Shown here piece after piece: positions 1 through 64,000 of a DNA stretch of 64,000 nucleotides. Below the pieces are notes generated by a model. The model ran no database searches. It had not been told where the DNA came from and was given only the letters and a program-made list of their open reading frames with translations. How positions within the stretch are numbered: the stretch's first letter is position 1; the number at the start of each line of letters is the position of its first letter. The position numbers were made by a program, and so were the translations under genes. The stretch is from Gemmatimonadota bacterium (GTDB lineage: Bacteria > Gemmatimonadota > Gemmatimonadetes > Gemmatimonadales > Gemmatimonadaceae). Where the stretch lies: the NCBI GenBank assembly GCA_040388625.1, contig JAZKBK010000003.1, positions 1-64,000 of the forward strand, given 5' to 3'.

Positions 1-816
1 CCGTCTAGTTCTACGGGGCCTGGCCTTTCCGGACTCGCGTTGATCTCCGACGATTTCTCCAAGTATGGCAGCACCGCTGCGCTCCAGAATAACATCAGCG
101 TAAACATCGGTGGCACGGGCGGCTGGAACACGTCGTTGTATGGGGATGGCCACGACGCCCAGCTCGCTGAGCTCGACCAGTCGGTCCGCTACAACGGGCA
201 CGCCACCGTGAAGTACAACGCACCGGGCGGAGTGTCGACCATTCCTGGACTGTGGGTGGCTCTTCCTCATCCGTTATCCACGATGTGGCTTCGTGCAAAA
301 ATCAGATTCAGCCCTGGCTTCACCACGACCGGCGTTCTGACCAATAGCTCCAATGCCTACAAGCTGCTCGGCTGGGGCTATGCCAATAGCTACGGCAGCG
401 GTCGTGTGGAGATTACCAATACCTCTCAGTACCAGCTCTACTACAGCACCCTGGTCGCTGGCACCAATACTCTGAGCTCAACGCCGAATCAATTCGGAAT
501 CGGTGGCAGCGTGACCACCGAGTGGTCTGACGGCGGCTGGTATGACTACATCGTCGAGTACCAGACCACCTCGCCAACAACCTCGATCGCACGACTGTGG
601 ATTGCGAAGGACGGAAGCACGCCAGTCCTGCGTACGACATCGACCTCGACGTCCTTGTCGGGCTACACCATGGCGCAGATTGGGTACGTGATGCTGGGCC
701 TCAACTTCAATCAGGTCCGGGCCGCGAGCCAGAGCGAGGCTCTCTGGTATGGCCAGTGGGAAGTCGTCGACGGCGTCCAGCACCCAAACCCCTTCGGACT
801 CGCCGGCAACTACTGA
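1..816 (+). CDS. Secreted jelly-roll-like protein, 5' end outside window
   Basis: The reading frame is open from base 1, so the gene probably begins upstream. A TTG at 40 gives 258 residues, but there is no reason to prefer it over an upstream start. The product is rich in Ser, Thr, Gly, Asn and aromatic residues with alternating hydrophobic beta-strand patterns. A stretch near its centre (WLRAKIRFSPGF, then YKLLGWGYAN) resembles concanavalin-like or polysaccharide-lyase jelly-roll proteins. No catalytic motif is recognised. It is followed by a strong hairpin. An extracellular carbohydrate-binding or lyase-like role is inference from fold appearance only; it could also be a phage or tail-associated protein. 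Confidence 0.55.
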   Translation, partial: PSSSTGPGLSGLALISDDFSKYGSTAALQNNISVNIGGTGGWNTSLYGDGHDAQLAELDQSVRYNGHATVKYNAPGGVSTIPGLWVALPHPLSTMWLRAKIRFSPGFTTTGVLTNSSNAYKLLGWGYANSYGSGRVEITNTSQYQLYYSTLVAGTNTLSSTPNQFGIGGSVTTEWSDGGWYDYIVEYQTTSPTTSIARLWIAKDGSTPVLRTTSTSTSLSGYTMAQIGYVMLGLNFNQVRAASQSEALWYGQWEVVDGVQHPNPFGLAGNY

Positions 817-843
817 TACGAGCTCCCCGCCGGAAACAGTTTG

Positions 844-885
844 AAGTCGAGGGACCTTGTTGCTTGCAACAAGGCCCCTCGACTT
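844..885 (+). terminator. Long hairpin after the first gene
   Basis: Left arm 844-863 and right arm 866-885 pair over 19 of 20 positions with a 2-nt spacer and a single A/C mismatch. It sits 27 bases after the stop codon at 816. No T-run follows, so it may be a terminator, or a palindromic repeat element. Confidence 0.55.
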
Positions 886-1639
886 GTACGCACAACCGTC
901 CCAATCGCCGACAGACACAAGCCAACCCAGGCCAGTATCAAGACATTACCGTTTAGCGGCGCGATATCCAGCGACAACTCGTTGGAGCCGCGACGTAATG
1001 CTTCAAGACGTTCGGAACTTTCCGCGTGATCACAAGATTTGCACGCTTCAGGTTAAGCTCTGTTGAAGTTGTTCGTGTTCGTGCAGCTCGTTGCGGTGCG
1101 ATCAATCTCTCTCGCTGCAGCTTCTGCAGCCGCAGTTCGTTGATCGTGCGCCTCTCTTCGCGTGCATGGACCAGCTTGCCTTTGCGCTCATTCTTGTCCG
1201 GCTTCTGCATCTCCTCAGTAATGCTCCGCCGGCTGCGAGTAGGCCAGTCCAGCATGTAGCCGCTCTTCGTCGTAACGTTCACATAGCGGTCGATTGGGCG
1301 GCAGATTCAGCGAGGTTATGGCTACGTCGCGCTTGTGCGTGCAAATTCAAGGGCCACACGGCGAATTTTAGTCCGCGCGACACCGCTATTGTCACCCCAT
1401 CCGCCACCGCTTATGGCAGCGTTGCGCGGCGCGTCGCATTCCATCTCGAAGACGGCGATGCGTCCGATGAGCGCGCGCAATCTCGCATCGCCAACTTCGC
1501 GCGCAGCACTCGGCACGCTCTCATTCGCGTATTTGCTTGTCAACACCCTGAATCGTGCGAAAGGCCCGACCGTGGAGAAGTACGACTACGGAAAGGCACT
1601 CCACGCCGCGCGCCTCCGACTTCCCTGGGTGGAATAACA
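886..1639. other. Stretch without a credible gene
   Basis: Several open frames cross this stretch on both strands, but none carries a recognisable domain, a ribosome-binding site or normal protein composition. It lies between a hairpin and an acyltransferase remnant, so it is probably decayed DNA. Confidence 0.5.
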
Positions 1640-1935
1640 CGACCGACCGATCCTTCAACGACACCATCCGCGCCTCCAGCACACGCCAACTCACTCCCGC
1701 TACCGCGAGACTCACCGCAAACGGTAGAGCACCGTAGACACCGCACTCAGGGTAGCCGCTACGCATACATCCGCGCGATACGAAATTTCGGCACAAGAAG
1801 ATCCAGCACCATGATGAACGGAGAGTACACGACGTACAGACAGTAACTGTACGTGGCAGTCGCTGGGTCTCCAGCGAAGTACCCGATGCGCGGAAGTACG
1901 AAAAGGCCGCGCACTCCGTCGAGTGCTGGTACGTG
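1640..1935 (-). pseudogene. Acyltransferase-3 family remnant
   Basis: Minus-strand translation from about 1932 reads VPALDGVRGL, the hallmark N-terminus of acyltransferase-3 membrane proteins. Within about 20 residues it continues as YSYCLYVVYSPF, which resembles a C-terminal transmembrane segment of that family. In another frame, 1742-1643 reads ALPFAVSLAVAGVSWRVLE and then SLKDR, the usual end of the family. The middle of the gene (roughly 250 residues) is missing and at least one frameshift separates the two C-terminal pieces. An intact relative lies at 31322-32368. The remnant runs up to the asnB-like gene, so no start further upstream should be used for asnB. Confidence 0.6.
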
Positions 1936-2026
1936 CCTGAATCTGGCAACCGGCGCCTCCGCGAAGGCCGACGCCGGTTCGCCCCGCTCCCTTTCTGCCA
2001 ACCCGGTAGTCAAGTATCTATATGCC

Positions 2027-3961
2027 ATGTGTGGATTGACTGGTTGGTGGGGCCGTCCTGCGTCGGCCGAAACGCTCGAACGCGACGCGGCATGCATGTG
2101 CCGCGCCATACAACACCGGGGCCCGGACGATGGCGGGGTGTGGACGGATCCTGAGTCAGGCGTCGCACTCGGATTTCGTCGCCTCGCCATCATCGACGTG
2201 TCACCAGCGGGCCACCAGCCGATGGCGTCCGAGACGGGACGCTACGTAGTCACGTTCAATGGCGAGATCTACAATTTCGCGGCCATCCGCGCGTCACTTG
2301 GCGACACCATCCGCTGGCGCGGTCACTCGGACACGGAAGTGCTGCTCGCTGCCATCGAGCGGTGGGGACTCACACCTGCCATCGAACGCTGCTCCGGAAT
2401 GTTCGCAATCGCCCTCTGGGACCGTCAGGAGCGAGCCCTGCACCTCATCCGCGACAGGCTCGGCGAGAAGCCGATGTACTACGGCTCGTTCGATGGTACC
2501 CTGCTCTTCGGCTCCGAGCTCAAGGCGCTTCGTGCCCATCCTGCCTGGCGCGGCACAGTGGACAGGGCCGCTCTCTCGTTGTATCTCCGTCACAATTATG
2601 TCCCCGCGCCATACTGCATCTACGATAACGTCCGCAAGATCGTGCCGGGCACCATCGCCACCTTCCGCGATCCAGCCGTCGAGCCGGAGATAACGACTTA
2701 CTGGTCCGCGCTGGAGGTCGCCGAGCGAGGGGTGCGAAATCCCCTGTCCGGCGACGACGCTGAATCCGTCACGCAGCTCGAATCGCTCATGCGCCGCGTG
2801 ATCGGAGACGAGATGGTGTCCGACGTGCCACTCGGCGCGTTCCTCTCCGGAGGCGTCGATTCATCGGCACTCGTTGCCGTGATGCAGGCGGACAGCACTC
2901 AACCGGTCAAGACGTTCACTATCGGTTTCGACGAGGCCGCGCACAACGAAGCACCGCACGCCGAGGCCGTGGCAAGGCACCTCGGCACGCAACATACGGA
3001 ATTGTACGTCACTCCGCAGGACGCGATGGACGTGATTCCACGTCTGCCGCAGATCTACGACGAGCCGTTCGCGGATTCATCGCAGATCCCCACATTTCTC
3101 GTAGCGCAGCTCGCGCGCCAGTACGTCACGGTCAGTCTTTCCGGAGAAGGCGGCGACGAGCTGTTCGCGGGATACAACAGATACTTCTGGGGTGAGCGCC
3201 TCTGGCGCCGGCTCGAGCGCGTGCCGCGCGCTGCGCGGTCGATGATTGGACGCACGCTGCTTGGCGTTTCACCCGCGAGCTGGGACTCGGCGTTCGAGGC
3301 AGCGTCGCCGATCCTGCCGAAGCGCTTTCACACCGCGACGCCCGGTGGCAAGGTTCACAAGGTCGCTGCATTCATGTCGGCCGATTCGTCGGACGCATTG
3401 TATCGCGGACTGATGACGCACTGGCGCGACCCCAAAGCCATTACATCGGCCGCTGAGCCTGAGACCGTGCTGACTCGAACAGCGGGACAGCCGTCGTTCG
3501 GCGGAGTGGTGAACAGGATGCGCTACTTCGACACGGTGAGCGAGCTCCCCGACGACATTCTCGTCAAGGTCGATCGCGCGACGATGGCAGTGAGCCTCGA
3601 GTCGCGCGCGCCGTTTCTGCATCCCGACATCGTCGAGTTCGCGTGGCGCATTCCGCCATCGCAACAGGTGCGCGATGGTCAGGGCAAGTGGCTGCTGCGG
3701 CAGGTGCTCTACAAGTACGTGCCGCGCGAGCTGATAGAGCGCCCCAAGATGGGCTTCGGCGTGCCGATCGCAAGCTGGCTGCGCGGTCCGTTACGCGAAT
3801 GGGCCGACGCTCTGATCGCGGAGGACCGCCTGCGGCGCGAGGGATATCTTGCGCCGGAGTTGATCCGCCAGGCATGGGACGATCATCAGGCTGGAGTCAC
3901 CGACAACTCACACCTGCTCTGGGGAGTGCTGATGTTCCAGGCCTGGTTGGAGACTCAGTAG
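2027..3961 (+). CDS. asnB: Asparagine synthase-like glutamine amidotransferase
   Basis: The 644-residue protein transfers glutamine-derived ammonia to an ATP-activated carboxylate, classically aspartate to asparagine. I chose ATG 2027 because it puts the nucleophile Cys at residue 2 (MCGLTGWWG). The class-II amidotransferase domain follows with HRGPDD (about residue 30), RLAIIDVS and NGEIYN (about 79). The synthetase domain has the pyrophosphate loop FLSGGVDSSA near residue 275 and SLSGEGGDELFAGYNRY further on. Exopolysaccharide and exosortase loci often carry paralogues of this family whose substrate is unknown, so it may modify a sugar acid or surface polymer rather than make free asparagine. 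The longer open frame upstream of 2027 overlaps an acyltransferase remnant and is not used. Confidence 0.9.
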   Translation: MCGLTGWWGRPASAETLERDAACMCRAIQHRGPDDGGVWTDPESGVALGFRRLAIIDVSPAGHQPMASETGRYVVTFNGEIYNFAAIRASLGDTIRWRGHSDTEVLLAAIERWGLTPAIERCSGMFAIALWDRQERALHLIRDRLGEKPMYYGSFDGTLLFGSELKALRAHPAWRGTVDRAALSLYLRHNYVPAPYCIYDNVRKIVPGTIATFRDPAVEPEITTYWSALEVAERGVRNPLSGDDAESVTQLESLMRRVIGDEMVSDVPLGAFLSGGVDSSALVAVMQADSTQPVKTFTIGFDEAAHNEAPHAEAVARHLGTQHTELYVTPQDAMDVIPRLPQIYDEPFADSSQIPTFLVAQLARQYVTVSLSGEGGDELFAGYNRYFWGERLWRRLERVPRAARSMIGRTLLGVSPASWDSAFEAASPILPKRFHTATPGGKVHKVAAFMSADSSDALYRGLMTHWRDPKAITSAAEPETVLTRTAGQPSFGGVVNRMRYFDTVSELPDDILVKVDRATMAVSLESRAPFLHPDIVEFAWRIPPSQQVRDGQGKWLLRQVLYKYVPRELIERPKMGFGVPIASWLRGPLREWADALIAEDRLRREGYLAPELIRQAWDDHQAGVTDNSHLLWGVLMFQAWLETQ

Positions 3962-3975
3962 CGCGCGCCGCTCCG

Positions 3976-4003
3976 CGTCATTCCCGGTTTCTCGGGAATG
4001 ACG
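3976..4003 (+). terminator. Hairpin after asnB
   Basis: A perfect 11-bp inverted repeat (arms 3976-3986 and 3993-4003) with core CATTCCCG and a 6-nt loop starts 15 bases after the asnB stop. It belongs to the ATTCCCG palindrome family seen elsewhere in the window and may act as a terminator. Confidence 0.6.
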
Positions 4004-4199
4004 AGTTGCTCGTGCCGCGCTCGTGGGTCACAACAACGGGTTCAAGTCATACCCGGGCCCATTCACCAATTTCGGGCGCTGCTCGCGTGAAATTGGGAAC
4101 GGAATGCAGATGGAACCGTTGCGGACTGGCCGCGTAGGCGCACAACTCGCCAACTCGCTGCCGGATTCTGATTCTGGATCGACCATACGCACGATGTTT

Positions 4200-5287
4200 T
4201 CCAGTGGTGCATGACACGAAGTGCAGCTACACGTAGAGCAGTTTGCAGATGTCAACAGCAACACATTTATCGGCATCGATCAGTGGGGACGAAACATTGG
4301 GCATGCGTCCTACACGCGAATGGGCTGCCGCCGAGTCCAGCGCGCACGGCCCCCTCTCAACGACCTCTTTATCGAAGCACTTCATTCCCTGCCAACCGCA
4401 ATCGCGTGGCACCACCCTCAAATCTTAGTTATGGGGCCATGCGGCATGGTATGACGACGGCAGCGCATACCACATCGTTCAACGTTTCTAATGGGAACAA
4501 GACGGCTTCGGGCAATGCCGGCAAAAGGTCTGACCATTGTTCCTTCTCCGGGCGGGCCCTCCAGCATCAGCAACGCAACGGCGGGCCTCTTGGCAAGCGA
4601 GACGCTCCCAGTCCCGATTACAGTTAACGGCTCGGGCTCGCTGCCTACCGCTATCGCGTGGGACTACTTGATCGATGGTGGAAGTACATGGACGGCAGGT
4701 ACCGACGACGCGTTCCCTAGCCCGTCGCTCGGCTAACCCACGACACCTGCCGCTTACGGACTGACTGCGAGCAAAGCGTACAGCATCCGTGCAAGAGAAA
4801 AGAAACGGTGCGGGCGGCTCGTCCAATTCGTCAACGGCGCGCTACGACAACGGAGCCCTATCGACTACGACCGGAACGATTCCGTGGCACTTGAAGCTAC
4901 CCACTGTGACGTAACCACGAACGGTGCCTCTGCTCGGTCTGTAACAGATCAGTCGGCTTCCGACGTCCCCGTATTCGCAACGAGTGCTGTCAAGCCTACA
5001 CTGGGTATCGGAGTCATCACGAACGCGCAACCTGTTTTCCGGTTCGCATCCGGCAAATACCTGCCAGCGGCGGCGTACAACGCTCCAATGAGTGTCGACA
5101 ACTCCACGAAGCAGCAGCGTAAGCCCCGTGCCTGTCAAACGGGGGGAATTCCAGAATGGGCAGCGCGAGCTTCGACACATTGACCGGCGCGTTCGACTTG
5201 GTTGCGTTTTACATTATTGCCGGAGTCAACAGCGCCGATAGGACGAACGTCGAGTCGTTCATCAGGACGAAGTGGCGGAGGACGTAA
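4200..5287 (+). pseudogene. Decayed repeat-containing extracellular or phage-like protein
   Basis: No intact frame spans this stretch, but fragments make protein-like sense. Bases 4389-4409 and 4641-4661 are 19/21 identical, encode LPTAIAW in the same frame, and are exactly 252 bases (84 codons) apart, as expected of a tandem domain. The second copy continues DYLIDGGSTWTAG. In another frame, roughly 5165-5287 encodes FDLVAFYIIAGVNSADR then VESFIRTKW before TAA, like the end of LamG/concanavalin-type or phage structural proteins. Stops and frame changes separate the pieces. Its 3' end runs into the 3' end of the methyltransferase gene on the other strand. The parent family is not identified. 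Confidence 0.4.
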
Positions 5288-6026
5288 GGCTTAGTACCGC
5301 TGCGATGTTGTTGGTAAGCAATTCACGGATAAGGGGTATTCGGGATACCGGGAGCCCCTTAACCGTGTCCCGCTTCGACCATTCGAGACGGAAGCCGGAT
5401 CGTTGAACGAGACGTTCAAACCGACCAACCGTCATCTTCCCCAAGCCACGCTCCACCTCGTGATAGTGAGTCGCACCGTCGTGTCTATAGCGTGACCGCA
5501 CGTGCATGACAGTCCTTTCGGAGAATAACAGATTGACCCACGGCACCTTGGTGAAGAAGTGCATATGCGCACCGTAGGGAGCATACCACGGTGGGCCGAA
5601 CGTGACATAGACTCTGCCCGCGGGGCGCAGGACGCGACGCCACGTTGCGAGAATCGCCCCGGGGTTGGCAAAATGTTCCATTGCATCTTGCGAGATGATC
5701 ACCTCGAACCGATCTGACTCGAGGTCGAGTCGATCAACAAACCGCACGTTGTCCCGCAATAAGCTTCGGGCGACGGCAAGCGTCGCTGGGTTCGTATCTA
5801 CGCCGACAACGGATCTTGCGCCAGCGTCGAGGCAGGCGATCGCCTGCGCTCCCTCCCCACATCCGAAATCAAGAACGTCACGCCCGCGTATCCGGGAAAT
5901 GATGTCGGAAAAAATAGAAAGGTTCTTCCATGGATCATCGTTCGACCAGTCGCTTACGCCATCAACCAAATCTGCCTTGGCAGGATCGCGCGAGCATTGC
6001 ATCAGTATCCTTTCGGCTATCCGCAC
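5262..6026 (-). CDS. Class I SAM-dependent methyltransferase
   Basis: A 254-residue methyltransferase of the Methyltransf_11/ubiE-like type. SAM-binding motif I is VLDFGCGEGAQA (about residue 51), followed by the acidic loop VVGVDTN and the post-motif SQDAMEHFANPG. The second half is family-variable and would determine the acceptor, which cannot be read from sequence. It is the last minus-strand gene after exosortase and EpsI but is separated from epsI by about 350 bases. A sugar or lipid acceptor is plausible from the surrounding locus, by inference only. Confidence 0.8.
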   Translation of the reverse strand: MRIAERILMQCSRDPAKADLVDGVSDWSNDDPWKNLSIFSDIISRIRGRDVLDFGCGEGAQAIACLDAGARSVVGVDTNPATLAVARSLLRDNVRFVDRLDLESDRFEVIISQDAMEHFANPGAILATWRRVLRPAGRVYVTFGPPWYAPYGAHMHFFTKVPWVNLLFSERTVMHVRSRYRHDGATHYHEVERGLGKMTVGRFERLVQRSGFRLEWSKRDTVKGLPVSRIPLIRELLTNNIAAVLSLTSSATSS

Positions 6027-6372
6027 TCCAATTCCTCCCGGCTGGCTACTCCAGCCAACGCAGGGTCCTACTGGCGCTCAAATATGTTGGCGTCCCCCGG
6101 GGCCCAAAGCCTTCCCGATCCTCGCAAAGAGATCGGAGTAGTGCTTGTTGACCTCGGGGGGTCTTCGGCGCTCCTCCGTTCCACATCACGACCGCAGACC
6201 AGTGCATGGTCACCAGAAGTTTGACCTCCCCTTCTTGCGGCAGCTTGGCGCGCTCAGGCAGGATCACTCTGGTTGATGAATTCGCTAGCATCGCCAATAT
6301 CGGACGCTCAGTCTCTAACCGCCAGCCCCAAGGCCGTGAATCGGTGGATGTTCGGGGCTGCTGTCCCGAAGC
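6027..6372. other. Spacer between epsI and the methyltransferase
   Basis: About 345 bases without a supported gene. A minus-strand open frame at 6046-6297 (83 codons) contains KLLVTMHWS, which looks protein-like and may be a gene remnant, but no family is recognised and no ribosome-binding site is evident. Confidence 0.35.
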
Positions 6373-7044
6373 TTATGCCCCCGGCGCCGCCGGTAGCGAG
6401 TTATTGAGCGGGAGCGCGATGTTCTCGGCGAAGCGCGCGGCAAGCGAGTCTGGCGAAAGTCCGGTGTTCGCAACGGCCGCGGTATCGCCCTTCACCAGTG
6501 GGACGATGATGCGCACGAGAGCTTCCTCGTCGCGATGCGTCATGAGAGCATCCCACATCGCGCGCATCTTCAGATCTGCCTCCCCCGCGGTAATTCTTCC
6601 GCGACCCTGAAACCAGTAGTACACCAGGATTCGATTCGGGCCGTTCGCGAGTATGAAGCGGTTTACGTTGACCGGCTTTCCGCCGATCGGTATCGTCGTT
6701 ATCTGCTCGCCGACCGGCGTCCACCCCGACCCCGGAAGACACAGCGAAGGTGAGTGCATTCGCTTGTCACCCTGCTGCGTTGCGTGATAGCCCACGTAGA
6801 GATTGATCCCTTCGTTTGCGTTGAGCATGTAGACGCGATTCACGTAGTCCGACACGCCCGATTTGCTCACCTCGTCCGCACCGATGGCAACGTCGCTGTA
6901 CGGCGCGCCCATGAACGACGCGGGTAGCGCCGCAGCGAGCGGTTTCCGAAGAGGTGTCGGCTGGGGCGTGCCGACGAGCAGCGTCACAGCTGTTCCGGCC
7001 GCGAGCGCGCCGGCGGGAAGGAATTTCGCAACCAGATCAAGCAT
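6373..7044 (-). CDS. epsI: EpsI family exosortase-associated protein
   Basis: The 223-residue product matches the EpsI/DUF3485 family that accompanies or is fused to exosortases in exopolysaccharide loci. It has an N-terminal hydrophobic segment (LVAKFLPAGALAAGTAVTLL) and the family signature HSPSLCLPGSGW with its conserved Cys, followed by an RFILANGPNRILVYYWFQ strand region. ATG 7044 is chosen because GGAGG lies 8 bases upstream and it overlaps the exosortase stop by 8 bases; a TTG at 7059 is the longer alternative. Translational coupling to the exosortase implies joint function at the membrane. The biochemical role of EpsI is not established. Confidence 0.88.
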   Translation of the reverse strand: MLDLVAKFLPAGALAAGTAVTLLVGTPQPTPLRKPLAAALPASFMGAPYSDVAIGADEVSKSGVSDYVNRVYMLNANEGINLYVGYHATQQGDKRMHSPSLCLPGSGWTPVGEQITTIPIGGKPVNVNRFILANGPNRILVYYWFQGRGRITAGEADLKMRAMWDALMTHRDEEALVRIIVPLVKGDTAAVANTGLSPDSLAARFAENIALPLNNSLPAAPGA

Positions 7045-7909
7045 TTGCCTTGCCTCCAAAACGACCTTCGACGCGCAGGAACAACCACGTCAGCAGCGCC
7101 AGTATCGATAGTGAGATCAGGAACAGCAGATACCCTTCCGTGAGATGCATGAATCCCTCGCCGAGCTTGGGATCCACGAAGAAAACGAGGAATCCAGTCA
7201 TGAAGATTCTGATTCCGTTGACGAAGATCGCGAGGCCGACGGCAAACGCTACCATGAGGATTCTGCTCAGCGGGTATTTCAGGAACAGCGCGCCGACCAG
7301 AATTGCCATGCTGAGGAGCGCAGTGAGCGAGCGCAATCCGCTGCACGCCTCGCTCACGAACAACGTGTGACCTGGAAGGCGGATGACGTTGCCCGAGAGT
7401 AGCACCGGGATGTGCCGCCACGACAGCATCGCCGCGCCCATCTTTGCGGCGATCTCCTGGAGTGGCAGCGTCATCGACGCGATGATCGATTCCGGAAGTG
7501 GAATGGTCAGTGCGAAGAGAAGGAACGGAAGCCACCAGGCCAGGACCTGGCGCCAACCCGCAAACCAGAGCGTCAATCCGACGAGCGCCATGAACAGTGC
7601 AGCACGTGGAATCGTTTCGACGCCGGCAACGCGCCCGAAAAGGCTGGCGACCACGGCGACCAGGATGATGATCGCGCCGGCCCATCGCGCCGGCTGGGAG
7701 TCTGCGATGACGCCAGACTTCCATGCCAGCCAGACGGCGACAGGCGCGATCAGAATACCGTGCGCGGCGTCCGGGATCGTGAGCCACGCGACGATGAGAC
7801 CGTAAATGACAGGGGCAAAGCAGGCAAGGAACAATCCCGAAGTCACCCAGCCGAGCGGCGCACCCTTGATCCTCGTCCGGATTGCAGGAATGGTCAGGGC
7901 GATAGTCAC
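7037..7909 (-). CDS. xrt: Exosortase (integral-membrane transpeptidase-like)
   Basis: A 290-residue multi-pass membrane protein of the exosortase/archaeosortase family, which processes C-terminal sorting signals such as PEP-CTERM. All three expected catalytic residues are visible: Cys189 in SEACSGLRSL, Arg234 in NGIRIFMTG and His255 in GFMHLTEGYLLF. The N-terminal DAAHG motif near residue 50 also fits the family. It is followed by epsI with an 8-base overlap. No protein in this window carries an obvious PEP-CTERM tail, so its substrates are probably encoded elsewhere. The subfamily cannot be assigned with certainty. Confidence 0.92.
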   Translation of the reverse strand: MTIALTIPAIRTRIKGAPLGWVTSGLFLACFAPVIYGLIVAWLTIPDAAHGILIAPVAVWLAWKSGVIADSQPARWAGAIIILVAVVASLFGRVAGVETIPRAALFMALVGLTLWFAGWRQVLAWWLPFLLFALTIPLPESIIASMTLPLQEIAAKMGAAMLSWRHIPVLLSGNVIRLPGHTLFVSEACSGLRSLTALLSMAILVGALFLKYPLSRILMVAFAVGLAIFVNGIRIFMTGFLVFFVDPKLGEGFMHLTEGYLLFLISLSILALLTWLFLRVEGRFGGKANA

Positions 7910-8002
7910 GACTGACTCATCCGTACGGAATCGCCGATATTATTTGTTGTAGAATCCATATGCACGTAGTATGTTCGCTGGCACTCCAACCTCTCTTTCC
8001 GC

Positions 8003-8524
8003 ATGGAAACAAACAAGCCGCTGGCCCGCGCAGGGTATCTTCTGGCCGCCCTTCTGGTCATCATCCCCCTGTCCGACCTTACCGCACAGCTTCTGCCACT
8101 TCGGCTCGGCGACGAGCGCTGGCGCTTCGGGGCAGTCGGGCAACTGAGCAACATTTTGCTGGTACCGCTGCTCGGACTGATGCTCATAATTGCAGTTGCG
8201 ACGTACACTGATAGTAGACGAGTCAAGAGAGTGATCGGCGCAATCTGCGCGATTCTGGCGTTTGCGGTGGGAGCTCTCTCGGTGCTCTTCATCCTGGATT
8301 ACTTTCAGGTCCGCACAATTATTACACCCAAGTTCCAACATACGACCGCTGTAGCCAGCACGACCGCCATCATAAAGAACGTCCTCACCATAATCACTCT
8401 GTGCCTGCTGAGCAGAGCTGGCTTTGCTGGACCGAAAGTAAGCACGGTCAGAAAGGTCGCTCCACCGGCGGCGCCGTCGTCGACGCCTCTAATTCCGCTG
8501 ACCGGCGGTGCGCGAGCTGAGTAA
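8003..8524 (+). CDS. Small integral-membrane protein of unknown function
   Basis: A 173-residue product with hydrophobic segments at about residues 10-30, 47-67, 76-100 and perhaps 118-138, and a Pro/Ser/Ala-rich C-terminal tail. I recognise no family. It is transcribed divergently from the exosortase (94 bases between starts) and its last 77 bases overlap the 3' end of the glycosyltransferase on the opposite strand. Its position between exosortase and a polyprenyl-phosphate glycosyltransferase suggests a role in the same surface system, by inference only. No clear ribosome-binding site precedes ATG 8003, so the exact start is uncertain. Confidence 0.6.
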   Translation: METNKPLARAGYLLAALLVIIPLSDLTAQLLPLRLGDERWRFGAVGQLSNILLVPLLGLMLIIAVATYTDSRRVKRVIGAICAILAFAVGALSVLFILDYFQVRTIITPKFQHTTAVASTTAIIKNVLTIITLCLLSRAGFAGPKVSTVRKVAPPAAPSSTPLIPLTGGARAE

Positions 8525-9506
8525 ACAAATGATTCGGGGCGTTGTCGAGCGCCCCGAATCCCTTCAGCTCCCTTACGAGATATAAGGGGCGCTGCTTCAC
8601 CTCATCATAGATCCGGCCGACATACTCGCCCACCACGCCAAGAACGGTGAGCTGTACTCCGCCGATGAACGACATCAGCACCGTGATCGACGCCCAGCCG
8701 GATATCGCATACATGCCGGACAGCTTGATGACGATCGCCCCGATTCCGGCCACAAAAGAAAAGATCGAGACGAGAAAGCCGATCTGGAGCACCATCCTGA
8801 GGGGCGCCGTCGAGAAGCTGATGATCCCGTCGAAGGCCAGTCGCACGAGCTTGGAGAGAGGCCATTTGGTCGTCCCCGCAAACCGTCCGGGTCGTACGTA
8901 CGAGACCCCTATCTGCTTGAATCCTATCCAGCCGAACATCCCGCGGACGTAGCGATTCCTCTCGCGCATCGACCTGAAAGCGTCGAGCGCACGCCGGTCC
9001 ACCAGTCTGAAATCGCCGACGTCGAGCGGAACGTCCACGTCACTGATGCGACGGAGCGTCCGGTAGAACAGCCTCGATGACTGCCTCTTGAACCAGGTCT
9101 CGTTGATGCGCCGGTCTCGCTTCGCGTAGACCATGTCGTAGCCCTCGCGCCAGCGGGCAGCCATCTCGACCACCAGTTCCGGCGGATCCTGCAGATCCGC
9201 ATCCAGGAGCACTACTGCCTCGCCCGTCGCGAGGTCGAGACCGGCGCTTACTGCGACTTCCTTCCCGAAGTTTCTCGAGAAGTGAACGGCCTTGAAACGC
9301 GGATCCAGAGCGTTCAGCTCCAGCATCAGCGGATAGCTGTTGTCACGGCTGCCGTCGTCCACCAGAACGGCCTCTGAAGGACCGTCCAGCGTGTCCATCA
9401 CGGCAACCATTCGCCGGTGGAGCTCTGGCAGGACTTCTTCTTCGTTATAGACCGGAATTACGAAGGAGTAGGTGGGATTCTGCTCGTGCTGGGACGGGGT
9501 GCTCAT
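8448..9506 (-). CDS. Polyprenyl-phosphate glycosyltransferase, GT2 (GtrB/DPM1-like)
   Basis: The 352-residue protein has a GT2 catalytic domain beginning YSFVIPVYNEEEVLPEL, with VDDGSRDNS and DADLQDPPE as nucleotide-sugar/metal-binding motifs. Two C-terminal membrane segments (about residues 235-300) and the ending VKQRPLYLVRELKGF are typical of GtrB/DPM1-like enzymes that transfer a sugar to undecaprenyl phosphate. ATG 9506 overlaps the stop of the upstream GT39 gene as ATGA, which settles the start. A C-terminal extension of about 30 residues overlaps the convergent gene at 8003-8524. With the adjacent GT39 protein it forms a lipid-linked-sugar donor and transferase pair. Confidence 0.9.
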   Translation of the reverse strand: MSTPSQHEQNPTYSFVIPVYNEEEVLPELHRRMVAVMDTLDGPSEAVLVDDGSRDNSYPLMLELNALDPRFKAVHFSRNFGKEVAVSAGLDLATGEAVVLLDADLQDPPELVVEMAARWREGYDMVYAKRDRRINETWFKRQSSRLFYRTLRRISDVDVPLDVGDFRLVDRRALDAFRSMRERNRYVRGMFGWIGFKQIGVSYVRPGRFAGTTKWPLSKLVRLAFDGIISFSTAPLRMVLQIGFLVSIFSFVAGIGAIVIKLSGMYAISGWASITVLMSFIGGVQLTVLGVVGEYVGRIYDEVKQRPLYLVRELKGFGALDNAPNHLFTQLAHRRSAELEASTTAPPVERPF

Positions 9507-10909
9507 TCTCCGACGGTGCAGCGCCACAGGTCGACGCGGTAAATACGATAATCGAGACGCGGGCGCTGATACTCGCTCTTCTTGCGACAGTTCTGCCAGA
9601 ACCATCGCGCCATTTCTCCAGTATCGTCACCAACCATGCCGTATCGCTTCACGGAAGCGATAGCCCAGAGATCACGATACTGATGCAGGGCCGAGTCCAG
9701 CCCTGCTACGCTGCTCGGCATCTCGCGGCTGTGGAGCGCCGGATCATACGCGCGCTGGATCGCGACCGGCCACGCCAGCACCTCGATGGACGGAGCGATG
9801 GCGTTGATCTCGCTCAGCGCCGGCCTGTAGTCGAACCGCGTGCCGTCGGAAAGGTGCGAAGCGGTAGATGGCAGGATGCCGATGATCAGGATCCATGCGA
9901 CCGCCTTTGAGCCTGCAGAAGCAAGGGCCGGGCCGAGGTTCTCGGCCAGCCACCCGACCGGGTATGCAGCTGCAACGATCAGCAGTGGCAACGCCGAGAC
10001 TCCGTAATCGGCGTAGATCGCGGTGCTGAACGACAGGGCGACAAGGGCAAGGAGAGTAAAGACACACCCGAAGACGGCCGTCCACCCGAATCTGTGCTTC
10101 TCGGCGGACTCGGAACGAATCATCAGTACGATCCCGGCCACCGCCGAGGCGGCTACGAGCAGGGTCATCCAGTCGACCATCGCGGGCACCAGGCGCAGCA
10201 TCGCAGGTACCCCGCGATCTCCACCGTTCCCCACGGTTGTGACGTGGTGGATCATCCGGATGATCGCCGCGACAATGACCGAGAAACCGAGGAATGGTCC
10301 CCACAGCCAGATCCATGCGGTAAGCGTCGGCCAGCGAAAACGGGTGTGCCCGTCGGGCTGAAAGATCGAGACGGCGAGCGCCGCCCCGATTACGGGAAAG
10401 ACAAAGCTGGGATGGGTCCACGCGCCGATGAAAAGAGGCGCGAGCACACCGAGATATACTTTGGGGCGATCGAGGTCATAGGCTTTCGGCAGGCGCCAGT
10501 AGACCAGAGCCGCCAGCAGATAGAGCAGCGAGTAGTAGCGCCCGAACCCCGAGACGTAAAGGTGCCAGGGCGAGATTGCGACCAGAACGAGCGCTATCAA
10601 GCCGGTCACCGGCCCCGCGAGGTCCCGCGCCAGACGCCAGGTCACCCACGCCCCGGCCACGCCGAACAGGAGCGGCAGGAACCGTACGAAGGGCTCCGTC
10701 GGGGCGGCGAGCTTCAGGAACGGGTGTTCGAGAAGAAAGAAGAACGGCCTGGCCTGGATCCCGGGGAGGAGCCGGGTGTGGAAGAGGTTCGTCGCCTCGT
10801 CTATGGTGTAGAGTTCATCCTGCTCGAAGGGAAAGCGGAAAACCTCGTACACCCTCAGCAAGACGGCCACGATCATGACCGCTGTAACGGCTGCTCTTTC
10901 TCGCTTCAA
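9503..10909 (-). CDS. Membrane glycosyltransferase, GT39/PMT-like
   Basis: A polytopic protein of about 468 residues resembling the PMT_2/ArnT-like GT-C family, which uses lipid-phosphate-linked sugars. The first periplasmic loop contains FPFEQDELYTID, matching the conserved acidic motif of GT-C enzymes; many hydrophobic helices follow. I prefer TTG 10909 because AGGAGAAGG precedes it and the membrane segment then begins immediately. A TTG at 10981 would add a 24-residue basic extension that looks untranslated. Its stop overlaps the start of the GT2 gene (ATGA), so donor synthesis and transfer are coupled. The acceptor could be a glycan or a protein. Confidence 0.8.
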   Translation of the reverse strand: MKRERAAVTAVMIVAVLLRVYEVFRFPFEQDELYTIDEATNLFHTRLLPGIQARPFFFLLEHPFLKLAAPTEPFVRFLPLLFGVAGAWVTWRLARDLAGPVTGLIALVLVAISPWHLYVSGFGRYYSLLYLLAALVYWRLPKAYDLDRPKVYLGVLAPLFIGAWTHPSFVFPVIGAALAVSIFQPDGHTRFRWPTLTAWIWLWGPFLGFSVIVAAIIRMIHHVTTVGNGGDRGVPAMLRLVPAMVDWMTLLVAASAVAGIVLMIRSESAEKHRFGWTAVFGCVFTLLALVALSFSTAIYADYGVSALPLLIVAAAYPVGWLAENLGPALASAGSKAVAWILIIGILPSTASHLSDGTRFDYRPALSEINAIAPSIEVLAWPVAIQRAYDPALHSREMPSSVAGLDSALHQYRDLWAIASVKRYGMVGDDTGEMARWFWQNCRKKSEYQRPRLDYRIYRVDLWRCTVGE

Positions 10910-11022
10910 GACTTGGCCTTCTCCTCGGCTGGGGCGTCGGCAAAATTTAACGCCGATGCGCGGCACGCATTTTCCTTGCAAAGTGATCGGCGGCTCCCTC
11001 CGATACTTGAATATCTAGATAC

Positions 11023-12402
11023 ATGCAACGACACACGGCTTCCGTTCAACCGCACGCGTCCGCCAAAAGGCGCCGCTACAGACCTGACGCGCTCATGTAC
11101 GTCACGGCAGCGTTTCTGTGGATTTCAGTGTGGCGGTTTCAGGATCTGTGGCCGATCATCGGCACGCTGCAGGTCCCGATACTGCTCGAATTGGCGCTGG
11201 CCGTCGCACTTGCCGCGAGCTTGCGCGGAGCGAGGAGTCCCAGGTGGCTCAAGTCCAGAATGTTCGCGATTCCATTTCTGATGCTCGCGCTCATGATCGT
11301 GGGCCTGCCCTTGAGCCTCTGGCGCGGGTGGAGCTTTACGTTCATCACCAAGGTGTTCATGCCAATACTCCTGCTCATGGTTGGAGTCGCGGCAAGCATT
11401 CGGGACGCTGATGACGCGAACTGGATCGCGTTCGCACATCTAATAGGTGCGGATGTCTACTCATTCTGGACGTATCTGTTCGTGGGGATCGACTCCAGTG
11501 GACGGCTTAGCGGCGGGGCACACTATGACGCGAACGACCTGTCCCTGATGCTTGTCGCGACAATACCCATAGCGGTCTACTTTCTGCGACCGGGCGTTGC
11601 CATCTGGAAGCGGTTGTTCGCACTGGTTTCTCTCGGACTTCTCATCGAGCTGATAATCAAGAGCGGATCGCGCGGCGGCTTCATCGCGCTCATCTGCGTT
11701 GCGATATTCATCCTCGTCGCATTCCGTTCGATCCCAGTCAGGGTCCGCGTGGGCTCGGTAGCAGCAGCGGCGTTGCTCATGACCGTGTTCGGATCGGCAG
11801 CATACTGGCAGATGATGCGCACGCTTACCAAACCGTCGGACGACTACAACATGACTTCCCCGGTTGGACGAAAGGCGATCTGGAAGCGGGGCGTTGGTTA
11901 CATGCTGACTCACCCGTTGATCGGGACCGGCGCTAATACATTCACGCAGGCAGAGGGGAGTCTGTCCGAGATTTCGAAACAGTACGCGGCAGAGAATCGC
12001 GGCCTCAAATGGTCCACCGCGCACAACTCTTTCGTACTGATTGGAGCGGAGCTGGGAGTCACTGGACTGATGCTGTTCGTGACGCTGATCGGAACTGCAC
12101 TCAAGCATCTGGCGGAGATCAAGGCCGGCCCCAAGGGCGACCCAGACGTGACACCCGAGGACGCTGCATTTTCCCAGGCTCTCACCGGCGCGCTGGTCGG
12201 CTTCTGCGTTGCAGGATTCTTCGTTTCGGCCACTTATTTCGCGTTCTTCTACGTTCTCATCGGCATGGTCGTCGCCGAGGATTCGTTCCGCGCTCGACGC
12301 CGGGCGCGCCGGGGAACGATGGTCCCCGTCAGCGCAACGCCGGCGAAGAAGACACGTGTCGCGCAGCGGGTTCCCCGTACCCACTGGGTTCCCGCCGGTT
12401 GA
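11023..12402 (+). CDS. O-antigen ligase/polymerase (Wzy/WaaL-like)
   Basis: A 459-residue multi-spanning protein (about 10-12 segments) of the O-antigen ligase/Wzy_C family. Diagnostic features are the periplasmic loop with SGSRGGFIALI, the PLIGTGANTF motif and TAHNSFVLIGAELG near the C-terminus. It would polymerise or ligate lipid-linked oligosaccharide repeat units on the periplasmic side. It opens a plus-strand operon in which the next gene starts inside its stop codon (TTGA). Polymerase and ligase cannot be told apart from sequence; with a co-polymerase and a Wza-like protein nearby, polymerase is more likely. Confidence 0.88.
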   Translation: MQRHTASVQPHASAKRRRYRPDALMYVTAAFLWISVWRFQDLWPIIGTLQVPILLELALAVALAASLRGARSPRWLKSRMFAIPFLMLALMIVGLPLSLWRGWSFTFITKVFMPILLLMVGVAASIRDADDANWIAFAHLIGADVYSFWTYLFVGIDSSGRLSGGAHYDANDLSLMLVATIPIAVYFLRPGVAIWKRLFALVSLGLLIELIIKSGSRGGFIALICVAIFILVAFRSIPVRVRVGSVAAAALLMTVFGSAAYWQMMRTLTKPSDDYNMTSPVGRKAIWKRGVGYMLTHPLIGTGANTFTQAEGSLSEISKQYAAENRGLKWSTAHNSFVLIGAELGVTGLMLFVTLIGTALKHLAEIKAGPKGDPDVTPEDAAFSQALTGALVGFCVAGFFVSATYFAFFYVLIGMVVAEDSFRARRRARRGTMVPVSATPAKKTRVAQRVPRTHWVPAG

Positions 12403-13319
12403 GCGCCATTCGCGGCGGCGTCAAACGCGTCGTCGAGACTGCGCTGGTTTTTGGCGGCGGCGCGTCGTTCTCGCGCCGTGCACACTCCGAGCACTTGCTC
12501 GTACTGGCCTATCACAACGTCGTCCCATCCGGAATGGACGTCGTTGGCGATCGGTCGCTGCACTTGCGCCAATCGGCGTTCGCCGCGCAGCTCGACGCGC
12601 TGGTCCGCACCCACGACGTGATACCGCTCGCCGCAGCGATGTCCGACATACCGGTACGGCAGTCACGTCCTCTCGCAGCAATCACGTTCGACGACGCGTA
12701 CTCGGGCGCAATCTCTGCCGGCGTCGCGGAGTTGCGTGCGCGAAACCTGCCGGCGACGGTGTTCATCACGCCGTCATTCCTCGATGGCCGGTCATTCTGG
12801 TGGGACGTCCTTGCAGATCCGCGACTGGGACTCGATCCTCGGATTCGCGAGCGTGCACTGTCCGAAGGTCGCGGCCTGAATACGGAAGTTCTGGCAATGG
12901 CGGCGCGTTCGGGCATTCCCGCGCACGAGATGCCGCCGCATGCGCGCGGTGCATCGAACGAACAGCTGAGCGCAGCGCTGCAGTATGACAGGATCACCTT
13001 TGCAGCTCACACGTGGAGTCACCCGAACCTCGTTGCCCTCCCCGATGCAGAGCTCGCCGAGGAGCTGCAACGTACTCGCACCTGGCTCCAATGCTTCGGA
13101 GAACGGTCGCTTCCGATGGTGTCGTATCCGTACGGACTCGCGGACGGACGCGTGCAGAAGGCGGCGCGTGACGCTGGTTACACGGCGGCGTTCATGATCG
13201 AAGGGGGGTGGACCGTCGCTGCACCCAGCGACAGTTTCACCATACCGCGTCTCAATGTGCCGGCCGGCGTGTCCACCAACGGGTTCATACTTCGCGCCGC
13301 GGGTCTCATACACGGGTGA
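12399..13319 (+). CDS. Polysaccharide deacetylase (NodB-type)
   Basis: A 306-residue carbohydrate esterase family 4 protein. The NodB motifs are ITFDDAYSG (metal and base Asp pair) and HTWSHPNL (metal-binding His pair), followed by SYPYGLADGR. The early VLAYHNV motif is common in exopolysaccharide-associated deacetylases. No ATG is available near the domain start; TTG 12399 overlaps the preceding stop (TTGA) and is in frame. It is predicted to remove acetyl groups from N-acetylated sugars of the polymer. There is no clear signal peptide, so action may be cytoplasmic or on a lipid-linked intermediate. Confidence 0.85.
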   Translation: MSAIRGGVKRVVETALVFGGGASFSRRAHSEHLLVLAYHNVVPSGMDVVGDRSLHLRQSAFAAQLDALVRTHDVIPLAAAMSDIPVRQSRPLAAITFDDAYSGAISAGVAELRARNLPATVFITPSFLDGRSFWWDVLADPRLGLDPRIRERALSEGRGLNTEVLAMAARSGIPAHEMPPHARGASNEQLSAALQYDRITFAAHTWSHPNLVALPDAELAEELQRTRTWLQCFGERSLPMVSYPYGLADGRVQKAARDAGYTAAFMIEGGWTVAAPSDSFTIPRLNVPAGVSTNGFILRAAGLIHG

Positions 13320-14524
13320 CCGGGAACAATCAGCACCGCCGCACCATCCTGGTGACGGACGGCGAACAACGCGCGACACTTGCCGTGGTCCGGTCGCTCG
13401 GCGCCGCTGGCCACGTCGTTCACGTGTCCGCGTCGGCGCCGCGCTCACTCGCCGCGGCATCGCGCTTCGCTCGCACCGAACACGTCGTCCCGGATGCGCT
13501 CGTGGATCCACATCGCTTCGCCGACGAGATTCACACCATCGTCGCACGCAACGGCATCGACACCATCATTCCAATGACGGAGCCTGCACTTCTCGCAATC
13601 CTTCCGGCACGTGGGCGTTTCGACGGTGTGTTGATCCCTTTTGCGGACGCCGATACGTTCACCGGAATTTCCGACAAGCAGTCGGTACTCGCCGCCGCAA
13701 GTAGAGTCGGCATCGCCGTGCCAGCTCAGACCGTGATTGCCGATGCTCGAGATGTTGAATCTCTGGATATCTCATCGCTTCGCTATCCGCTCGTCGTCAA
13801 GCCGGCACGGTCTGTTTCGACGGGGTCGGACGATCGCCTCAAGCTGTCCGTGCAGCATGCGGCCTCGGCGACGGAACTGCGCGCGGAGCTCGACTGCATG
13901 GACGCGCGTGCCTACCCGCTTCTGCTGCAACAGCGAATCGTAGGTCCTGGCATTGGGATCTTCGTACTTGTCTGGAATGGTAAGCTCGTCGCGCAATTCG
14001 CTCACCGCAGGATTCGTGAGAAGCCGCCAGCTGGCGGTATCAGCGTGTATCGCGAGAGCGTCGCTGTCGATGCCGAGCTGCTGCGTATGTCTCTGGCACT
14101 TCTCGCCGAGTTTGCATGGCAGGGAGTGGCGATGGTCGAGTACAAGTTGGACGAGAGCACCGGCCAGCCATACCTCATGGAAATCAACGGTCGCTTCTGG
14201 GGCTCGTTGCAGCTTGCCATAGATTCGGGTGTGGATTTTCCAACCCTGCTGATTGCAGCGGCCACGGAGCAGCAGCCCGACCCGGTCAGTCAGTTTCGGA
14301 CTGGCGTGCGCTCGCGCTGGTTCTGGGGCGACGTGGATCATCTGCTCACTCGTCTGCGCAGATCGGATCGGCAGCTCTCGTTGCCGAGTGGCTCACCGTC
14401 ACGATGGGCAGCGGTAAAGGCATTTTTTACCCATCATCCCGGCGACGTCAGCGAGATCCGGCGCCGCGACGACATGCGTCCCTTCCTGCGCGAATCTGTC
14501 CAGTGGTTCCAGCAACTCCTGTGA
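13316..14524 (+). CDS. ATP-grasp ligase of the polysaccharide operon
   Basis: A 402-residue ATP-grasp protein resembling carbamoyl-phosphate synthase-like and D-Ala-D-Ala ligase-like enzymes. An N-terminal pre-ATP-grasp Rossmann half (TILVTDGEQRATLAVVRSLG) is followed by the ATP-binding strand YPLVVKPARS, the acidic metal site MVEYKLDE and LMEINGRFWGSLQLA. GTG 13316 overlaps the deacetylase stop (GTGA). Such ligases join a carboxylate to an amine or thiol, so an amide-linked decoration of the glycan is plausible but unproven. It is a paralogue of the ATP-grasp half of the protein at 37850-39724, sharing the NGRFWGSL signature. Confidence 0.8.
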   Translation: MTGNNQHRRTILVTDGEQRATLAVVRSLGAAGHVVHVSASAPRSLAAASRFARTEHVVPDALVDPHRFADEIHTIVARNGIDTIIPMTEPALLAILPARGRFDGVLIPFADADTFTGISDKQSVLAAASRVGIAVPAQTVIADARDVESLDISSLRYPLVVKPARSVSTGSDDRLKLSVQHAASATELRAELDCMDARAYPLLLQQRIVGPGIGIFVLVWNGKLVAQFAHRRIREKPPAGGISVYRESVAVDAELLRMSLALLAEFAWQGVAMVEYKLDESTGQPYLMEINGRFWGSLQLAIDSGVDFPTLLIAAATEQQPDPVSQFRTGVRSRWFWGDVDHLLTRLRRSDRQLSLPSGSPSRWAAVKAFFTHHPGDVSEIRRRDDMRPFLRESVQWFQQLL

Positions 14525-15660
14525 TGCCAGAACGCAAGATCCGCGTCATACACGTCGTCAATAATCTCAACTACGGCGGCATGGAGCGCCTTGTCGCCGA
14601 GATGGTGCAACGCACCGATCCAACCCGCTTCGAGCTGCACGTGCTCGCGCTGGGATATATGGGTCACTTCGGCGAAGGGCTCGAAGGCCTGGCGACACTT
14701 CACGTCGCCGACCCGATGCCGAGCTGGTCGATGCTGTATCCGCGCGGACTTGCCCGCCAGTTCGAGAGGATCGATCCGGATGTTGCGCATCTGCACAGTG
14801 GTGTGCTGTACAAGGCGAGCCTCGCCGCCTCCATGGCCCGAGTACCGTATCAGATCTACACCGACCACGGACGCGGGAATCCGGATCCGTGGACGCATCG
14901 CATGATCGACAGACGCGCCGCGCGCCGCGTCGACGCAATAGTTGCGGTATCCGATCGGCTCAAACAGCATCTCATCGGGTTCATGCCGGACGCGTCACGT
15001 ATCAGTGTCATCCCGAACGGCGTTGATACAGAGCGTTACGTTCCGCGTGACGACGATGCAGATTTTCGTACCGAGATCGGAATCGCGCCGGACGTCCCCG
15101 TGATCGGAAGCGTCGGCAGGCTGGAGACGATCAAGGGCTATGGCGTGATGATCGACGCATTCGCGCGCTTGCGCGCGAGCTGGACGACGTTGCCAAAACC
15201 CGTTCTGGTTCTCGTCGGTGATGGCAGCGAGCGGCAGCTGCTCGAAGATTCCGCGGCCGCATTGGGGATCGCCGACTCCGTACACTTTCTCGGATGGCGC
15301 AGCGACATCGAACGAATCGCGCGCTCGTTCACGTTGTTCAGCATGTCGTCGCACAGCGAAGGCACTTCCGTGTCGCTCCTCGAAGCGATGAGCTCCGGAT
15401 TGTGCCCGGTCGTCACCAACGTGGGAGGAAACGCGGCGGTGCTGGGCGACGAGCTGAAACACCGGCTCGTTCCCGCGGCCCAACCCGAGGCGCTCGCAGT
15501 GGCGCTTGCGGATGCCATTTGCAATCCCGAGCAGCTGAAGCGCGATGCAGGGACCGCGCGCCAGCGCGTGGTTCAGCAATTCGGCCTGGATGCGATGGTG
15601 AGCAGCTACGAAACGTTGTATAGCCGAGCAATTAGTCCAGCCGGAGCCACGCGTGGCTGA
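14524..15660 (+). CDS. Glycosyltransferase family 4
   Basis: A 378-residue GT-B retaining glycosyltransferase. The N-terminal half starts with RVIHVVNNLNYGGMERLVAEM. The C-terminal half has IGSVGRLETIKGYGVMI, VLVGDGSERQLL and the donor-binding region HSEGTSVSLLEAMSSGL. ATG 14524 overlaps the preceding stop by one base (TGATG). It belongs to the plus-strand operon and would add one sugar to the lipid-linked repeat unit in the cytoplasm. Donor and acceptor are not predictable. Confidence 0.9.
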   Translation: MPERKIRVIHVVNNLNYGGMERLVAEMVQRTDPTRFELHVLALGYMGHFGEGLEGLATLHVADPMPSWSMLYPRGLARQFERIDPDVAHLHSGVLYKASLAASMARVPYQIYTDHGRGNPDPWTHRMIDRRAARRVDAIVAVSDRLKQHLIGFMPDASRISVIPNGVDTERYVPRDDDADFRTEIGIAPDVPVIGSVGRLETIKGYGVMIDAFARLRASWTTLPKPVLVLVGDGSERQLLEDSAAALGIADSVHFLGWRSDIERIARSFTLFSMSSHSEGTSVSLLEAMSSGLCPVVTNVGGNAAVLGDELKHRLVPAAQPEALAVALADAICNPEQLKRDAGTARQRVVQQFGLDAMVSSYETLYSRAISPAGATRG

Positions 15661-16777
15661 TCGTCCGCTTGCGATTCTGCATGTCCTTGCGCCGGCAGAT
15701 TCCGGCGGACTGGAGACTGTCGTACGATCGCTTGCCATCGGCCATTCCGCGATGGGCCACACAGTCGAGATTGCAGCGGTGACGGAATCACGCACGAGCG
15801 CGTTCGTACAGGAAGCGCGCGATGCGGGCTTGCAGGTTCACGTCATCGAATCTCCTCCCCGTTCGCTGGTACCCGAGCGCCGCGGAGTCCGCGCGCTGTT
15901 GACGCAGCGGCAATTCAACGTCATGCACTCGCACGGTTATCGCAGCGATATTCTCGACATCGGTGTGGCTCGCTCCATGGGCGTCCCGTCTGTAACAACC
16001 CTGCACGGCTTTTCCGCAACAGACAGAAAAGCGCGCGCATACGAATGGCTCCAGATCCGCGCCGCACGACGCGCATCCGCAATCGTCGCCGTGTCGAGCA
16101 ACGTCGCCGCGTCGGTTGCACGGGGCGGCGCGAGCCCGCAATCGATTCACCTCATAAGGAACGCGGTCGCCACGACCTCGACTCCAATCGATGCGAGCGC
16201 GGCTCGCAATCGGCTCGGGCTCGCATCAGGGATGCACATTGGCTGGATCGGACGGCTGAGCTCCGAGAAGGGCCCCGATATCATGATCGACGCAATGCAG
16301 TACCTGACTGATCTGCCTGTGACGTTGTCCGTCATCGGCGACGGACCGGATCGGTCTGCGCTCACAGAGCAAGCCAACCACCTCGGTGTCGCGGCCAGCG
16401 TACGGTTTCACGGCCGAGTCGTCGATGCCGCGACGTTGCTTCCGGCTTTCGATCTGGTGGCGCTGAGCTCGCGTACCGAAGGCACGCCGATGGTTGTCCT
16501 CGAAGCAATGTCGGCAGGCGTGCCGATCGTTGCGCCGCGCGTTGGCGGGATTCCCGACATGCTATCCATGAACGAAGCCTCGCTCGTCGACACCGAGGAT
16601 CCCAGGGCGCTCGCAGATGCGATTCGGGCGACGCTCGCTGACCGAGAGGCCGCTGCCGCTCGCGCCACGCGTGCGCATGCGAGACTTGTTACCGAGTTCG
16701 ACGTTCAATCGTGGCTTACCCGCTACGAAGCGCTGTACCGCTCGATCCAGCCCACACGCTCACCACAGCGAGCATGA
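15653..16777 (+). CDS. Glycosyltransferase family 4
   Basis: A 374-residue GT-B glycosyltransferase starting at GTG 15653, eight bases inside the previous gene. Motifs are ILHVLAPADSGGLETVV at the N-terminus, IGWIGRLSSEKGPDIM at the domain junction, VIGDGPDRSAL, and the donor-site block SSRTEGTPMVVLEAMSAGVP. It appears to be a distant paralogue of the preceding gene and probably catalyses the next addition to the repeat unit. Confidence 0.9.
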   Translation: MADRPLAILHVLAPADSGGLETVVRSLAIGHSAMGHTVEIAAVTESRTSAFVQEARDAGLQVHVIESPPRSLVPERRGVRALLTQRQFNVMHSHGYRSDILDIGVARSMGVPSVTTLHGFSATDRKARAYEWLQIRAARRASAIVAVSSNVAASVARGGASPQSIHLIRNAVATTSTPIDASAARNRLGLASGMHIGWIGRLSSEKGPDIMIDAMQYLTDLPVTLSVIGDGPDRSALTEQANHLGVAASVRFHGRVVDAATLLPAFDLVALSSRTEGTPMVVLEAMSAGVPIVAPRVGGIPDMLSMNEASLVDTEDPRALADAIRATLADREAAAARATRAHARLVTEFDVQSWLTRYEALYRSIQPTRSPQRA

Positions 16778-17946
16778 ACGCCGTTCTGCCCACTCTCATA
16801 GTACTTCCGCTCGGCATCGGCCTCTACGCGTATGTGGCGTATCCGCTGCTCCTGCGGCTGGTCGCCGCCATGCGTGGCACGCCGGAGCAGCCCGCTGCTG
16901 AATTCTCGTGGCCGTTCATCACGATCACCGTGCCGTGCTACAACGAGGAGCGCAGCATCCGTCAGACTCTGGAAGCGCTCCTGGCGGTCGATTATCCCGC
17001 GGACAGGCGTCAGATCCTCGTCATCTCCGACGCGTCGTCAGACGGCACTGACGACATCGTGCGTCAGTTCTCGGACCGCGGGGTCGAGTTGCTGCGCCTC
17101 GAAGAGCGGCGCGGCAAGAGCGCGGCGGAGAATGCCGCCGGACCTGTGGCTCGCGGCGAGATAATCGTGAATACCGATGCGACCATTCGCATTCTCCCCA
17201 GCGCGCTCAAGGCGCTGGTGCGGGCATTTGCCGATCCGCACGTCGGTGTCGCATCGGGGCGCGATGTGAGTGTCGCATCCATCGACGATCGGGCGAGCGC
17301 CAACGCAGTCAGCGGCGAGTCCGGGTACGTCGGCTACGAGATGAACATCCGCGCCCTCGAGACGCGGGTGAAATCCATCGTCGGAGCCAGCGGCTGCTTT
17401 TATGGAATTCGTGCTTCGCTCTACGATAGCGCGTTTCCCGAATCGCTGAGCCGCGACTTCGCATCGGCGCTGATGGCCGAGGAACACGGCTACCGTGCGG
17501 TGTCGGTCAACGACGCGGTTTGTCTCGTGCCTCAGACAAAGTCGCTGCAATCCGAATTTCGGCGCAAGATCAGGACGATGGCGCGCGGGCTCCAGACGCT
17601 CTGGTTCAAGCGACATCTCCTGAATCCGTTCACGCACGGCTCGTTTGCGTGGATGCTGTTCAGCCACAAGCTCTGCCGCTGGCTGGTGTATCCGGCATTG
17701 CCGATAGCAGCCGTCGCGTTGGTAATCGCGAGCGTTCACTCGCGCGCATGGATGATCGTGCTCGTGCTGTCGATCGCCGGCGCTATTGTCGGGATTGCGG
17801 GCATGCGCTGGCCCAAAGCCCGGGTCGCCCCGCGCGTCATCAGGATCGCAGGCTTCGCGCTGGCTTCCAATCTGGCCGGAATGCTCGCCTGGGCTCAGGT
17901 TGCACGCAACCGGCGTCTGGCGGTATGGGAACCCACACGTCGATGA
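16774..17946 (+). CDS. Membrane-associated glycosyltransferase family 2
   Basis: A 390-residue GT2 protein with an N-terminal membrane segment (residues 1-35), a GT-A domain with ITVPCYNEERSI, SDASSDGTDD and NTDATIRI, the acceptor-side QSEFRRKIRTMARGLQ motif (Q-x3-R-R-like), and C-terminal membrane helices. This architecture matches processive or PgaC/NodC-like N-acetylglucosaminyltransferases. Start ATG 16774 overlaps the previous stop (ATGA). With the deacetylase in the same operon it may handle an N-acetylated amino sugar, by inference. Confidence 0.87.
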   Translation: MNAVLPTLIVLPLGIGLYAYVAYPLLLRLVAAMRGTPEQPAAEFSWPFITITVPCYNEERSIRQTLEALLAVDYPADRRQILVISDASSDGTDDIVRQFSDRGVELLRLEERRGKSAAENAAGPVARGEIIVNTDATIRILPSALKALVRAFADPHVGVASGRDVSVASIDDRASANAVSGESGYVGYEMNIRALETRVKSIVGASGCFYGIRASLYDSAFPESLSRDFASALMAEEHGYRAVSVNDAVCLVPQTKSLQSEFRRKIRTMARGLQTLWFKRHLLNPFTHGSFAWMLFSHKLCRWLVYPALPIAAVALVIASVHSRAWMIVLVLSIAGAIVGIAGMRWPKARVAPRVIRIAGFALASNLAGMLAWAQVARNRRLAVWEPTRR

Positions 17947-18062
17947 ACGGATTGGCTGAGCAAGGCACGTTCGTGCCGGCTCGCTCGCAGGCGCACATTC
18001 CGACTCCGACTCGCACCCATCTGCCCGAGCGGAACCTCGACGACTCAGAGCTGACCGCATAG
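17943..18062 (+). CDS. Possible 39-residue coupled small protein
   Basis: A 39-codon frame begins at an ATG overlapping the stop of the glycosyltransferase (ATGA), as at other joints of this operon, and ends at 18062. The product is hydrophilic and Thr/Pro/Arg-rich with no recognised motif. It may be a real small protein or a remnant; the only support is the overlap. Confidence 0.3.
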   Translation: MNGLAEQGTFVPARSQAHIPTPTRTHLPERNLDDSELTA

Positions 18063-18302
18063 GCGCACTGCGATTGTTCGTTCACACCCCCGCTGGTCCT
18101 GATGAGCTCGATGGACCGAGGCGGCATGGGTAGTCACTGGATACGCGACTTCTGCGTCCGTCGCGCATTTGGCATCCACCGCCTCGCCATGGCTGCCTAC
18201 AAACTGATCGAGCACCCGGCCATCGTCATGGGTCACGACCTCGTACACTCGAGGCAATCTCTAGCTACGACTGCTCCAGCGCCCTGATTCAGCCCGCTGG
18301 GG

Positions 18303-19202
18303 TCAGCAGGATCCGCGCTTGAACAGCATCACCGGCAGCGTCCGCGCCATGATCTTGAGATCCTCCAGTACCGACTGGCGTTCCAGATACTCCAGATCGA
18401 ACTCCACCTTCGCGCGTACGTCGTCGATCGAGGAATCGTAGGCCCGATTGATCTGCGCCCAGCCTGTAATGCCCGGCCGAGCCTGCTGCCTCAACGGATA
18501 CGATACGATGTTCTGCCGCAGCTCGGCAAAGATGCTCGGCCGCTCGGGACGCGGACCAACGATGTTCATGTCGCCGCGCACGACGTTGATCAGCTGCGGA
18601 AGCTCATCCAGACGCGTCTTCCGGAGGAACCGTCCGACCGGCGTGACGCGCGGATCCTCGCGCGTCGCCCATACCGCGCCGGTCACCTGCTCAGCATCCA
18701 CCCGCATCGAGCGGAACTTGATGATGCGGAACGCTCTGCCGCCAACATCGTTGCGGCGGCGGTCGAAGACGGCCGTCGCCGCGCGGCGCCGGCGATCCAT
18801 GCCGACGCGCGTCTGCACGTAGAATACGGGGCCAGCCGACGTGAGCTTGATCGCAAGCGCCACGAGCGCCATCACTGGCGCAAGCATTACCAGGGACGCC
18901 AGCGCAATCGTCACGTTCAATGCGCGATTGACCCACTCGGAGCGCTCGTTTGGTATGACGTGCAGGTGGGTTGCTGGTTGAGTGTCAACCGCCGCTATTG
19001 GAACTGTATCCGCAATACCCGTCGCCATGAGCCGGAAAAGCTGTTCCTCTCCCATGCCGGCGAGCGGAACTTCACGATCCGGCTCCGTGGATGTCAGGCG
19101 CGGTGCCCGAGAGACGATGCCCCGCGTCTTTGGATTTGCCGGGAAGTCCAGGACGGTCGAATCTGAATCCGGCCTATCGATGTCATGCGCGTTGAGTTCC
19201 AT
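18303..19202 (-). CDS. Initiating undecaprenyl-phosphate sugar phosphotransferase
   Basis: A 299-residue bacterial sugar transferase (WcaJ/PglC/EpsL superfamily) that transfers a sugar-1-phosphate to undecaprenyl phosphate, the first step of repeat-unit assembly. A single membrane hairpin (about residues 85-107) precedes the catalytic domain with [40 protein letters not shown] and [13 protein letters not shown] 19202 is preferred; the longer frame to 19334 would overlap the upstream wza-like gene. The N-terminal 80 residues are variable. It is the last gene of the minus-strand export block. Confidence 0.9.
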
Positions 19203-19258
19203 AAGCGATAATTCGCAGCGAAAAGGTGCTGACCAGAACTGACGATTACTAACGATGC

Positions 19259-19927
19259 TTAACGATGGCCCAAGTAGAATAGAAGTGTGGCCATCGACGC
19301 CGTAACTCCGACGACCTTGAAAATTGTGTCCCACGACGACGTTGGTTTCTGTCCGATAACCAGTGCATCGCCCGGCGCGACGTGCAACTGATCAAGAGTC
19401 ATTCCCGATGCCAGCGCTGAAGCGAGCTGTTCCTTCGGAATCACGTCAGTGTCTCCACGTTTGACAACCGAGCGATTGAGATCGGCTGTCCCGGTGGGCC
19501 CACCTGCCGACATCACAACTTGGCTGAGAAGCATGTCGCTCGGAACTGTGTAGAATCCCGGTTTGGTTACCTCTCCAAGTACCGCGATACGCACGAGAGC
19601 TGTTGCGTGAACGACTGGGTCCCGAATGAACTTGCCTATCTCCTGCGTCAGATACTTCTGTATGTCTGCTCGCTTCACGCCTGCCAGATGAACATCACCA
19701 AGGCCGGCCAGCGTCAGAATCAGTCCCTCTCTGACCGTGAGCGTATCTCTGATCCCCTGGACTCCCTGCGCACTCGGCTGCGGACTGTCAACCGTCAGCG
19801 CAATCCTGTCGCCAACGTGAAACTCATCCGCCTGAGACTCCTGCGCCTTCGCCGTAAACGGCAGCGCGACGCAGGCAAAAGCCGCAATCCCTATCAGTGC
19901 TCTGACACATCTCGAAACAGCAGTCAT
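19259..19927 (-). CDS. Polysaccharide export protein (Wza/SLBB-like)
   Basis: A 222-residue export protein. ATG 19927 is chosen for its GGGGGA ribosome-binding site and the following signal peptide ending around ALPFTAKAQ. The polysaccharide export domain (DEFHVGDRIALTVD...) is followed by an SLBB segment (VLGEVTKPGFYTVPSDMLLSQVVMSAGG) and a C-terminal hydrophobic stretch (residues about 200-218). No lipobox Cys is seen after the signal, unlike enterobacterial Wza, so anchoring may be by the C-terminal segment. A sigma-54-like promoter lies just upstream. Confidence 0.87.
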   Translation of the reverse strand: MTAVSRCVRALIGIAAFACVALPFTAKAQESQADEFHVGDRIALTVDSPQPSAQGVQGIRDTLTVREGLILTLAGLGDVHLAGVKRADIQKYLTQEIGKFIRDPVVHATALVRIAVLGEVTKPGFYTVPSDMLLSQVVMSAGGPTGTADLNRSVVKRGDTDVIPKEQLASALASGMTLDQLHVAPGDALVIGQKPTSSWDTIFKVVGVTASMATLLFYLGHR

Positions 19928-19946
19928 TCGGTAATCCCCCAATGTG

Positions 19947-19962
19947 AGCAGCGATTGTGCCA
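19947..19962 (-). promoter_or_regulatory. Candidate sigma-54 (-24/-12) promoter of the export gene
   Basis: The minus strand reads TGGCACAATCGCTGCT, agreeing with the consensus TGGCACG-N4-TTGCW at 10 of 12 defined positions with exact GG-N10-GC spacing. It points to the wza-like gene starting at 19927. The predicted transcription start (about 19936) falls within the apparent ribosome-binding site, so the leader would be very short; this counts against the assignment. An NtrC-type activator is encoded at 24206-25750. Confidence 0.45.
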
Positions 19963-20043
19963 GGCCCGAAGCCAGCGCCCAAACACTCCAAGTCCTTGCA
20001 AGACAACATTTTAACAAAACCGCACCGGCGACATCAAAACCGA

Positions 20044-20067
20044 TTCTGTTGCGTCTGTGCAACAGAA
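20044..20067. promoter_or_regulatory. Palindrome TTCTGTTGC-N6-GCAACAGAA
   Basis: A perfect 9-bp inverted repeat with a 6-nt spacer lies between the glycosyltransferase stop (20086) and the wza-like start. It is centred about 120 bases upstream of the predicted sigma-54 start site, a usual distance for activator binding. A related palindrome lies next to the activator gene at 24132-24149. It could alternatively be a terminator, but only a weak T-run (TCGGTTTTG on the minus strand) follows. Confidence 0.5.
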
Positions 20068-20085
20068 CGCGCATTCACATGATAT

Positions 20086-21495
20086 TTACCCGCCTAGTCG
20101 AGCCTGGAGCGCATCCAGCAGGATTCCAGCCTGATATGCGCGCGAAAAGCGGACATCACGACCGATTGGCTCCGGCATCACGCCAGCAATGTGTTCGCTA
20201 TACCGTCTGTCAATGATCTCAGCGATGCGTGCAACGTCGCGCGGTGATGCGACGTCGGCCCCAGTATCGCGCAACAGCAAGGCGGTCGCGCTGTCGTCGG
20301 CGGAGAGAGCAAGAACCCACGCAGGGAATCTTACACACTCGAACGTCTTGGCGGGAATCGCAGCCATGTTGCTGCCAGACATGGTAACTAGCATGGTAGC
20401 GTTCGCCATGAATGCCATCGCTTCCCGATGTGGAAGCGATGGTCCGATTCGTACGTAATCCGTGATGGACTCCGCGCGTGCCACCTCTTCAATCGGGAAG
20501 CCACCAACCGCCTCCAGATCCCCTATGAACTCGAGCGTGAGATCTTCCGGGGTCAACGCACGTTTGCGGATTACCTCGGCCGCGGCCTTGAAAAGCGCGC
20601 GTGGATCACGGTCGAGATAGAGCGTGCCCGCGTGAGCGATGACGAACGGCCCGCCGCGGCGTTGAGGCGGCAGCAGGTCATCGTCGCCACCGTTGGTAAC
20701 GGTGATGATGTCGTCAGCGCGCTCCGGATAGGTGGCGCTCAGCTGACGCCGCGCGACTTCGGTGTTGGCGACTATCAGCGCGGCACGCTCCACTGCCCTT
20801 GCCTCGTGCCGCGCAGCGAGCCGCACCCATGCCGGCGTCGCAATCGCCTCGGCGAGGCGTTCCACATGGCTCCATGGGTCGCGCATGTCCATCACGAACG
20901 GAATTCGATAACGCTCCGACAGCCGCCGTCCGGCATCGTGCGACATGAATGGCGGCCCCGAAGTTATTACTGCACGATGAACGGCCGGGTCGAAGATGCC
21001 GGACACCGCATCGATCGCACTGTCACCCCAGGCGCTCACGCGCGCAAATTCGAGTGCGGCCCAGTAAGCGCGCAGCCATCCACGAGGCGTGTGCAGGGCC
21101 CAGCGCAGATCCGACCGGGCGACTGACGAGACTCGGAGAACAGACGGCAATACCGGCGCATGCGCCCCGGACGCCTCGGCGGACGCTGCCTTCCGCTTTC
21201 CCTTCACGGTGCGCCATATCGCGTTTTCGGCACGCTCTCGCCTCAGCACCGGCTCCGTGACGGCAAACACGCGAACGCCGGATGGCACGGAGCTCCGCGC
21301 CGCCTGCACGTCCGCGCCATTCACATAGCCACGCATGAAGACGTCGAGGCCCCACCCTCGCTCGGCGGCGAAGTGAGCAAACTTCTGCCACCGTTTCGCG
21401 CCGACCGCACGATCCGGTGGGAAGTGGTAGCTGATCACGATGAGACGCCGGTCACGTTGTGAGCCGGCGTCCTCGTTTTCATATAACGGATTCAT
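20086..21495 (-). CDS. Glycosyltransferase, GT4-like
   Basis: A 469-residue GT-B-type glycosyltransferase. The N-terminus has VISYHFPPDRAVGAKRWQKFA, seen in WbuB-like and FemX-associated family 4 enzymes; the middle has VITSGPPFMSHDAG and MDMRDPW; the C-terminal half has FVIAHAGTLYLDRDPRALF and IPAKTFECVRFP. ATG 21495 is preferred over TTG 21501. It lies 25 bases downstream of the BY-kinase gene and is probably cotranscribed with it. Confidence 0.82.
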   Translation of the reverse strand: MNPLYENEDAGSQRDRRLIVISYHFPPDRAVGAKRWQKFAHFAAERGWGLDVFMRGYVNGADVQAARSSVPSGVRVFAVTEPVLRRERAENAIWRTVKGKRKAASAEASGAHAPVLPSVLRVSSVARSDLRWALHTPRGWLRAYWAALEFARVSAWGDSAIDAVSGIFDPAVHRAVITSGPPFMSHDAGRRLSERYRIPFVMDMRDPWSHVERLAEAIATPAWVRLAARHEARAVERAALIVANTEVARRQLSATYPERADDIITVTNGGDDDLLPPQRRGGPFVIAHAGTLYLDRDPRALFKAAAEVIRKRALTPEDLTLEFIGDLEAVGGFPIEEVARAESITDYVRIGPSLPHREAMAFMANATMLVTMSGSNMAAIPAKTFECVRFPAWVLALSADDSATALLLRDTGADVASPRDVARIAEIIDRRYSEHIAGVMPEPIGRDVRFSRAYQAGILLDALQARLGG

Positions 21496-21520
21496 CCGCA
21501 ATCAGCGATCAGCCGCGCGA

Positions 21521-23965
21521 TTAGCTGGACTTCTCCCCAGCTCCAGGCAACGCCGCAACTTCGTCCTTGAGCACGTCGGCTTCGCTTTCGGCGTCCGGAC
21601 CGTATCCGTACAGGTAGGAATACTCCGAGTAAAGCTCTCCCGACGAAACGGCATTGACCACTGCGCCGAGTATGCGAACGGGCAGACGGTTCATCAACTT
21701 GAGCTTGGCCTTGGCCACCCGACGATCGGTATGGCCAGTACGCATCACGAGCATCAGGTTGCGCGTCGCAACGCTCAACGCGTAGGCATCCACACCGGCC
21801 GCTAGTGGTGCACTGTCGATGATTATCACGTCGAACCTGGAGCGAACCATGTTCAGCAGCGCCGGAAGACGAGCCGACGTGAGCAGTTCCGGCCCACGAT
21901 GTCTGCGCGTTCCCGAAGCGATGAGCGTGAGCGCGCCATGCACGGGCACCTCACGCATCACGTGCGCCGCGTCCACTTCGCCGGCGAGATAGTCCAGCAA
22001 TCCGGGACGCCGCTCGATTCCAAAGATCGAGTGCAGCTTGCCGCGTCTGATGTCGCCGTCGATGAGCAGTGTCTTGAAGCCCGCCTCCGCGAACGACAAA
22101 GCGAGGTTCGATGATATCATCGACTTGCCGTCACCCACGCCCGGACTCGAGACCGTCACCATCACGGGCGGCGAGTCGAACATGTGATGAAGGTTCATTC
22201 GCAAGCCACGGAACGCCTCTACGCTCTGCAGCACCGCATCCGGATCGTTGTCCCCCTCGCCCGGCTTCGGAACGGTCGGGATCGCGCCCATCATGTCGAG
22301 CCCGAGCTCGTCCGCGATCTGCTCAGGATAGCGGAAACGATGGTCGATCATATCGAACAGAAGCGCGATGATGATGCCGAGGCCCGCTGCCGCCAGGAAT
22401 CCACCGCCGACCAGCATCGCCTTGACGTTGCGCTGCGCACTCGCGGCGGGGAGTGCCGGGTCGAGGATCGACACGTCTGGCACGGTACTCTCCGCACCCA
22501 GTCGTGCGGTCTCGTAGCGATTTTCGACGTTGTTGTACAGCGCTTCCGCTGTCGTCTGATCGCGCCGAAGGCGCTGCTCCTCCGTAGTGCGCGCTGGAAT
22601 TCCCTCGAGCGCCGAGGAGTCGGCACGTACATCGGCCCCAATGCGTTTTTCCTGATCGCGCAGCAGATCCACCTGCGTCTGCATGAGATCGGGAATCGTC
22701 TGTGTCCGAAGAGTGTGCACCGCTGCCGCCATGTTCTTCACGGCGGGGAACGAATCCGTGTAGGACTGTCTCAATCCGCGAAGTTGCGTTTCCTTCTCGA
22801 CTAGATCCTTGAGTGCCGAGGTGAGCATGGGAGCTCCGGCAATCGCGGGCACGGCGGCGAGAACGTCGGGTGAGAAATTCCCCTGCCGGGCGGACGGGAT
22901 CAGGCTCTCGAGTGACTGGAGGCTGCGCTGAACGGTTTGGAGGTCGGTCTGACTCTTGAAGTATTGCGACGTCAGTGCGTCGGGCGGCGGGGCTATTCCG
23001 AGTGTCGATGCACTCGCGGAGACCGACGCTTCCGTGGGCTTGGTAATCGCGCGGGAACGGAATGCCTGAAGCGCATTCTCGGCGCTCCTCAGATTGTCCT
23101 GCGCCGAGCTGCGTTGTGCATCGAGGATGTCGGCTTGAGTCGCGAGACTGCGGGTGCGAAGCTCTGCGGCAGTTACGAGGAACTGCTGCATCCAGACGTT
23201 GAGGAGGTCGGCGGTCTGCCACTTGTCCGCGCCCGTGAGCGTGAGCGTCAGGAAGTTGCTGTTCTCCTGCATGGCGACGTCCAGCCGCTGGATCAGCGCG
23301 ACGCCAACCGACCGTGGCTGAACCACGGTGAAGTGTACCGACTGATTTCCCTGCAGCGATGCGACTGTGGGGACCCAGGCGAAGCCGACGGATTTGCCGA
23401 CCGAGTCGCCCAGCCTGCCGTGCTCGAAGATTCCTCGCTGGGCCTCGGCGAGCGAATACGTACCCTTGGTCGAATCGGACCACAATGTGTAGTCGCCCGG
23501 TACGGTGCGCTGTCCCGGCTGGATTCCAGCCAGAGCAACCGAATCGCGCCAGGTCTTTCCCTTGACCCAGAGACGTTGGTGGGCAACCACCTTGTCGACG
23601 ACTGCGAAGCTGCGGATCAGCTGGACCCAGGAGCCGTTGGGCAGGAGCTCGGGCGGCCGGTAGGCGCCGCCGTTGTTGGTACCGACGTCAGCGATCCACA
23701 GGGCTCCGCGAGCCTCGAAAACGGGTTCTATGAAGCGGGTTGCGATTACTCCGGCGGTGGTGCCAAGTGCCGCGAGAATTATGATGAGCCAGCGGAAACG
23801 TTTGATTGCCGCCCAGTAGCGACGGAGTTTTGCGCCCCCTCCACCGGCCTCTTCGTCCTCAGCGATCGGCTGGGGGGTGAGATCGAGTGGAGCTATGTCG
23901 GTCGTACCCGGAAGGGCTGGTGCCGCATCCCGGAAAGAGCCCGCGGGCACAATTGAGTTTTTCAT
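21521..23965 (-). CDS. Polysaccharide co-polymerase/BY-type tyrosine kinase (Wzc-like)
   Basis: The 814-residue protein controls chain length and export of Wzy-dependent polymers. The N-terminal Wzz domain has a first membrane helix (FRWLIIILAALGTTAGVIATRF) and a long periplasmic coiled-coil region. A second helix (MLVGGGFLAAAGLGIIIALLFDMIDH) leads to the cytoplasmic kinase with Walker A SSPGVGDGKSMISSN (near residue 608), Walker A' LLIDGDIRRGKLHSIFG and Walker B DVIIIDSAPL. The Tyr cluster LYSEYSYLYGYG (about residue 780) is the expected autophosphorylation tail. ATG 23965 is chosen as the start nearest the conserved region. A candidate partner phosphatase is fused to an ATP-grasp domain at 37850-39724. 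Confidence 0.93.
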   Translation of the reverse strand: MKNSIVPAGSFRDAAPALPGTTDIAPLDLTPQPIAEDEEAGGGGAKLRRYWAAIKRFRWLIIILAALGTTAGVIATRFIEPVFEARGALWIADVGTNNGGAYRPPELLPNGSWVQLIRSFAVVDKVVAHQRLWVKGKTWRDSVALAGIQPGQRTVPGDYTLWSDSTKGTYSLAEAQRGIFEHGRLGDSVGKSVGFAWVPTVASLQGNQSVHFTVVQPRSVGVALIQRLDVAMQENSNFLTLTLTGADKWQTADLLNVWMQQFLVTAAELRTRSLATQADILDAQRSSAQDNLRSAENALQAFRSRAITKPTEASVSASASTLGIAPPPDALTSQYFKSQTDLQTVQRSLQSLESLIPSARQGNFSPDVLAAVPAIAGAPMLTSALKDLVEKETQLRGLRQSYTDSFPAVKNMAAAVHTLRTQTIPDLMQTQVDLLRDQEKRIGADVRADSSALEGIPARTTEEQRLRRDQTTAEALYNNVENRYETARLGAESTVPDVSILDPALPAASAQRNVKAMLVGGGFLAAAGLGIIIALLFDMIDHRFRYPEQIADELGLDMMGAIPTVPKPGEGDNDPDAVLQSVEAFRGLRMNLHHMFDSPPVMVTVSSPGVGDGKSMISSNLALSFAEAGFKTLLIDGDIRRGKLHSIFGIERRPGLLDYLAGEVDAAHVMREVPVHGALTLIASGTRRHRGPELLTSARLPALLNMVRSRFDVIIIDSAPLAAGVDAYALSVATRNLMLVMRTGHTDRRVAKAKLKLMNRLPVRILGAVVNAVSSGELYSEYSYLYGYGPDAESEADVLKDEVAALPGAGEKSS

Positions 23966-24131
23966 GTCCAGTGCCGAAAGATAGAGGTAGTTACGTGGCC
24001 GGAACAGCGTTGCGGCAACGCAACGGTACACGGACCTGGATACAGTATCGGCAGCGGGGCTTTCGCTATTAGAGACGAAATATCCCTTGTGCCGCCCAGC
24101 CGGAGAGACATATTTGCAGGTGCGCACAGTT

Positions 24132-24149
24132 TGTAGCATTCATGCAACA
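24132..24149. promoter_or_regulatory. Palindrome TGTAGC-N6-GCAACA
   Basis: This inverted repeat shares the TGTNGC-N6-GCAACA layout of the element at 20044-20067. It sits between the divergent BY-kinase gene (start 23965) and the sigma-54 activator gene (start 24206), so it could serve autoregulation and activation. I found no convincing -24/-12 sequence between it and either start. Confidence 0.4.
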
Positions 24150-24205
24150 CCGAGCCCTTTCTACTGCGTCTCCCCAAGCACATGCGTTTCCCCGGGTCGG
24201 GTTTG

Positions 24206-25750
24206 ATGTCTGAGTCTCTCAATGGTCAGCGGCGTGCCGATACGGACGCGGTCGCTACCAGCGCGCGAGCGGAGCTCAGACTCCTCGTTGTCGAATGCGA
24301 CGATTCGCTCCGTGAAGGCTGCGTCGCCGTCCTGCGGGGCGAGGGATATACCGTTACCGGCAGCTCGCGCGGCGACGAAGCGCTTCGGATGCTCCAGAAG
24401 CGGAAGTACGACATCGTACTCGTGAATTTGTTCATGAGTGGCGTTTCCGGGATGAAGATTCTGGAGGCGGCCCGGGATGCCCACAGTGACTCGCTGGTCA
24501 TCCTCATGACCGGCAACCCGAGTGTCGAGACGAATATCCGGGCCCTTCAAGCCGGGGCCTGGGAATATCTGGCGATGCCGTTCACGGCCGAGCAACTGCA
24601 GCTTGTCGTAGGCCGTGCTGCACACCGCGTGCTAGAAGGTCGCGGCGCACCCGTTGCGGCCGCGGATGTGGTCGCCGACGCCCCCGATGACGGCATGGCA
24701 TCGCTGATCGGAATCTCGCCGGCGTTCTGTCGGGCCGTGGAGCTCGCACGGAAGGTTGCCAAGACCAATGCATCGGTCATGATCAGCGGCGAGAGCGGCA
24801 CCGGCAAGGAAGGAATAGCTCAGCTGATTCACAAGCAGAGCCGCCGTGCCGGCAAGAGGTTCGTCGCGATAAACTGCGCCGCACTCCCCGCCCAGCTGCT
24901 CGAATCCGAGATGTTCGGCCACAAGAAGGGCTCATTCACCGGCGCCGATCGAGACAAGCCAGGGTTGCTGGAGGTCGCTCACAACGGCTCTCTTTTTCTG
25001 GACGAACTGACCGAAATGCCTCTGGCCCTGCAGGCCAAGCTGCTCCGCGTCATCCAGGACGGAGTGGTGCGCCGGGTCGGTAGCGAGCAGGAAGACGCCA
25101 CCGTCGACGTGCGCTTCATATCGGCGACCAACCGGGACCCCAACGAGGCGGTTCGGACGCACATTCTGCGAGACGACCTGTTCTATCGTCTGAGGGTGGT
25201 ACCGCTGCACCTTCCGCCCCTCAGGGAGAGACTGGAAGACGTGCCGCTTCTGGCCAACCACTTCCTGGCTCAGTACTGGCGCAGGCACCGTATTTCCGAT
25301 GGCGTTTGCCCATCGCTGTCGCCGTCGGCCATCGACCTGCTCACTTCACTGGCGTGGCCGGGCAACGTTCGCGAGCTGCAGAACCTGATGGAGCATCTGG
25401 CCGTGCTGGCGGACGCAGGGTCGACGATTCAGGCCGACGACCTTCCGGCGCGAGGGGACGTCGCTGCTGTCAATAACGGCACACGCAGCTGGCCCGCGCA
25501 TCTGATGTCCAAGGCCTACCACCCGGCCAAGGAAGCGGTTCTCGCGCACTTCGAGAAGGAATATCTTTCCTTGCTGGTTGCGCGCGCCGAGCGCAACATG
25601 TCGAAGGCCGCAAGACTTGCGGGGATCGACAGAACGACGTTGTACCGGCTTCTGGACAAGCATTCGATCGATGCCGGCTCCAGACCGATGCCGGCGGTGG
25701 CGATCGACACCGCCGATGTCCCGCCAGACCCGGCACGGCTGGCAGACTAA
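24206..25750 (+). CDS. Sigma-54-dependent activator with degenerate receiver (NtrC/PrsR-like)
   Basis: A 514-residue protein with receiver, AAA+ and Fis-type domains. AAA+ motifs are intact: Walker A GESGTGKE, the sigma-54 loop as GSFTGA, Walker B GSLFLDEL, the sensor region FISATNRD, and WPGNVREL. The C-terminal helix-turn-helix is MSKAARLAGIDRTTLYRLL. The receiver is unusual: the acidic pair is Glu-Cys (VVECDD), the phosphoacceptor Asp is Asn (VLVNLFMSG, codon AAT at 24425) and the conserved Lys is Met (YLAMPF, ATG at 24575); only the switch Thr remains. Phosphorylation control is therefore unlikely. No cognate kinase lies nearby. ATG 24206 is preferred; ATG 24182 is an alternative without a ribosome-binding site. 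Confidence 0.9.
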   Translation: MSESLNGQRRADTDAVATSARAELRLLVVECDDSLREGCVAVLRGEGYTVTGSSRGDEALRMLQKRKYDIVLVNLFMSGVSGMKILEAARDAHSDSLVILMTGNPSVETNIRALQAGAWEYLAMPFTAEQLQLVVGRAAHRVLEGRGAPVAAADVVADAPDDGMASLIGISPAFCRAVELARKVAKTNASVMISGESGTGKEGIAQLIHKQSRRAGKRFVAINCAALPAQLLESEMFGHKKGSFTGADRDKPGLLEVAHNGSLFLDELTEMPLALQAKLLRVIQDGVVRRVGSEQEDATVDVRFISATNRDPNEAVRTHILRDDLFYRLRVVPLHLPPLRERLEDVPLLANHFLAQYWRRHRISDGVCPSLSPSAIDLLTSLAWPGNVRELQNLMEHLAVLADAGSTIQADDLPARGDVAAVNNGTRSWPAHLMSKAYHPAKEAVLAHFEKEYLSLLVARAERNMSKAARLAGIDRTTLYRLLDKHSIDAGSRPMPAVAIDTADVPPDPARLAD

Positions 25751-25767
25751 CCCGCTGGTAGCTGTAA

Positions 25768-25878
25768 TTCCCCACGAAATGGGGAACACATCTCTGGCCG
25801 GCATTCCCGCGAAAGCGGGAACACATGTGCCGCCGTCATTCCCGCCGTAGGGCGCAGATGCATCCGCGCCTCGGGAAT
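25768..25878. repeat. Three clustered ATTCCCG-type palindromes
   Basis: Three inverted repeats follow the activator gene. One has arms 25768-25774 and 25780-25786 (loop CGAAA), one has arms 25804-25810 and 25815-25821 (loop GAAA), and a compound one has outer arms 25838-25844 and 25872-25878 around an inner near-palindrome at 25851-25870. They may terminate transcription of the activator. The inner core recurs at 44062-44085. The remaining bases to 26035 hold no gene. Confidence 0.6.
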
Positions 25879-26035
25879 CCACGTTGACGGTCTTCACTTC
25901 GCTGTGTGACCGCGCTGGAACAGACGTTGCAAGCATCTCTGTTCTTGTATCAGCCAAGACAGGTTCACATAGTGCTCGGGTTCAATTGCAGCGACTGATT
26001 TTCCACTTTGCGCGCGGGCACATTCTGACGATGAC

Positions 26036-26884
26036 ATGCTCGCAGCTTTAAGGAACGCGACGACAGAGGTCTGGGACCACAGAGACCTTCTCGAGCAGTT
26101 GGCACTCCGCGACATCAAGCTTCGCTACAAACAGGCCGCGATGGGCTTCATGTGGGCGGTGTTCATGCCATGCCTGATCGTCCTCTCCGGACTCATCATC
26201 AGGTATGCGATGGCGCGGATCGCAGGACAGACGCTCGTACGCACAGACATTGCAAACATCGCTGTCAAGGGTGTCGGATGGGCATTCTTCGTTGGCGCGC
26301 TTGGCTTTGCCACGTCGAGCCTCATCGGCAACGCAAATCTCGTAACCAAGATCTATTTCCCGCGCGAAGTTTTGCCACTCTCCGCTGTGATCGCGCAGAG
26401 CTTCGACACCGGCATCGGCTTGGTGACGCTCTGCGTCATTCTTCCATTTCTCGGCGTTACGCTGCACCCCAGCATGCTGTGGGTGCCGATATTACTCGCG
26501 CTGCTAGTGTTGTTCACCACGGCGGCATCACTTTTCTTGAGCTGCGCGAATCTATTCTTTCGTGATGTCAAATACATCGTGCAGATCGTGCTGATGTTCG
26601 GAATATTCTTCACACCTGTGTTCTTCGAACCGTTCATGCTTGGCGCGCGCGGCGCTCATCTTGCGATGCTCAATCCACTGACGGGGATACTGGAAGGATT
26701 GCGGCTGAGCATTGTCTCCGGTCACAACCTGGTGCACCCGTTATCAACGCTCGTGCACGGCGCTGTGACGCCGGTCTGGGAACCGTGGGAACTCGCCTAC
26801 TCCGCGGTGTGGGCAGGTGCTGGGACCGTCGGCGCGACCGTAATGTTCCGGCGGCTTCAGCCGTTGTTCGCCGAGTATATCTAA
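26036..26884 (+). CDS. wzm: Polysaccharide ABC transporter permease (Wzm/TagG-like)
   Basis: A 282-residue ABC-2 type permease with about six membrane helices. The N-terminal amphipathic region DLLEQLALRDIKLRYKQAA is followed by MGFMWAVFMPCLIVLSGL, the usual entry into the first membrane helix of this family. The gene ends six bases before the ATPase gene, with which it forms an exporter for a lipid-linked polysaccharide. It is independent of the Wzx/Wzy-type machinery in the same locus. Confidence 0.9.
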   Translation: MLAALRNATTEVWDHRDLLEQLALRDIKLRYKQAAMGFMWAVFMPCLIVLSGLIIRYAMARIAGQTLVRTDIANIAVKGVGWAFFVGALGFATSSLIGNANLVTKIYFPREVLPLSAVIAQSFDTGIGLVTLCVILPFLGVTLHPSMLWVPILLALLVLFTTAASLFLSCANLFFRDVKYIVQIVLMFGIFFTPVFFEPFMLGARGAHLAMLNPLTGILEGLRLSIVSGHNLVHPLSTLVHGAVTPVWEPWELAYSAVWAGAGTVGATVMFRRLQPLFAEYI

Positions 26885-26890
26885 GACCTG

Positions 26891-28147
26891 ATGACAGATA
26901 CATCGGTCGAAATCGACGCAATCTGGAAGAAGTTTCGTAAAGGCGAGCGTCAGGACAGCCTGCGCGACCTCATTCCCGCCGCGGTCAAACGCATGCTGCG
27001 CGGACCCGATCCATCAAGGGAGCTGCGCAGCGACGACTTCTGGGCGCTGCAGGACATTTCCTTCTCGGTGGAGCGTGGCGCGGCGCTCGGCATCATCGGC
27101 CATAACGGCGCAGGGAAGTCGACACTACTCAAGATTCTTACCAGGCTGCTGACTCCAACCCGCGGGACGTACGTCACGCATGGGCGTATCGGCGCACTCA
27201 TCGAAGTCACGGCGGGATTTCACCAGGACCTCACCGGACGCGAGAATATTTTTCTGAACGGTGCGATCATTGGCCTGCGCAAGGCAGATATAGCCAGGCG
27301 CTTCGATGCGATTGTTGAATTCTCGGGCATCGGAGAGTTCATTGACACACCTGTTAAGCGCTACAGCTCCGGAATGAACGCGCGCCTCGGCTTTTCCATT
27401 GCGGCGCATCTGGATCCGGAGATCCTGATTGTCGACGAGGTGCTTTCGGTGGGAGACTTTACGTTCCAGGGGAAGTGCGTAAAGTGGATGCAGGACACAC
27501 TCAAGAAGGGAACGACGGTCGTTTTCGTATCGCACAACATGGATGCAGTGCTTTCGCTGTGCAACACGGCTGTACTGCTGAACCACGGAAGGATGGTTGC
27601 GCATGGGAACACCCCGGACGTCATCTCCGCATACTATGGTAGCGGGGGCGGCTACTTCACCGGCCGACGCGATGACGTTCGCGCGCACACTGCGGCGTTT
27701 GCTTCTAGTCACGACGAGACCGGAGTAGTCAAACCTGGAGAGCGCGTGGTTTACGCGCACAAGTTCACTGCGGATCGCGATTGCGCTCTGTCACCTGGTT
27801 TGCAGATTCGACGGGACAGGCGCGTAGTGATGCAGAGCACGTACGGCAGAATGCACGGCGCACCGATGCGTTTGTCTGCTGGCGAAACAGTGACCATTGA
27901 GTGGGCCCTCTCAATGAACTTTCCGGCTGGCGCCTACCAAGTCAGTCACTATTTGGAAGACGCAGAGGGTGGCTATCATGACTATTCCGACGGTGCACGG
28001 ACGGTGATAGTTGCGGATGATCCGCGCGTTGTTGGGGGATATTACGTCGATCTCGAAGTGGCACAGAGTGTCACGATGACCGGCAACAGCACCGACAAAC
28101 CTGTGCTTGCCACTGTCACGCGCTCCGGAAGCGAATCGGGATGTTGA
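26891..28147 (+). CDS. wzt: Polysaccharide ABC transporter ATPase with Wzt-type C-terminal domain
   Basis: A 418-residue ATPase. The nucleotide-binding domain has Walker A GHNGAGKST (about residue 72), signature YSSGMNARLGF, Walker B ILIVDEVLSVGD and H-loop VSHNMD. Residues from about 265 onward form an additional beta-rich domain typical of Wzt proteins that recognise the non-reducing end of their polymer. The 3' end overlaps the convergent glycosyltransferase gene by 32 bases. It energises export of a finished glycan across the inner membrane. Confidence 0.9.
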   Translation: MTDTSVEIDAIWKKFRKGERQDSLRDLIPAAVKRMLRGPDPSRELRSDDFWALQDISFSVERGAALGIIGHNGAGKSTLLKILTRLLTPTRGTYVTHGRIGALIEVTAGFHQDLTGRENIFLNGAIIGLRKADIARRFDAIVEFSGIGEFIDTPVKRYSSGMNARLGFSIAAHLDPEILIVDEVLSVGDFTFQGKCVKWMQDTLKKGTTVVFVSHNMDAVLSLCNTAVLLNHGRMVAHGNTPDVISAYYGSGGGYFTGRRDDVRAHTAAFASSHDETGVVKPGERVVYAHKFTADRDCALSPGLQIRRDRRVVMQSTYGRMHGAPMRLSAGETVTIEWALSMNFPAGAYQVSHYLEDAEGGYHDYSDGARTVIVADDPRVVGGYYVDLEVAQSVTMTGNSTDKPVLATVTRSGSESGC

Positions 28148-29060
28148 CACCGCGTGCTTTCGCCGCTCGGATGATTCGTAATGCGCTGGGCGGAATACTT
28201 GAGCGAATTGCCCATTTCCAGTGCAGACGGCGTGAGACACCGGGAACTGACGGAGCCAGGCTCAACAGCCGTTGAAGCCATGCAGTTCGTCCGTTATCCC
28301 AGGCATCCTGGAGGTCGGATGCCCAGCGCTGCCTGTACACTTCGGATAACTCTGCAACGAGCGCATCATCGCCCCGCAACCGTACGTCTTCCAGCGCGCG
28401 CTGTCGGAATATGTACGTAGCATACCACTGGTCCTCCGGATTGGCGCTAATCTGCCGGGAGTGGCAGCGATAGGCTGCAGTAACCGCGCGACTTGCTACG
28501 AAACGGTGCCGGAGCGCCAATCGAAGCCAGACATCGAAATCGACTGCGCGGCGGTGCGATTCGTCGAAGCCGCCTATTGCGAGTAACGCTTCCCTGCGAA
28601 CGACACTCGTGATCATCGGAATCACAGTGCTGCGAAATGCCCGCCGCGCCACGTCGGCCGGCGGTCCCTCCGGTACGTCACCGTACCAGATCCCGGATCG
28701 CGCGCCGATGAATCGAACGCCCGCGCTCGCGACTGTTGCATCGGGATACGCATCGAGTAGCGGCAGGACGGTGGCAAGGTGATTCTCTTCCCAGTAATCG
28801 TCGGAGTCGAGCCACGCTATTACATCGCCAGCTGCTGCGCGAATTCCAATGTTGCGTGCGGCGGCATTACCTGCGTTGGCCTGCATGCGGATGACCCGCG
28901 CTCCCGCCCGCTCTGCTATCTCTGCAGATCCATCGATGGATCCGTCGTCCACGACCAGGAGTTCGCATGGCGGCACGGTCTGCGCCAACACAGACGCAAT
29001 CGCTTCACCAATCGTTTCAGCTCGATTGTAGCAGGGGATGACAGCACTTACAGAGGTCAC
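28116..29060 (-). CDS. Glycosyltransferase family 2
   Basis: A GT2 enzyme of about 314 residues. Motifs are SAVIPCYNRAETIGEAI, VVDDGSIDGS, GNAAARNIGI and the metal-binding WLDSDDYW; GGFDESHRRAVDFDVWLRL follows. GTG 29060 places the start directly before the conserved first strand; GTG 29108 is a longer alternative that overlaps the upstream gene by 17 bases. Neither has a clear ribosome-binding site. It probably adds a side-chain or repeat-unit sugar. Confidence 0.85.
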   Translation of the reverse strand: MTSVSAVIPCYNRAETIGEAIASVLAQTVPPCELLVVDDGSIDGSAEIAERAGARVIRMQANAGNAAARNIGIRAAAGDVIAWLDSDDYWEENHLATVLPLLDAYPDATVASAGVRFIGARSGIWYGDVPEGPPADVARRAFRSTVIPMITSVVRREALLAIGGFDESHRRAVDFDVWLRLALRHRFVASRAVTAAYRCHSRQISANPEDQWYATYIFRQRALEDVRLRGDDALVAELSEVYRQRWASDLQDAWDNGRTAWLQRLLSLAPSVPGVSRRLHWKWAIRSSIPPSALRIIRAAKARGVNIPIRFRSA

Positions 29061-29091
29061 GAACAGGAGCGTTGGAACGGGAAGAAAGGCT

Positions 29092-30006
29092 TCACGTCCG
29101 CTTGACACTATTCGCGAAGCGGCCGCGTGCCATGCTCGCCCGTTTCAAGGATCGTACCCAAACCGCGGGCGCAGTATGGATGCGGTCTGCACGATACTGT
29201 ATTGCAGTAGTGACGCGCTCTTGCCAGACCCAGGGTGGGCGGCCCATGAACAATCGCCCGTCCGGATGCGGCACGAGGCGCGCCTTGGTAGCACCAACGC
29301 CTTCGTAAAAGCGGCGTAGGTATTGTATGGTCTGGCGTTCGGGCGGGATGTAGTGTTGAACGCGGGCATCAGCCACCCAGCGGCCTGGCAATCGTCGGCT
29401 TAGCAAGGAACGGATGAGGATTTCTTCTTCTCCGCCCAACATTGCATTGCCAACGCGGCCGAGGCTCGGGTCGAATGGGAGGTCGTGCAAAACACTCGCT
29501 CGAAATGCCATGTTCGCACCGAACGGAACGATATCTGCTGTCAGCGGCACGTCGCCGCAATTGTAGTTCCTCACCGCATACGCCATTTCCACTTCGTGGA
29601 ACGCGGCTTTGAGCCACCGTGGTGTCGGCTCTTGAAACCACGGCTCAATTGGGCCGCCAAATACTACCGCGTTCGGGTAAAGCGCAAACGCGGAAGCGTA
29701 CGCGACGAGCCAGTTCTGGCCTACGAGCACATCGTCATCGGTCCATATGATGTAGTCGCCACATGCCGCTGCGACTGCGGCGTTACGCGCGTTGCTCAGC
29801 CCCGGGATCTGCTCCCAGATGGGTCGAATGGGAAGTCTGGCCGCGAAATCACGCGTCACGCTATCGGTGTCATCGTCGCTGTTATTGTTGACGACGATTA
29901 CCTCCCAGGAGCTTCCGGGTGGTATCCAAAGCGTCGTCATGCGCTCCAGCGTCTGCCGCAGCAGGCCAGCGCGATTCCACGTACAGATAGCGACAGTCAG
30001 GTGCAC
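29092..30006 (-). CDS. Glycosyltransferase family 2
   Basis: A 304-residue GT2 enzyme starting LTVAICTWNRAGLLRQTL, with VVNNNSDDDT and the catalytic WTDDDVLVG motif. A GGPIEPWF segment and LGGEEEILIRSLL match the subgroup with a later Glu-Glu catalytic/acceptor motif. It lies immediately upstream of another GT2 gene on the same strand and is likely cotranscribed with it. Confidence 0.87.
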   Translation of the reverse strand: MHLTVAICTWNRAGLLRQTLERMTTLWIPPGSSWEVIVVNNNSDDDTDSVTRDFAARLPIRPIWEQIPGLSNARNAAVAAACGDYIIWTDDDVLVGQNWLVAYASAFALYPNAVVFGGPIEPWFQEPTPRWLKAAFHEVEMAYAVRNYNCGDVPLTADIVPFGANMAFRASVLHDLPFDPSLGRVGNAMLGGEEEILIRSLLSRRLPGRWVADARVQHYIPPERQTIQYLRRFYEGVGATKARLVPHPDGRLFMGRPPWVWQERVTTAIQYRADRIHTAPAVWVRSLKRASMARGRFANSVKRT

Positions 30007-30211
30007 AGTAGTGCGCCAATGTTCAAGTGTTGCCCAGAGTCACGGCGAACATGGACATTAAGAAACGCAATCGGCCGCATGTTGTGTGCTTAGCAGCAAG
30101 CCGCCTGCCACGATTGCTTCGCAGGCCGTGGCCCGAGCGGCACCCGATATGCCACCCACGCCGCGAACGACTATCGCGAAGACATTTGATTTCTCTGTTC
30201 CGGCGTTTTGC

Positions 30212-31264
30212 ATGATGTCAGTGGATAAAACACCTTTGGTCTCAGTTATCGTTCCAGCATTCAATTCCGAACAGTACATAGGAGATGCGTTGACATCGCT
30301 CACGCGGCAATCGATCTCCAGTATTGAAATCATCGTGGTCGATGACAAGTCAACTGACGATACGGCACGTATCGCAGAGGAGCAGGCCGCTGGCGACACC
30401 CGCATTCGAGTGATTCGGAGAGAATCGGCATCTGGTCGCCCCGCATGCGCCCGTAACGACGGCTTGCGAGTTGCACGCGGCAAATACATCGCCCTTCTCG
30501 ATGCAGACGACATTGCCACACCTGATCGACTGGACTCATCAGTCCAGGCGATGCGCAGGACCGGTGCGCGGCTGGCATTCGCCGACTATCGAAAGGTGTT
30601 TCAGGACACTGGTGAAGCGGAACCGAGTGACTTTCTGGAAGCGGTCAACTTTCGTGATCGGGCGGCCGGTTATCTCACGCCGATAAGTGACGACGTCTTC
30701 CTCTGCGAACCGTCGTTCCCGGCATTTCTCTTCACATGCATCGCGGTTAACACACCGACGATCGTATTCGAGCGGGGGTTGCTCGATGAAGAACCGATTT
30801 GGTTTGATGAATCGATAGTCTGCTTTGAGGATGTAGATCTGTGGTTCCGGCTTGCAGCCCGAACACAGTTCGTCTTTGTCAATGACACGCACGCGTTGAA
30901 TCGCAGGCACTCCGACAGTCTCACTGCCAGCAATCCTCTTCATACGAAACTTGACGGCATTGCGGTCAGAAAGGATCACCTCAAGAGACTTCGCTCGACA
31001 ATGTCCCACGGCGAAATCATGGCGGCGAAGCAAACGATTGCTGACTTACTGTGGGACGTGTCGTACGGCAACTGGTGCAACGGCGATCTACGGCGCGCGC
31101 GGTCCGGTTTTCTCAATAGCTGGCTCACCAAACCAACAATGCGCGCCGCGATTGGCTACTGCAAGGCATTCATCCCGAGGACGTTGGCCCTGGCGGTCGT
31201 CAGAGGTTCTGAGTCGATGATCACGTCCGGGGAACTCCCCCACGATGAGGAAATATGTGCCTGA
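30212..31264 (+). CDS. Glycosyltransferase family 2
   Basis: A 350-residue GT2 enzyme. The catalytic domain begins PLVSVIVPAFNSEQYIGDAL and contains VVDDKSTDDT, ARNDGLRVARGKYIALLDADD and CFEDVDLWFRLA. Start ATG 30212 (or the adjacent ATG 30215) is chosen because the open frame upstream lacks protein-like character. It is transcribed alone, divergent from the preceding glycosyltransferase and convergent with the acyltransferase gene. Confidence 0.85.
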   Translation: MMSVDKTPLVSVIVPAFNSEQYIGDALTSLTRQSISSIEIIVVDDKSTDDTARIAEEQAAGDTRIRVIRRESASGRPACARNDGLRVARGKYIALLDADDIATPDRLDSSVQAMRRTGARLAFADYRKVFQDTGEAEPSDFLEAVNFRDRAAGYLTPISDDVFLCEPSFPAFLFTCIAVNTPTIVFERGLLDEEPIWFDESIVCFEDVDLWFRLAARTQFVFVNDTHALNRRHSDSLTASNPLHTKLDGIAVRKDHLKRLRSTMSHGEIMAAKQTIADLLWDVSYGNWCNGDLRRARSGFLNSWLTKPTMRAAIGYCKAFIPRTLALAVVRGSESMITSGELPHDEEICA

Positions 31265-31321
31265 GCTCGCCAGCGGAGCATTGCCGGCGCCTCCAATCAC
31301 CGCGCAAGTGTTCTGAGCGCG

Positions 31322-32368
31322 TCATGGCGCTACGTTAGCCGCCCCGAAGATCGTGCCACGCTGTACGACACGACGACCTATCCTGATGCCAGGATGCTCG
31401 ATCATTGTGTATGCGAGCCACGGAAGTGCGACAACGAGCGCGGCAAAGACGCTCCACCGGACGTACGCCGGCGACGAGGACAAGACAATGAACGAGAACC
31501 AAAGCGCCGGAATATGCAACAGGTATACCCCGTAGCTGTATTTTGCGATTACGCCGGAGAGTGCCGTTAGCCTAGACGCAGGCATCTCGCGGACGGCTGG
31601 GATGAGTAATGCTACAGCGAGACAGAGAAGCCACCCACGTGCGGGCGCGCGCTGAACATCGGAGATAAACTCCGGATAGATGGCGAGTAGAGACCCGATC
31701 GCAATCGGCCACACCCATGATTCAATGCGCGCTGTAGTGATTGCACACAAACGGTACGCCATTATGCCTGCTACGAAGCATGGCGCATACGCAAGCACGT
31801 TGAGTCGCCATGCGACCGGGAATCTTGGCTGTCCGTATATCTGCGCCAACCCGACTAACACACCGGTGACCCACAATACTGTTAGACCTCGTGCGGAAGT
31901 GCGGCGAACAACAACGTAGAGGAGCGGCAGGAGGAGATACATCTGCATCTCAAGCGGTAGCGACCAGAATGGCCCGAGTACCGACCCTACCCCGACCAGA
32001 TTTTGTGTGAGCGCAATGTTCGCTAAGAGCTGAAACGGCGTTGCCGCGTGAAACACTCTTTGAGGCATCACGGGCACCGCGATTATCGCCACAAGGAGCA
32101 CCGTGGCGATGGAGAGCGGATAGATGCGCCACGCACGCCGCACGTAGAACGCCTTCACCCAGTCTGATCGCTCACCCTGCCGTTCTAACGACCCCATGAG
32201 CACAAGGGAGGTGTGCACAAAGAACAAGAGCACACCGTCGTGTCCCAATTCGTACGGCGTAATGACCCCGAAACGCCAGTGCCGGAGTACGGCGATGTGG
32301 GAGACTAACACGCAGAGCACCGCAATCGCACGGAGCACATCCAGATTCCGCTCAGGTAGTTTTGTCAT
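31322..32368 (-). CDS. Membrane acyltransferase-3 family protein
   Basis: A 348-residue polytopic acyltransferase-3 protein that would O-acylate a sugar of the surface polymer. It begins RNLDVLRAIAVLCVLVSHI, and contains the first-loop region YELGHDGVLLFFVHTSLVLM, FYVRRAWRIYPL and PFWSLPLEMQMYLLLPLL, with about ten helices and the ending WLAYTMIEHPGIRIGRR. A decayed relative is present at 1640-1935. It is the next minus-strand gene after the flippase gene, 36 bases away. Confidence 0.9.
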   Translation of the reverse strand: MTKLPERNLDVLRAIAVLCVLVSHIAVLRHWRFGVITPYELGHDGVLLFFVHTSLVLMGSLERQGERSDWVKAFYVRRAWRIYPLSIATVLLVAIIAVPVMPQRVFHAATPFQLLANIALTQNLVGVGSVLGPFWSLPLEMQMYLLLPLLYVVVRRTSARGLTVLWVTGVLVGLAQIYGQPRFPVAWRLNVLAYAPCFVAGIMAYRLCAITTARIESWVWPIAIGSLLAIYPEFISDVQRAPARGWLLCLAVALLIPAVREMPASRLTALSGVIAKYSYGVYLLHIPALWFSFIVLSSSPAYVRWSVFAALVVALPWLAYTMIEHPGIRIGRRVVQRGTIFGAANVAP

Positions 32369-32404
32369 CGATCCCCGTTTTATAGCTAACCGCGCCTGTG
32401 ACAG

Positions 32405-33943
32405 TTAGAAAGCACTACGCACGGTTCGCCTAATAGCAGCAATGCGGTTCGGGAACAGCGCCAGCAGAATGGCTGAATAAACGACCGCGCCAACTCCGGC
32501 CTGGATGAACAACCTTAGCAGCGCTGGATGCGCTGGCGAGATCAGGCGACCCGTTGCGAACACGACGACAGCCATACCTATGGTGGCAATGGTTGCGCCG
32601 CGAAGCGCACGCCAGTACTTCCCCCAACTCGTCACAACTTTGCAGGCGACGTACAGCAGCGGGATGCACGACAGAGGATACAACACTACCCACGCACCCG
32701 CTATCCCCGCGGTACCGGCATAGCGCGATCCAGCAAGAAATGCGATTGGAAATATGATCGCTGAAACAACGCCATGGTACATGAGGAAGCGCGTCTTCCC
32801 GCGCACAAGTAACGCACTCGGGATTACGGGCATTACGGAGCGGAGCGCCGTATAGATCGCGAGAAGTTGCAGCGGAACGATCGCGCCGGCCCACTTTTCT
32901 CCGAAGACGCCATGGATCAGATCTTTACTGACCAAACCGATCCCAATTGCGATGGGAAACGCGAGAATTGCGATCCCCTCGGTAATTGAGAGCACGTGGC
33001 GCTCCAGTGCCGCATCATCGTCTTGCACCGACGCGAATACGGTTGGAGTCACATTCGAAACAAGACTGGTGAGCTTCTCAACCGGAAGATTCGTCAGCGT
33101 CCACGCGAAGTCATAGGCACCGAGCGCCGCTTGCCCGAGAACACGTCCAGCCACGAGGAAGTCAGCGTTCGAGTAAATGAACCAGGATATGCGGCCAACC
33201 AGCACTTGCCGGCTGAACGTTATGGCACGCTCGATTGCCGCGAGGTGCGGAATCGCAAACCGCCGTGGCGACTTCACAATCGTGAATGCCATCGCAACAG
33301 CTACGCCGCACACTTCGCTCAAAACGAGCGCCCAATAGTGGAATCCTGCCATTGCGAGAGCGACTGCCAGGCCTGCCCCGAAAACGGCGCGCGTCGCGTC
33401 GATTGTCGCCAACGTGCGAAACCGAAAGTCACGTTGCAGGATGGCGTTCGGAACGGACTTGCACGCACCAAGAATGAAGGAGATACTGAGAGTGAGAACG
33501 ACTGGAACCAACGCTGGCGAATGGAAGAACGCCGCGAGAGGGCGGGCCGCCGCGAAAGACAGTCCGAAGATCGAGATCCCGACGAGCACTGAAACCGTGT
33601 TTAGTTGCGCGATCGCGTCATCCGTGAGATCGCGGAGAGTTATGATCGCGGATCCAATTCCGAACTCCGATACGAGCGCGACGAGCCCGAGGTATAGCGC
33701 CGCCATTCCAACAAGACCATAGTCGTTCGGCGTAAGCAATCGAGCCACAACGATAGTAGATCCCCAGCTAACGGCCTGTGTGAGCCACTTTGACGCAGCG
33801 CTCCAAGCAATCCCGTGCATGAGCGCCCTGTCGGACGCACCCACAGCCTGCGGGTTCGCCACAACTGCCTGCCTCACGTCGTCCCCGGCCGGCTGGCGCA
33901 CGAAATCGGACCCCAGGCCCGAACCATCGCTGTCGAAATTCAC
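32405..33943 (-). CDS. Wzx-like polysaccharide flippase (MOP superfamily)
   Basis: A protein of up to 512 residues with about 12-14 membrane helices, related to the polysaccharide biosynthesis/flippase family (RfbX/Wzx/MurJ-like). Characteristic segments are SKWLTQAVSWGSTIVVARLLTP, NDYGLVGMAALYLG, the loop NAILQRDFRFRTL and GAYDFAWTLTNLPVEKL. It should flip undecaprenyl-linked repeat units to the periplasm for the Wzy-like protein at 11023-12402. GTG 33943 gives a polar 40-residue extension; ATG 33820 before the first helix is an equally plausible start. Confidence 0.88.
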   Translation of the reverse strand: MNFDSDGSGLGSDFVRQPAGDDVRQAVVANPQAVGASDRALMHGIAWSAASKWLTQAVSWGSTIVVARLLTPNDYGLVGMAALYLGLVALVSEFGIGSAIITLRDLTDDAIAQLNTVSVLVGISIFGLSFAAARPLAAFFHSPALVPVVLTLSISFILGACKSVPNAILQRDFRFRTLATIDATRAVFGAGLAVALAMAGFHYWALVLSEVCGVAVAMAFTIVKSPRRFAIPHLAAIERAITFSRQVLVGRISWFIYSNADFLVAGRVLGQAALGAYDFAWTLTNLPVEKLTSLVSNVTPTVFASVQDDDAALERHVLSITEGIAILAFPIAIGIGLVSKDLIHGVFGEKWAGAIVPLQLLAIYTALRSVMPVIPSALLVRGKTRFLMYHGVVSAIIFPIAFLAGSRYAGTAGIAGAWVVLYPLSCIPLLYVACKVVTSWGKYWRALRGATIATIGMAVVVFATGRLISPAHPALLRLFIQAGVGAVVYSAILLALFPNRIAAIRRTVRSAF

Positions 33944-34089
33944 TTCGAATCCCGATCTGTGGAGTCACCACCGGACGCACAACGCACGCGATCAAACGCC
34001 GCGAAACTCGCGAGGGTACTCAACCGCAATCTTGTCGAGCGGGAGGAAAGGCGGCATACACCCTGCGGAGACATGTAACGCGTCAACTA

Positions 34090-35397
34090 TTACGCCTCAC
34101 CGTGCTGAACGTCGACCATATATCCCTCCGGCCTGGCGCCAGATGCCGTCCGGTAGACGTCGCAGTAGCGCGACGCCATTGCTGTGGGCGAAAATTTGCG
34201 CAAAGCGTTCGTACGCGCCGCCTCTGCAATTGCCAGTCGTGCCGGTTCGTCTTGAAGAAGTCGGGTGAGTGCGGCAGCGAGTGCATGTGAATCATCTGGT
34301 GACACCATAAGGCCCGTTCTGCCGTCGGTGATTATCTCTGGTATCCCGCCGACGGCGCTAGCGACTACGGCTGCACCGCACACCTGGCCTTCCACGACGA
34401 CCAATCCGAACCCTTCCCGACGGCTCGGAACACTGAGCACTCGGCTACGCAAATACAGTGGCGCCAGCTCCGCGCGCGATTTCCATCCTACGAAACTTAC
34501 CGAACGATGGATCCCGAGTTCGTCAACCATACGAGCCAGTTTTGGTGCGTCCGGCCCATCCCCGGCAATAACTACGCGTAGCGGCGAGACGCTCTTCGCC
34601 ACACATGCGATGGCCTGGATTAACACATCGGCACCCTTGTGAGGAGCGAGATAGCCGACGAAGAGCACGTCAATATCACGGGAACCAGCAGTGGCGTGTA
34701 ACGCTTCCGCGAGTATGTCTTCCGGTACCGCGTTATGCACCGTGTATGTGAACGGCGCGCTATCAGGAAATAGTGCGATCACATCCCGCCTGAGAGCGTC
34801 TGAAACGGCGGTGACTGCGCGACAGCTTTTAAGAAGCAATGCGGTCGCTTCGCGCGCCCGTGGCTCTGCCATGTTCACAACTACGTCGCTTCCGTGGAAC
34901 GTCAGAAGACACTGCAGCCCCGATTGAACGCAAATCCGATGGACCATGACGTACTCAGGAAGCGCATAGTGAAAATGCGCCACTTTGAGTCCAAATCTCC
35001 TGACCAACCTTACAACAACCGACTTCGCTAAAAGCCCGCGCAATTGCGCCGCAAACCTGCGCGACCGACTCTGCGAACTTGACATCGGACGCAAGCAAAC
35101 GGAAACGATCAGTTCTCCCTTCCTCCCACGGCGTGAATGGGGGAGCCAGCCGTCCGGGGCCAGTTGAAAAACGGCAACCGTCACGCCTAGATCACACAAC
35201 GCGTGCGCTATCCCTTCGACCACAAGACCTACCCCGTTACCGCCGTACCACGGCGTTACAAGAAGTACCGGTGGGCACGATTGGGAATCCTGACTGACTA
35301 TATCCGGCGACATGCTGGCCGCCCTGCCATCCGACGCGCTGGAAACGTGCGGCGTTACGTTAAGGTGGCGGCGCAGCGGCCGAAATAGTGAGTCCAT
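34090..35397 (-). CDS. Glycosyltransferase family 4
   Basis: A 435-residue GT-B glycosyltransferase with VLLVTPWYGGNGVGLVVEGIAHAL at the N-terminus, FHGSDVVVNM, the junction VLFVGYLAPHKGADVLIQAI, VVIAGDGPDAPKL and the donor-binding SRREGFGLVVVEGQVCGA. The first about 40 residues are polar and may not be translated. It is the last glycosyltransferase in the window and lies 146 bases upstream of the flippase gene on the same strand. Confidence 0.88.
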   Translation of the reverse strand: MDSLFRPLRRHLNVTPHVSSASDGRAASMSPDIVSQDSQSCPPVLLVTPWYGGNGVGLVVEGIAHALCDLGVTVAVFQLAPDGWLPHSRRGRKGELIVSVCLRPMSSSQSRSRRFAAQLRGLLAKSVVVRLVRRFGLKVAHFHYALPEYVMVHRICVQSGLQCLLTFHGSDVVVNMAEPRAREATALLLKSCRAVTAVSDALRRDVIALFPDSAPFTYTVHNAVPEDILAEALHATAGSRDIDVLFVGYLAPHKGADVLIQAIACVAKSVSPLRVVIAGDGPDAPKLARMVDELGIHRSVSFVGWKSRAELAPLYLRSRVLSVPSRREGFGLVVVEGQVCGAAVVASAVGGIPEIITDGRTGLMVSPDDSHALAAALTRLLQDEPARLAIAEAARTNALRKFSPTAMASRYCDVYRTASGARPEGYMVDVQHGEA

Positions 35398-35653
35398 AGA
35401 AATAGTAGTATCGGTTCACTGGTAGCCCAGCGCACGCCTAGACGACGTGCCAAAGTTACTTCCATGCCGCGAACTGGGTTAAAAAAAGTCCCTCCGCCAG
35501 AAGTTGCGCGACGACTTTGTTCCCGCAGAAGCACGATTGGAATCAACCGTGAAATCGTGTTTTCATCAACAAAGCAATTGACGGAACGAGTATATTGACC
35601 TGCTGTGGACGTGCCGTGCACTGCCTCCGCATCGCAAGACATCCGCACCGACG

Positions 35654-36847
35654 ATGCTATTAGAGCTGAAGCAAATCGCCCGACGCCAGTTGGAGTACAT
35701 GACCCTGCCGCGAGCCGCCAAGGCAGAACGGCGTCATGACGCTCGCGGCCTCTCGGGCAGGGACCCGGGAATTGAAGCGGTCGAGACAGCCGTGCTGGGC
35801 TGGCTCGGGGACGCACAGGACTTCTCAGCATCTCGTGACGGCGGCGCAGCAAGGGATTTCAATCTCATAAAGGGCTGGGCCCCGTCGTACCCGGAAACGT
35901 CTGGTTACATCGTTCCAACACTGATCGATTCCGGCCTCAGGCGCAATGATCCGGTACTGATCGATCGGGCGAGGCGAATGATTGACTGGCTGGTCGGCAT
36001 TCAGTTCGCCGAGGGCGGCTTCCAGGGCGGCACGATTGGAGCCGAGCCGCGCGTGCCGGTCACCTTCAATACAGGGCAAATCTTGATGGGGCTGGCAGCA
36101 GCCAGCATCCAGTTCGGCGACCGGTACGTGGAGCCGATGCACCGAGCGGCTGGCTGGCTCGTAGATACGATGGACCCCGACGGTTGCTGGCGCAGATTTC
36201 CCACGCCGTTCGCCGCGCCCGGCGAGAAGGCGTACGAAACGCACGTCGCGTGGGGATTGATCGAGGCCGCACGGGCAAGCGAGGGAGCCGGCCGTTCACG
36301 CGAGTACGCTGAGGCAGCGCTGCGCAACGCCCGCTGGGCCATCACAAAACAGCTCCCGAATGGTTGGTTTGAAAGTTGCTGTCTCTCGAACCCCGATGCG
36401 CCTCTTACACATACGATTGGGTATGTCCTGCGCGGGATGACGGAGATCTTCCTGTACACTCGGGAGTCTGACGTCCTGGCGTCGGCATTACTCACCGCCG
36501 ACGCACTCAGCAGTCGCGTGCGAAGCGACGGATTTCTCGCCGGCCGGCTCGACCGCGCGTGGAACGGGGCCGTGGATTGGGTCTGCGTCACCGGTAGTGC
36601 GCAGATCGCCCATTCGCTGCTGCTCCTTTTCAAGGAGACCGGAAACCCGCGTTACCGCGATGCCGCCTTTGCGTTGCTCCGCTATGCACGCCGCACGGTT
36701 CACCTCGACGGTCCTTCCGGAGTGAGGGGCGGTGTCAAGGGATCATTCCCGGTCGATGGCGGATACGGGACTTACGAGTTCCTGAACTGGGGAGCGAAGT
36801 TCCTGATCGATGCGGACCACGCCGAGCGGCTCGTCAGGAGCGCATGA
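35654..36847 (+). CDS. Alpha-toroid protein of a polysaccharide locus
   Basis: A 397-residue helical-repeat protein. Repeating segments such as DWLVGIQFAEGGFQGG, GWLVDTMDPDGCWRRF and WAITKQLPNGWFESC resemble the (alpha/alpha)6 toroid seen in glycoside hydrolases, lyases and prenyltransferase/squalene-cyclase-like repeats. Similar genes in exopolysaccharide loci are often misnamed. No catalytic DxDD motif is visible, so a cyclase is unlikely; a glycan-cleaving or epimerising role is inference. The stop overlaps the next start (ATGA). There is no signal peptide, so action would be cytoplasmic. Confidence 0.65.
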   Translation: MLLELKQIARRQLEYMTLPRAAKAERRHDARGLSGRDPGIEAVETAVLGWLGDAQDFSASRDGGAARDFNLIKGWAPSYPETSGYIVPTLIDSGLRRNDPVLIDRARRMIDWLVGIQFAEGGFQGGTIGAEPRVPVTFNTGQILMGLAAASIQFGDRYVEPMHRAAGWLVDTMDPDGCWRRFPTPFAAPGEKAYETHVAWGLIEAARASEGAGRSREYAEAALRNARWAITKQLPNGWFESCCLSNPDAPLTHTIGYVLRGMTEIFLYTRESDVLASALLTADALSSRVRSDGFLAGRLDRAWNGAVDWVCVTGSAQIAHSLLLLFKETGNPRYRDAAFALLRYARRTVHLDGPSGVRGGVKGSFPVDGGYGTYEFLNWGAKFLIDADHAERLVRSA

Positions 36848-37872
36848 GCTTCAGCGTCATTGTCGACCCATCGGACAGCGACCTTGCGGACGTCGAGGTC
36901 GGCGCCCCGACCAATCCCTTCTGCTGCACGAGCTACGTTGCCGCGAGGCGCGCCCGGGGCGCGGCTGTCGTACTGTTCTCCACGTCTAATGCAGGGACGA
37001 AACCCGCCGCTGCAATCGGATACATGCGCGGACACGCGCTCAGTCGCACGCTCGAGATTACGTCCGCCCCGGAAGTAGCGCCGGATTGCAATTTCTGGGA
37101 TGGGGTTCTCGAGTTCTGCAAGCAACATCGCATCGCGGAAGTCGGGATCGACAGTTACGGATCCGCCTGTGTCGCGCTGCCGGCATGGAGTGCACAATCG
37201 ACGCTCCGCGATCGTACCGAATGGCTGCTGCAGCTCGCGGATGTCGGATCTCACGACCTGGCGTCGAACCATCGTCGCAACATCAACAAGGCACGAAAGC
37301 TCGGCGTCATCGCAACGCATACAACGGATCTATCCGCGACTGATGCGCACCTCAGTCTGATGCATGCCTCGATGCAGCGACGGTCCGCGCGCGGGGAATC
37401 GGTGCCCGTGCTGGCCGCGCATGATGCGGGCGACGATCGGGCGCTGCTGGCTTCCGGAGCGGCGCGACTCTACCAAGCCTCGTATGGCGGCAACGTGGTA
37501 TCGTCACTCATGGTGCTGGTGTGCGCGGGTGGCGCGTACTATCAATCGGCGGGTACTTCACCAGAAGGGATGGAAATCGGCGCATCCACATTCCTCATAT
37601 CCCAGGTCATCCGCGCTCTGGCAGAAGAGGGAAAGACGGTTTTCAATCTCGGCGGCGCCGGCCCGGAGAGCGAAGGGCTCAGACGATTCAAGGCAGGATT
37701 CGGAGCTCAGCCGGTGGCGCTTGCCGCGGGGGTTTATCAGATTGCGTCGCCGATGCACGAAAGGCTGAGGACCGCAATCAGACTGATACGCCGACCCAAC
37801 AGCCTCCGGACATCCATCGGGCGACGGTTGGCAGCGATGCTCATGGCTCTTACGGCTGGGAATCTTTCCTGA
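36844..37872 (+). CDS. FemAB/GNAT-like acyltransferase
   Basis: A 342-residue protein of the FemAB-like GNAT superfamily. A recognisable block is LASNHRRNINKARKLGVIA, the basic segment found before the acceptor site in this group. Later segments AAHDAGDDRALLASGAARLYQASYGG and VFNLGGAGPESEGLRRFKAGFGAQP match the conserved end of the domain. Members transfer aminoacyl or acyl groups to peptidoglycan or polysaccharide precursors. It is translationally coupled to the toroid gene and converges on the ATP-grasp/phosphatase gene with 23 bases of overlap. The substrate is unknown. Confidence 0.75.
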   Translation: MSFSVIVDPSDSDLADVEVGAPTNPFCCTSYVAARRARGAAVVLFSTSNAGTKPAAAIGYMRGHALSRTLEITSAPEVAPDCNFWDGVLEFCKQHRIAEVGIDSYGSACVALPAWSAQSTLRDRTEWLLQLADVGSHDLASNHRRNINKARKLGVIATHTTDLSATDAHLSLMHASMQRRSARGESVPVLAAHDAGDDRALLASGAARLYQASYGGNVVSSLMVLVCAGGAYYQSAGTSPEGMEIGASTFLISQVIRALAEEGKTVFNLGGAGPESEGLRRFKAGFGAQPVALAAGVYQIASPMHERLRTAIRLIRRPNSLRTSIGRRLAAMLMALTAGNLS

Positions 37873-39724
37873 CCGACTCACCACGACGCTCGACAAGAGC
37901 GCGGGCAAGCGCGGAAACGTAGCGCCTAACGACCCCGATCGTCGACGTGACCGCCGCCTGGCCCGTCATGTACGGATCAGCGATCTCATGCGGGCGATAG
38001 ACACCGGACGGAGTCATCCCGCCGAACAACATCACCTTCCCTCGTGACTCCGGAAAGCTCGCGACGATGTTCGCGAAGTTGAACTCGTCCATTGCAAATA
38101 TCACGTCGTTGGCCGCAATGAGCTGCGCGGTGAGCAGAGTCGCGCGATGCTCGTCGAGATCCACGCCCATCTCGCGTGCCGCATGCCTCACGCGTGGATC
38201 GGCCGCCTTGCCGTTGTGTGCGTGAGTACCGGCAGAGGATACGACAATGTCGGTTATTCCGGCGGCAGCCAGATCGTCGCGCAGGAACTGCGCTGCCGAC
38301 GCACTCCGCATGATGTTGCCATGACAGACGAAGATCACCGATCTGACTACGGGCGGAAGCGACACCTCGCGCTCGATGCCAGCGAGACGTGCCAGGCGAC
38401 GACGTACGTAAACGCCACGCCTGTCTCCCGGAAGTGTTCGCGCGGACTTTGCGATGGAAAGCGCCTGCCCTGGTACGACTGCGCGTATTGCTCCCTTGAT
38501 GATCTCGCGCGTCCATCCGGAAATGACACGCGTGTATTCCTGAACCGCCGGCGCCGGATCGCGCCAGGACCACATCGCCGATCGCGTACCGAACCGAAAA
38601 TCGGCAAAAAGCTGTCGCGTCGCAGCGGATACAGGGATGCGCTCGGCGTCGTCCGCAAATGCATGCGCAAATCGCTTGAGCGAACCCGCAGTCCAGCGAA
38701 CACGCAGACCGGAGCGATACGACGATGGTACGGTGGGCCCGATCCCCTGGGATAGCTGCCACGCATACAGCGGGAAATCCATACCAGCCGCGACCGCAAG
38801 CGGGAGCGATCCCCAGAAACGGCCATTCACTTCCATCAACGCCGTTTCGCCCGTCGCACGATCGTGGCGGTATTCGACCATCGCAACGCCGTCCCACTCC
38901 AGCGCCTTGAGAAGGCGAACGGAATGGTCGAGCAGCAATGGATCGACAGGCTCCGCCTCCGCAACAACCGCAACGCCGCCAGATGGTGGACATTCGGCCA
39001 GTCGCCGGTGCTGGAACGACGCGATGACCTCACCACGGGACATGAGAAGCTCGATCCCCACCCCCTGCCCTCCATGGTAGCTCTGGAACACGAGTCCTTC
39101 ACCGAAGCGCGGCTGGTCGGCAAACGCGGCGCGCAGCTCCGCGGCGCTGGTGAACGTGCGCGTCTTGAAGTTGTGGACCGTCGTCCGACTCTTGTCGCCA
39201 GGCTTCGCGATGATGGGAAAGCGCATCTGCGGGAGAGCGTCCTCCAACTCGGCTGCACTGCCGATACTCATCGAGATGGGGACGGGCACGCCGCACTGCG
39301 CTGCAACGGCCAGCGTGGCGGCTTTGTCGAGCACACGCTGGACGATGTTCGGCGACGGGCAGCCGACCGAACACAATGCTGACAGAGAGTCGTACGCAGC
39401 ACAGACGATGCACAACGACGAGTCGCTGGTCGGCACGACCCACGTCGCGTGCTCGGCCTCGACCAGCATGCGAAGGAGCTGCGCGGAATCGTCGACGCTC
39501 CCTCCCAGCTGCACGACGCCCGCGATGGCCCTGGACGTAACGTGCAGACTCTGGCCAGCCTGGACAGCGACGATCGATCGCACGCCGTGCCGGTGGAGCG
39601 ATCGCGCGATGGTGACTACCTTGCGCGGCTCCTCGCCGACGATGACAGCCGTCGGTGCATGCGTCTCGGTGCCGGTACGGGCGTCGCGTGGCGGAACGGC
39701 CTTGCGAGCGTCGTGACTACTCAC
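37850..39724 (-). CDS. Fused ATP-grasp ligase and low-molecular-weight tyrosine phosphatase
   Basis: A 624-residue two-domain protein. Residues about 25-345 form an ATP-grasp ligase with FPIIAKPGDKSR (about 169), metal site AMVEYRHD and LMEVNGRFWGSLPLA (about 297). Residues about 460-610 form a complete low-molecular-weight protein tyrosine phosphatase: P-loop VCHGNIMRSASAAQF gives C467-x5-R473-S474, and the general-acid motif is ADPYM (Asp583). Both catalytic residues of the phosphatase are present. The ATP-grasp half is a paralogue of the protein at 13316-14524. Wzc-like kinases such as that at 21521-23965 need such phosphatases, and no separate Wzb gene is seen here. Start is GTG 39724. 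Confidence 0.88.
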   Translation of the reverse strand: MSSHDARKAVPPRDARTGTETHAPTAVIVGEEPRKVVTIARSLHRHGVRSIVAVQAGQSLHVTSRAIAGVVQLGGSVDDSAQLLRMLVEAEHATWVVPTSDSSLCIVCAAYDSLSALCSVGCPSPNIVQRVLDKAATLAVAAQCGVPVPISMSIGSAAELEDALPQMRFPIIAKPGDKSRTTVHNFKTRTFTSAAELRAAFADQPRFGEGLVFQSYHGGQGVGIELLMSRGEVIASFQHRRLAECPPSGGVAVVAEAEPVDPLLLDHSVRLLKALEWDGVAMVEYRHDRATGETALMEVNGRFWGSLPLAVAAGMDFPLYAWQLSQGIGPTVPSSYRSGLRVRWTAGSLKRFAHAFADDAERIPVSAATRQLFADFRFGTRSAMWSWRDPAPAVQEYTRVISGWTREIIKGAIRAVVPGQALSIAKSARTLPGDRRGVYVRRRLARLAGIEREVSLPPVVRSVIFVCHGNIMRSASAAQFLRDDLAAAGITDIVVSSAGTHAHNGKAADPRVRHAAREMGVDLDEHRATLLTAQLIAANDVIFAMDEFNFANIVASFPESRGKVMLFGGMTPSGVYRPHEIADPYMTGQAAVTSTIGVVRRYVSALARALVERRGESVRKDSQP

Positions 39725-39799
39725 AATTATCGAGTGACGCGAGCGACACGTGACGCGTCAGAATGGTGTGCCGAAAGAGGAAGCATACATAGGGTCGAA

Positions 39800-40798
39800 A
39801 TGTATCGTGGGAGCCAGCATGGCGCTCCCGGAATGACGGGCCCGATCCGTCGCTGGTCGTTGAGTCCGAAGATGCTGCTCGCTGTGCTAGCCGAATCACA
39901 GCAGCAGGTCATCAAGGCGCGTGCGCGCAGGTTGCGGTCGCAACTGTTCAACCGGATATACGCCTACGACGCGACTCAACTGACGGCAGAGTTGCGACGC
40001 CTGGGAATTGGCGAAGGCGACGCGATCATGATGCAGTCATCGTTCGACAACCTCAACGGCTTTGTCGGAGAAGCCGCCGACGTGATCGACTGCGTGCTCG
40101 ACATCATCGGTCCGGCGGGGCATCTCTTCATGGTGTCGATGCCGTATGCCGGTGCCGCGCGGGACTACCTCCGCGATGCACAACCGTTCGACGTACGGCG
40201 AACGCCGTCGCACATGGGATTTCTCTCGGAGCTGTTTCGGCGCCGGAAGGGAGTCGTCCGCAGCGCCAATCCGATGCACCCGGTCCTGGCATGGGGGCCG
40301 CGCGCCGAATGGATTGTCGAAGGTCACGAGAACCTGACGTACTCCTGCGGCGAGAACTCGCCCTTCGAGAAGATGCTCGAGCTCGACACCAGCGCATTTC
40401 TGTTCGACGTCGATCTGGACGTACTGACGTTCGCGCATTATCTGGAGCATGTCTTCAGAGACAGCGCTCCGGCTCGCGTGTACTCGGACGAGCCAGTCGA
40501 AACGGAGATAATCGATCGAATCGGAACGCGCCGCCGGGTCGCAGTGCATCCCTTTGCGCCCGAAGCGATGAAGTTGCGGAATTTCGGTGTGTTGTACGAT
40601 GAGCTGCTTGCCCGGAACCGCGTGCACGAATCGCGAATTGGCAATACCGACTTGCGCCTGGTGAAACTCCGAGATGTACTGGCGTGTTGCAGCGACCTGG
40701 TGGCGCACGGCGGCCACATCTTCGCGCAGCCGGGCGAAGCGACGCACATCAAGCCGCGACGCGCGGGTAGAATCCGAAGTCTCTTTCGGCGACGCTGA
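39800..40798 (+). CDS. AAC(3)-fold N-acetyltransferase of a sugar locus
   Basis: A 332-residue protein of the aminoglycoside 3-N-acetyltransferase fold, with LRRLGIGEGDAIMMQSSFDNL, VDCVLDIIGPAGHLFMVSMPY and RSANPMHPVLAWGPRAEWI. GENSPFEKMLELDTSAFLFDVDLDVLTFAHYLEH is the family substrate region, and its His is retained. ATG 39800 has AGGG five bases upstream. Relatives in O-antigen and exopolysaccharide clusters acetylate amino sugars, so I do not read it as antibiotic resistance. It is divergent from the ATP-grasp/phosphatase gene. Confidence 0.83.
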   Translation: MYRGSQHGAPGMTGPIRRWSLSPKMLLAVLAESQQQVIKARARRLRSQLFNRIYAYDATQLTAELRRLGIGEGDAIMMQSSFDNLNGFVGEAADVIDCVLDIIGPAGHLFMVSMPYAGAARDYLRDAQPFDVRRTPSHMGFLSELFRRRKGVVRSANPMHPVLAWGPRAEWIVEGHENLTYSCGENSPFEKMLELDTSAFLFDVDLDVLTFAHYLEHVFRDSAPARVYSDEPVETEIIDRIGTRRRVAVHPFAPEAMKLRNFGVLYDELLARNRVHESRIGNTDLRLVKLRDVLACCSDLVAHGGHIFAQPGEATHIKPRRAGRIRSLFRRR

Positions 40799-40854
40799 CA
40801 ACTGCGTCACGGCCGTCGCTGACATTTCGATTGGTGCGGTTCATAACCGGCTGA

Positions 40855-41550
40855 TCAGCTCGTCACGGATGAGCCAACAACCACGCGCGCAAATCCTCTC
40901 GCCGTATCGCGACGCTCCCACGTGGTGCTGAACTCGGTCTCCCATCGCGAGAGTATCGCCTGTTCCGGCGGCCTGTTTGCATCATCCAGCAGGACCTTGC
41001 ACTCGGAAGCGAGCTTGCCTGCGAGGAGCGGCAGTACTCCGTAGCGTCCGCCTCGCGTATCGGAGGGCGGACCATCACACACGACTAGCGAAATGTCATC
41101 CGGCAGCGCGTCGGGCACGCTGTACCAGTCGAACTCGCCGTAGTTCCGTAGTGGCGCGTAGTGAACCGTATTGTCCGCGAGGCCGAACGCTGCGCATGTC
41201 GCTGAAACACGCTGCTGCCACTCGGCGTTGTGCTCCAGGGAATGCAGCTGTGCACCGGTTTGCCGAGCGATCGCAGCGAGCAGGATCGTGGACAGGCCGC
41301 TCCCGCATTCGAGTATGGTGCCCCTCGCCACCTCGGCTTCCGATATCAGCCGCGACAGATAATCCTCGTCGGCGGCCCACGTTTCGTTGCCCCAGCCGTA
41401 CTCGGCGTCGGTAAGCGCGAACATTGGCAAGCGCGCGCCCAGGGGCCGTTTCATGAACCGTCGAATCGCCTTGCCGAAGATGCGCTCGCGGTCGGGCTTG
41501 GAGCGGTTGAGCTGGCGCCTGCGGAGTCTGGTGAGAAGTGAATCCATCAT
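40855..41550 (-). CDS. Class I methyltransferase-like protein
   Basis: A 231-residue Rossmann protein with motif I TILECGSGLSTILLAAIA (about residue 78), the acidic end of strand 2 SLEHNAEW and motif IV SLVVCDGPPSDTRGGRYGVLP. This pattern matches the methyltransferase group found in glycan and lipid modification clusters. The N-terminal 50 residues are basic with RRRQLNRSKPDRERIFGKAI. It converges with the AAC(3)-like gene and is the last gene of the surface locus. The substrate is unknown. Confidence 0.75.
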   Translation of the reverse strand: MMDSLLTRLRRRQLNRSKPDRERIFGKAIRRFMKRPLGARLPMFALTDAEYGWGNETWAADEDYLSRLISEAEVARGTILECGSGLSTILLAAIARQTGAQLHSLEHNAEWQQRVSATCAAFGLADNTVHYAPLRNYGEFDWYSVPDALPDDISLVVCDGPPSDTRGGRYGVLPLLAGKLASECKVLLDDANRPPEQAILSRWETEFSTTWERRDTARGFARVVVGSSVTS

Positions 41551-41806
41551 GTGCTTCCGAAGATCGTAAGTAACCGTGGGCCATAAGGCCTGGCATCCCG
41601 GTTCGTTGCAAGAGGGAGGCTACCACGGCCGCAATGCGTGACTTCTTGCTTTCGGCTGCATCTGAATTGTGGACGATGCAGTTATAACGAACGATCGTTC
41701 CAAAAGATTATAACGACAAACGCTTGTAGTGGCCCCGCTAATGCACTTCCACGCCCCGGAAGGACGCGGCATTCTGCCGCTCGAAATTCTTTTGGGAGGA
41801 AGCACG

Positions 41807-42421
41807 ATGATCGCTATCAGAAAGTTTGCCGCGGCTGGAATTATCGCCGCGAGCGTTGGAGTTGTTCCTGGAGTCATTCTGGCACAGGGGACGGTGGTGC
41901 GACGCGATACAGTGGTCACCGTTCATAAGGACACAGTCGTGCATATCAAGGAGGACACGTCGGTCGTGACGACGACCGTGAGATCCACCACGGCGAGTCC
42001 CGCTGGTGACGCGTCGGTAGGTGTCACGCTATCCCGCATGCCCAACTACAAGATCATGACAGAGCTGCTCACCGAGGCTCATCTCATGCCGTCGCTACGC
42101 GGCGCGGCGCCGATGACGCTCTTCGCACCGACCGATGATGCATGGGCAAAGTTGTCGCCCAGCGACATGGCGGCGCTCAAGGCGGATACGACGCGGCTCC
42201 GGAATCTGCTGCTCAACATGATGGTGAGCGGCAAGATCGATACTCGTGAGATTCTCAAGCTCAAGACCGCGACCAACATGCACGGCTCGCGCATTCGCTT
42301 CACGTACGCGAATGGTATGCCCAAGGTCAACGATCAGCCGATCGTACAGCCCGGTGTCATGGCGTCCAACGGATTCATTTACGGGATCTCGGGCGTCATC
42401 GGAATGAGCGGAGACCAGTAG
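41807..42421 (+). CDS. Secreted fasciclin (FAS1) domain protein
   Basis: A 204-residue exported protein with a signal peptide (MIAIRKFAAAGIIAASVGVV...AQG) and one FAS1 domain: the core LFAPTDDAWAKL is followed by HGSRIRF and YANGMPKVNDQPI, the usual H-box region. ATG 41807 has GGAGG eight bases upstream. Between signal and domain is a repetitive VVRRDTVVTVHKDTVVHIKEDT linker. FAS1 proteins act in adhesion or cell-surface interactions. It is monocistronic and ends at a bidirectional terminator. Confidence 0.9.
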   Translation: MIAIRKFAAAGIIAASVGVVPGVILAQGTVVRRDTVVTVHKDTVVHIKEDTSVVTTTVRSTTASPAGDASVGVTLSRMPNYKIMTELLTEAHLMPSLRGAAPMTLFAPTDDAWAKLSPSDMAALKADTTRLRNLLLNMMVSGKIDTREILKLKTATNMHGSRIRFTYANGMPKVNDQPIVQPGVMASNGFIYGISGVIGMSGDQ

Positions 42422-42456
42422 ACTAGAGCGTAGCGATCCGGGATCGCGACGAAAAC

Positions 42457-42495
42457 AAAGCGACCGTGAATGCATTGCGCATTCACGGTCGCTTT
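42457..42495. terminator. Bidirectional terminator
   Basis: Perfect 17-bp inverted repeat (arms 42457-42473 and 42479-42495) with a 5-nt loop and AAA/TTT ends, between the convergent fasciclin and isocitrate dehydrogenase genes. Confidence 0.85.
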
Positions 42496-42519
42496 GCTGT
42501 AGCTGTCCCGCGTATCTCT

Positions 42520-43971
42520 CTACGACTCTCCCTGAGCCTTGCTGAATCCGTCCTTCCCATCGAAGCGCTGCAACTTCTCCACATGTACCCATCGGTACGT
42601 GGACGAGACGCGTTGCAGAAGATCGAATATCTGAGCGTCGGTCGCGTCTGTCTCTACGGGGCCGGACGGTACGAAACGGCACTGGAACGCGTCGACGAGT
42701 GATGTGCCGTGGCCTGTATCAGGCCACACGGCGGTGCCGCGATTCGAGATCACCTTGAGCGCCAGCCCGGTTGGCCCGGCGAGACGCGTCAGCGCATCAC
42801 CGATCTGCCTGGGATGCTCCAGTGATTCGATGAACACGTCGACGCCGACGACGCTGCGAGTTCTGACGGTCACGTGACCGACTTCGTTGCTGGCTGGCGG
42901 AACGTTGATGCGCTTGAACTCGCGCGGCTTGGCGAGCTTCGATGTCTTGCCGATGTTACCGATGATCGCGTCGGTGAATTCCGTTGTCGATGACGCGGCG
43001 CGCGCGCTTTCCATGTCTCCGGTGCGCACTCCGTCTTCGAGCGTGACGAGCACGGCATGCTCGATTTCGCTGGCGGCTTTTCCTTCTCCAACGTGACGCA
43101 ACAACATCAGCGCGCTCAGAATCAACGCCGTCGGATTCGCGAGATTCCTGCCGGCGATGTCGGGCGCAGAACCATGCACTGCCTCGAACATTGCGACGTC
43201 GCTGCCGATGTTCGCGGACGGGGCGAAACCGAGCCCGCCCGTGAGACCCGACGTGAGATCGCTCAGGATGTCGCCGTTCATGTTCGTCGTCAGAATGATG
43301 TCGAACTGCTCGGGATGCATCGCGAGCTGATGGGCGCAGTTGTCGACGAGAATGTGACGCGCTTCGGTCGAGGGATATTCCTTCGATATGTCTTCGAAGG
43401 TGTGCTGCACCAGTCCTTCGGTGAACTTCATGATGTTCGCCTTGGTCGCACAGTGGATCTTGCGGCGCCCCTCGGCAACGGCGTACTCGAAGGCGAAGCG
43501 AGTGATCTTCTCGCAGCCGGGTCTCGTGATGAGCTTGAGGCACTGTGCGACGGCCGGTGTCTCCATGTGCTCGATACCGGCGTACAGATCCTCGACGTTC
43601 TCGCGAACGACGACGATGTCGATGTGGCGGCCGGCATATGGGGTCTTCACCCCTGGTAGCTCGCGGACCGGACGAACGTTCGCAAAGGTCTCGAAGAGCT
43701 TTCTGAGAGTGACGTTCGCGCTCTTGTTGCCGTAGCCGATTGGCGTCTCGAGCGGGCCCTTGAGGACGAGCCGGGTTCTTTCGATGGACTCTATGGTCTC
43801 GGCGGGGACACCGGACTCGACGCCGCGCTTGAACGCTTCGGCGCCCGCGACCTGGAAGTCAGCCTCCAGAGTGACACCGGCGGCTGCGATGATCTTGAGG
43901 GCGGAGGCGACGACTTCCGGACCGATTCCGTCGCCGGGAAGGACTGTGAGCTTGATAGCAGATGAAGACAT
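42520..43971 (-). CDS. icd: NADP-type isocitrate dehydrogenase (Thermus-length)
   Basis: A 483-residue beta-decarboxylating dehydrogenase converting isocitrate to 2-oxoglutarate in the TCA cycle. It starts KLTVLPGDGIGPEVV and has the substrate loop LETPIGYGNKSANVTLRK, VVRENVEDLYAGIEH and the metal-binding NMNGDILSDLTSGL, followed by GSAPDIAGRNLANP. A C-terminal extension of about 140 residues beyond the canonical 340 (VRTRSVVGVDVFIES...) is the feature of the Thermus-type enzyme. ATG 43971 is preferred; GTG 44007 is an alternative. Homoisocitrate or isopropylmalate specificity is less likely given the length and SANVTLR loop. Confidence 0.88.
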   Translation of the reverse strand: MSSSAIKLTVLPGDGIGPEVVASALKIIAAAGVTLEADFQVAGAEAFKRGVESGVPAETIESIERTRLVLKGPLETPIGYGNKSANVTLRKLFETFANVRPVRELPGVKTPYAGRHIDIVVVRENVEDLYAGIEHMETPAVAQCLKLITRPGCEKITRFAFEYAVAEGRRKIHCATKANIMKFTEGLVQHTFEDISKEYPSTEARHILVDNCAHQLAMHPEQFDIILTTNMNGDILSDLTSGLTGGLGFAPSANIGSDVAMFEAVHGSAPDIAGRNLANPTALILSALMLLRHVGEGKAASEIEHAVLVTLEDGVRTGDMESARAASSTTEFTDAIIGNIGKTSKLAKPREFKRINVPPASNEVGHVTVRTRSVVGVDVFIESLEHPRQIGDALTRLAGPTGLALKVISNRGTAVWPDTGHGTSLVDAFQCRFVPSGPVETDATDAQIFDLLQRVSSTYRWVHVEKLQRFDGKDGFSKAQGES

Positions 43972-44061
43972 GGGGACAAATCTATCGGCGCAGACCCCTT
44001 TCTTCACAACATCTGATTGATGCGTGACGTACCCGAAACGGATAGGTTTGGCGCGCAGCCT

Positions 44062-44085
44062 CAGGCGCGGATATATCCGCGCCTG
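44062..44085. repeat. Perfect 24-base palindrome
   Basis: Bases 44062-44085 are self-complementary with a GGATATATCC centre and are followed by CGGAATCCA. The same inner core and right flank (GGAATCCA) recur at 25851-25881, so this is a copy of a dispersed element. It lies 40 bases upstream of the BNR protein start. Confidence 0.6.
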
Positions 44086-44124
44086 CGGAATCCATCGTTG
44101 TTCCTATTAAAGCGGGGGTCGTAC

Positions 44125-47459
<3,335 letters not shown>

Positions 47460-47463
<4 letters not shown>

Positions 47464-48872
47464 AGCGTGCGCTTCTTGCTCTCTGTACCGTCGCACTTTC
47501 TGCGACACCTGTATCGGTCCGCGCCCAATCGCAACCGGTGATCATTCGTGGCGGGTGGATTTTCACCGCCACGAGTGACACGGTGGAGCATAATCGCGGC
47601 ATCTTCATTCGTGCGGGAAAGATTCTCGTCGCCGATGGGAACATGGCGGAGGAGGATACCACCGGTGCGCGTGTGATCACGTTGTCGAATGACGAATATG
47701 TGCTTCCCGGCATCTTCGACATGCACGCGCACTACAACATGACTCTGGGCGAGGGAGGAATCCGGCAGGACGAATACAAGTACAACCCGCTCATCTTCCT
47801 CGCGAACGGGGTCACGTCGACGTTTCCGGCGGGCGAATACGACCCGGAGGGAATGATGGAGACGCGGAAGCGGATCGACAGCAACCAGCAGATCGGGCCC
47901 CGGATATACAACTCCGGGCCGTACTTCGGCACTGCACGACGTGGATGGACCGAGGGGATCACACCCGACTCCATCTACAAGGAAGTCGATTATTGGGCTG
48001 CGAATGGAGTCCGGAGTTTCAAGGCGAAGGGAATCTCGCCGCAGGATCTCAGGCCACTCATCGAGCGGGCGCATCTGCACGGGATTACCGTGACCGCGCA
48101 CCTGGAATCCGGGTTCAGAAACAGCACCAACGCGAAAGATGCGGTGCTGATGGGTATCGACCGCGTCGAGCACATCCTTGGTGGAGATGAACTGTCACGC
48201 GACAAATCGGCGTATCCATCGTGGATCCACGTCGACACGGCCTCGCGCGAATTCAAGGACATCGTGCAGCTGTTCCTGCGGCACCATGTCGTGTTCGATC
48301 CCACGATCACGGCACCGGTGTACTTCACGACCGTCGCCGACAAGCCTGGATTCGACTACTGGGTGGATGAGCGCAAGTTCTTCACTCCATACGTACAACA
48401 GTGGGTCAAACAGCAGCCGCCGAGGAAGGCGTTTCCGTTGTTCGATTCGCTGTACTATGCGATGCGACGTACCACCAAGGCATTCTACGACGCGGGCGGC
48501 ACGCTCACGCTCGGCACCGACAATCCGAGCCGCGGCGAGTATCTCGCGGGGTTCTCCGCGCACCGCGAGCTGCAGACTCTGGTCGTCTCGGGTATTCCGG
48601 CTGCTGCGGCTCTACGGATCGCAACGATCAATGGTGCCAGGGCGTTGAACGTCGGTTCCACGCTCGGTTCCATCGAGCCCGGCAAGCTTGCGGATCTGTT
48701 CGTGATTCGGGGAAACCCGCTCAGCGACATCACGAACACCCGGCACGTTCAGATGGTTATGAAAGCTGGCACCGTGTACGACCCTGCCGTGCTGTTGAAG
48801 ATGGCGGAAGGGAAGATCGGCCCTTCGGGACCGCAGGCGCGGCCAGCGCAGGGATCCAGTCCGCAGCACTGA
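47460..48872 (+). CDS. Periplasmic amidohydrolase
   Basis: A 470-residue metal-dependent hydrolase of the amidohydrolase superfamily with a signal peptide (LLALCTVALSATPVSVRAQ). The metal-binding HxH is DMHAHYN after VLPGIF; a later ITVTAHLES provides another His, RVEHILGG the next, and LGTDNPSRGEY the catalytic Asp region. The ending GSIEPGKLADLFVIRGNPL is the standard signature. Start GTG 47460 overlaps the BNR gene stop. Substrate specificity (peptide, cyclic amide or ester) cannot be inferred. Confidence 0.9.
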
Positions 48873-48882
48873 TGCGGACACC

Positions 48883-48909
48883 CTGACCGGACTGACCGGA
48901 CTGACCGGA
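48883..48909 (+). repeat. Three tandem copies of CTGACCGGA
   Basis: A 9-bp unit is repeated exactly three times with a degenerate fourth copy to 48918, just after the amidohydrolase stop. No function is evident. Confidence 0.7.
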
Positions 48910-49023
48910 CTGGCAGGACAGCGTCGGGAGGGGACCAATGTTTCACGGTCCGCTCCCGACGTATTTTCACCTCTGTGGCGCCCAGTTGTGGGACCCGGTT
49001 AGTTTACAGGAGTACAAAAAGTC

Positions 49024-49097
49024 GCGCGCGTAGCTCAGCTGGATAGAGCGTCGGCCTCCGGAGCCGAAGGTCGTGGGTTCGAATCCCGCCGCGCGCA
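49024..49097 (+). tRNA. tRNA-Arg(CCG)
   Basis: The sequence folds as a full cloverleaf: acceptor GCGCGCG with CGCGCGC, D arm GCTC/GAGC, anticodon stem TCGGC/GCCGA around loop CTCCGGA (anticodon CCG, reading CGG), and T arm GTGGG/CCCGC with TTCGAAT loop. The 3' CCA is not encoded. Confidence 0.95.
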
Positions 49098-49149
49098 CTG
49101 CACCCCCCCTTCCACTCGCAGGCTCTAATCCGGCACCCCTCCCCGCCGC

Positions 49150-50097
49150 ATGCCACGCGTTGAACACTGGTCCCAGCTCAGAATCGGTCTGATCGTCCTC
49201 GTCGCCATCATCGCTGCGGTCGCGGCCGTTCTGTCGTTCGCACGCGTCGGAGCGCTTCACGGCAAGACGACGCGTCTGTATCTGGTAACCGACATGGCAT
49301 CCGGCGTTCTGAACGGAACCGAGGTCTGGCTCGCCGGCAAGAAGGTCGGGCTGGTTCGCTCAGTGGAATTGAGGCCGCCGGCTAGCGATACGGCAGAGCG
49401 GATCGCGATCGCGATGGACGTGCTCGATCCATACGTCCGATACATTCGCCGCAACTCGGACGTACGGATTCAACCGGGCGGCAGATTGATCGGAAGTCCT
49501 GTCATCTATATCGAGGTCGGAACCGCGGCTGCGCCCGGAGTCGGCGCCGGCGACACGCTGCGCGCCGGCGCGCAGGTTCAGGCGCGGTCGGGATTGGCGG
49601 ATGCGTCGTCGCTCGGCGACAGTCTGACCGAAATCGCAGCGACTGCATCCACGATCAAGAGGGAATTCGACTCGACCGCGAACGATCTGTCCGGATTGGC
49701 CAGTATCTCCTCGCGTCAGGCGAACGCAGTGCATGTCGCGCTGGACAATTTCTCGGATCGCGCGCTCGCATCGCGTGGCACGCTCGCCGGTTTCGTGCGG
49801 GACAGCGCACGGCTGCGCGCGGAAGCATCACGCGTGAGCGCGCTGGCGGATTCAATTGGCATGGCCGCGAACAACGGTAGTGGCGAGATCGGCCGATTCC
49901 GGCGCGACTCGACGCTCGTCCTGCAGGCTCGGCAAACGCTCGTATCCGTTGCCGATCTGCGTCGCAGAGTCGCCCGCTATGCGGGCCGGTCGGATGAGGG
50001 GACTGCGCTCGCCGCGCAACTGGATCGCGCACACGCGCAGCTGGATTCCATAGTGCAGGACGCCAAGAGCCATCCACTTCGATACATCACGTTTTAG
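49150..50097 (+). CDS. MCE/MlaD-family lipid transport protein
   Basis: A 315-residue protein with an N-terminal membrane anchor (LRIGLIVLVAIIAAVAAVLSF) and one MCE domain (LYLVTDMASGVLNGTEVWLAGKKVGLVRSVEL, then VRIQPGGRLIGSPVIYIEVG), followed by a long helical region (residues about 150-310) likely forming a coiled-coil tube or needle. MCE proteins shuttle phospholipids between membranes. No MlaE/MlaF partner is adjacent, so it is an orphan here. It is followed by rho after 63 bases. Confidence 0.87.
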   Translation: MPRVEHWSQLRIGLIVLVAIIAAVAAVLSFARVGALHGKTTRLYLVTDMASGVLNGTEVWLAGKKVGLVRSVELRPPASDTAERIAIAMDVLDPYVRYIRRNSDVRIQPGGRLIGSPVIYIEVGTAAAPGVGAGDTLRAGAQVQARSGLADASSLGDSLTEIAATASTIKREFDSTANDLSGLASISSRQANAVHVALDNFSDRALASRGTLAGFVRDSARLRAEASRVSALADSIGMAANNGSGEIGRFRRDSTLVLQARQTLVSVADLRRRVARYAGRSDEGTALAAQLDRAHAQLDSIVQDAKSHPLRYITF

Positions 50098-50160
50098 ACG
50101 CGCGCTGCGTAACTCATCAGCGCTATCCAACACACGCACACAACACGTAAAGCAACTTTT

Positions 50161-51414
50161 GTGGAAATAGCAGAACTCAAGCGGCAGACAGTCGCCGAGC
50201 TGCACGGCATGGCCGACGGCCTGCAGGTGGAGCACTCCGAAGGGCTTACGAAGCCTGAGCTGATCCTGAAGATCGGCCAGAGCCTGCTCGATGCCGGCGT
50301 ATCGCTGCATGCCGAAGGCGTGCTGGAGATCCTGCCCGAGGGTTACGGATTTCTCCGCAGCCAGGACTGGAGCTATCTGGCCGGCCCGGATGACGTGTAC
50401 GTATCACCATCTCAGATCAAACGCTTCGATCTGCGCACCGGTGACGAGGTGTTCGGCGAAGTACGGCCGCCGAAGCCGTGGGAGAAGTATCTCGCGCTGC
50501 TCCGCGTGGAGAAGGTCAACGGACTCGAGCCGGATACTACCAAGACTCGCACGCCATTCGACTCGCTGCGGCCACAATATCCCGACACACGCCTGCGGCT
50601 GGAAACGGAGGACGGAGACCTCAGCATGCGCGTCGTGGACATCATGGCGCCGATCGGAAAGGGCCAGCGTGGATTGATCGTTGCGCCGCCTCGTGCGGGC
50701 AAGACGATCCTGCTCACCAAGATGGCGAACGCGATCTCGGAGAATCATCCGGAGGTTCGGATCATCATGCTGCTGATCGACGAACGCCCCGAAGAGGTGA
50801 CCGAGATCAAGGCAACTGTTCCGCGCGCCGAGGTAATCAGCTCGACCTTTGACGAGGGCGCCGCGCGGCACGTGCAGGTTTCCGACATGGTGCTCCAAAA
50901 GGCGCGCAGACTGGTAGAGGCGGGTCATGACGTCGTCATACTACTCGATTCGATAACGCGCTTTGCGCGCGCTCACAACACGGTCGCGCCGACTACGGGC
51001 AAGATTCTCTCTGGCGGCGTCGAGGCGACCGCGTTGCAGAAGCCCAAGGCGTTCTTCGGAACCGCACGCAACATCGACGGCGGTGGATCGTTGACCATCA
51101 TCGCCACCGCGCTCATCGAGACCGGCTCGCGGATGGACGACGTGATCTTCGAGGAGTTCAAGGGAACGGGCAACATGGAGCTGGTGCTCGACCGACGCAT
51201 CGCGGACCGTCGCATCTATCCAGCGATCGACATCTTCAAATCCGGGACACGGAAGGAAGAGCTGCTGCTGGATCAGAGCGAGATCAACCGTACGACCCTG
51301 TTGCGCCAGTTTCTGTCGGACATGCCCGAGACCGACGCGATCGACTTTCTGCTTAAGCAGATGGCGCGGACGAAGAACAACGCGGAATTCTTCCGCAAGA
51401 TGGCTGAAGGTTGA
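50161..51414 (+). CDS. rho: Transcription termination factor Rho
   Basis: A 417-residue RNA-dependent ATPase. It contains the N-terminal helical bundle ([18 protein letters not shown]), the cold-shock-like RNA-binding domain ([16 protein letters not shown] and [19 protein letters not shown]), Walker [13 protein letters not shown], Walker [18 protein letters not shown] and the R-loop/Q-loop region [15 protein letters not shown]. Start GTG 50161. The length is the compact standard form, without the insertions seen in actinobacterial Rho. Confidence 0.97.
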
Positions 51415-51854
51415 CCGATTCAGCGCATCCTACATCACGCGGCCGATTGATGGCGGTCGACTATGGCGACAGACGCGTCGGACTGGCGATCAGCGATCCG
51501 ACCGGCACTATCGCATCGCCAGCTGGTTTCATCGAGCGTCGTGCGGGAAAGCGACCGCCGGTTGCGGAACTTGTACGTCGCGCCGAGGCGCTCGAGGCGA
51601 GTGGGTTCGTATTGGGACTTCCGCTTGACGGCGCAGGCGAGGAGACGGCGCGCTGTGCGGAAGTGCGTGTGGTAGGCGCGGCGCTCCAGGAACGCACCGG
51701 ACTTCCAGTGCGATACGTGGATGAGCGCTACACCACCGCCGCCGCGCTCCGCAGCGTGCGCGACATGGGCGGGTCTGTGAAAGGTCGCAAGGGCGACGTG
51801 GACGCAATGGCTGCCGCGTTGCTGCTGCAGCACGCGCTCAACCTCCCCGAATAA
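51411..51854 (+). CDS. ruvX: Holliday junction resolvase-like nuclease RuvX/YqgF
   Basis: A 147-residue YqgF-family RNase H-fold protein with the first catalytic Asp in [27 protein letters not shown] and YVDERYTT, and the final [17 protein letters not shown] Asp motif. TTG 51411 overlaps the rho stop (TTGA); ATG 51450 lies too close to the conserved strand. The family functions in pre-16S rRNA processing and possibly recombination. It is followed three bases later by mltG, as in many bacteria. Confidence 0.92.
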
Positions 51855-51857
51855 CCG

Positions 51858-52874
51858 ATGCAAGCCATCAGGCTCGGACAGTTTGCAAGATCGGCAGCCG
51901 TTGTGACCGCGCTCCTGTTGGGAGCGTGCGAAGGTCCCCACGGCAACGCTGTGCGCGTCATAATCCCTCGTGGTGCGTCGTTCCGCACGGCGGCTGATTC
52001 GATGGCGGCGGCTGGAGTCATAACGTCGCCGCTGGCGTTCCGCGTATATGCGCGGCTGAAAGGACGGGATCGCCAGATTCAGGCCGGCACCTACCTGCTT
52101 CGCCGCGGCACACGCTGGAGCGATCTGGTCGGCGAGATGAACGGCGGAGTGGGCATCCTCAACCGCGTGACGATACCCGAAGGCTTCACGATCACACAGA
52201 TCACTCCGGTACTCGTTCGCGCACTGAACACGACCAGCGATTCGGTCGAGGCAGCGGTTCGCGACTCGGCGCTGCGGGCGCGGCTCGCCGACCCGGCGGA
52301 AACGCTGGAAGGCTATCTGTTCCCCGATACTTACGTCTTCGCACCGGGCACTACCGCACGCGAGGCCGTCACCGAAATGGTGCGGCGCTTCGAGCGGGAG
52401 TGGAAGCCCGAGTACGACGCTCAGGCCGCTGCACTGGGTCGCAGCCGGCACGAGATAGTGACCATGGCATCGATAGTCGAGAAGGAGGCGCGCCTTCCGG
52501 AGGAGCGTCCGGTGATCGCAGCAGTTTATTACAATCGCCTCAAGTTCAACATGCCGCTGCAGGCCGATCCGACGGTACAGTACGCACTGGGCCGGCACAC
52601 GGAGCGGGTTCTGTATCGGGATCTGACCATCGACTCACCGTACAACACGTATCTGCATCCCGGGTTGCCACCCGGACCCATCGCATCACCGGGCGGTGCC
52701 AGCCTGCGCGCGGCGCTGGCTCCGGCAAAGGTGCCATTTCTCTATTTCGTCGCTGCGCCGGACGGACATCATGAATTTCGCGAAACGATGGCCGGTCACG
52801 AGGAGGCGAAGCGTGCCGTGCGGGCGGAACGCAATGCGGACAGCGCGCCGAAGAACAAGCACAACGCACGTTAG
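51858..52874 (+). CDS. mltG: Endolytic murein transglycosylase MltG (lipoprotein form)
   Basis: A 338-residue YceG-like protein that cleaves nascent peptidoglycan glycan strands. The N-terminus ends in LLLGAC, a lipobox with Cys24, so it is predicted to be a lipoprotein rather than a membrane-spanning protein. The domain has LEGYLFPDTYVF, the catalytic-Glu region VTMASIVEKEARLPEER and PLQADPTVQYALG, followed by SPYNTYLHPGLPPGPIASPG. It is adjacent to ruvX, a common order. Confidence 0.94.
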   Translation: MQAIRLGQFARSAAVVTALLLGACEGPHGNAVRVIIPRGASFRTAADSMAAAGVITSPLAFRVYARLKGRDRQIQAGTYLLRRGTRWSDLVGEMNGGVGILNRVTIPEGFTITQITPVLVRALNTTSDSVEAAVRDSALRARLADPAETLEGYLFPDTYVFAPGTTAREAVTEMVRRFEREWKPEYDAQAAALGRSRHEIVTMASIVEKEARLPEERPVIAAVYYNRLKFNMPLQADPTVQYALGRHTERVLYRDLTIDSPYNTYLHPGLPPGPIASPGGASLRAALAPAKVPFLYFVAAPDGHHEFRETMAGHEEAKRAVRAERNADSAPKNKHNAR

Positions 52875-52962
52875 CGATACGAACCCTGCAGCTGACAGAT
52901 CGATCTCCTGCATTTTCAGGAGATTGATTGCTCCCGCAACGAGCCGGCGCGTTGTCCGATCG

Positions 52963-53826
52963 TTATCGGCGGGCCCCCGTCTTGCGCGCGGGTGAGCGTT
53001 TGGCTTCCACTGCAGCGGCGTGTTGCCACGGCGCAGTGTCTCGCCACCGAAAGCTGACGTCGGGTGCATCGACGCGCTCGCCACGCGGTGTGCGCCTGCG
53101 TCGCTCCGGGGTTCGCTCGACCGTAGATGCTGCGCGCATTTCAGCACGCACGTTCGCGATCACGGGCGGTGCGAGAAACAGATCGACCAGATCCGGATCG
53201 AATTGTGTCCCTCGCCCATCGCCAATCACTCCCATGGCGACGGTCACGCTCCTGCCGGCCCGGTAGCGTCGTGAGTGAGTGATCGCGTCGAACGTATCGG
53301 CGATCGCGACGATTCGTGATGACAGCGGAATCGCCTTCTTTCTGAGCCCGCGCGGATAGCCGGATCCGTCCCAGCGCTCGTGATGCGCCACGACGCCCTT
53401 GGGCAGATCGGCGTAGAATGCCGCGAGCGGCTCGAGGACCTTCGCACCGCGCTCGGGATGAGTGCGAATCTCTCTACGCTCATGCCGATCGAGCTTGCTG
53501 TGATCGTGAATCACGTCGAAGAGAGCTTCGTGAATCTTCCCGATGTCGTGGAACAGGGCCACGCGCTCGACGACGCTTGCATCGTGCTCATCACAGCCCA
53601 TCGCATCCGCAAGAACGAGAGAATATCGCGCGACGCGGCGTACGTGCGCGCCGGTAATGGGGTCGTTTGCGTCGATTGCGTTCAGCAGCGTCTCGAGCGC
53701 TGCAGCACCGAGTCGCTCGAATTTCGCGGGCGTATGCTGCCGTTTGCGCAACGGCATGGCGGTGGCCGGGACGGCAGCAGCAAGTACTGCGGCAACATGG
53801 CGCGTGGTCTTTAGTGGTCGCTTCAT
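52963..53826 (-). CDS. HD-GYP-type phosphohydrolase
   Basis: A 287-residue protein with an HD domain of the HD-GYP class, which degrades cyclic di-GMP. Motifs are DPITGAHVRRVARYSL, ALFHDIGKIHE and HHERWDGSGYPRGLRKKAIPLSSRIVAIADTFDAI. There is no receiver or sensor domain. The N-terminus has a short hydrophobic, possibly membrane-associated segment, and the C-terminus is a basic tail. ATG 53826 is chosen because AGGAG lies eight bases upstream. It is divergent from the RlmI-like gene. Confidence 0.9.
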   Translation of the reverse strand: MKRPLKTTRHVAAVLAAAVPATAMPLRKRQHTPAKFERLGAAALETLLNAIDANDPITGAHVRRVARYSLVLADAMGCDEHDASVVERVALFHDIGKIHEALFDVIHDHSKLDRHERREIRTHPERGAKVLEPLAAFYADLPKGVVAHHERWDGSGYPRGLRKKAIPLSSRIVAIADTFDAITHSRRYRAGRSVTVAMGVIGDGRGTQFDPDLVDLFLAPPVIANVRAEMRAASTVERTPERRRRTPRGERVDAPDVSFRWRDTAPWQHAAAVEAKRSPARKTGARR

Positions 53827-53865
53827 CGATGCGGCTCCTAACGCAAGAATCATGTACTTTCCGGG

Positions 53866-55047
53866 ATGCCGTCAACTCGACACCGCCCCGCAGCGACCGT
53901 TTCAGCACGTGGCGCTCGACGGTGGGACTCCGGTCACCCGTGGATTTTCAGGAGCGACGTCGTCTCGCCGCCAGATTCCAGCGCCGGAATCGTCGAAGTA
54001 GGGGACCAACGCGGCAAGCCACTGGGCCTGGCGCTGTGGAGCCCTCGCTCCGAAATATCGCTCAGACTGCTGGACCGGGACGCCAGCGCCACGATTGACA
54101 GGTCATGGTGGAAGGCCCGGATAGCAGCCGCGAATGCACGCCGCGCGATACTGGGAGGCCGCACAAATGCCTGGCGCGTCGTGTACGGCGAAGGCGACGG
54201 CCTGCCATCGCTCGTGGTCGACAGGTACGGCGAGCACATCGTGACGCAGCTGTCCAGCGCGGGCATCGAAGCGTGCAGGGCCGAGATTGTAGCCGCTCTG
54301 ATCGATCTGTTCAAGCCGTCAGGCATTCTGGCACGAAACGACGCCGGCTCGCGGGAACGCGAGGGATTGCCGCGGGAAACAGTGCTGCTCCATGGCGACG
54401 TCCCGCAGGAAATCGAGATAGACGAGTACGGTGTGAGGTACCTTGCGGCGCCATGGATGGGACAGAAGACCGGGGCGTTTCTCGACCAGCGCGAGAACAG
54501 ACATCTGATCGGCCAGCTTGCGCGAGGCAGCGCGCTCGACTGCTTCAGCTATCACGGCTCGTTCGCGCTGCACCTGGCGCGCAATGCCGACACCGTTACC
54601 GCGCTGGACGCATCCGCTCCTGCGCTGGAACGGGCCGCCGAGAATGCTCGGCGGAACGAGCTGACCAATGTCGATTTCGTCGTTGCGGACGCGTTCGAGT
54701 ATCTGCGTGACAGGGAGCACGACGGAACGCACTATGACACGATCGTCCTCGATCCGCCTGCCTTCGCGAAGAACAAACCTTCGCTGCCTGGCGCGATTCG
54801 CGGTTACAAGGACATCAACATGAGAGCCATGCGACTGTTGAAGCCGGGCGGTCTGCTGTTCACCGCAAGCTGCAGCTTCCACCTCACCAAGCCGTTATTC
54901 CTCGACATGCTTCGCGCGGCGGCTGCCGACAGCGGCCGTCGCATGATCCTGCGAGAGTTCACCGGGCAGCCGATCGATCACCCGGAGCTCCTGACCGTTC
55001 CGGAAACCGGCTATCTGAAAGGTGCGCTGCTCGAAGCGGAAATTTGA
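53866..55047 (+). CDS. rlmI: 23S rRNA cytosine methyltransferase, RlmI-like
   Basis: A 393-residue protein with an N-terminal PUA-like domain (HPWIFRSDVV), a central domain (WRVVYGEGDGLPSLVVDRYG) and a SAM methyltransferase domain. KTGAFLDQRENRHLIG precedes motif I ALDCFSYHGSFALHLA and VTALDASAPAL; the catalytic-pocket motif is IVLDPPAFAKNK, with the Cys-containing FTASCSFHL. RlmI makes m5C in 23S rRNA; family assignment is strong, the exact site less so. Confidence 0.88.
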   Translation: MPSTRHRPAATVSARGARRWDSGHPWIFRSDVVSPPDSSAGIVEVGDQRGKPLGLALWSPRSEISLRLLDRDASATIDRSWWKARIAAANARRAILGGRTNAWRVVYGEGDGLPSLVVDRYGEHIVTQLSSAGIEACRAEIVAALIDLFKPSGILARNDAGSREREGLPRETVLLHGDVPQEIEIDEYGVRYLAAPWMGQKTGAFLDQRENRHLIGQLARGSALDCFSYHGSFALHLARNADTVTALDASAPALERAAENARRNELTNVDFVVADAFEYLRDREHDGTHYDTIVLDPPAFAKNKPSLPGAIRGYKDINMRAMRLLKPGGLLFTASCSFHLTKPLFLDMLRAAAADSGRRMILREFTGQPIDHPELLTVPETGYLKGALLEAEI

Positions 55048-55178
55048 AGTCGAGATGCGAAACCAGCAGTCGAAACACAACGGAGTGTCCAGCGCGTACA
55101 GAGCCGGCCTGCAAGCGGGTTTGGCATTCGTGCCGCGCCCCTTGCGCGCCGATCTCCCGACTCTAGCTTCAAGTGCGC

Positions 55179-55946
55179 ATGTCCAATCGGCCGCAGAGAT
55201 CGCTTCGCTATGAATACCAGCTCTACGTCGAGAATGAAATCGAGACGTACAAGGAGTCGCTGCCTCGTCGCGCACTCCTCAAACTCGGGGACGAAGCCGT
55301 GGGCGCGTTGCGTGACGAACAGCAGCTCGCGCTGACCGAGCTGGTCGTGTGGGAAGAGGTGGACCGGATCATCTCCAAGCGCCTGCGACTCGTCAGCTAC
55401 GAGACATGGCGACGGAAGCGGCTCAAGGATCAGCGCGAGCGTCAGCGTCCGGAGCACTGGGGATTCGCTCCCGACTGCGCGCTCGCACGCGAAGTCCGTC
55501 CACCCGCGGATTCCAACGTGCTCGTGAGCGGCGATGACAACGAGCGAGTCGCCTGCTATCTGGCCGCGCACGGCTATGAAGTGTTCGCGGTCGGCAACGA
55601 GCGCGGCGCTGTTCAGCGCATAGTCAACGCCGCCGAGGAAGCCGGCCTCTTGGATCGCGTACACGGCTACATCGCCGACCTGCGAGAATGGTCGCGCGAA
55701 GTGGAGCTGAGCGCCGTGGTGTGCTCACAGAGCGCCTTCAGCGGACTGTCCAGCGAAGAGCGGCGCGAGGCGATCCGCCTGCTCCAGGAAGTAACGCGCG
55801 ATGGCGGCGTGCATCTGGTCAGCGCGACGGATCACGATGAATCGACGATGCACGAACTCTCCGCACAGTATCGCGGCTGGCAGATATCGGTCGAGCTGCA
55901 CGGAAGCGTTCCGGCAAGTTTCGTGGCCAGAAAGGGCGCCGCATAA
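55179..55946 (+). CDS. Methyltransferase-like protein of unknown substrate
   Basis: A 255-residue protein. Residues 1-95 are helical and charged (EYQLYVENEIETYKESLPRRALLKLGDEAV). Residues about 100-255 have a Rossmann pattern with SNVLVSGDDNERVACYLAAHGYEVFAVGNERGAVQ, resembling TehB-like methyltransferases but with a non-canonical glycine loop (VSGDDNE). ATG 55179 has no evident ribosome-binding site; GTG 55173 is possible. It follows the RlmI gene by about 130 bases and ends near a strong terminator. The function is unassigned. Confidence 0.65.
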   Translation: MSNRPQRSLRYEYQLYVENEIETYKESLPRRALLKLGDEAVGALRDEQQLALTELVVWEEVDRIISKRLRLVSYETWRRKRLKDQRERQRPEHWGFAPDCALAREVRPPADSNVLVSGDDNERVACYLAAHGYEVFAVGNERGAVQRIVNAAEEAGLLDRVHGYIADLREWSREVELSAVVCSQSAFSGLSSEERREAIRLLQEVTRDGGVHLVSATDHDESTMHELSAQYRGWQISVELHGSVPASFVARKGAA

Positions 55947-55974
55947 CCGCGTTGCATCATCTCATGCGATGGCA

Positions 55975-56005
55975 AAATGCCCGTGTCAAATTGACACGGG
56001 CATTT
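55975..56005. terminator. Strong terminator hairpin
   Basis: Perfect 15-bp inverted repeat (arms 55975-55989 and 55991-56005) with core ATGCCCGTGTCAA and flanking A and T ends, 29 bases after the preceding stop codon. Confidence 0.85.
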
Positions 56006-56173
56006 GCGTTTCTGTGTGTCCATTCGTATCGCCGCTGACGCTCACGATCGGGCGCGCACATTCCTGAATCGTTCGTAAATCGTTGCGCCAGTGGCACTTG
56101 CCGCGCTCGAAGAAAGCCAGATCAGCGTGGCCCCTGCCGTGCTTTATAGAGGCGCATGAAGGAGGTAACCAGC

Positions 56174-56323
56174 ATGCCCAAGAACGTAGATACGAAGCGC
56201 TCGGACGAGCCGCTTGGCATCATCATATCGAGTGGCTCGCGTGAAGAGCCCACGCCAATCTTTTCAACCTACGTGTGGGGTCCAGCGCCGGATCCTGCAG
56301 ACGGCGCGTCGAAAGCCGCCTAG
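56174..56323 (+). CDS. Small 49-residue protein
   Basis: A 49-codon gene. The upstream sequence AAGGAGGTAACCAGC is a near-perfect ribosome-binding site nine bases before ATG 56174, and a terminator follows the stop. The product begins MPKNVDTKRSDEPLGIIISS and ends in an Asp/Ala/Lys-rich tail; it is soluble with a central IFSTYVWGP segment. No family is recognised. High expression is suggested by the strong site. It stands alone between two terminators. Confidence 0.7.
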   Translation: MPKNVDTKRSDEPLGIIISSGSREEPTPIFSTYVWGPAPDPADGASKAA

Positions 56324-56350
56324 ACGGTTGGTGCACTGATTACAGGCAAC

Positions 56351-56379
56351 AAAAAAGCCGGCTCATCGCCGGCCTTTTT
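56351..56379. terminator. Bidirectional terminator
   Basis: GCCGGC arms separated by TCATC, with an A-run before and a T-run after, between the 49-residue gene and the convergent H1-like gene. Confidence 0.85.
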
Positions 56380-56394
56380 GTTTGGTGCAACTGC

Positions 56395-56736
56395 TTACAT
56401 CGTGACTGCTGCGCCCGCGGCGCCGGCACCACTGGCCTTGCGACGAGAGCTGGACTTACGGCGAGAGCTCTTGCGCGCGGTCTTCTTGCGCGCAGCGCCC
56501 TTACGGGCGGTCTTCTTACGGCCGGAGCTCTTCCGAGCCGCGCTCTTGCGGGTGGTCTTCTTACGAGTGCTCTTCTTGCGCGCGCCGCCCTTGCGGGTGG
56601 TCTTGCGTGCGCCGCCCTTGCGGGTGGTCTTCTTGCGTGCGCCGCCCTTGCGGGCTCCCTTGCGCGCGCCGCCCTTGCGAGCGGTTTTCTTGCGAGCACC
56701 TGCTTTCTTACGACCACCCTTCTTCGCTGCTGCCAT
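56395..56736 (-). CDS. Histone H1-like Lys/Arg/Ala-rich DNA-binding protein
   Basis: A 113-residue, extremely basic protein built of repeats such as KKTARKGGARK and KKTTRKGGARK, closely resembling the C-terminal tail of histone H1 and the bacterial Hc1/AlgP-like proteins. There are no acidic residues. It is expected to bind and compact DNA nonspecifically. The repeats make frame-shifted shadow reading frames on both strands. It is monocistronic, ending at a bidirectional terminator; the 234 bases between its start and tdh hold the divergent promoter region. Confidence 0.9.
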   Translation of the reverse strand: MAAAKKGGRKKAGARKKTARKGGARKGARKGGARKKTTRKGGARKTTRKGGARKKSTRKKTTRKSAARKSSGRKKTARKGAARKKTARKSSRRKSSSRRKASGAGAAGAAVTM

Positions 56737-56970
56737 GATTGCATCTCCTATCGGAGTTCACCTTCCCGGCGTTCCCCCGGTGGGCCGCCTGGGCACAGCA
56801 CGCGGACTGATTCTGCTCGCCCGCGCCGTTACGAATTCAGCGCATTTCGCGCAATACGAATTCGTAACTACAAGAGAATATACGGATCGCGTATTTGCAA
56901 GGCAATACTTTAGTTACAGATTTCGTCGTCACCACCAAAGCACCACTCACCATGTTTCGGAGTTGAACGC

Positions 56971-57999
56971 GTGAAAGCGCTTGTCAAAGCTGTCGCAGGT
57001 CCGGGTTTCACCATGCGCGATGTCCCCATCCCGGAGATACGCGACGACGAAGTGCTGATCAAAGTTCGGCGTGCTGGCGTGTGCGGCACCGACGTGCATA
57101 TCTACGATTGGGACGATTGGGCCAAGGGCCGTTGTCATCCGCCGTTCACCGTCGGACATGAATTTTCCGGCGACGTTGTTAGTGTCGGCAAGTTGGTCAC
57201 AGACGTTCACGAGGGCGATCGGGTAACGGCCGAGGGACACATCGTCGACGGGCGCTGCCTGCTCTGCCGCACTGGTAATTCACACGTCTGTCCCTATACG
57301 AAGATCATCGGCGTCGACCGGGACGGGTGCTTCGCCGAGTACATCGCGATGCCTTCGACCAACGTCTGGCACCTGGACGATTCCACTCCGTATGAGATCG
57401 GCGGAATCATGGATCCCATGGGGAACGCGTTCCATACGGCGCTCACCGCAGACATTCCCGGCTCCGTCGTGTTCATCACCGGATGCGGGCCGATCGGCAT
57501 CTTCGCCGTCGGCATATGCAAGGCGGCGGGCGCATCGCGGATCATCGCGTCGGACGTCAACGAGACGCGTCTGGCGCTCGCAAAACAGATGGGCGCGCAC
57601 GACGTAGTTCATCCCGCCGAAGCCGAAGCGGCGGTCAAGGCTGCGACCGACGGACTCGGCGCCGACGTCGTGCTCGAGATGTCCGGCGTGCCCTCGGCGA
57701 TCCATCAAGCCTTCGGACTCGTGCGCGTTGGCGGCAGGGTTCAGATGCTCGGCATCCCCTCCAAACCGATCGATGTGAACTTTGCGACCGAGGTGATCTT
57801 CAAGGGGATCACCATCTACGGAGTCGTGGGACGGAGGATGTACGACACCTGGATCCAGATGACGCGGTTCCTCCGCTCCGGCGAGTTCGATCCGACACCG
57901 GTCATCACGCACAGATTCCCGCTCGCCGATTTCGATGCGGCAATCGCCGCCATCAAATCCGGCCATGCCGGCAAGGTCGTTTTCGAGATTGCGGACTGA
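56971..57999 (+). CDS. tdh: L-threonine 3-dehydrogenase
   Basis: A 342-residue zinc-dependent medium-chain dehydrogenase oxidising threonine to 2-amino-3-ketobutyrate. The catalytic zinc site has AGVCGTDVHIYDWD and VGHEFSGD; the NAD loop is ITGCGPIGIFAVGI. The structural zinc loop reads VDGRCLLCRTGNSHVC: the first of the usual four Cys ligands is Asp, leaving three. Start GTG 56971. Pairing with the kbl gene just downstream confirms the pathway. Confidence 0.93.
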   Translation: MKALVKAVAGPGFTMRDVPIPEIRDDEVLIKVRRAGVCGTDVHIYDWDDWAKGRCHPPFTVGHEFSGDVVSVGKLVTDVHEGDRVTAEGHIVDGRCLLCRTGNSHVCPYTKIIGVDRDGCFAEYIAMPSTNVWHLDDSTPYEIGGIMDPMGNAFHTALTADIPGSVVFITGCGPIGIFAVGICKAAGASRIIASDVNETRLALAKQMGAHDVVHPAEAEAAVKAATDGLGADVVLEMSGVPSAIHQAFGLVRVGGRVQMLGIPSKPIDVNFATEVIFKGITIYGVVGRRMYDTWIQMTRFLRSGEFDPTPVITHRFPLADFDAAIAAIKSGHAGKVVFEIAD

Positions 58000-58033
58000 C
58001 GCCCCGTGCATCGTGATCCCGCGAAAGCCATTA

Positions 58034-58073
58034 CAGAGTCGTCGTACCCGCGAAAACGGGCACGACGACTCTG
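58034..58073. terminator. Hairpin between tdh and kbl
   Basis: Arms 58034-58050 and 58057-58073 pair at 16 of 17 positions around a CGAAAA loop. Its core CCCGCGAAAACGGG resembles the other ATTCCCG elements. It could reduce read-through from tdh into kbl or stabilise the tdh message. Confidence 0.6.
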
Positions 58074-58100
58074 TTCGCTACCCACATCTGGTGATATAAA

Positions 58101-59306
58101 ATGATCAACAAGAATTTCGTCTCCTCCCTCGAAGCGTCCATCCAGCAGCTCAAGGACGAGAAGGTCTACAAGCAGCTGAACTACCTGGAGTCTCCGCAGT
58201 CGGCACACGTGAAGATGGAAGGCCGCGGCGACGTCCTGATCCTCTCCTCCAACAACTACCTCGGCTTCTGTGACGAGCCCGATGTCGTCGACGCGGGGAT
58301 AAGAGGACTTCAGAAATTCGGCGCGGGAACCGGCAGTGTCCGTTTCATCTGCGGCACATTCACCGTCCATCGCGAGCTCGAGAGCGCGCTCGCCAAACTG
58401 GTCGGAACCGAGGCGTCGCTCAGCTACGTCTCTGCATGGAATGCCAACGAGGGACTGACTGCGTCGATCGCGCAGGAAGGCGACTTCGTCATCTCGGACG
58501 CTCTCAACCACGCGTCGATCATCGACTCGATGCGACTCGCCAAGTCGATCACCAAGTGCACGACCGGCGTCTACGCCCACTCCGACATGGACGACCTGCG
58601 CACCAAGCTTCGTGGCGCGAAGTCCGCCCGCCGGCGCATCATCTGGACCGACGGAGTCTTCTCGATGGAAGGCAGCATCGCGAAGCTGCCCGAGATACTC
58701 GACATCGCGCGCGAGCACGATGCGATAGTGGTCATGGATGATTCGCACGCGACCGGCGTACTCGGCAAGACGGGACGCGGCACCGCCGAGCATTTCGGCG
58801 TGCTCGGCGAAGTGGACATCATCACCTCGACTCTCGGCAAGGCGTTGGGCGGCGCCGCCGGTGGCTTCGTGGCGGGCGCCACGGCACTGTGCGACACGTT
58901 GACCCAACGTTCGCGCCCACAGCTGTTCTCCAACGCGTTACCGCCCACAGTGGCCTCCAGCGCGCTCGCATCTGTGAACTTCCTTACCAGTCATCCTGAC
59001 CGAGTGAAGCGGCTCCGGGATAACGCGAGCTACTTCCGCGGAGCGATCCAGGAAGCGGGGTTCAAGCCCCTCGCAGGAGAGACGCCAATCGTGCCGATAA
59101 TCGTTGGAGAGACGTCCGCGGCCATACGCATGAGTGACATGTTGCTGGCCCAAGGCGTCTTTGTCACAGGCTTTGGCTTTCCGGTCGTGCCGCAGGGCGA
59201 GGCGCGGGTGCGCTGTCAGATAAGCGCCTCGCACTCCCGGGACGATCTGGATCGCGCCGTTGCTGCCATCACGTCAGTCGGGAGGCAGCTGCGGATCATC
59301 TCATAA
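58101..59306 (+). CDS. kbl: Glycine C-acetyltransferase (2-amino-3-ketobutyrate CoA ligase)
   Basis: A 401-residue PLP enzyme that splits 2-amino-3-ketobutyrate with CoA to glycine and acetyl-CoA. Motifs: NYLGFCDEPDVVDAG, the GTGSVRFICGTFTVHRELE substrate loop, VVMDDSHATGVLGKTGRG (PLP-contacting Asp and His) and the PLP-binding Lys in TSTLGKALGGAAGG. It belongs to the alpha-oxoamine synthase family; pairing with tdh selects Kbl over BioF or other members. Confidence 0.95.
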   Translation: MINKNFVSSLEASIQQLKDEKVYKQLNYLESPQSAHVKMEGRGDVLILSSNNYLGFCDEPDVVDAGIRGLQKFGAGTGSVRFICGTFTVHRELESALAKLVGTEASLSYVSAWNANEGLTASIAQEGDFVISDALNHASIIDSMRLAKSITKCTTGVYAHSDMDDLRTKLRGAKSARRRIIWTDGVFSMEGSIAKLPEILDIAREHDAIVVMDDSHATGVLGKTGRGTAEHFGVLGEVDIITSTLGKALGGAAGGFVAGATALCDTLTQRSRPQLFSNALPPTVASSALASVNFLTSHPDRVKRLRDNASYFRGAIQEAGFKPLAGETPIVPIIVGETSAAIRMSDMLLAQGVFVTGFGFPVVPQGEARVRCQISASHSRDDLDRAVAAITSVGRQLRIIS

Positions 59307-59319
59307 TGTAGGAGACTTC

Positions 59320-59973
59320 ATGGGCCGCACCCGCCGTCGTTTGCTCGCCGCTATTCCTCTACTTCTCTGCCTCGCGGCCACGACGGCTCATGCGCAGCAG
59401 GAGCAGCTGTTCCGGAACTCATGGTTCTGGGGATTGCACGCCGGAACCACGGCGATCGGAACTCCCGCCAGCTCGACCACGCAGGCCGGCACAGTGGGCG
59501 CTGAGTGGATGATCACGCGGACCGACGGCGGCCTCTATGTATCGTACGATCAGGCGAGTTTTTCGCGCACGGCCGGTGTCGCTGATCCGAGTGCGTCCAA
59601 TGGAACACGACCGGTCGCGCTTCACGACCTCCGGACAGTATCGATCGGCGGCGTCGCGTTCCCGTGGCACTCCGGACATTTCCGTCCGTACGCCGGACTC
59701 GGTTACGCGCTGAGCCTCATCGGCAGCGCCGACATTCAGCCGGACTCGCTCAACACTCCGGTTCCATCGGGATTGGGCTCGACGGTGGACGATGCTCGCA
59801 GCCGCAGCTCCGTGTTCGCTCTCGCCGGCGCGCAGTGGCAGATAAACCGCACCGCAATCTTTGCTCAGGCGTCTTTCATACCGTCCAGCAGCCAGTTCCT
59901 CGTGACCAAGCCGATCACGAGCATAACGGCCGGCGTCCGCTACAACTTCGGGACGTCGATAGAAGGGCAGTAA
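59320..59973 (+). CDS. Outer-membrane beta-barrel protein
   Basis: A 217-residue exported protein with signal peptide (LLAAIPLLLCLAATTAHAQ) and alternating polar/hydrophobic strands ending in SITAGVRYNFG, a C-terminal aromatic signature of small outer-membrane barrels. ATG 59320 has GGAG eight bases upstream, 13 bases after the kbl stop. Relatives are generic OmpA/OprF-like 8-stranded barrels; ligand or function is unknown. Confidence 0.8.
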   Translation: MGRTRRRLLAAIPLLLCLAATTAHAQQEQLFRNSWFWGLHAGTTAIGTPASSTTQAGTVGAEWMITRTDGGLYVSYDQASFSRTAGVADPSASNGTRPVALHDLRTVSIGGVAFPWHSGHFRPYAGLGYALSLIGSADIQPDSLNTPVPSGLGSTVDDARSRSSVFALAGAQWQINRTAIFAQASFIPSSSQFLVTKPITSITAGVRYNFGTSIEGQ

Positions 59974-59979
59974 ACAGGG

Positions 59980-60021
59980 GTCGTCATTCCCGCGAACGCG
60001 TTCGCAGACCGGGCTGACGAC
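59980..60021. repeat. ATTCCCG-type palindromic element at the 3' end of the glycosylase gene
   Basis: Outer arms GTCGTCA/TGACGAC (59980-59986 and 60015-60021) enclose an inner palindrome at 59992-60005. The element overlaps the last codons of the glycosylase gene and serves as its 3' boundary. Confidence 0.55.
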
Positions 60022-60607
60022 TTCCGGATACGTATTCGTTACCGCTAACGAACCAGCGGAGCGGCCAGTCCGCCGCGTGTCGGATGCCGATGCGCGGCGT
60101 TACTGTAACCGTGGAATCCGGATAGGATGCGTAGTCGCGAACCACAAGCGAGCCGCGCTGCAACGATTGCCGGTTCATCGCGCCGGTAATTCCCATCGCA
60201 AGACATAACTTGCCCGGCCCGTTGGTCAGGTCGCGGTCGCGATGGGCGTGCGGACGGCGGCGGCGCATCAGCGGGATCCCTTCGACTGGCTCGACCGCTC
60301 GAACGAGCACCGCGCTTGGAAGTCCGGTCGCGCGCGTAACTGCATTGACGCACCAGTACATGCCATAGATGAAGTACACGTACGCGATCCCCGCGCGCTC
60401 GTACAATGGCGCAGTCCGCGCGGTCAGGCCAGCGGCTGCGTGACATGCTGCATCATGCTCGCCGACGTACGCTTCGGTCTCGACGATGATCCCACTCGTC
60501 GCTCCCTCGGGAGTGTTGCACTGCAGCAACTTTCCGAGCATGTCGCGGGCTACGATCTCGGTGTCGCGCTCGTAGAACCTCGCAGGGATGATGCGTCCTG
60601 GCTTCAC
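59984..60607 (-). CDS. mpg: 3-methyladenine DNA glycosylase (Aag/MPG family)
   Basis: A 207-residue base-excision repair glycosylase. Family landmarks: RDMLGKLLQC, GIIVETEAYVGEHDAACHAAAGLTART (catalytic Glu and His region), IAYVYFIYGMYWCVNAVT and LTNGPGKLCLAMGI (base-pocket NGPGKL motif). The last dozen residues, after about SGSRQPG, are encoded by the palindromic element and lie outside the usual domain. It is monocistronic on the minus strand. Confidence 0.9.
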   Translation of the reverse strand: MKPGRIIPARFYERDTEIVARDMLGKLLQCNTPEGATSGIIVETEAYVGEHDAACHAAAGLTARTAPLYERAGIAYVYFIYGMYWCVNAVTRATGLPSAVLVRAVEPVEGIPLMRRRRPHAHRDRDLTNGPGKLCLAMGITGAMNRQSLQRGSLVVRDYASYPDSTVTVTPRIGIRHAADWPLRWFVSGNEYVSGSRQPGLRTRSRE

Positions 60608-60646
60608 GTCACTTCACGGTGCTCGTCATGAGTTGCATAATGCCGA

Positions 60647-60688
60647 AGAGGGAATCCATGGAAGAGTAGACGAACATGGATTCCCTCT
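60647..60688. terminator. Terminator-like hairpin
   Basis: Perfect 14-bp arms (60647-60660 and 60675-60688) with a 14-nt loop lie between the NYN gene stop and the glycosylase start, both on the minus strand. Confidence 0.65.
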
Positions 60689-60721
60689 CTGGCGACGACA
60701 ACGACTTCTCCAGCGCAGCAG

Positions 60722-62554
60722 CTACTTTCTGCCGGCGGTCTTCTTTCGGGCTGACTTCGCCGCGGCCTTTGCGACTGGCTTGGCCGGAGGGGCAGCCTTC
60801 GGCGCGCGGGTGACGCCCTTCTTCGCCGTAGCCTTGCGTCCACGCGCTGGCTTTGCCGGTGCCGCTGGCGTCGCAACCGCACCTGCTGCGTCCGCAGGAG
60901 CTACGACGGCAGGCACTGCGACAGATGATACCGCCGGGGTGTCGTAATCCACGACGCCGACTGACAGAAGATCCATTGGAACGGCAGCTGCCTTTGGACC
61001 GGGATGCCGGCCCCGTCCGCCAACGCCGCGCGGTCCCATCCCGCGTGGAGCGGGCGTCGCATTCGCGGCAGGCTTGGGCGCGTTGGCAATCGCCGCTGCG
61101 CCGAGCTGATCCACGATGGGAGCAGCAACAACGGCGGGACGCACTTCGTAGTCATCGCCGCGACGTCGCAGATCGATGATGTCGGAGTCGTGCGCGTCCT
61201 TGAGGATGCGCGTGAAGTTGCGCTCGCTCAGGCTCTCGCTGTCGCGGCCGAGCAGCTCGCGCGCAACCCGGCGCACGTCGCTGGCGCGCGTGTTACCGCC
61301 GTGCGTCGCGATGTATTCCACGGCGCGGCGCATCAGATCGAATGCTTCGTCGCGAGTGAGCCGTGTGCCGGATACACCGATCCCGTCCTCGCTCGCCGCG
61401 ACCGTTGGCTGGGCAGCGACTCGCGGAGTGGCGACTGGCGGAGTGGCGACTGGTTCTGCAACCGCTTCGGGCGCGCGCTCACTTGCGGCCGGTGCGGCGT
61501 GCGCGGCAAACGACAACTCCGACTGCGCGGGCGCTGCCGGTGCTTCGACGATCGCGTGTTCTGCTGTCGCCGAGGTCTCGGGATGCTCGCCGCGCGGACG
61601 ACGCTCTTCACGATCGCGACCACGTCCACCGCGGCCGCGACGGCTGCGCGGCTCACGTACAGGCGCTGCGACACCTGCTGCTGCAGGTGGGGCCGCAGTG
61701 GAGCCCTCGGCGGGCGCTTCGGTGGCAGCTCCGGCTTTCGGCAGATCGACCTCGAGCTGGCCGTTGTCCATCTTGTGCGAGGCCAGAATCCCCCGGTGCG
61801 CGGCTTCCTGCACGAAGCGGGTGAACTTGGACATGCCGAGGTTCTTCTCGTCGAACGAGCTGTCGATCTGCTGCATCACCTGCTTGAGGCGATCGGCGCG
61901 CATCACGTCGCCGTTGCGCTTCATGCGCTGGACAGCTTCGCCAGCGAGCTGGTAAGGATCCCACTTGGCGACTTCTTCTTCGCGTGTGTTCACCAGGCCG
62001 GCGAGCGCGTTGTAGCTGTAGTACTCGTCGCAATTCTGAACCAGAAGGTCGCTGGATGATTCACGAATGCCGACGCCGATGACGTACTTGCCGTATTCCT
62101 TGAGCTTGATGACCAGGCTCGAGAAATCGCTGTCGCCGCTGAGAAGAATGAACGTGCCGATCTCGGGTCGCGTGAACACGAGCTCGAGGGCATCGATCGC
62201 GAGTCTGATATCGGTGGCGTTCTTTTTGGAGGAGCCGTAGGCCGGCGCGAAGATCAGATCGATCGAGGATTCGGAGAGGGGGACGATGTACTGCGGGTAT
62301 CGTCGCCAGTCGGCGTAGGCGCGCTGGACCGATACCTTTCCCTTGACGATGTCCGATGAGAGGAGGCTGCGTAGCTCGGCGTTCAGATCCGAGCGAATTC
62401 CCATCGTGACGTTGTCGAAATCGATGAGGAGAGCAGCGTTTGGAGCGTGGAAGGCGCCTCCGGAAGCGGAGAGCGTGGCGGCCTGTGGGCCGCGATGCAC
62501 CGGCGCTACCGGGCCGCGAACTGCGACCGGGGGCCGGATGTGACGAGGTGGCAT
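60722..62554 (-). CDS. NYN-domain nuclease-like protein with LOTUS-like modules and basic tail
   Basis: A 610-residue protein. The NYN (PIN-like) domain covers residues about 38-185: AALLIDFDNVTMG gives the first Asp pair, then ATDIRLAIDAL and FILLSGDSDFSSL, with conserved acidic residues. An OST-HTH/LOTUS-like segment follows (FDEKNLGMSKFTRFVQEAAHRG), then a long Ala/Pro/Arg linker with an RGG-like patch (RRGRGGRGRDREERRP). A second LOTUS-like segment (RDEAFDLMRRAVEYIATHGG...NFTRILKDAHD) precedes a Lys/Ala/Pro tail resembling the H1-like protein at 56395-56736. RNA cleavage or binding is inferred from the domains. Confidence 0.85.
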   Translation of the reverse strand: MPPRHIRPPVAVRGPVAPVHRGPQAATLSASGGAFHAPNAALLIDFDNVTMGIRSDLNAELRSLLSSDIVKGKVSVQRAYADWRRYPQYIVPLSESSIDLIFAPAYGSSKKNATDIRLAIDALELVFTRPEIGTFILLSGDSDFSSLVIKLKEYGKYVIGVGIRESSSDLLVQNCDEYYSYNALAGLVNTREEEVAKWDPYQLAGEAVQRMKRNGDVMRADRLKQVMQQIDSSFDEKNLGMSKFTRFVQEAAHRGILASHKMDNGQLEVDLPKAGAATEAPAEGSTAAPPAAAGVAAPVREPRSRRGRGGRGRDREERRPRGEHPETSATAEHAIVEAPAAPAQSELSFAAHAAPAASERAPEAVAEPVATPPVATPRVAAQPTVAASEDGIGVSGTRLTRDEAFDLMRRAVEYIATHGGNTRASDVRRVARELLGRDSESLSERNFTRILKDAHDSDIIDLRRRGDDYEVRPAVVAAPIVDQLGAAAIANAPKPAANATPAPRGMGPRGVGGRGRHPGPKAAAVPMDLLSVGVVDYDTPAVSSVAVPAVVAPADAAGAVATPAAPAKPARGRKATAKKGVTRAPKAAPPAKPVAKAAAKSARKKTAGRK

Positions 62555-62663
62555 ACGTTCGGTTTTGAGTTTTCACTGCGCGCGACTTCAGGTGCCGGTG
62601 CCGGGGCTTTAGCCGTGGCAGCGGATCCTCGAAGTCGCGCAATCCCCTGTAATTTACAAGGAC

Positions 62664-63887
62664 ATGCCCCCGAAGCAACTGCACTACCGTACGCGACTGT
62701 TCCTGATCCTGTCACTTTTCGCGCTGGTGCCAGCGGCCTTGCTGACGGTTTTGTGGGGCGTCACGCTCGGCAGCGCGCTCCCAATCGTGACCGGTCGCGC
62801 AGGCTGGGACAGCGTGGCAGCGACGGGCCGGCGCGCGATCGCGGCGGCTGAGACGGCCCCGCTCAACCGAAAACAGCGCGCTGCGTTCAGCGAACACGAA
62901 CGGGAATTGGGCGCCTCGCTGGAGCAGGCCGAGCGCTTCAATTACCTGGTTCGGCGCGGTGCCGAAGTGGTGGTGGTGTCATCGATCATCGTTCTCGCGG
63001 CGATCGGATTCGGCGCTTCGCGCGTTGCGGGACATCTCAGCAGACAGTTGAGCAGGCCGATCGACGAGCTGGTCGACTGGACCGAGCTCATAAGGCGTGG
63101 CGAGCAATTGCCGTCAGCGCCGCGAAAACGTGGAGCGCCCGAATTCGAGATACTTCGCCAGAGACTCAAGATGGCCGCCGTGGCACTCGATCTCGGCCGT
63201 CAGCGCGCCGTTGAGGCGGAGCGCCTCCGCGCATTTCGCGAGAGCGCGCGCCAGGTTGCCCACGAGCTCAAGAATCCGCTGACACCCATTCGCTTCGCGA
63301 TCGATCGTCTGCGTCGCGGCGCACCGCCAGAACTCGCTGAAACGGTGGAAGTTCTCGCGATTGAAACTGAGCGACTCGAACGTACCGCGCGCAGCTTCGC
63401 ACAGTTTGGACGCCTGCCGGAAGGACCACCATCGCAGATCGACATCGGCGAGCTGGTGCGATATGCGGCGACCGCTACGGTTCCACCCACGATGAAGCTG
63501 GACCTGACCGTCGCGGAGGGACTTCCAATGATACTGGGGTATCACGACGCGCTCGCCGGCGCGGTATCCAACGTGCTGCTCAACGCAGTCGATGCGTGCG
63601 AGGGCAAGGGCAAGCTGACCGTTCGGGTGTCCGAATCGTCTCTGCAGGGCAAGCGAGCAGTCAATATTCAGATCGAGGACAACGGCCCCGGAATCGGCGC
63701 GCAGCAATTGAAACGCATCTGGGAGCCGTACGTGACTAATAAGGCAGGTGGTACCGGACTTGGATTGGCGATTGCACGTCAGGCCGTGTGGGCGCACGAC
63801 GGGTCGGTATCGGCATACAGCGACATTGGAACGGGCACCAGGATCGAGTTCACCCTTCCGATCGATGCCTTGATGACGGAGACTTGA
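62664..63887 (+). CDS. NtrY-like membrane sensor histidine kinase
   Basis: A 407-residue sensor kinase. Two membrane segments (residues about 10-35 and 95-120) flank a short periplasmic region; a HAMP-like stretch follows (SRQLSRPIDELVDWTELIRRG). The H-box is ARQVAHELKNPLTPI with His200, matching NtrY-like and PAS-less sensors. The ATPase domain has NVLLNAVDACE, IEDNGPGIG and TNKAGGTGLGLAIARQ. It may be the first gene of a two-component operon continuing beyond the window. Confidence 0.93.
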   Translation: MPPKQLHYRTRLFLILSLFALVPAALLTVLWGVTLGSALPIVTGRAGWDSVAATGRRAIAAAETAPLNRKQRAAFSEHERELGASLEQAERFNYLVRRGAEVVVVSSIIVLAAIGFGASRVAGHLSRQLSRPIDELVDWTELIRRGEQLPSAPRKRGAPEFEILRQRLKMAAVALDLGRQRAVEAERLRAFRESARQVAHELKNPLTPIRFAIDRLRRGAPPELAETVEVLAIETERLERTARSFAQFGRLPEGPPSQIDIGELVRYAATATVPPTMKLDLTVAEGLPMILGYHDALAGAVSNVLLNAVDACEGKGKLTVRVSESSLQGKRAVNIQIEDNGPGIGAQQLKRIWEPYVTNKAGGTGLGLAIARQAVWAHDGSVSAYSDIGTGTRIEFTLPIDALMTET

Positions 63888-63889
63888 TC

Positions 63890-64000
63890 ATGGACAAGGA
63901 TGTATTTGCAGCACTCATCGGAGGCATCTGCTTCGTGTCGGTGACTACCGTGCTGCCGGTGTGTGTCATGTACCTGCGTCGCGGTAATCGGACAAAGGAA
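63890..64000 (+). CDS. Membrane protein, 3' end outside window
   Basis: An open frame starts at ATG 63890, two bases after the kinase stop, and runs to the window edge for 37 codons. It begins MDKDVFAALIGGICFVSVTT and continues with one hydrophobic segment and a basic end, suggesting a small membrane protein coupled to the kinase. Confidence 0.5.
   Translation, partial: MDKDVFAALIGGICFVSVTTVLPVCVMYLRRGNRTKE

Follow-up and report, generated by a model that had tools for sequence, protein, structure and literature searches.

Wzc-dependent exopolysaccharide (EPS) loci encode low-molecular-weight protein tyrosine phosphatases (LMWPs) such as Wzb, AmsI and Etp, which have a C-x-G-N-I-x-R-S P-loop, with Ile four positions after the catalytic cysteine (C+4), and a DPY acid, and which occur together with a Tyr-tailed Wzc-type kinase. 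Most work on Wzb and Wzc leaves aside the enzymes that decorate the polymer, and the link between bacterial tyrosine phosphorylation and polymer chemistry is an open question. In the capsule of Campylobacter jejuni, glucuronic acid receives serinol-phosphate or ethanolamine-phosphate through the ATP-grasp domain of Cj1438 (Cj1438C), after which Cj1435 takes the phosphate off (PMC11800379). Other ATP-grasp proteins (Pfam ATPgrasp_Ter) are the PRK12767-type carbamoyl-phosphate-synthase-like proteins, the L-amino acid ligases and PylC. XrtA/PEP-CTERM EPS loci, which are common in flocculating and soil bacteria, contain an exosortase together with a response regulator, a FemAB-like GNAT, a deacetylase, an amidotransferase-type AsnB and an O-antigen-ligase-like protein.

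We analysed 64,000 nucleotides (hereafter, the window) of contig JAZKBK010000003.1 from a soil-type bacterium of the Gemmatimonadota. As an XrtA/PEP-CTERM-type EPS locus, the window shares all these components with its class, but it also encodes an ATP-grasp ligase joined to an LMWP, a fusion that is not among the XrtA-associated families scoring in NCBIfam here. Both domains are of known families, and the fused architecture is real and conserved. We found no description of it in the open-access literature searched, in agreement with the initial annotation of this DNA, which did not know it as a described system; RefSeq names a Vibrio homologue only 'ATP-grasp domain-containing protein'. The fusion shares with Wzb, AmsI and Etp the P-loop, the acid, the Ile at C+4 and the setting, but its phosphatase is preceded by a ligase, lies 14 kb from the kinase gene and has Met in place of the second P-loop cysteine. 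Since it is neither stand-alone nor next to wzc, we regard it as Wzb-like in action at most and do not class it as a Wzb. Its ligase has the whole ATP-grasp fold and the metal-binding motif of the PRK12767-type proteins, L-amino acid ligases and PylC, but is at most 17% identical to the solved relatives and, unlike them, is joined to a phosphatase. The likeness to the C. jejuni system lies in the use of an ATP-grasp ligase plus a phosphatase in polysaccharide decoration (PMC11800379), whereas there a TupA-like ATP-grasp domain is fused to a GT2 glycosyltransferase, the phosphatase is a separate HAD enzyme and there is no LMWP. This fusion is a new candidate for a decoration enzyme of XrtA-type loci, one that may link modification of the sugar coat to the switch controlling coat assembly.

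The exopolysaccharide locus and the neighbours of the fusion

Table 1. Features of the window, in order of position; residue numbers are those of the fused protein.
Feature	Positions	Strand	Remarks
Exosortase (EpsH family)	7079-7834	-	PF09721, E 7.6e-60; marks an XrtA/PEP-CTERM-type locus
Unfused paralogous ATP-grasp ligase	13208-14524	+	flanked by a deacetylase and a glycosyltransferase
Polyprenyl glycosylphosphotransferase	18303-19334	-	
Polysaccharide export protein	19259-20074	-	
Wzc-type BY-kinase	21521-24139	-	872 aa, tail GELYSEYSYLYGYG; candidate phosphatase substrate
ABC-2 polysaccharide exporter pair (Wzm/Wzt-like, with Wzt_C)	26036-28147	+	
Wzx-type flippase	32405-33943		
(alpha/alpha) toroid protein	35654-36847	+	no Pfam family above cut-off; conserved partner
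FemAB-like GNAT (Acetyltransf_6)	36844-37872	+	convergent with the fusion, 23-nt overlap
Fusion gene, ATP-grasp ligase + LMW protein tyrosine phosphatase	37850-39724	-	624 aa, GTG start
LMW-PTP domain	37892-38353	-	residues 458-611; Pfam, alignment
Catalytic codon D583	37976-37978	-	
Catalytic codon R473	38306-38308	-	
Catalytic codon C467	38324-38326	-	
Helical linker	38354-38512	-	residues 405-457; AlphaFold model
ATP-grasp ligase domain	38513-39664	-	residues 21-404 (about); Pfam, structure comparison, alignment
ORF with aminoglycoside 3-N-acetyltransferase fold family (Antibiotic_NAT)	39449-40798	+	overlaps the 5' end of the fusion ORF

Besides the genes of Table 1, the locus contains a PrsR-like regulator, a Wzy-like (O-antigen-ligase-like) protein, a deacetylase and an amidotransferase-type AsnB. 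Several neighbours of the fusion are conserved with it. The nearest solved folds of the toroid protein are unsaturated glucuronyl hydrolase and AGE-type epimerases; the GNAT is a recurrent neighbour of fusions, and the trio of toroid protein, ligase and GNAT recurs in relatives and also, with the ligase unfused, in Nitrospira. Orthologues of the ABC-2 exporter pair adjoin the fusion in three relatives. The occurrence of this exporter and of a Wzx-type flippase in the same locus suggests two export routes or two polymers. The Antibiotic_NAT ORF at the 5' end of the fusion, which is conserved in one other locus (L034), probably has its true start downstream because the domain begins only near 40028.

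The families that recur most often around the other fusions are sulfotransferases, glycosyltransferases, GNATs, flippases and deacetylases. Four Acidobacteriota carriers have a single NRPS module (C-A-T-TE) upstream, truncated in one case by the end of the contig and followed in two by a phosphopantetheinyl transferase. In these loci (L040, L041, L042 and L043) the NRPS, a Wzx flippase and sulfotransferases stand beside the fusion, and L043 additionally has an ATP sulfurylase-APS kinase; this looks like an undescribed sulfated, amino-acid-bearing EPS locus. A guess at the substrates of the adenylation domains, made from motifs read by eye (Thr-like in L041, Ser-like in L043, ambiguous in L040), was too weak to be used.

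Integrity and active sites of the fused protein

The ORF reads through 624 codons without interruption. An AlphaFold model, made with 47 aligned relatives as input, has a mean pLDDT of 92.8 and a pTM of 0.81; residues 1-18 are disordered in it, and the true start may lie slightly downstream of the GTG. Pfam finds LMWPc at residues 463-606 (E 4.8e-24, with the entire profile covered) and ATPgrasp_Ter at residues 214-346 (E 7.8e-8, with a score over the gathering threshold). The linker between the domains is helical, predicted with high confidence, and similar to the N-terminal extension of stand-alone LMWPs in Gemmatimonadota EPS loci. Pfam, the model and the recurrence described below confirm the initial claim of an ATP-grasp ligase fused to a complete LMW tyrosine phosphatase. 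The possibility then raised of a sequencing or assembly error at the junction can be ruled out, and so can a frameshift or a chance join: more than 20 independent assemblies share the fusion with invariant catalytic residues.

A whole ATP-grasp fold spans residues 21-404; its nearest structures on comparison are 2pn1 (Z 26.8, 2.5 A over 287 residues), the L-amino acid ligase 3vot (Z 26.2), PylC (Z 25.1) and PurK. Across 23 aligned fusions K134, K174, E284, E298 and N300 are kept, with K174, E284 and E298 invariant, and R302 is also conserved. From knowledge of the family, we take K134 and K174 to be the lysine pair and E284, E298 and N300 to be the Glu/Asn metal ligands.

The phosphatase half was compared by sequence only, the Foldseek/VIA search having listed mostly the ATP-grasp half; residues 459-604 match the solved LMW-PTPs AmsI (4d74, E 3e-14) and Wzb (2fek, E 3e-11). 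Both hallmarks of the LMWP fold (PF01451), the C-x5-R-[ST] loop, here CHGNIMRS, and the DP[YF] acid, are present, with C467, R473-S474 and D583-P584-Y585 where the initial annotation had placed them. C467, G469, N470, R473, S474, D583 and P584 are invariant in the 23 fusions; with the nucleophile, the arginine and the aspartate all unchanged, catalysis is therefore under selection and a degenerate phosphatase is ruled out. Met472 replaces the second P-loop cysteine (C-x4-C-R) of many LMW-PTPs, a residue that is common but dispensable for catalysis. The residue at C+4 is I471, and not the Thr or Ser of other LMWP classes, which places the domain among PTP-type enzymes. Replacing Thr by Ile at this position alters the arginine-phosphatase-type enzymes PtpB of S. 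aureus and YwlE of B. subtilis (PMC8001253); the role of the Thr has been shown for PtpB. The LMWP domain of the fusion is thus predicted, from its motifs, to be an active PTP-type phosphatase.

Recurrence of the architecture and its origin

A scan with one genome per species, combined with a local two-profile check, answered the suggestion to search for this domain architecture: about 22 other sequences share it, from at least five phyla (Gemmatimonadota, Acidobacteriota, Nitrospirota, Planctomycetota, Pseudomonadota including Vibrio plasmids). Full-length matches are rare within the phylum itself (2 of 298 genomes). Three Vibrio alfacsensis plasmids encode a 593-aa homologue with the P-loop CYGNIIRS, and plasmid carriage in this species offers a route for the spread of the fusion between phyla. 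One of these plasmids (NZ_CP140104.1) bears an XrtA/PEP-CTERM EPS locus together with the fusion.

The fused proteins form three separate groups in the ATP-grasp tree, interspersed with unfused ones. On a reduced tree, which leaves out one truncated row, four changes are required and the fused ligases cannot be placed in one clade (p-AU 1.1e-6); fusions or splits must therefore have been repeated. The ATP-grasp tree thus excludes a single origin, while the number of fusions is not fixed, as some changes may be splits. The LMWP tree likewise requires several changes. Having evolved more than once, the fusion gives a direct handle on a physical coupling of phosphotyrosine signalling to decoration, or on an LMWP turned biosynthetic phosphatase.

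Unfused ligases are often found near an LMWP. Of the 60 unfused ligase domains in the loci collected, 32 share their locus with an LMWP and 14 have one within 600 bp, counts that are not an unbiased rate because some loci were collected through LMWP peptides. The two genes adjoin in Sphingobium, Massilia, Accumulibacter and gammaproteobacteria, and their arrangement may be divergent, convergent-overlapping (Sphingobium) or same-strand. Duganella has them one gene apart, in a row of deacetylase, LMWP, acyltransferase and ligase, and in one genome (G198) separate ligase and LMWP genes adjoin in the order of the fusion. Two Acidobacteriota loci have stand-alone PTP-type LMWPs (L042, 7185-7949, + strand; L151, 4159-4941, - strand) near a fusion or a second ATP-grasp gene; they are closely related to the fused domain, which suggests a recent fusion or split. 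A different LMWP fusion of the Gemmatimonadota, recognised by eye, places the same extended PTP-type LMWP behind a VanZ-like membrane protein (L125, G020:C62, 378-2288, - strand, 637 aa).

Kinases, co-occurrence and possible functions

The kinase of the window is the only Wzc-type kinase of the genome over the TIGR01007 cut-off, and the full tyrosine cluster attributed to it is borne out by five tail tyrosines (837, 840, 842, 844 and 846). The genome has two LMWPs, of which the fusion is the only one with Ile at C+4; the other, encoded outside the window, has the motif CTGNTCRSP and is of YwlE type, its Thr being the mark of YwlE/PtpB arginine phosphatases. No PHP-type CpsB/CapC phosphatase was found in the genome, and on both counts we discarded the idea of a backup enzyme. 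Hence, with a sole PTP-type LMWP, no CpsB/CapC and one Tyr-tailed kinase, the fusion is the prime candidate if anything resets Wzc in the usual way. Other Gemmatimonadaceae-type carriers have, besides the fusion, only Thr-type or ArsC-type LMWPs (CTGNT or CTGNS); no stand-alone PTP-type LMWP was found in any of them, a soft absence given that these MAGs are incomplete. Of the 22 further carrier genomes (or their like) examined, 11 have a kinase on the contig of the fusion, about 12-40 kb away, and most of these kinases have Tyr-rich tails. None is present on the contigs of three relatives (G298, G300 and G302; 36-58 kb, with the fusion of G302 near a contig end), or near the fusion on an 88-kb contig of G304 and a 1.2-Mb contig of G310.

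We then considered co-occurrence in 61 genomes of the family with a completeness of at least 95%, in which every strong LMWP match was read for its motif (five weak matches had no readable motif). A PTP-type LMWP is present in 9 of them (G000, G032, G241, G067, G129, G320, G010, G144 and G217); the remaining LMWPs are of YwlE and ArsC types only. The ATP-grasp family of the fusion occurs in 15 genomes, including 7 of these 9 (Fisher p 4e-4, or 0.004 when the two fusions are left out); roughly half of the genomes that have this family lack a PTP-type LMWP. A kinase above the cut-off is found in 49 genomes, 8 of the 9 with a PTP-type LMWP and 41 of the 52 others (p 0.67), so a co-occurrence of the PTP-type LMWP with the kinase was not detectable in this sample, where the test is low in power because kinases are near universal. 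A PTP-type LMWP is missing from 41 of the 49 kinase-positive genomes, so the kinase has no general need of one there. Relatedness among the genomes makes the p values smaller than they should be, to an unknown extent; even so, in these 61 genomes the PTP-type LMWP follows the ATP-grasp ligase better than the kinase.

The best-supported reading, which we hold tentatively and at just short of even confidence, is that of a bifunctional EPS decoration enzyme whose Wzb-like phosphatase acts on the assembly machinery, and in the first place on the Wzc-type kinase encoded in this locus. The ATP-grasp domain would decorate the repeat unit by joining an acceptor, through an amide or ester-like bond, to a carboxylate, most likely that of a uronic acid in the polymer, or that of an amino acid; amide formation on an EPS uronate is a prediction from context. 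The LMWP domain would take phosphotyrosine off the machinery, chiefly off the kinase, and the fusion would hold it at the site of ligation and assembly. We infer the catalytic activity, the substrates of both domains and any coupling between them. The conservation of both active sites over at least five phyla, the repeated fusion or splitting, the unfused neighbours and the Ile at C+4 are consistent with such an enzyme, while the Met in place of the second cysteine argues against it. As for the resetting of Wzc that the initial annotation proposed, the EPS setting, the presence of a sole PTP-type LMWP beside a sole Tyr-tailed kinase and the kinases found on the fusion contigs of about half of the carriers speak for it, but the LMWP tracks the ATP-grasp ligase and not the kinase, and some fusion contigs are kinase-free. 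These last points lend themselves to the main rival, unlikely in our view, by which Wzc is uninvolved and two steps yield one product: the ATP-grasp domain attaches a phosphorylated amine to one of the uronic acids in the polymer, and the phosphatase joined to it then dephosphorylates the product. The repeated fusion with the same partner, the uronate-enzyme-like fold of the toroid protein and the biochemical precedent in C. jejuni (PMC11800379) fit this scheme. However, the Ile at C+4 is typical of LMWPs acting on aryl phosphates, the Campylobacter phosphatase is an HAD enzyme, no gene for phospho-amine synthesis was recognised near the fusions, and in about half of its genomes the ATP-grasp family occurs without a PTP-type LMWP. 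That the enzyme is self-contained, first joining a building block that carries a phosphate to the polymer and then trimming this phosphate from the product with its LMWP, seems rather unlikely; if true, polysaccharide decoration would on several occasions have taken over the LMWP fold, a class known for protein phosphotyrosine.

It is quite improbable, and ranks third, that deletion of a stop codon merely joined two neighbours of an EPS operon whose domains work, uncoupled, as they do when separate. Stand-alone LMWPs with the same N-terminal extension do occur in EPS loci of relatives, G198 has the adjoining genes, and the fusion is rare in the phylum, but operon chance would predict less recurrence than is seen: several lineages share the partner and its order, and the separate genes adjoin in at least five different arrangements, convergent and divergent ones among them. 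We consider very improbable a regulatory or binding module, or an LMWP directed at another phosphoprotein such as a glycosyltransferase or the GNAT: the redox cysteine is indeed replaced by Met, but the catalytic P-loop is otherwise intact and its key residues do not vary among the fusions.

A separate Wzb gene next to Wzc in relatives, which the initial annotation named as evidence against a fused phosphatase serving the kinase, appears in a milder form in G320 and in none of the Gemmatimonadaceae-type carriers, whose MAGs are incomplete. G320 has no fusion, and its stand-alone PTP-type LMWP, with a linker-like extension, is one gene from Wzc and about 2 kb from the ATP-grasp gene. In this locus (L251, G320:C85) the kinase, the glycosylphosphotransferase, the LMWP (on the opposite strand), a Wzy-like gene and the ATP-grasp gene stand in a row, a possible pre-fusion arrangement.
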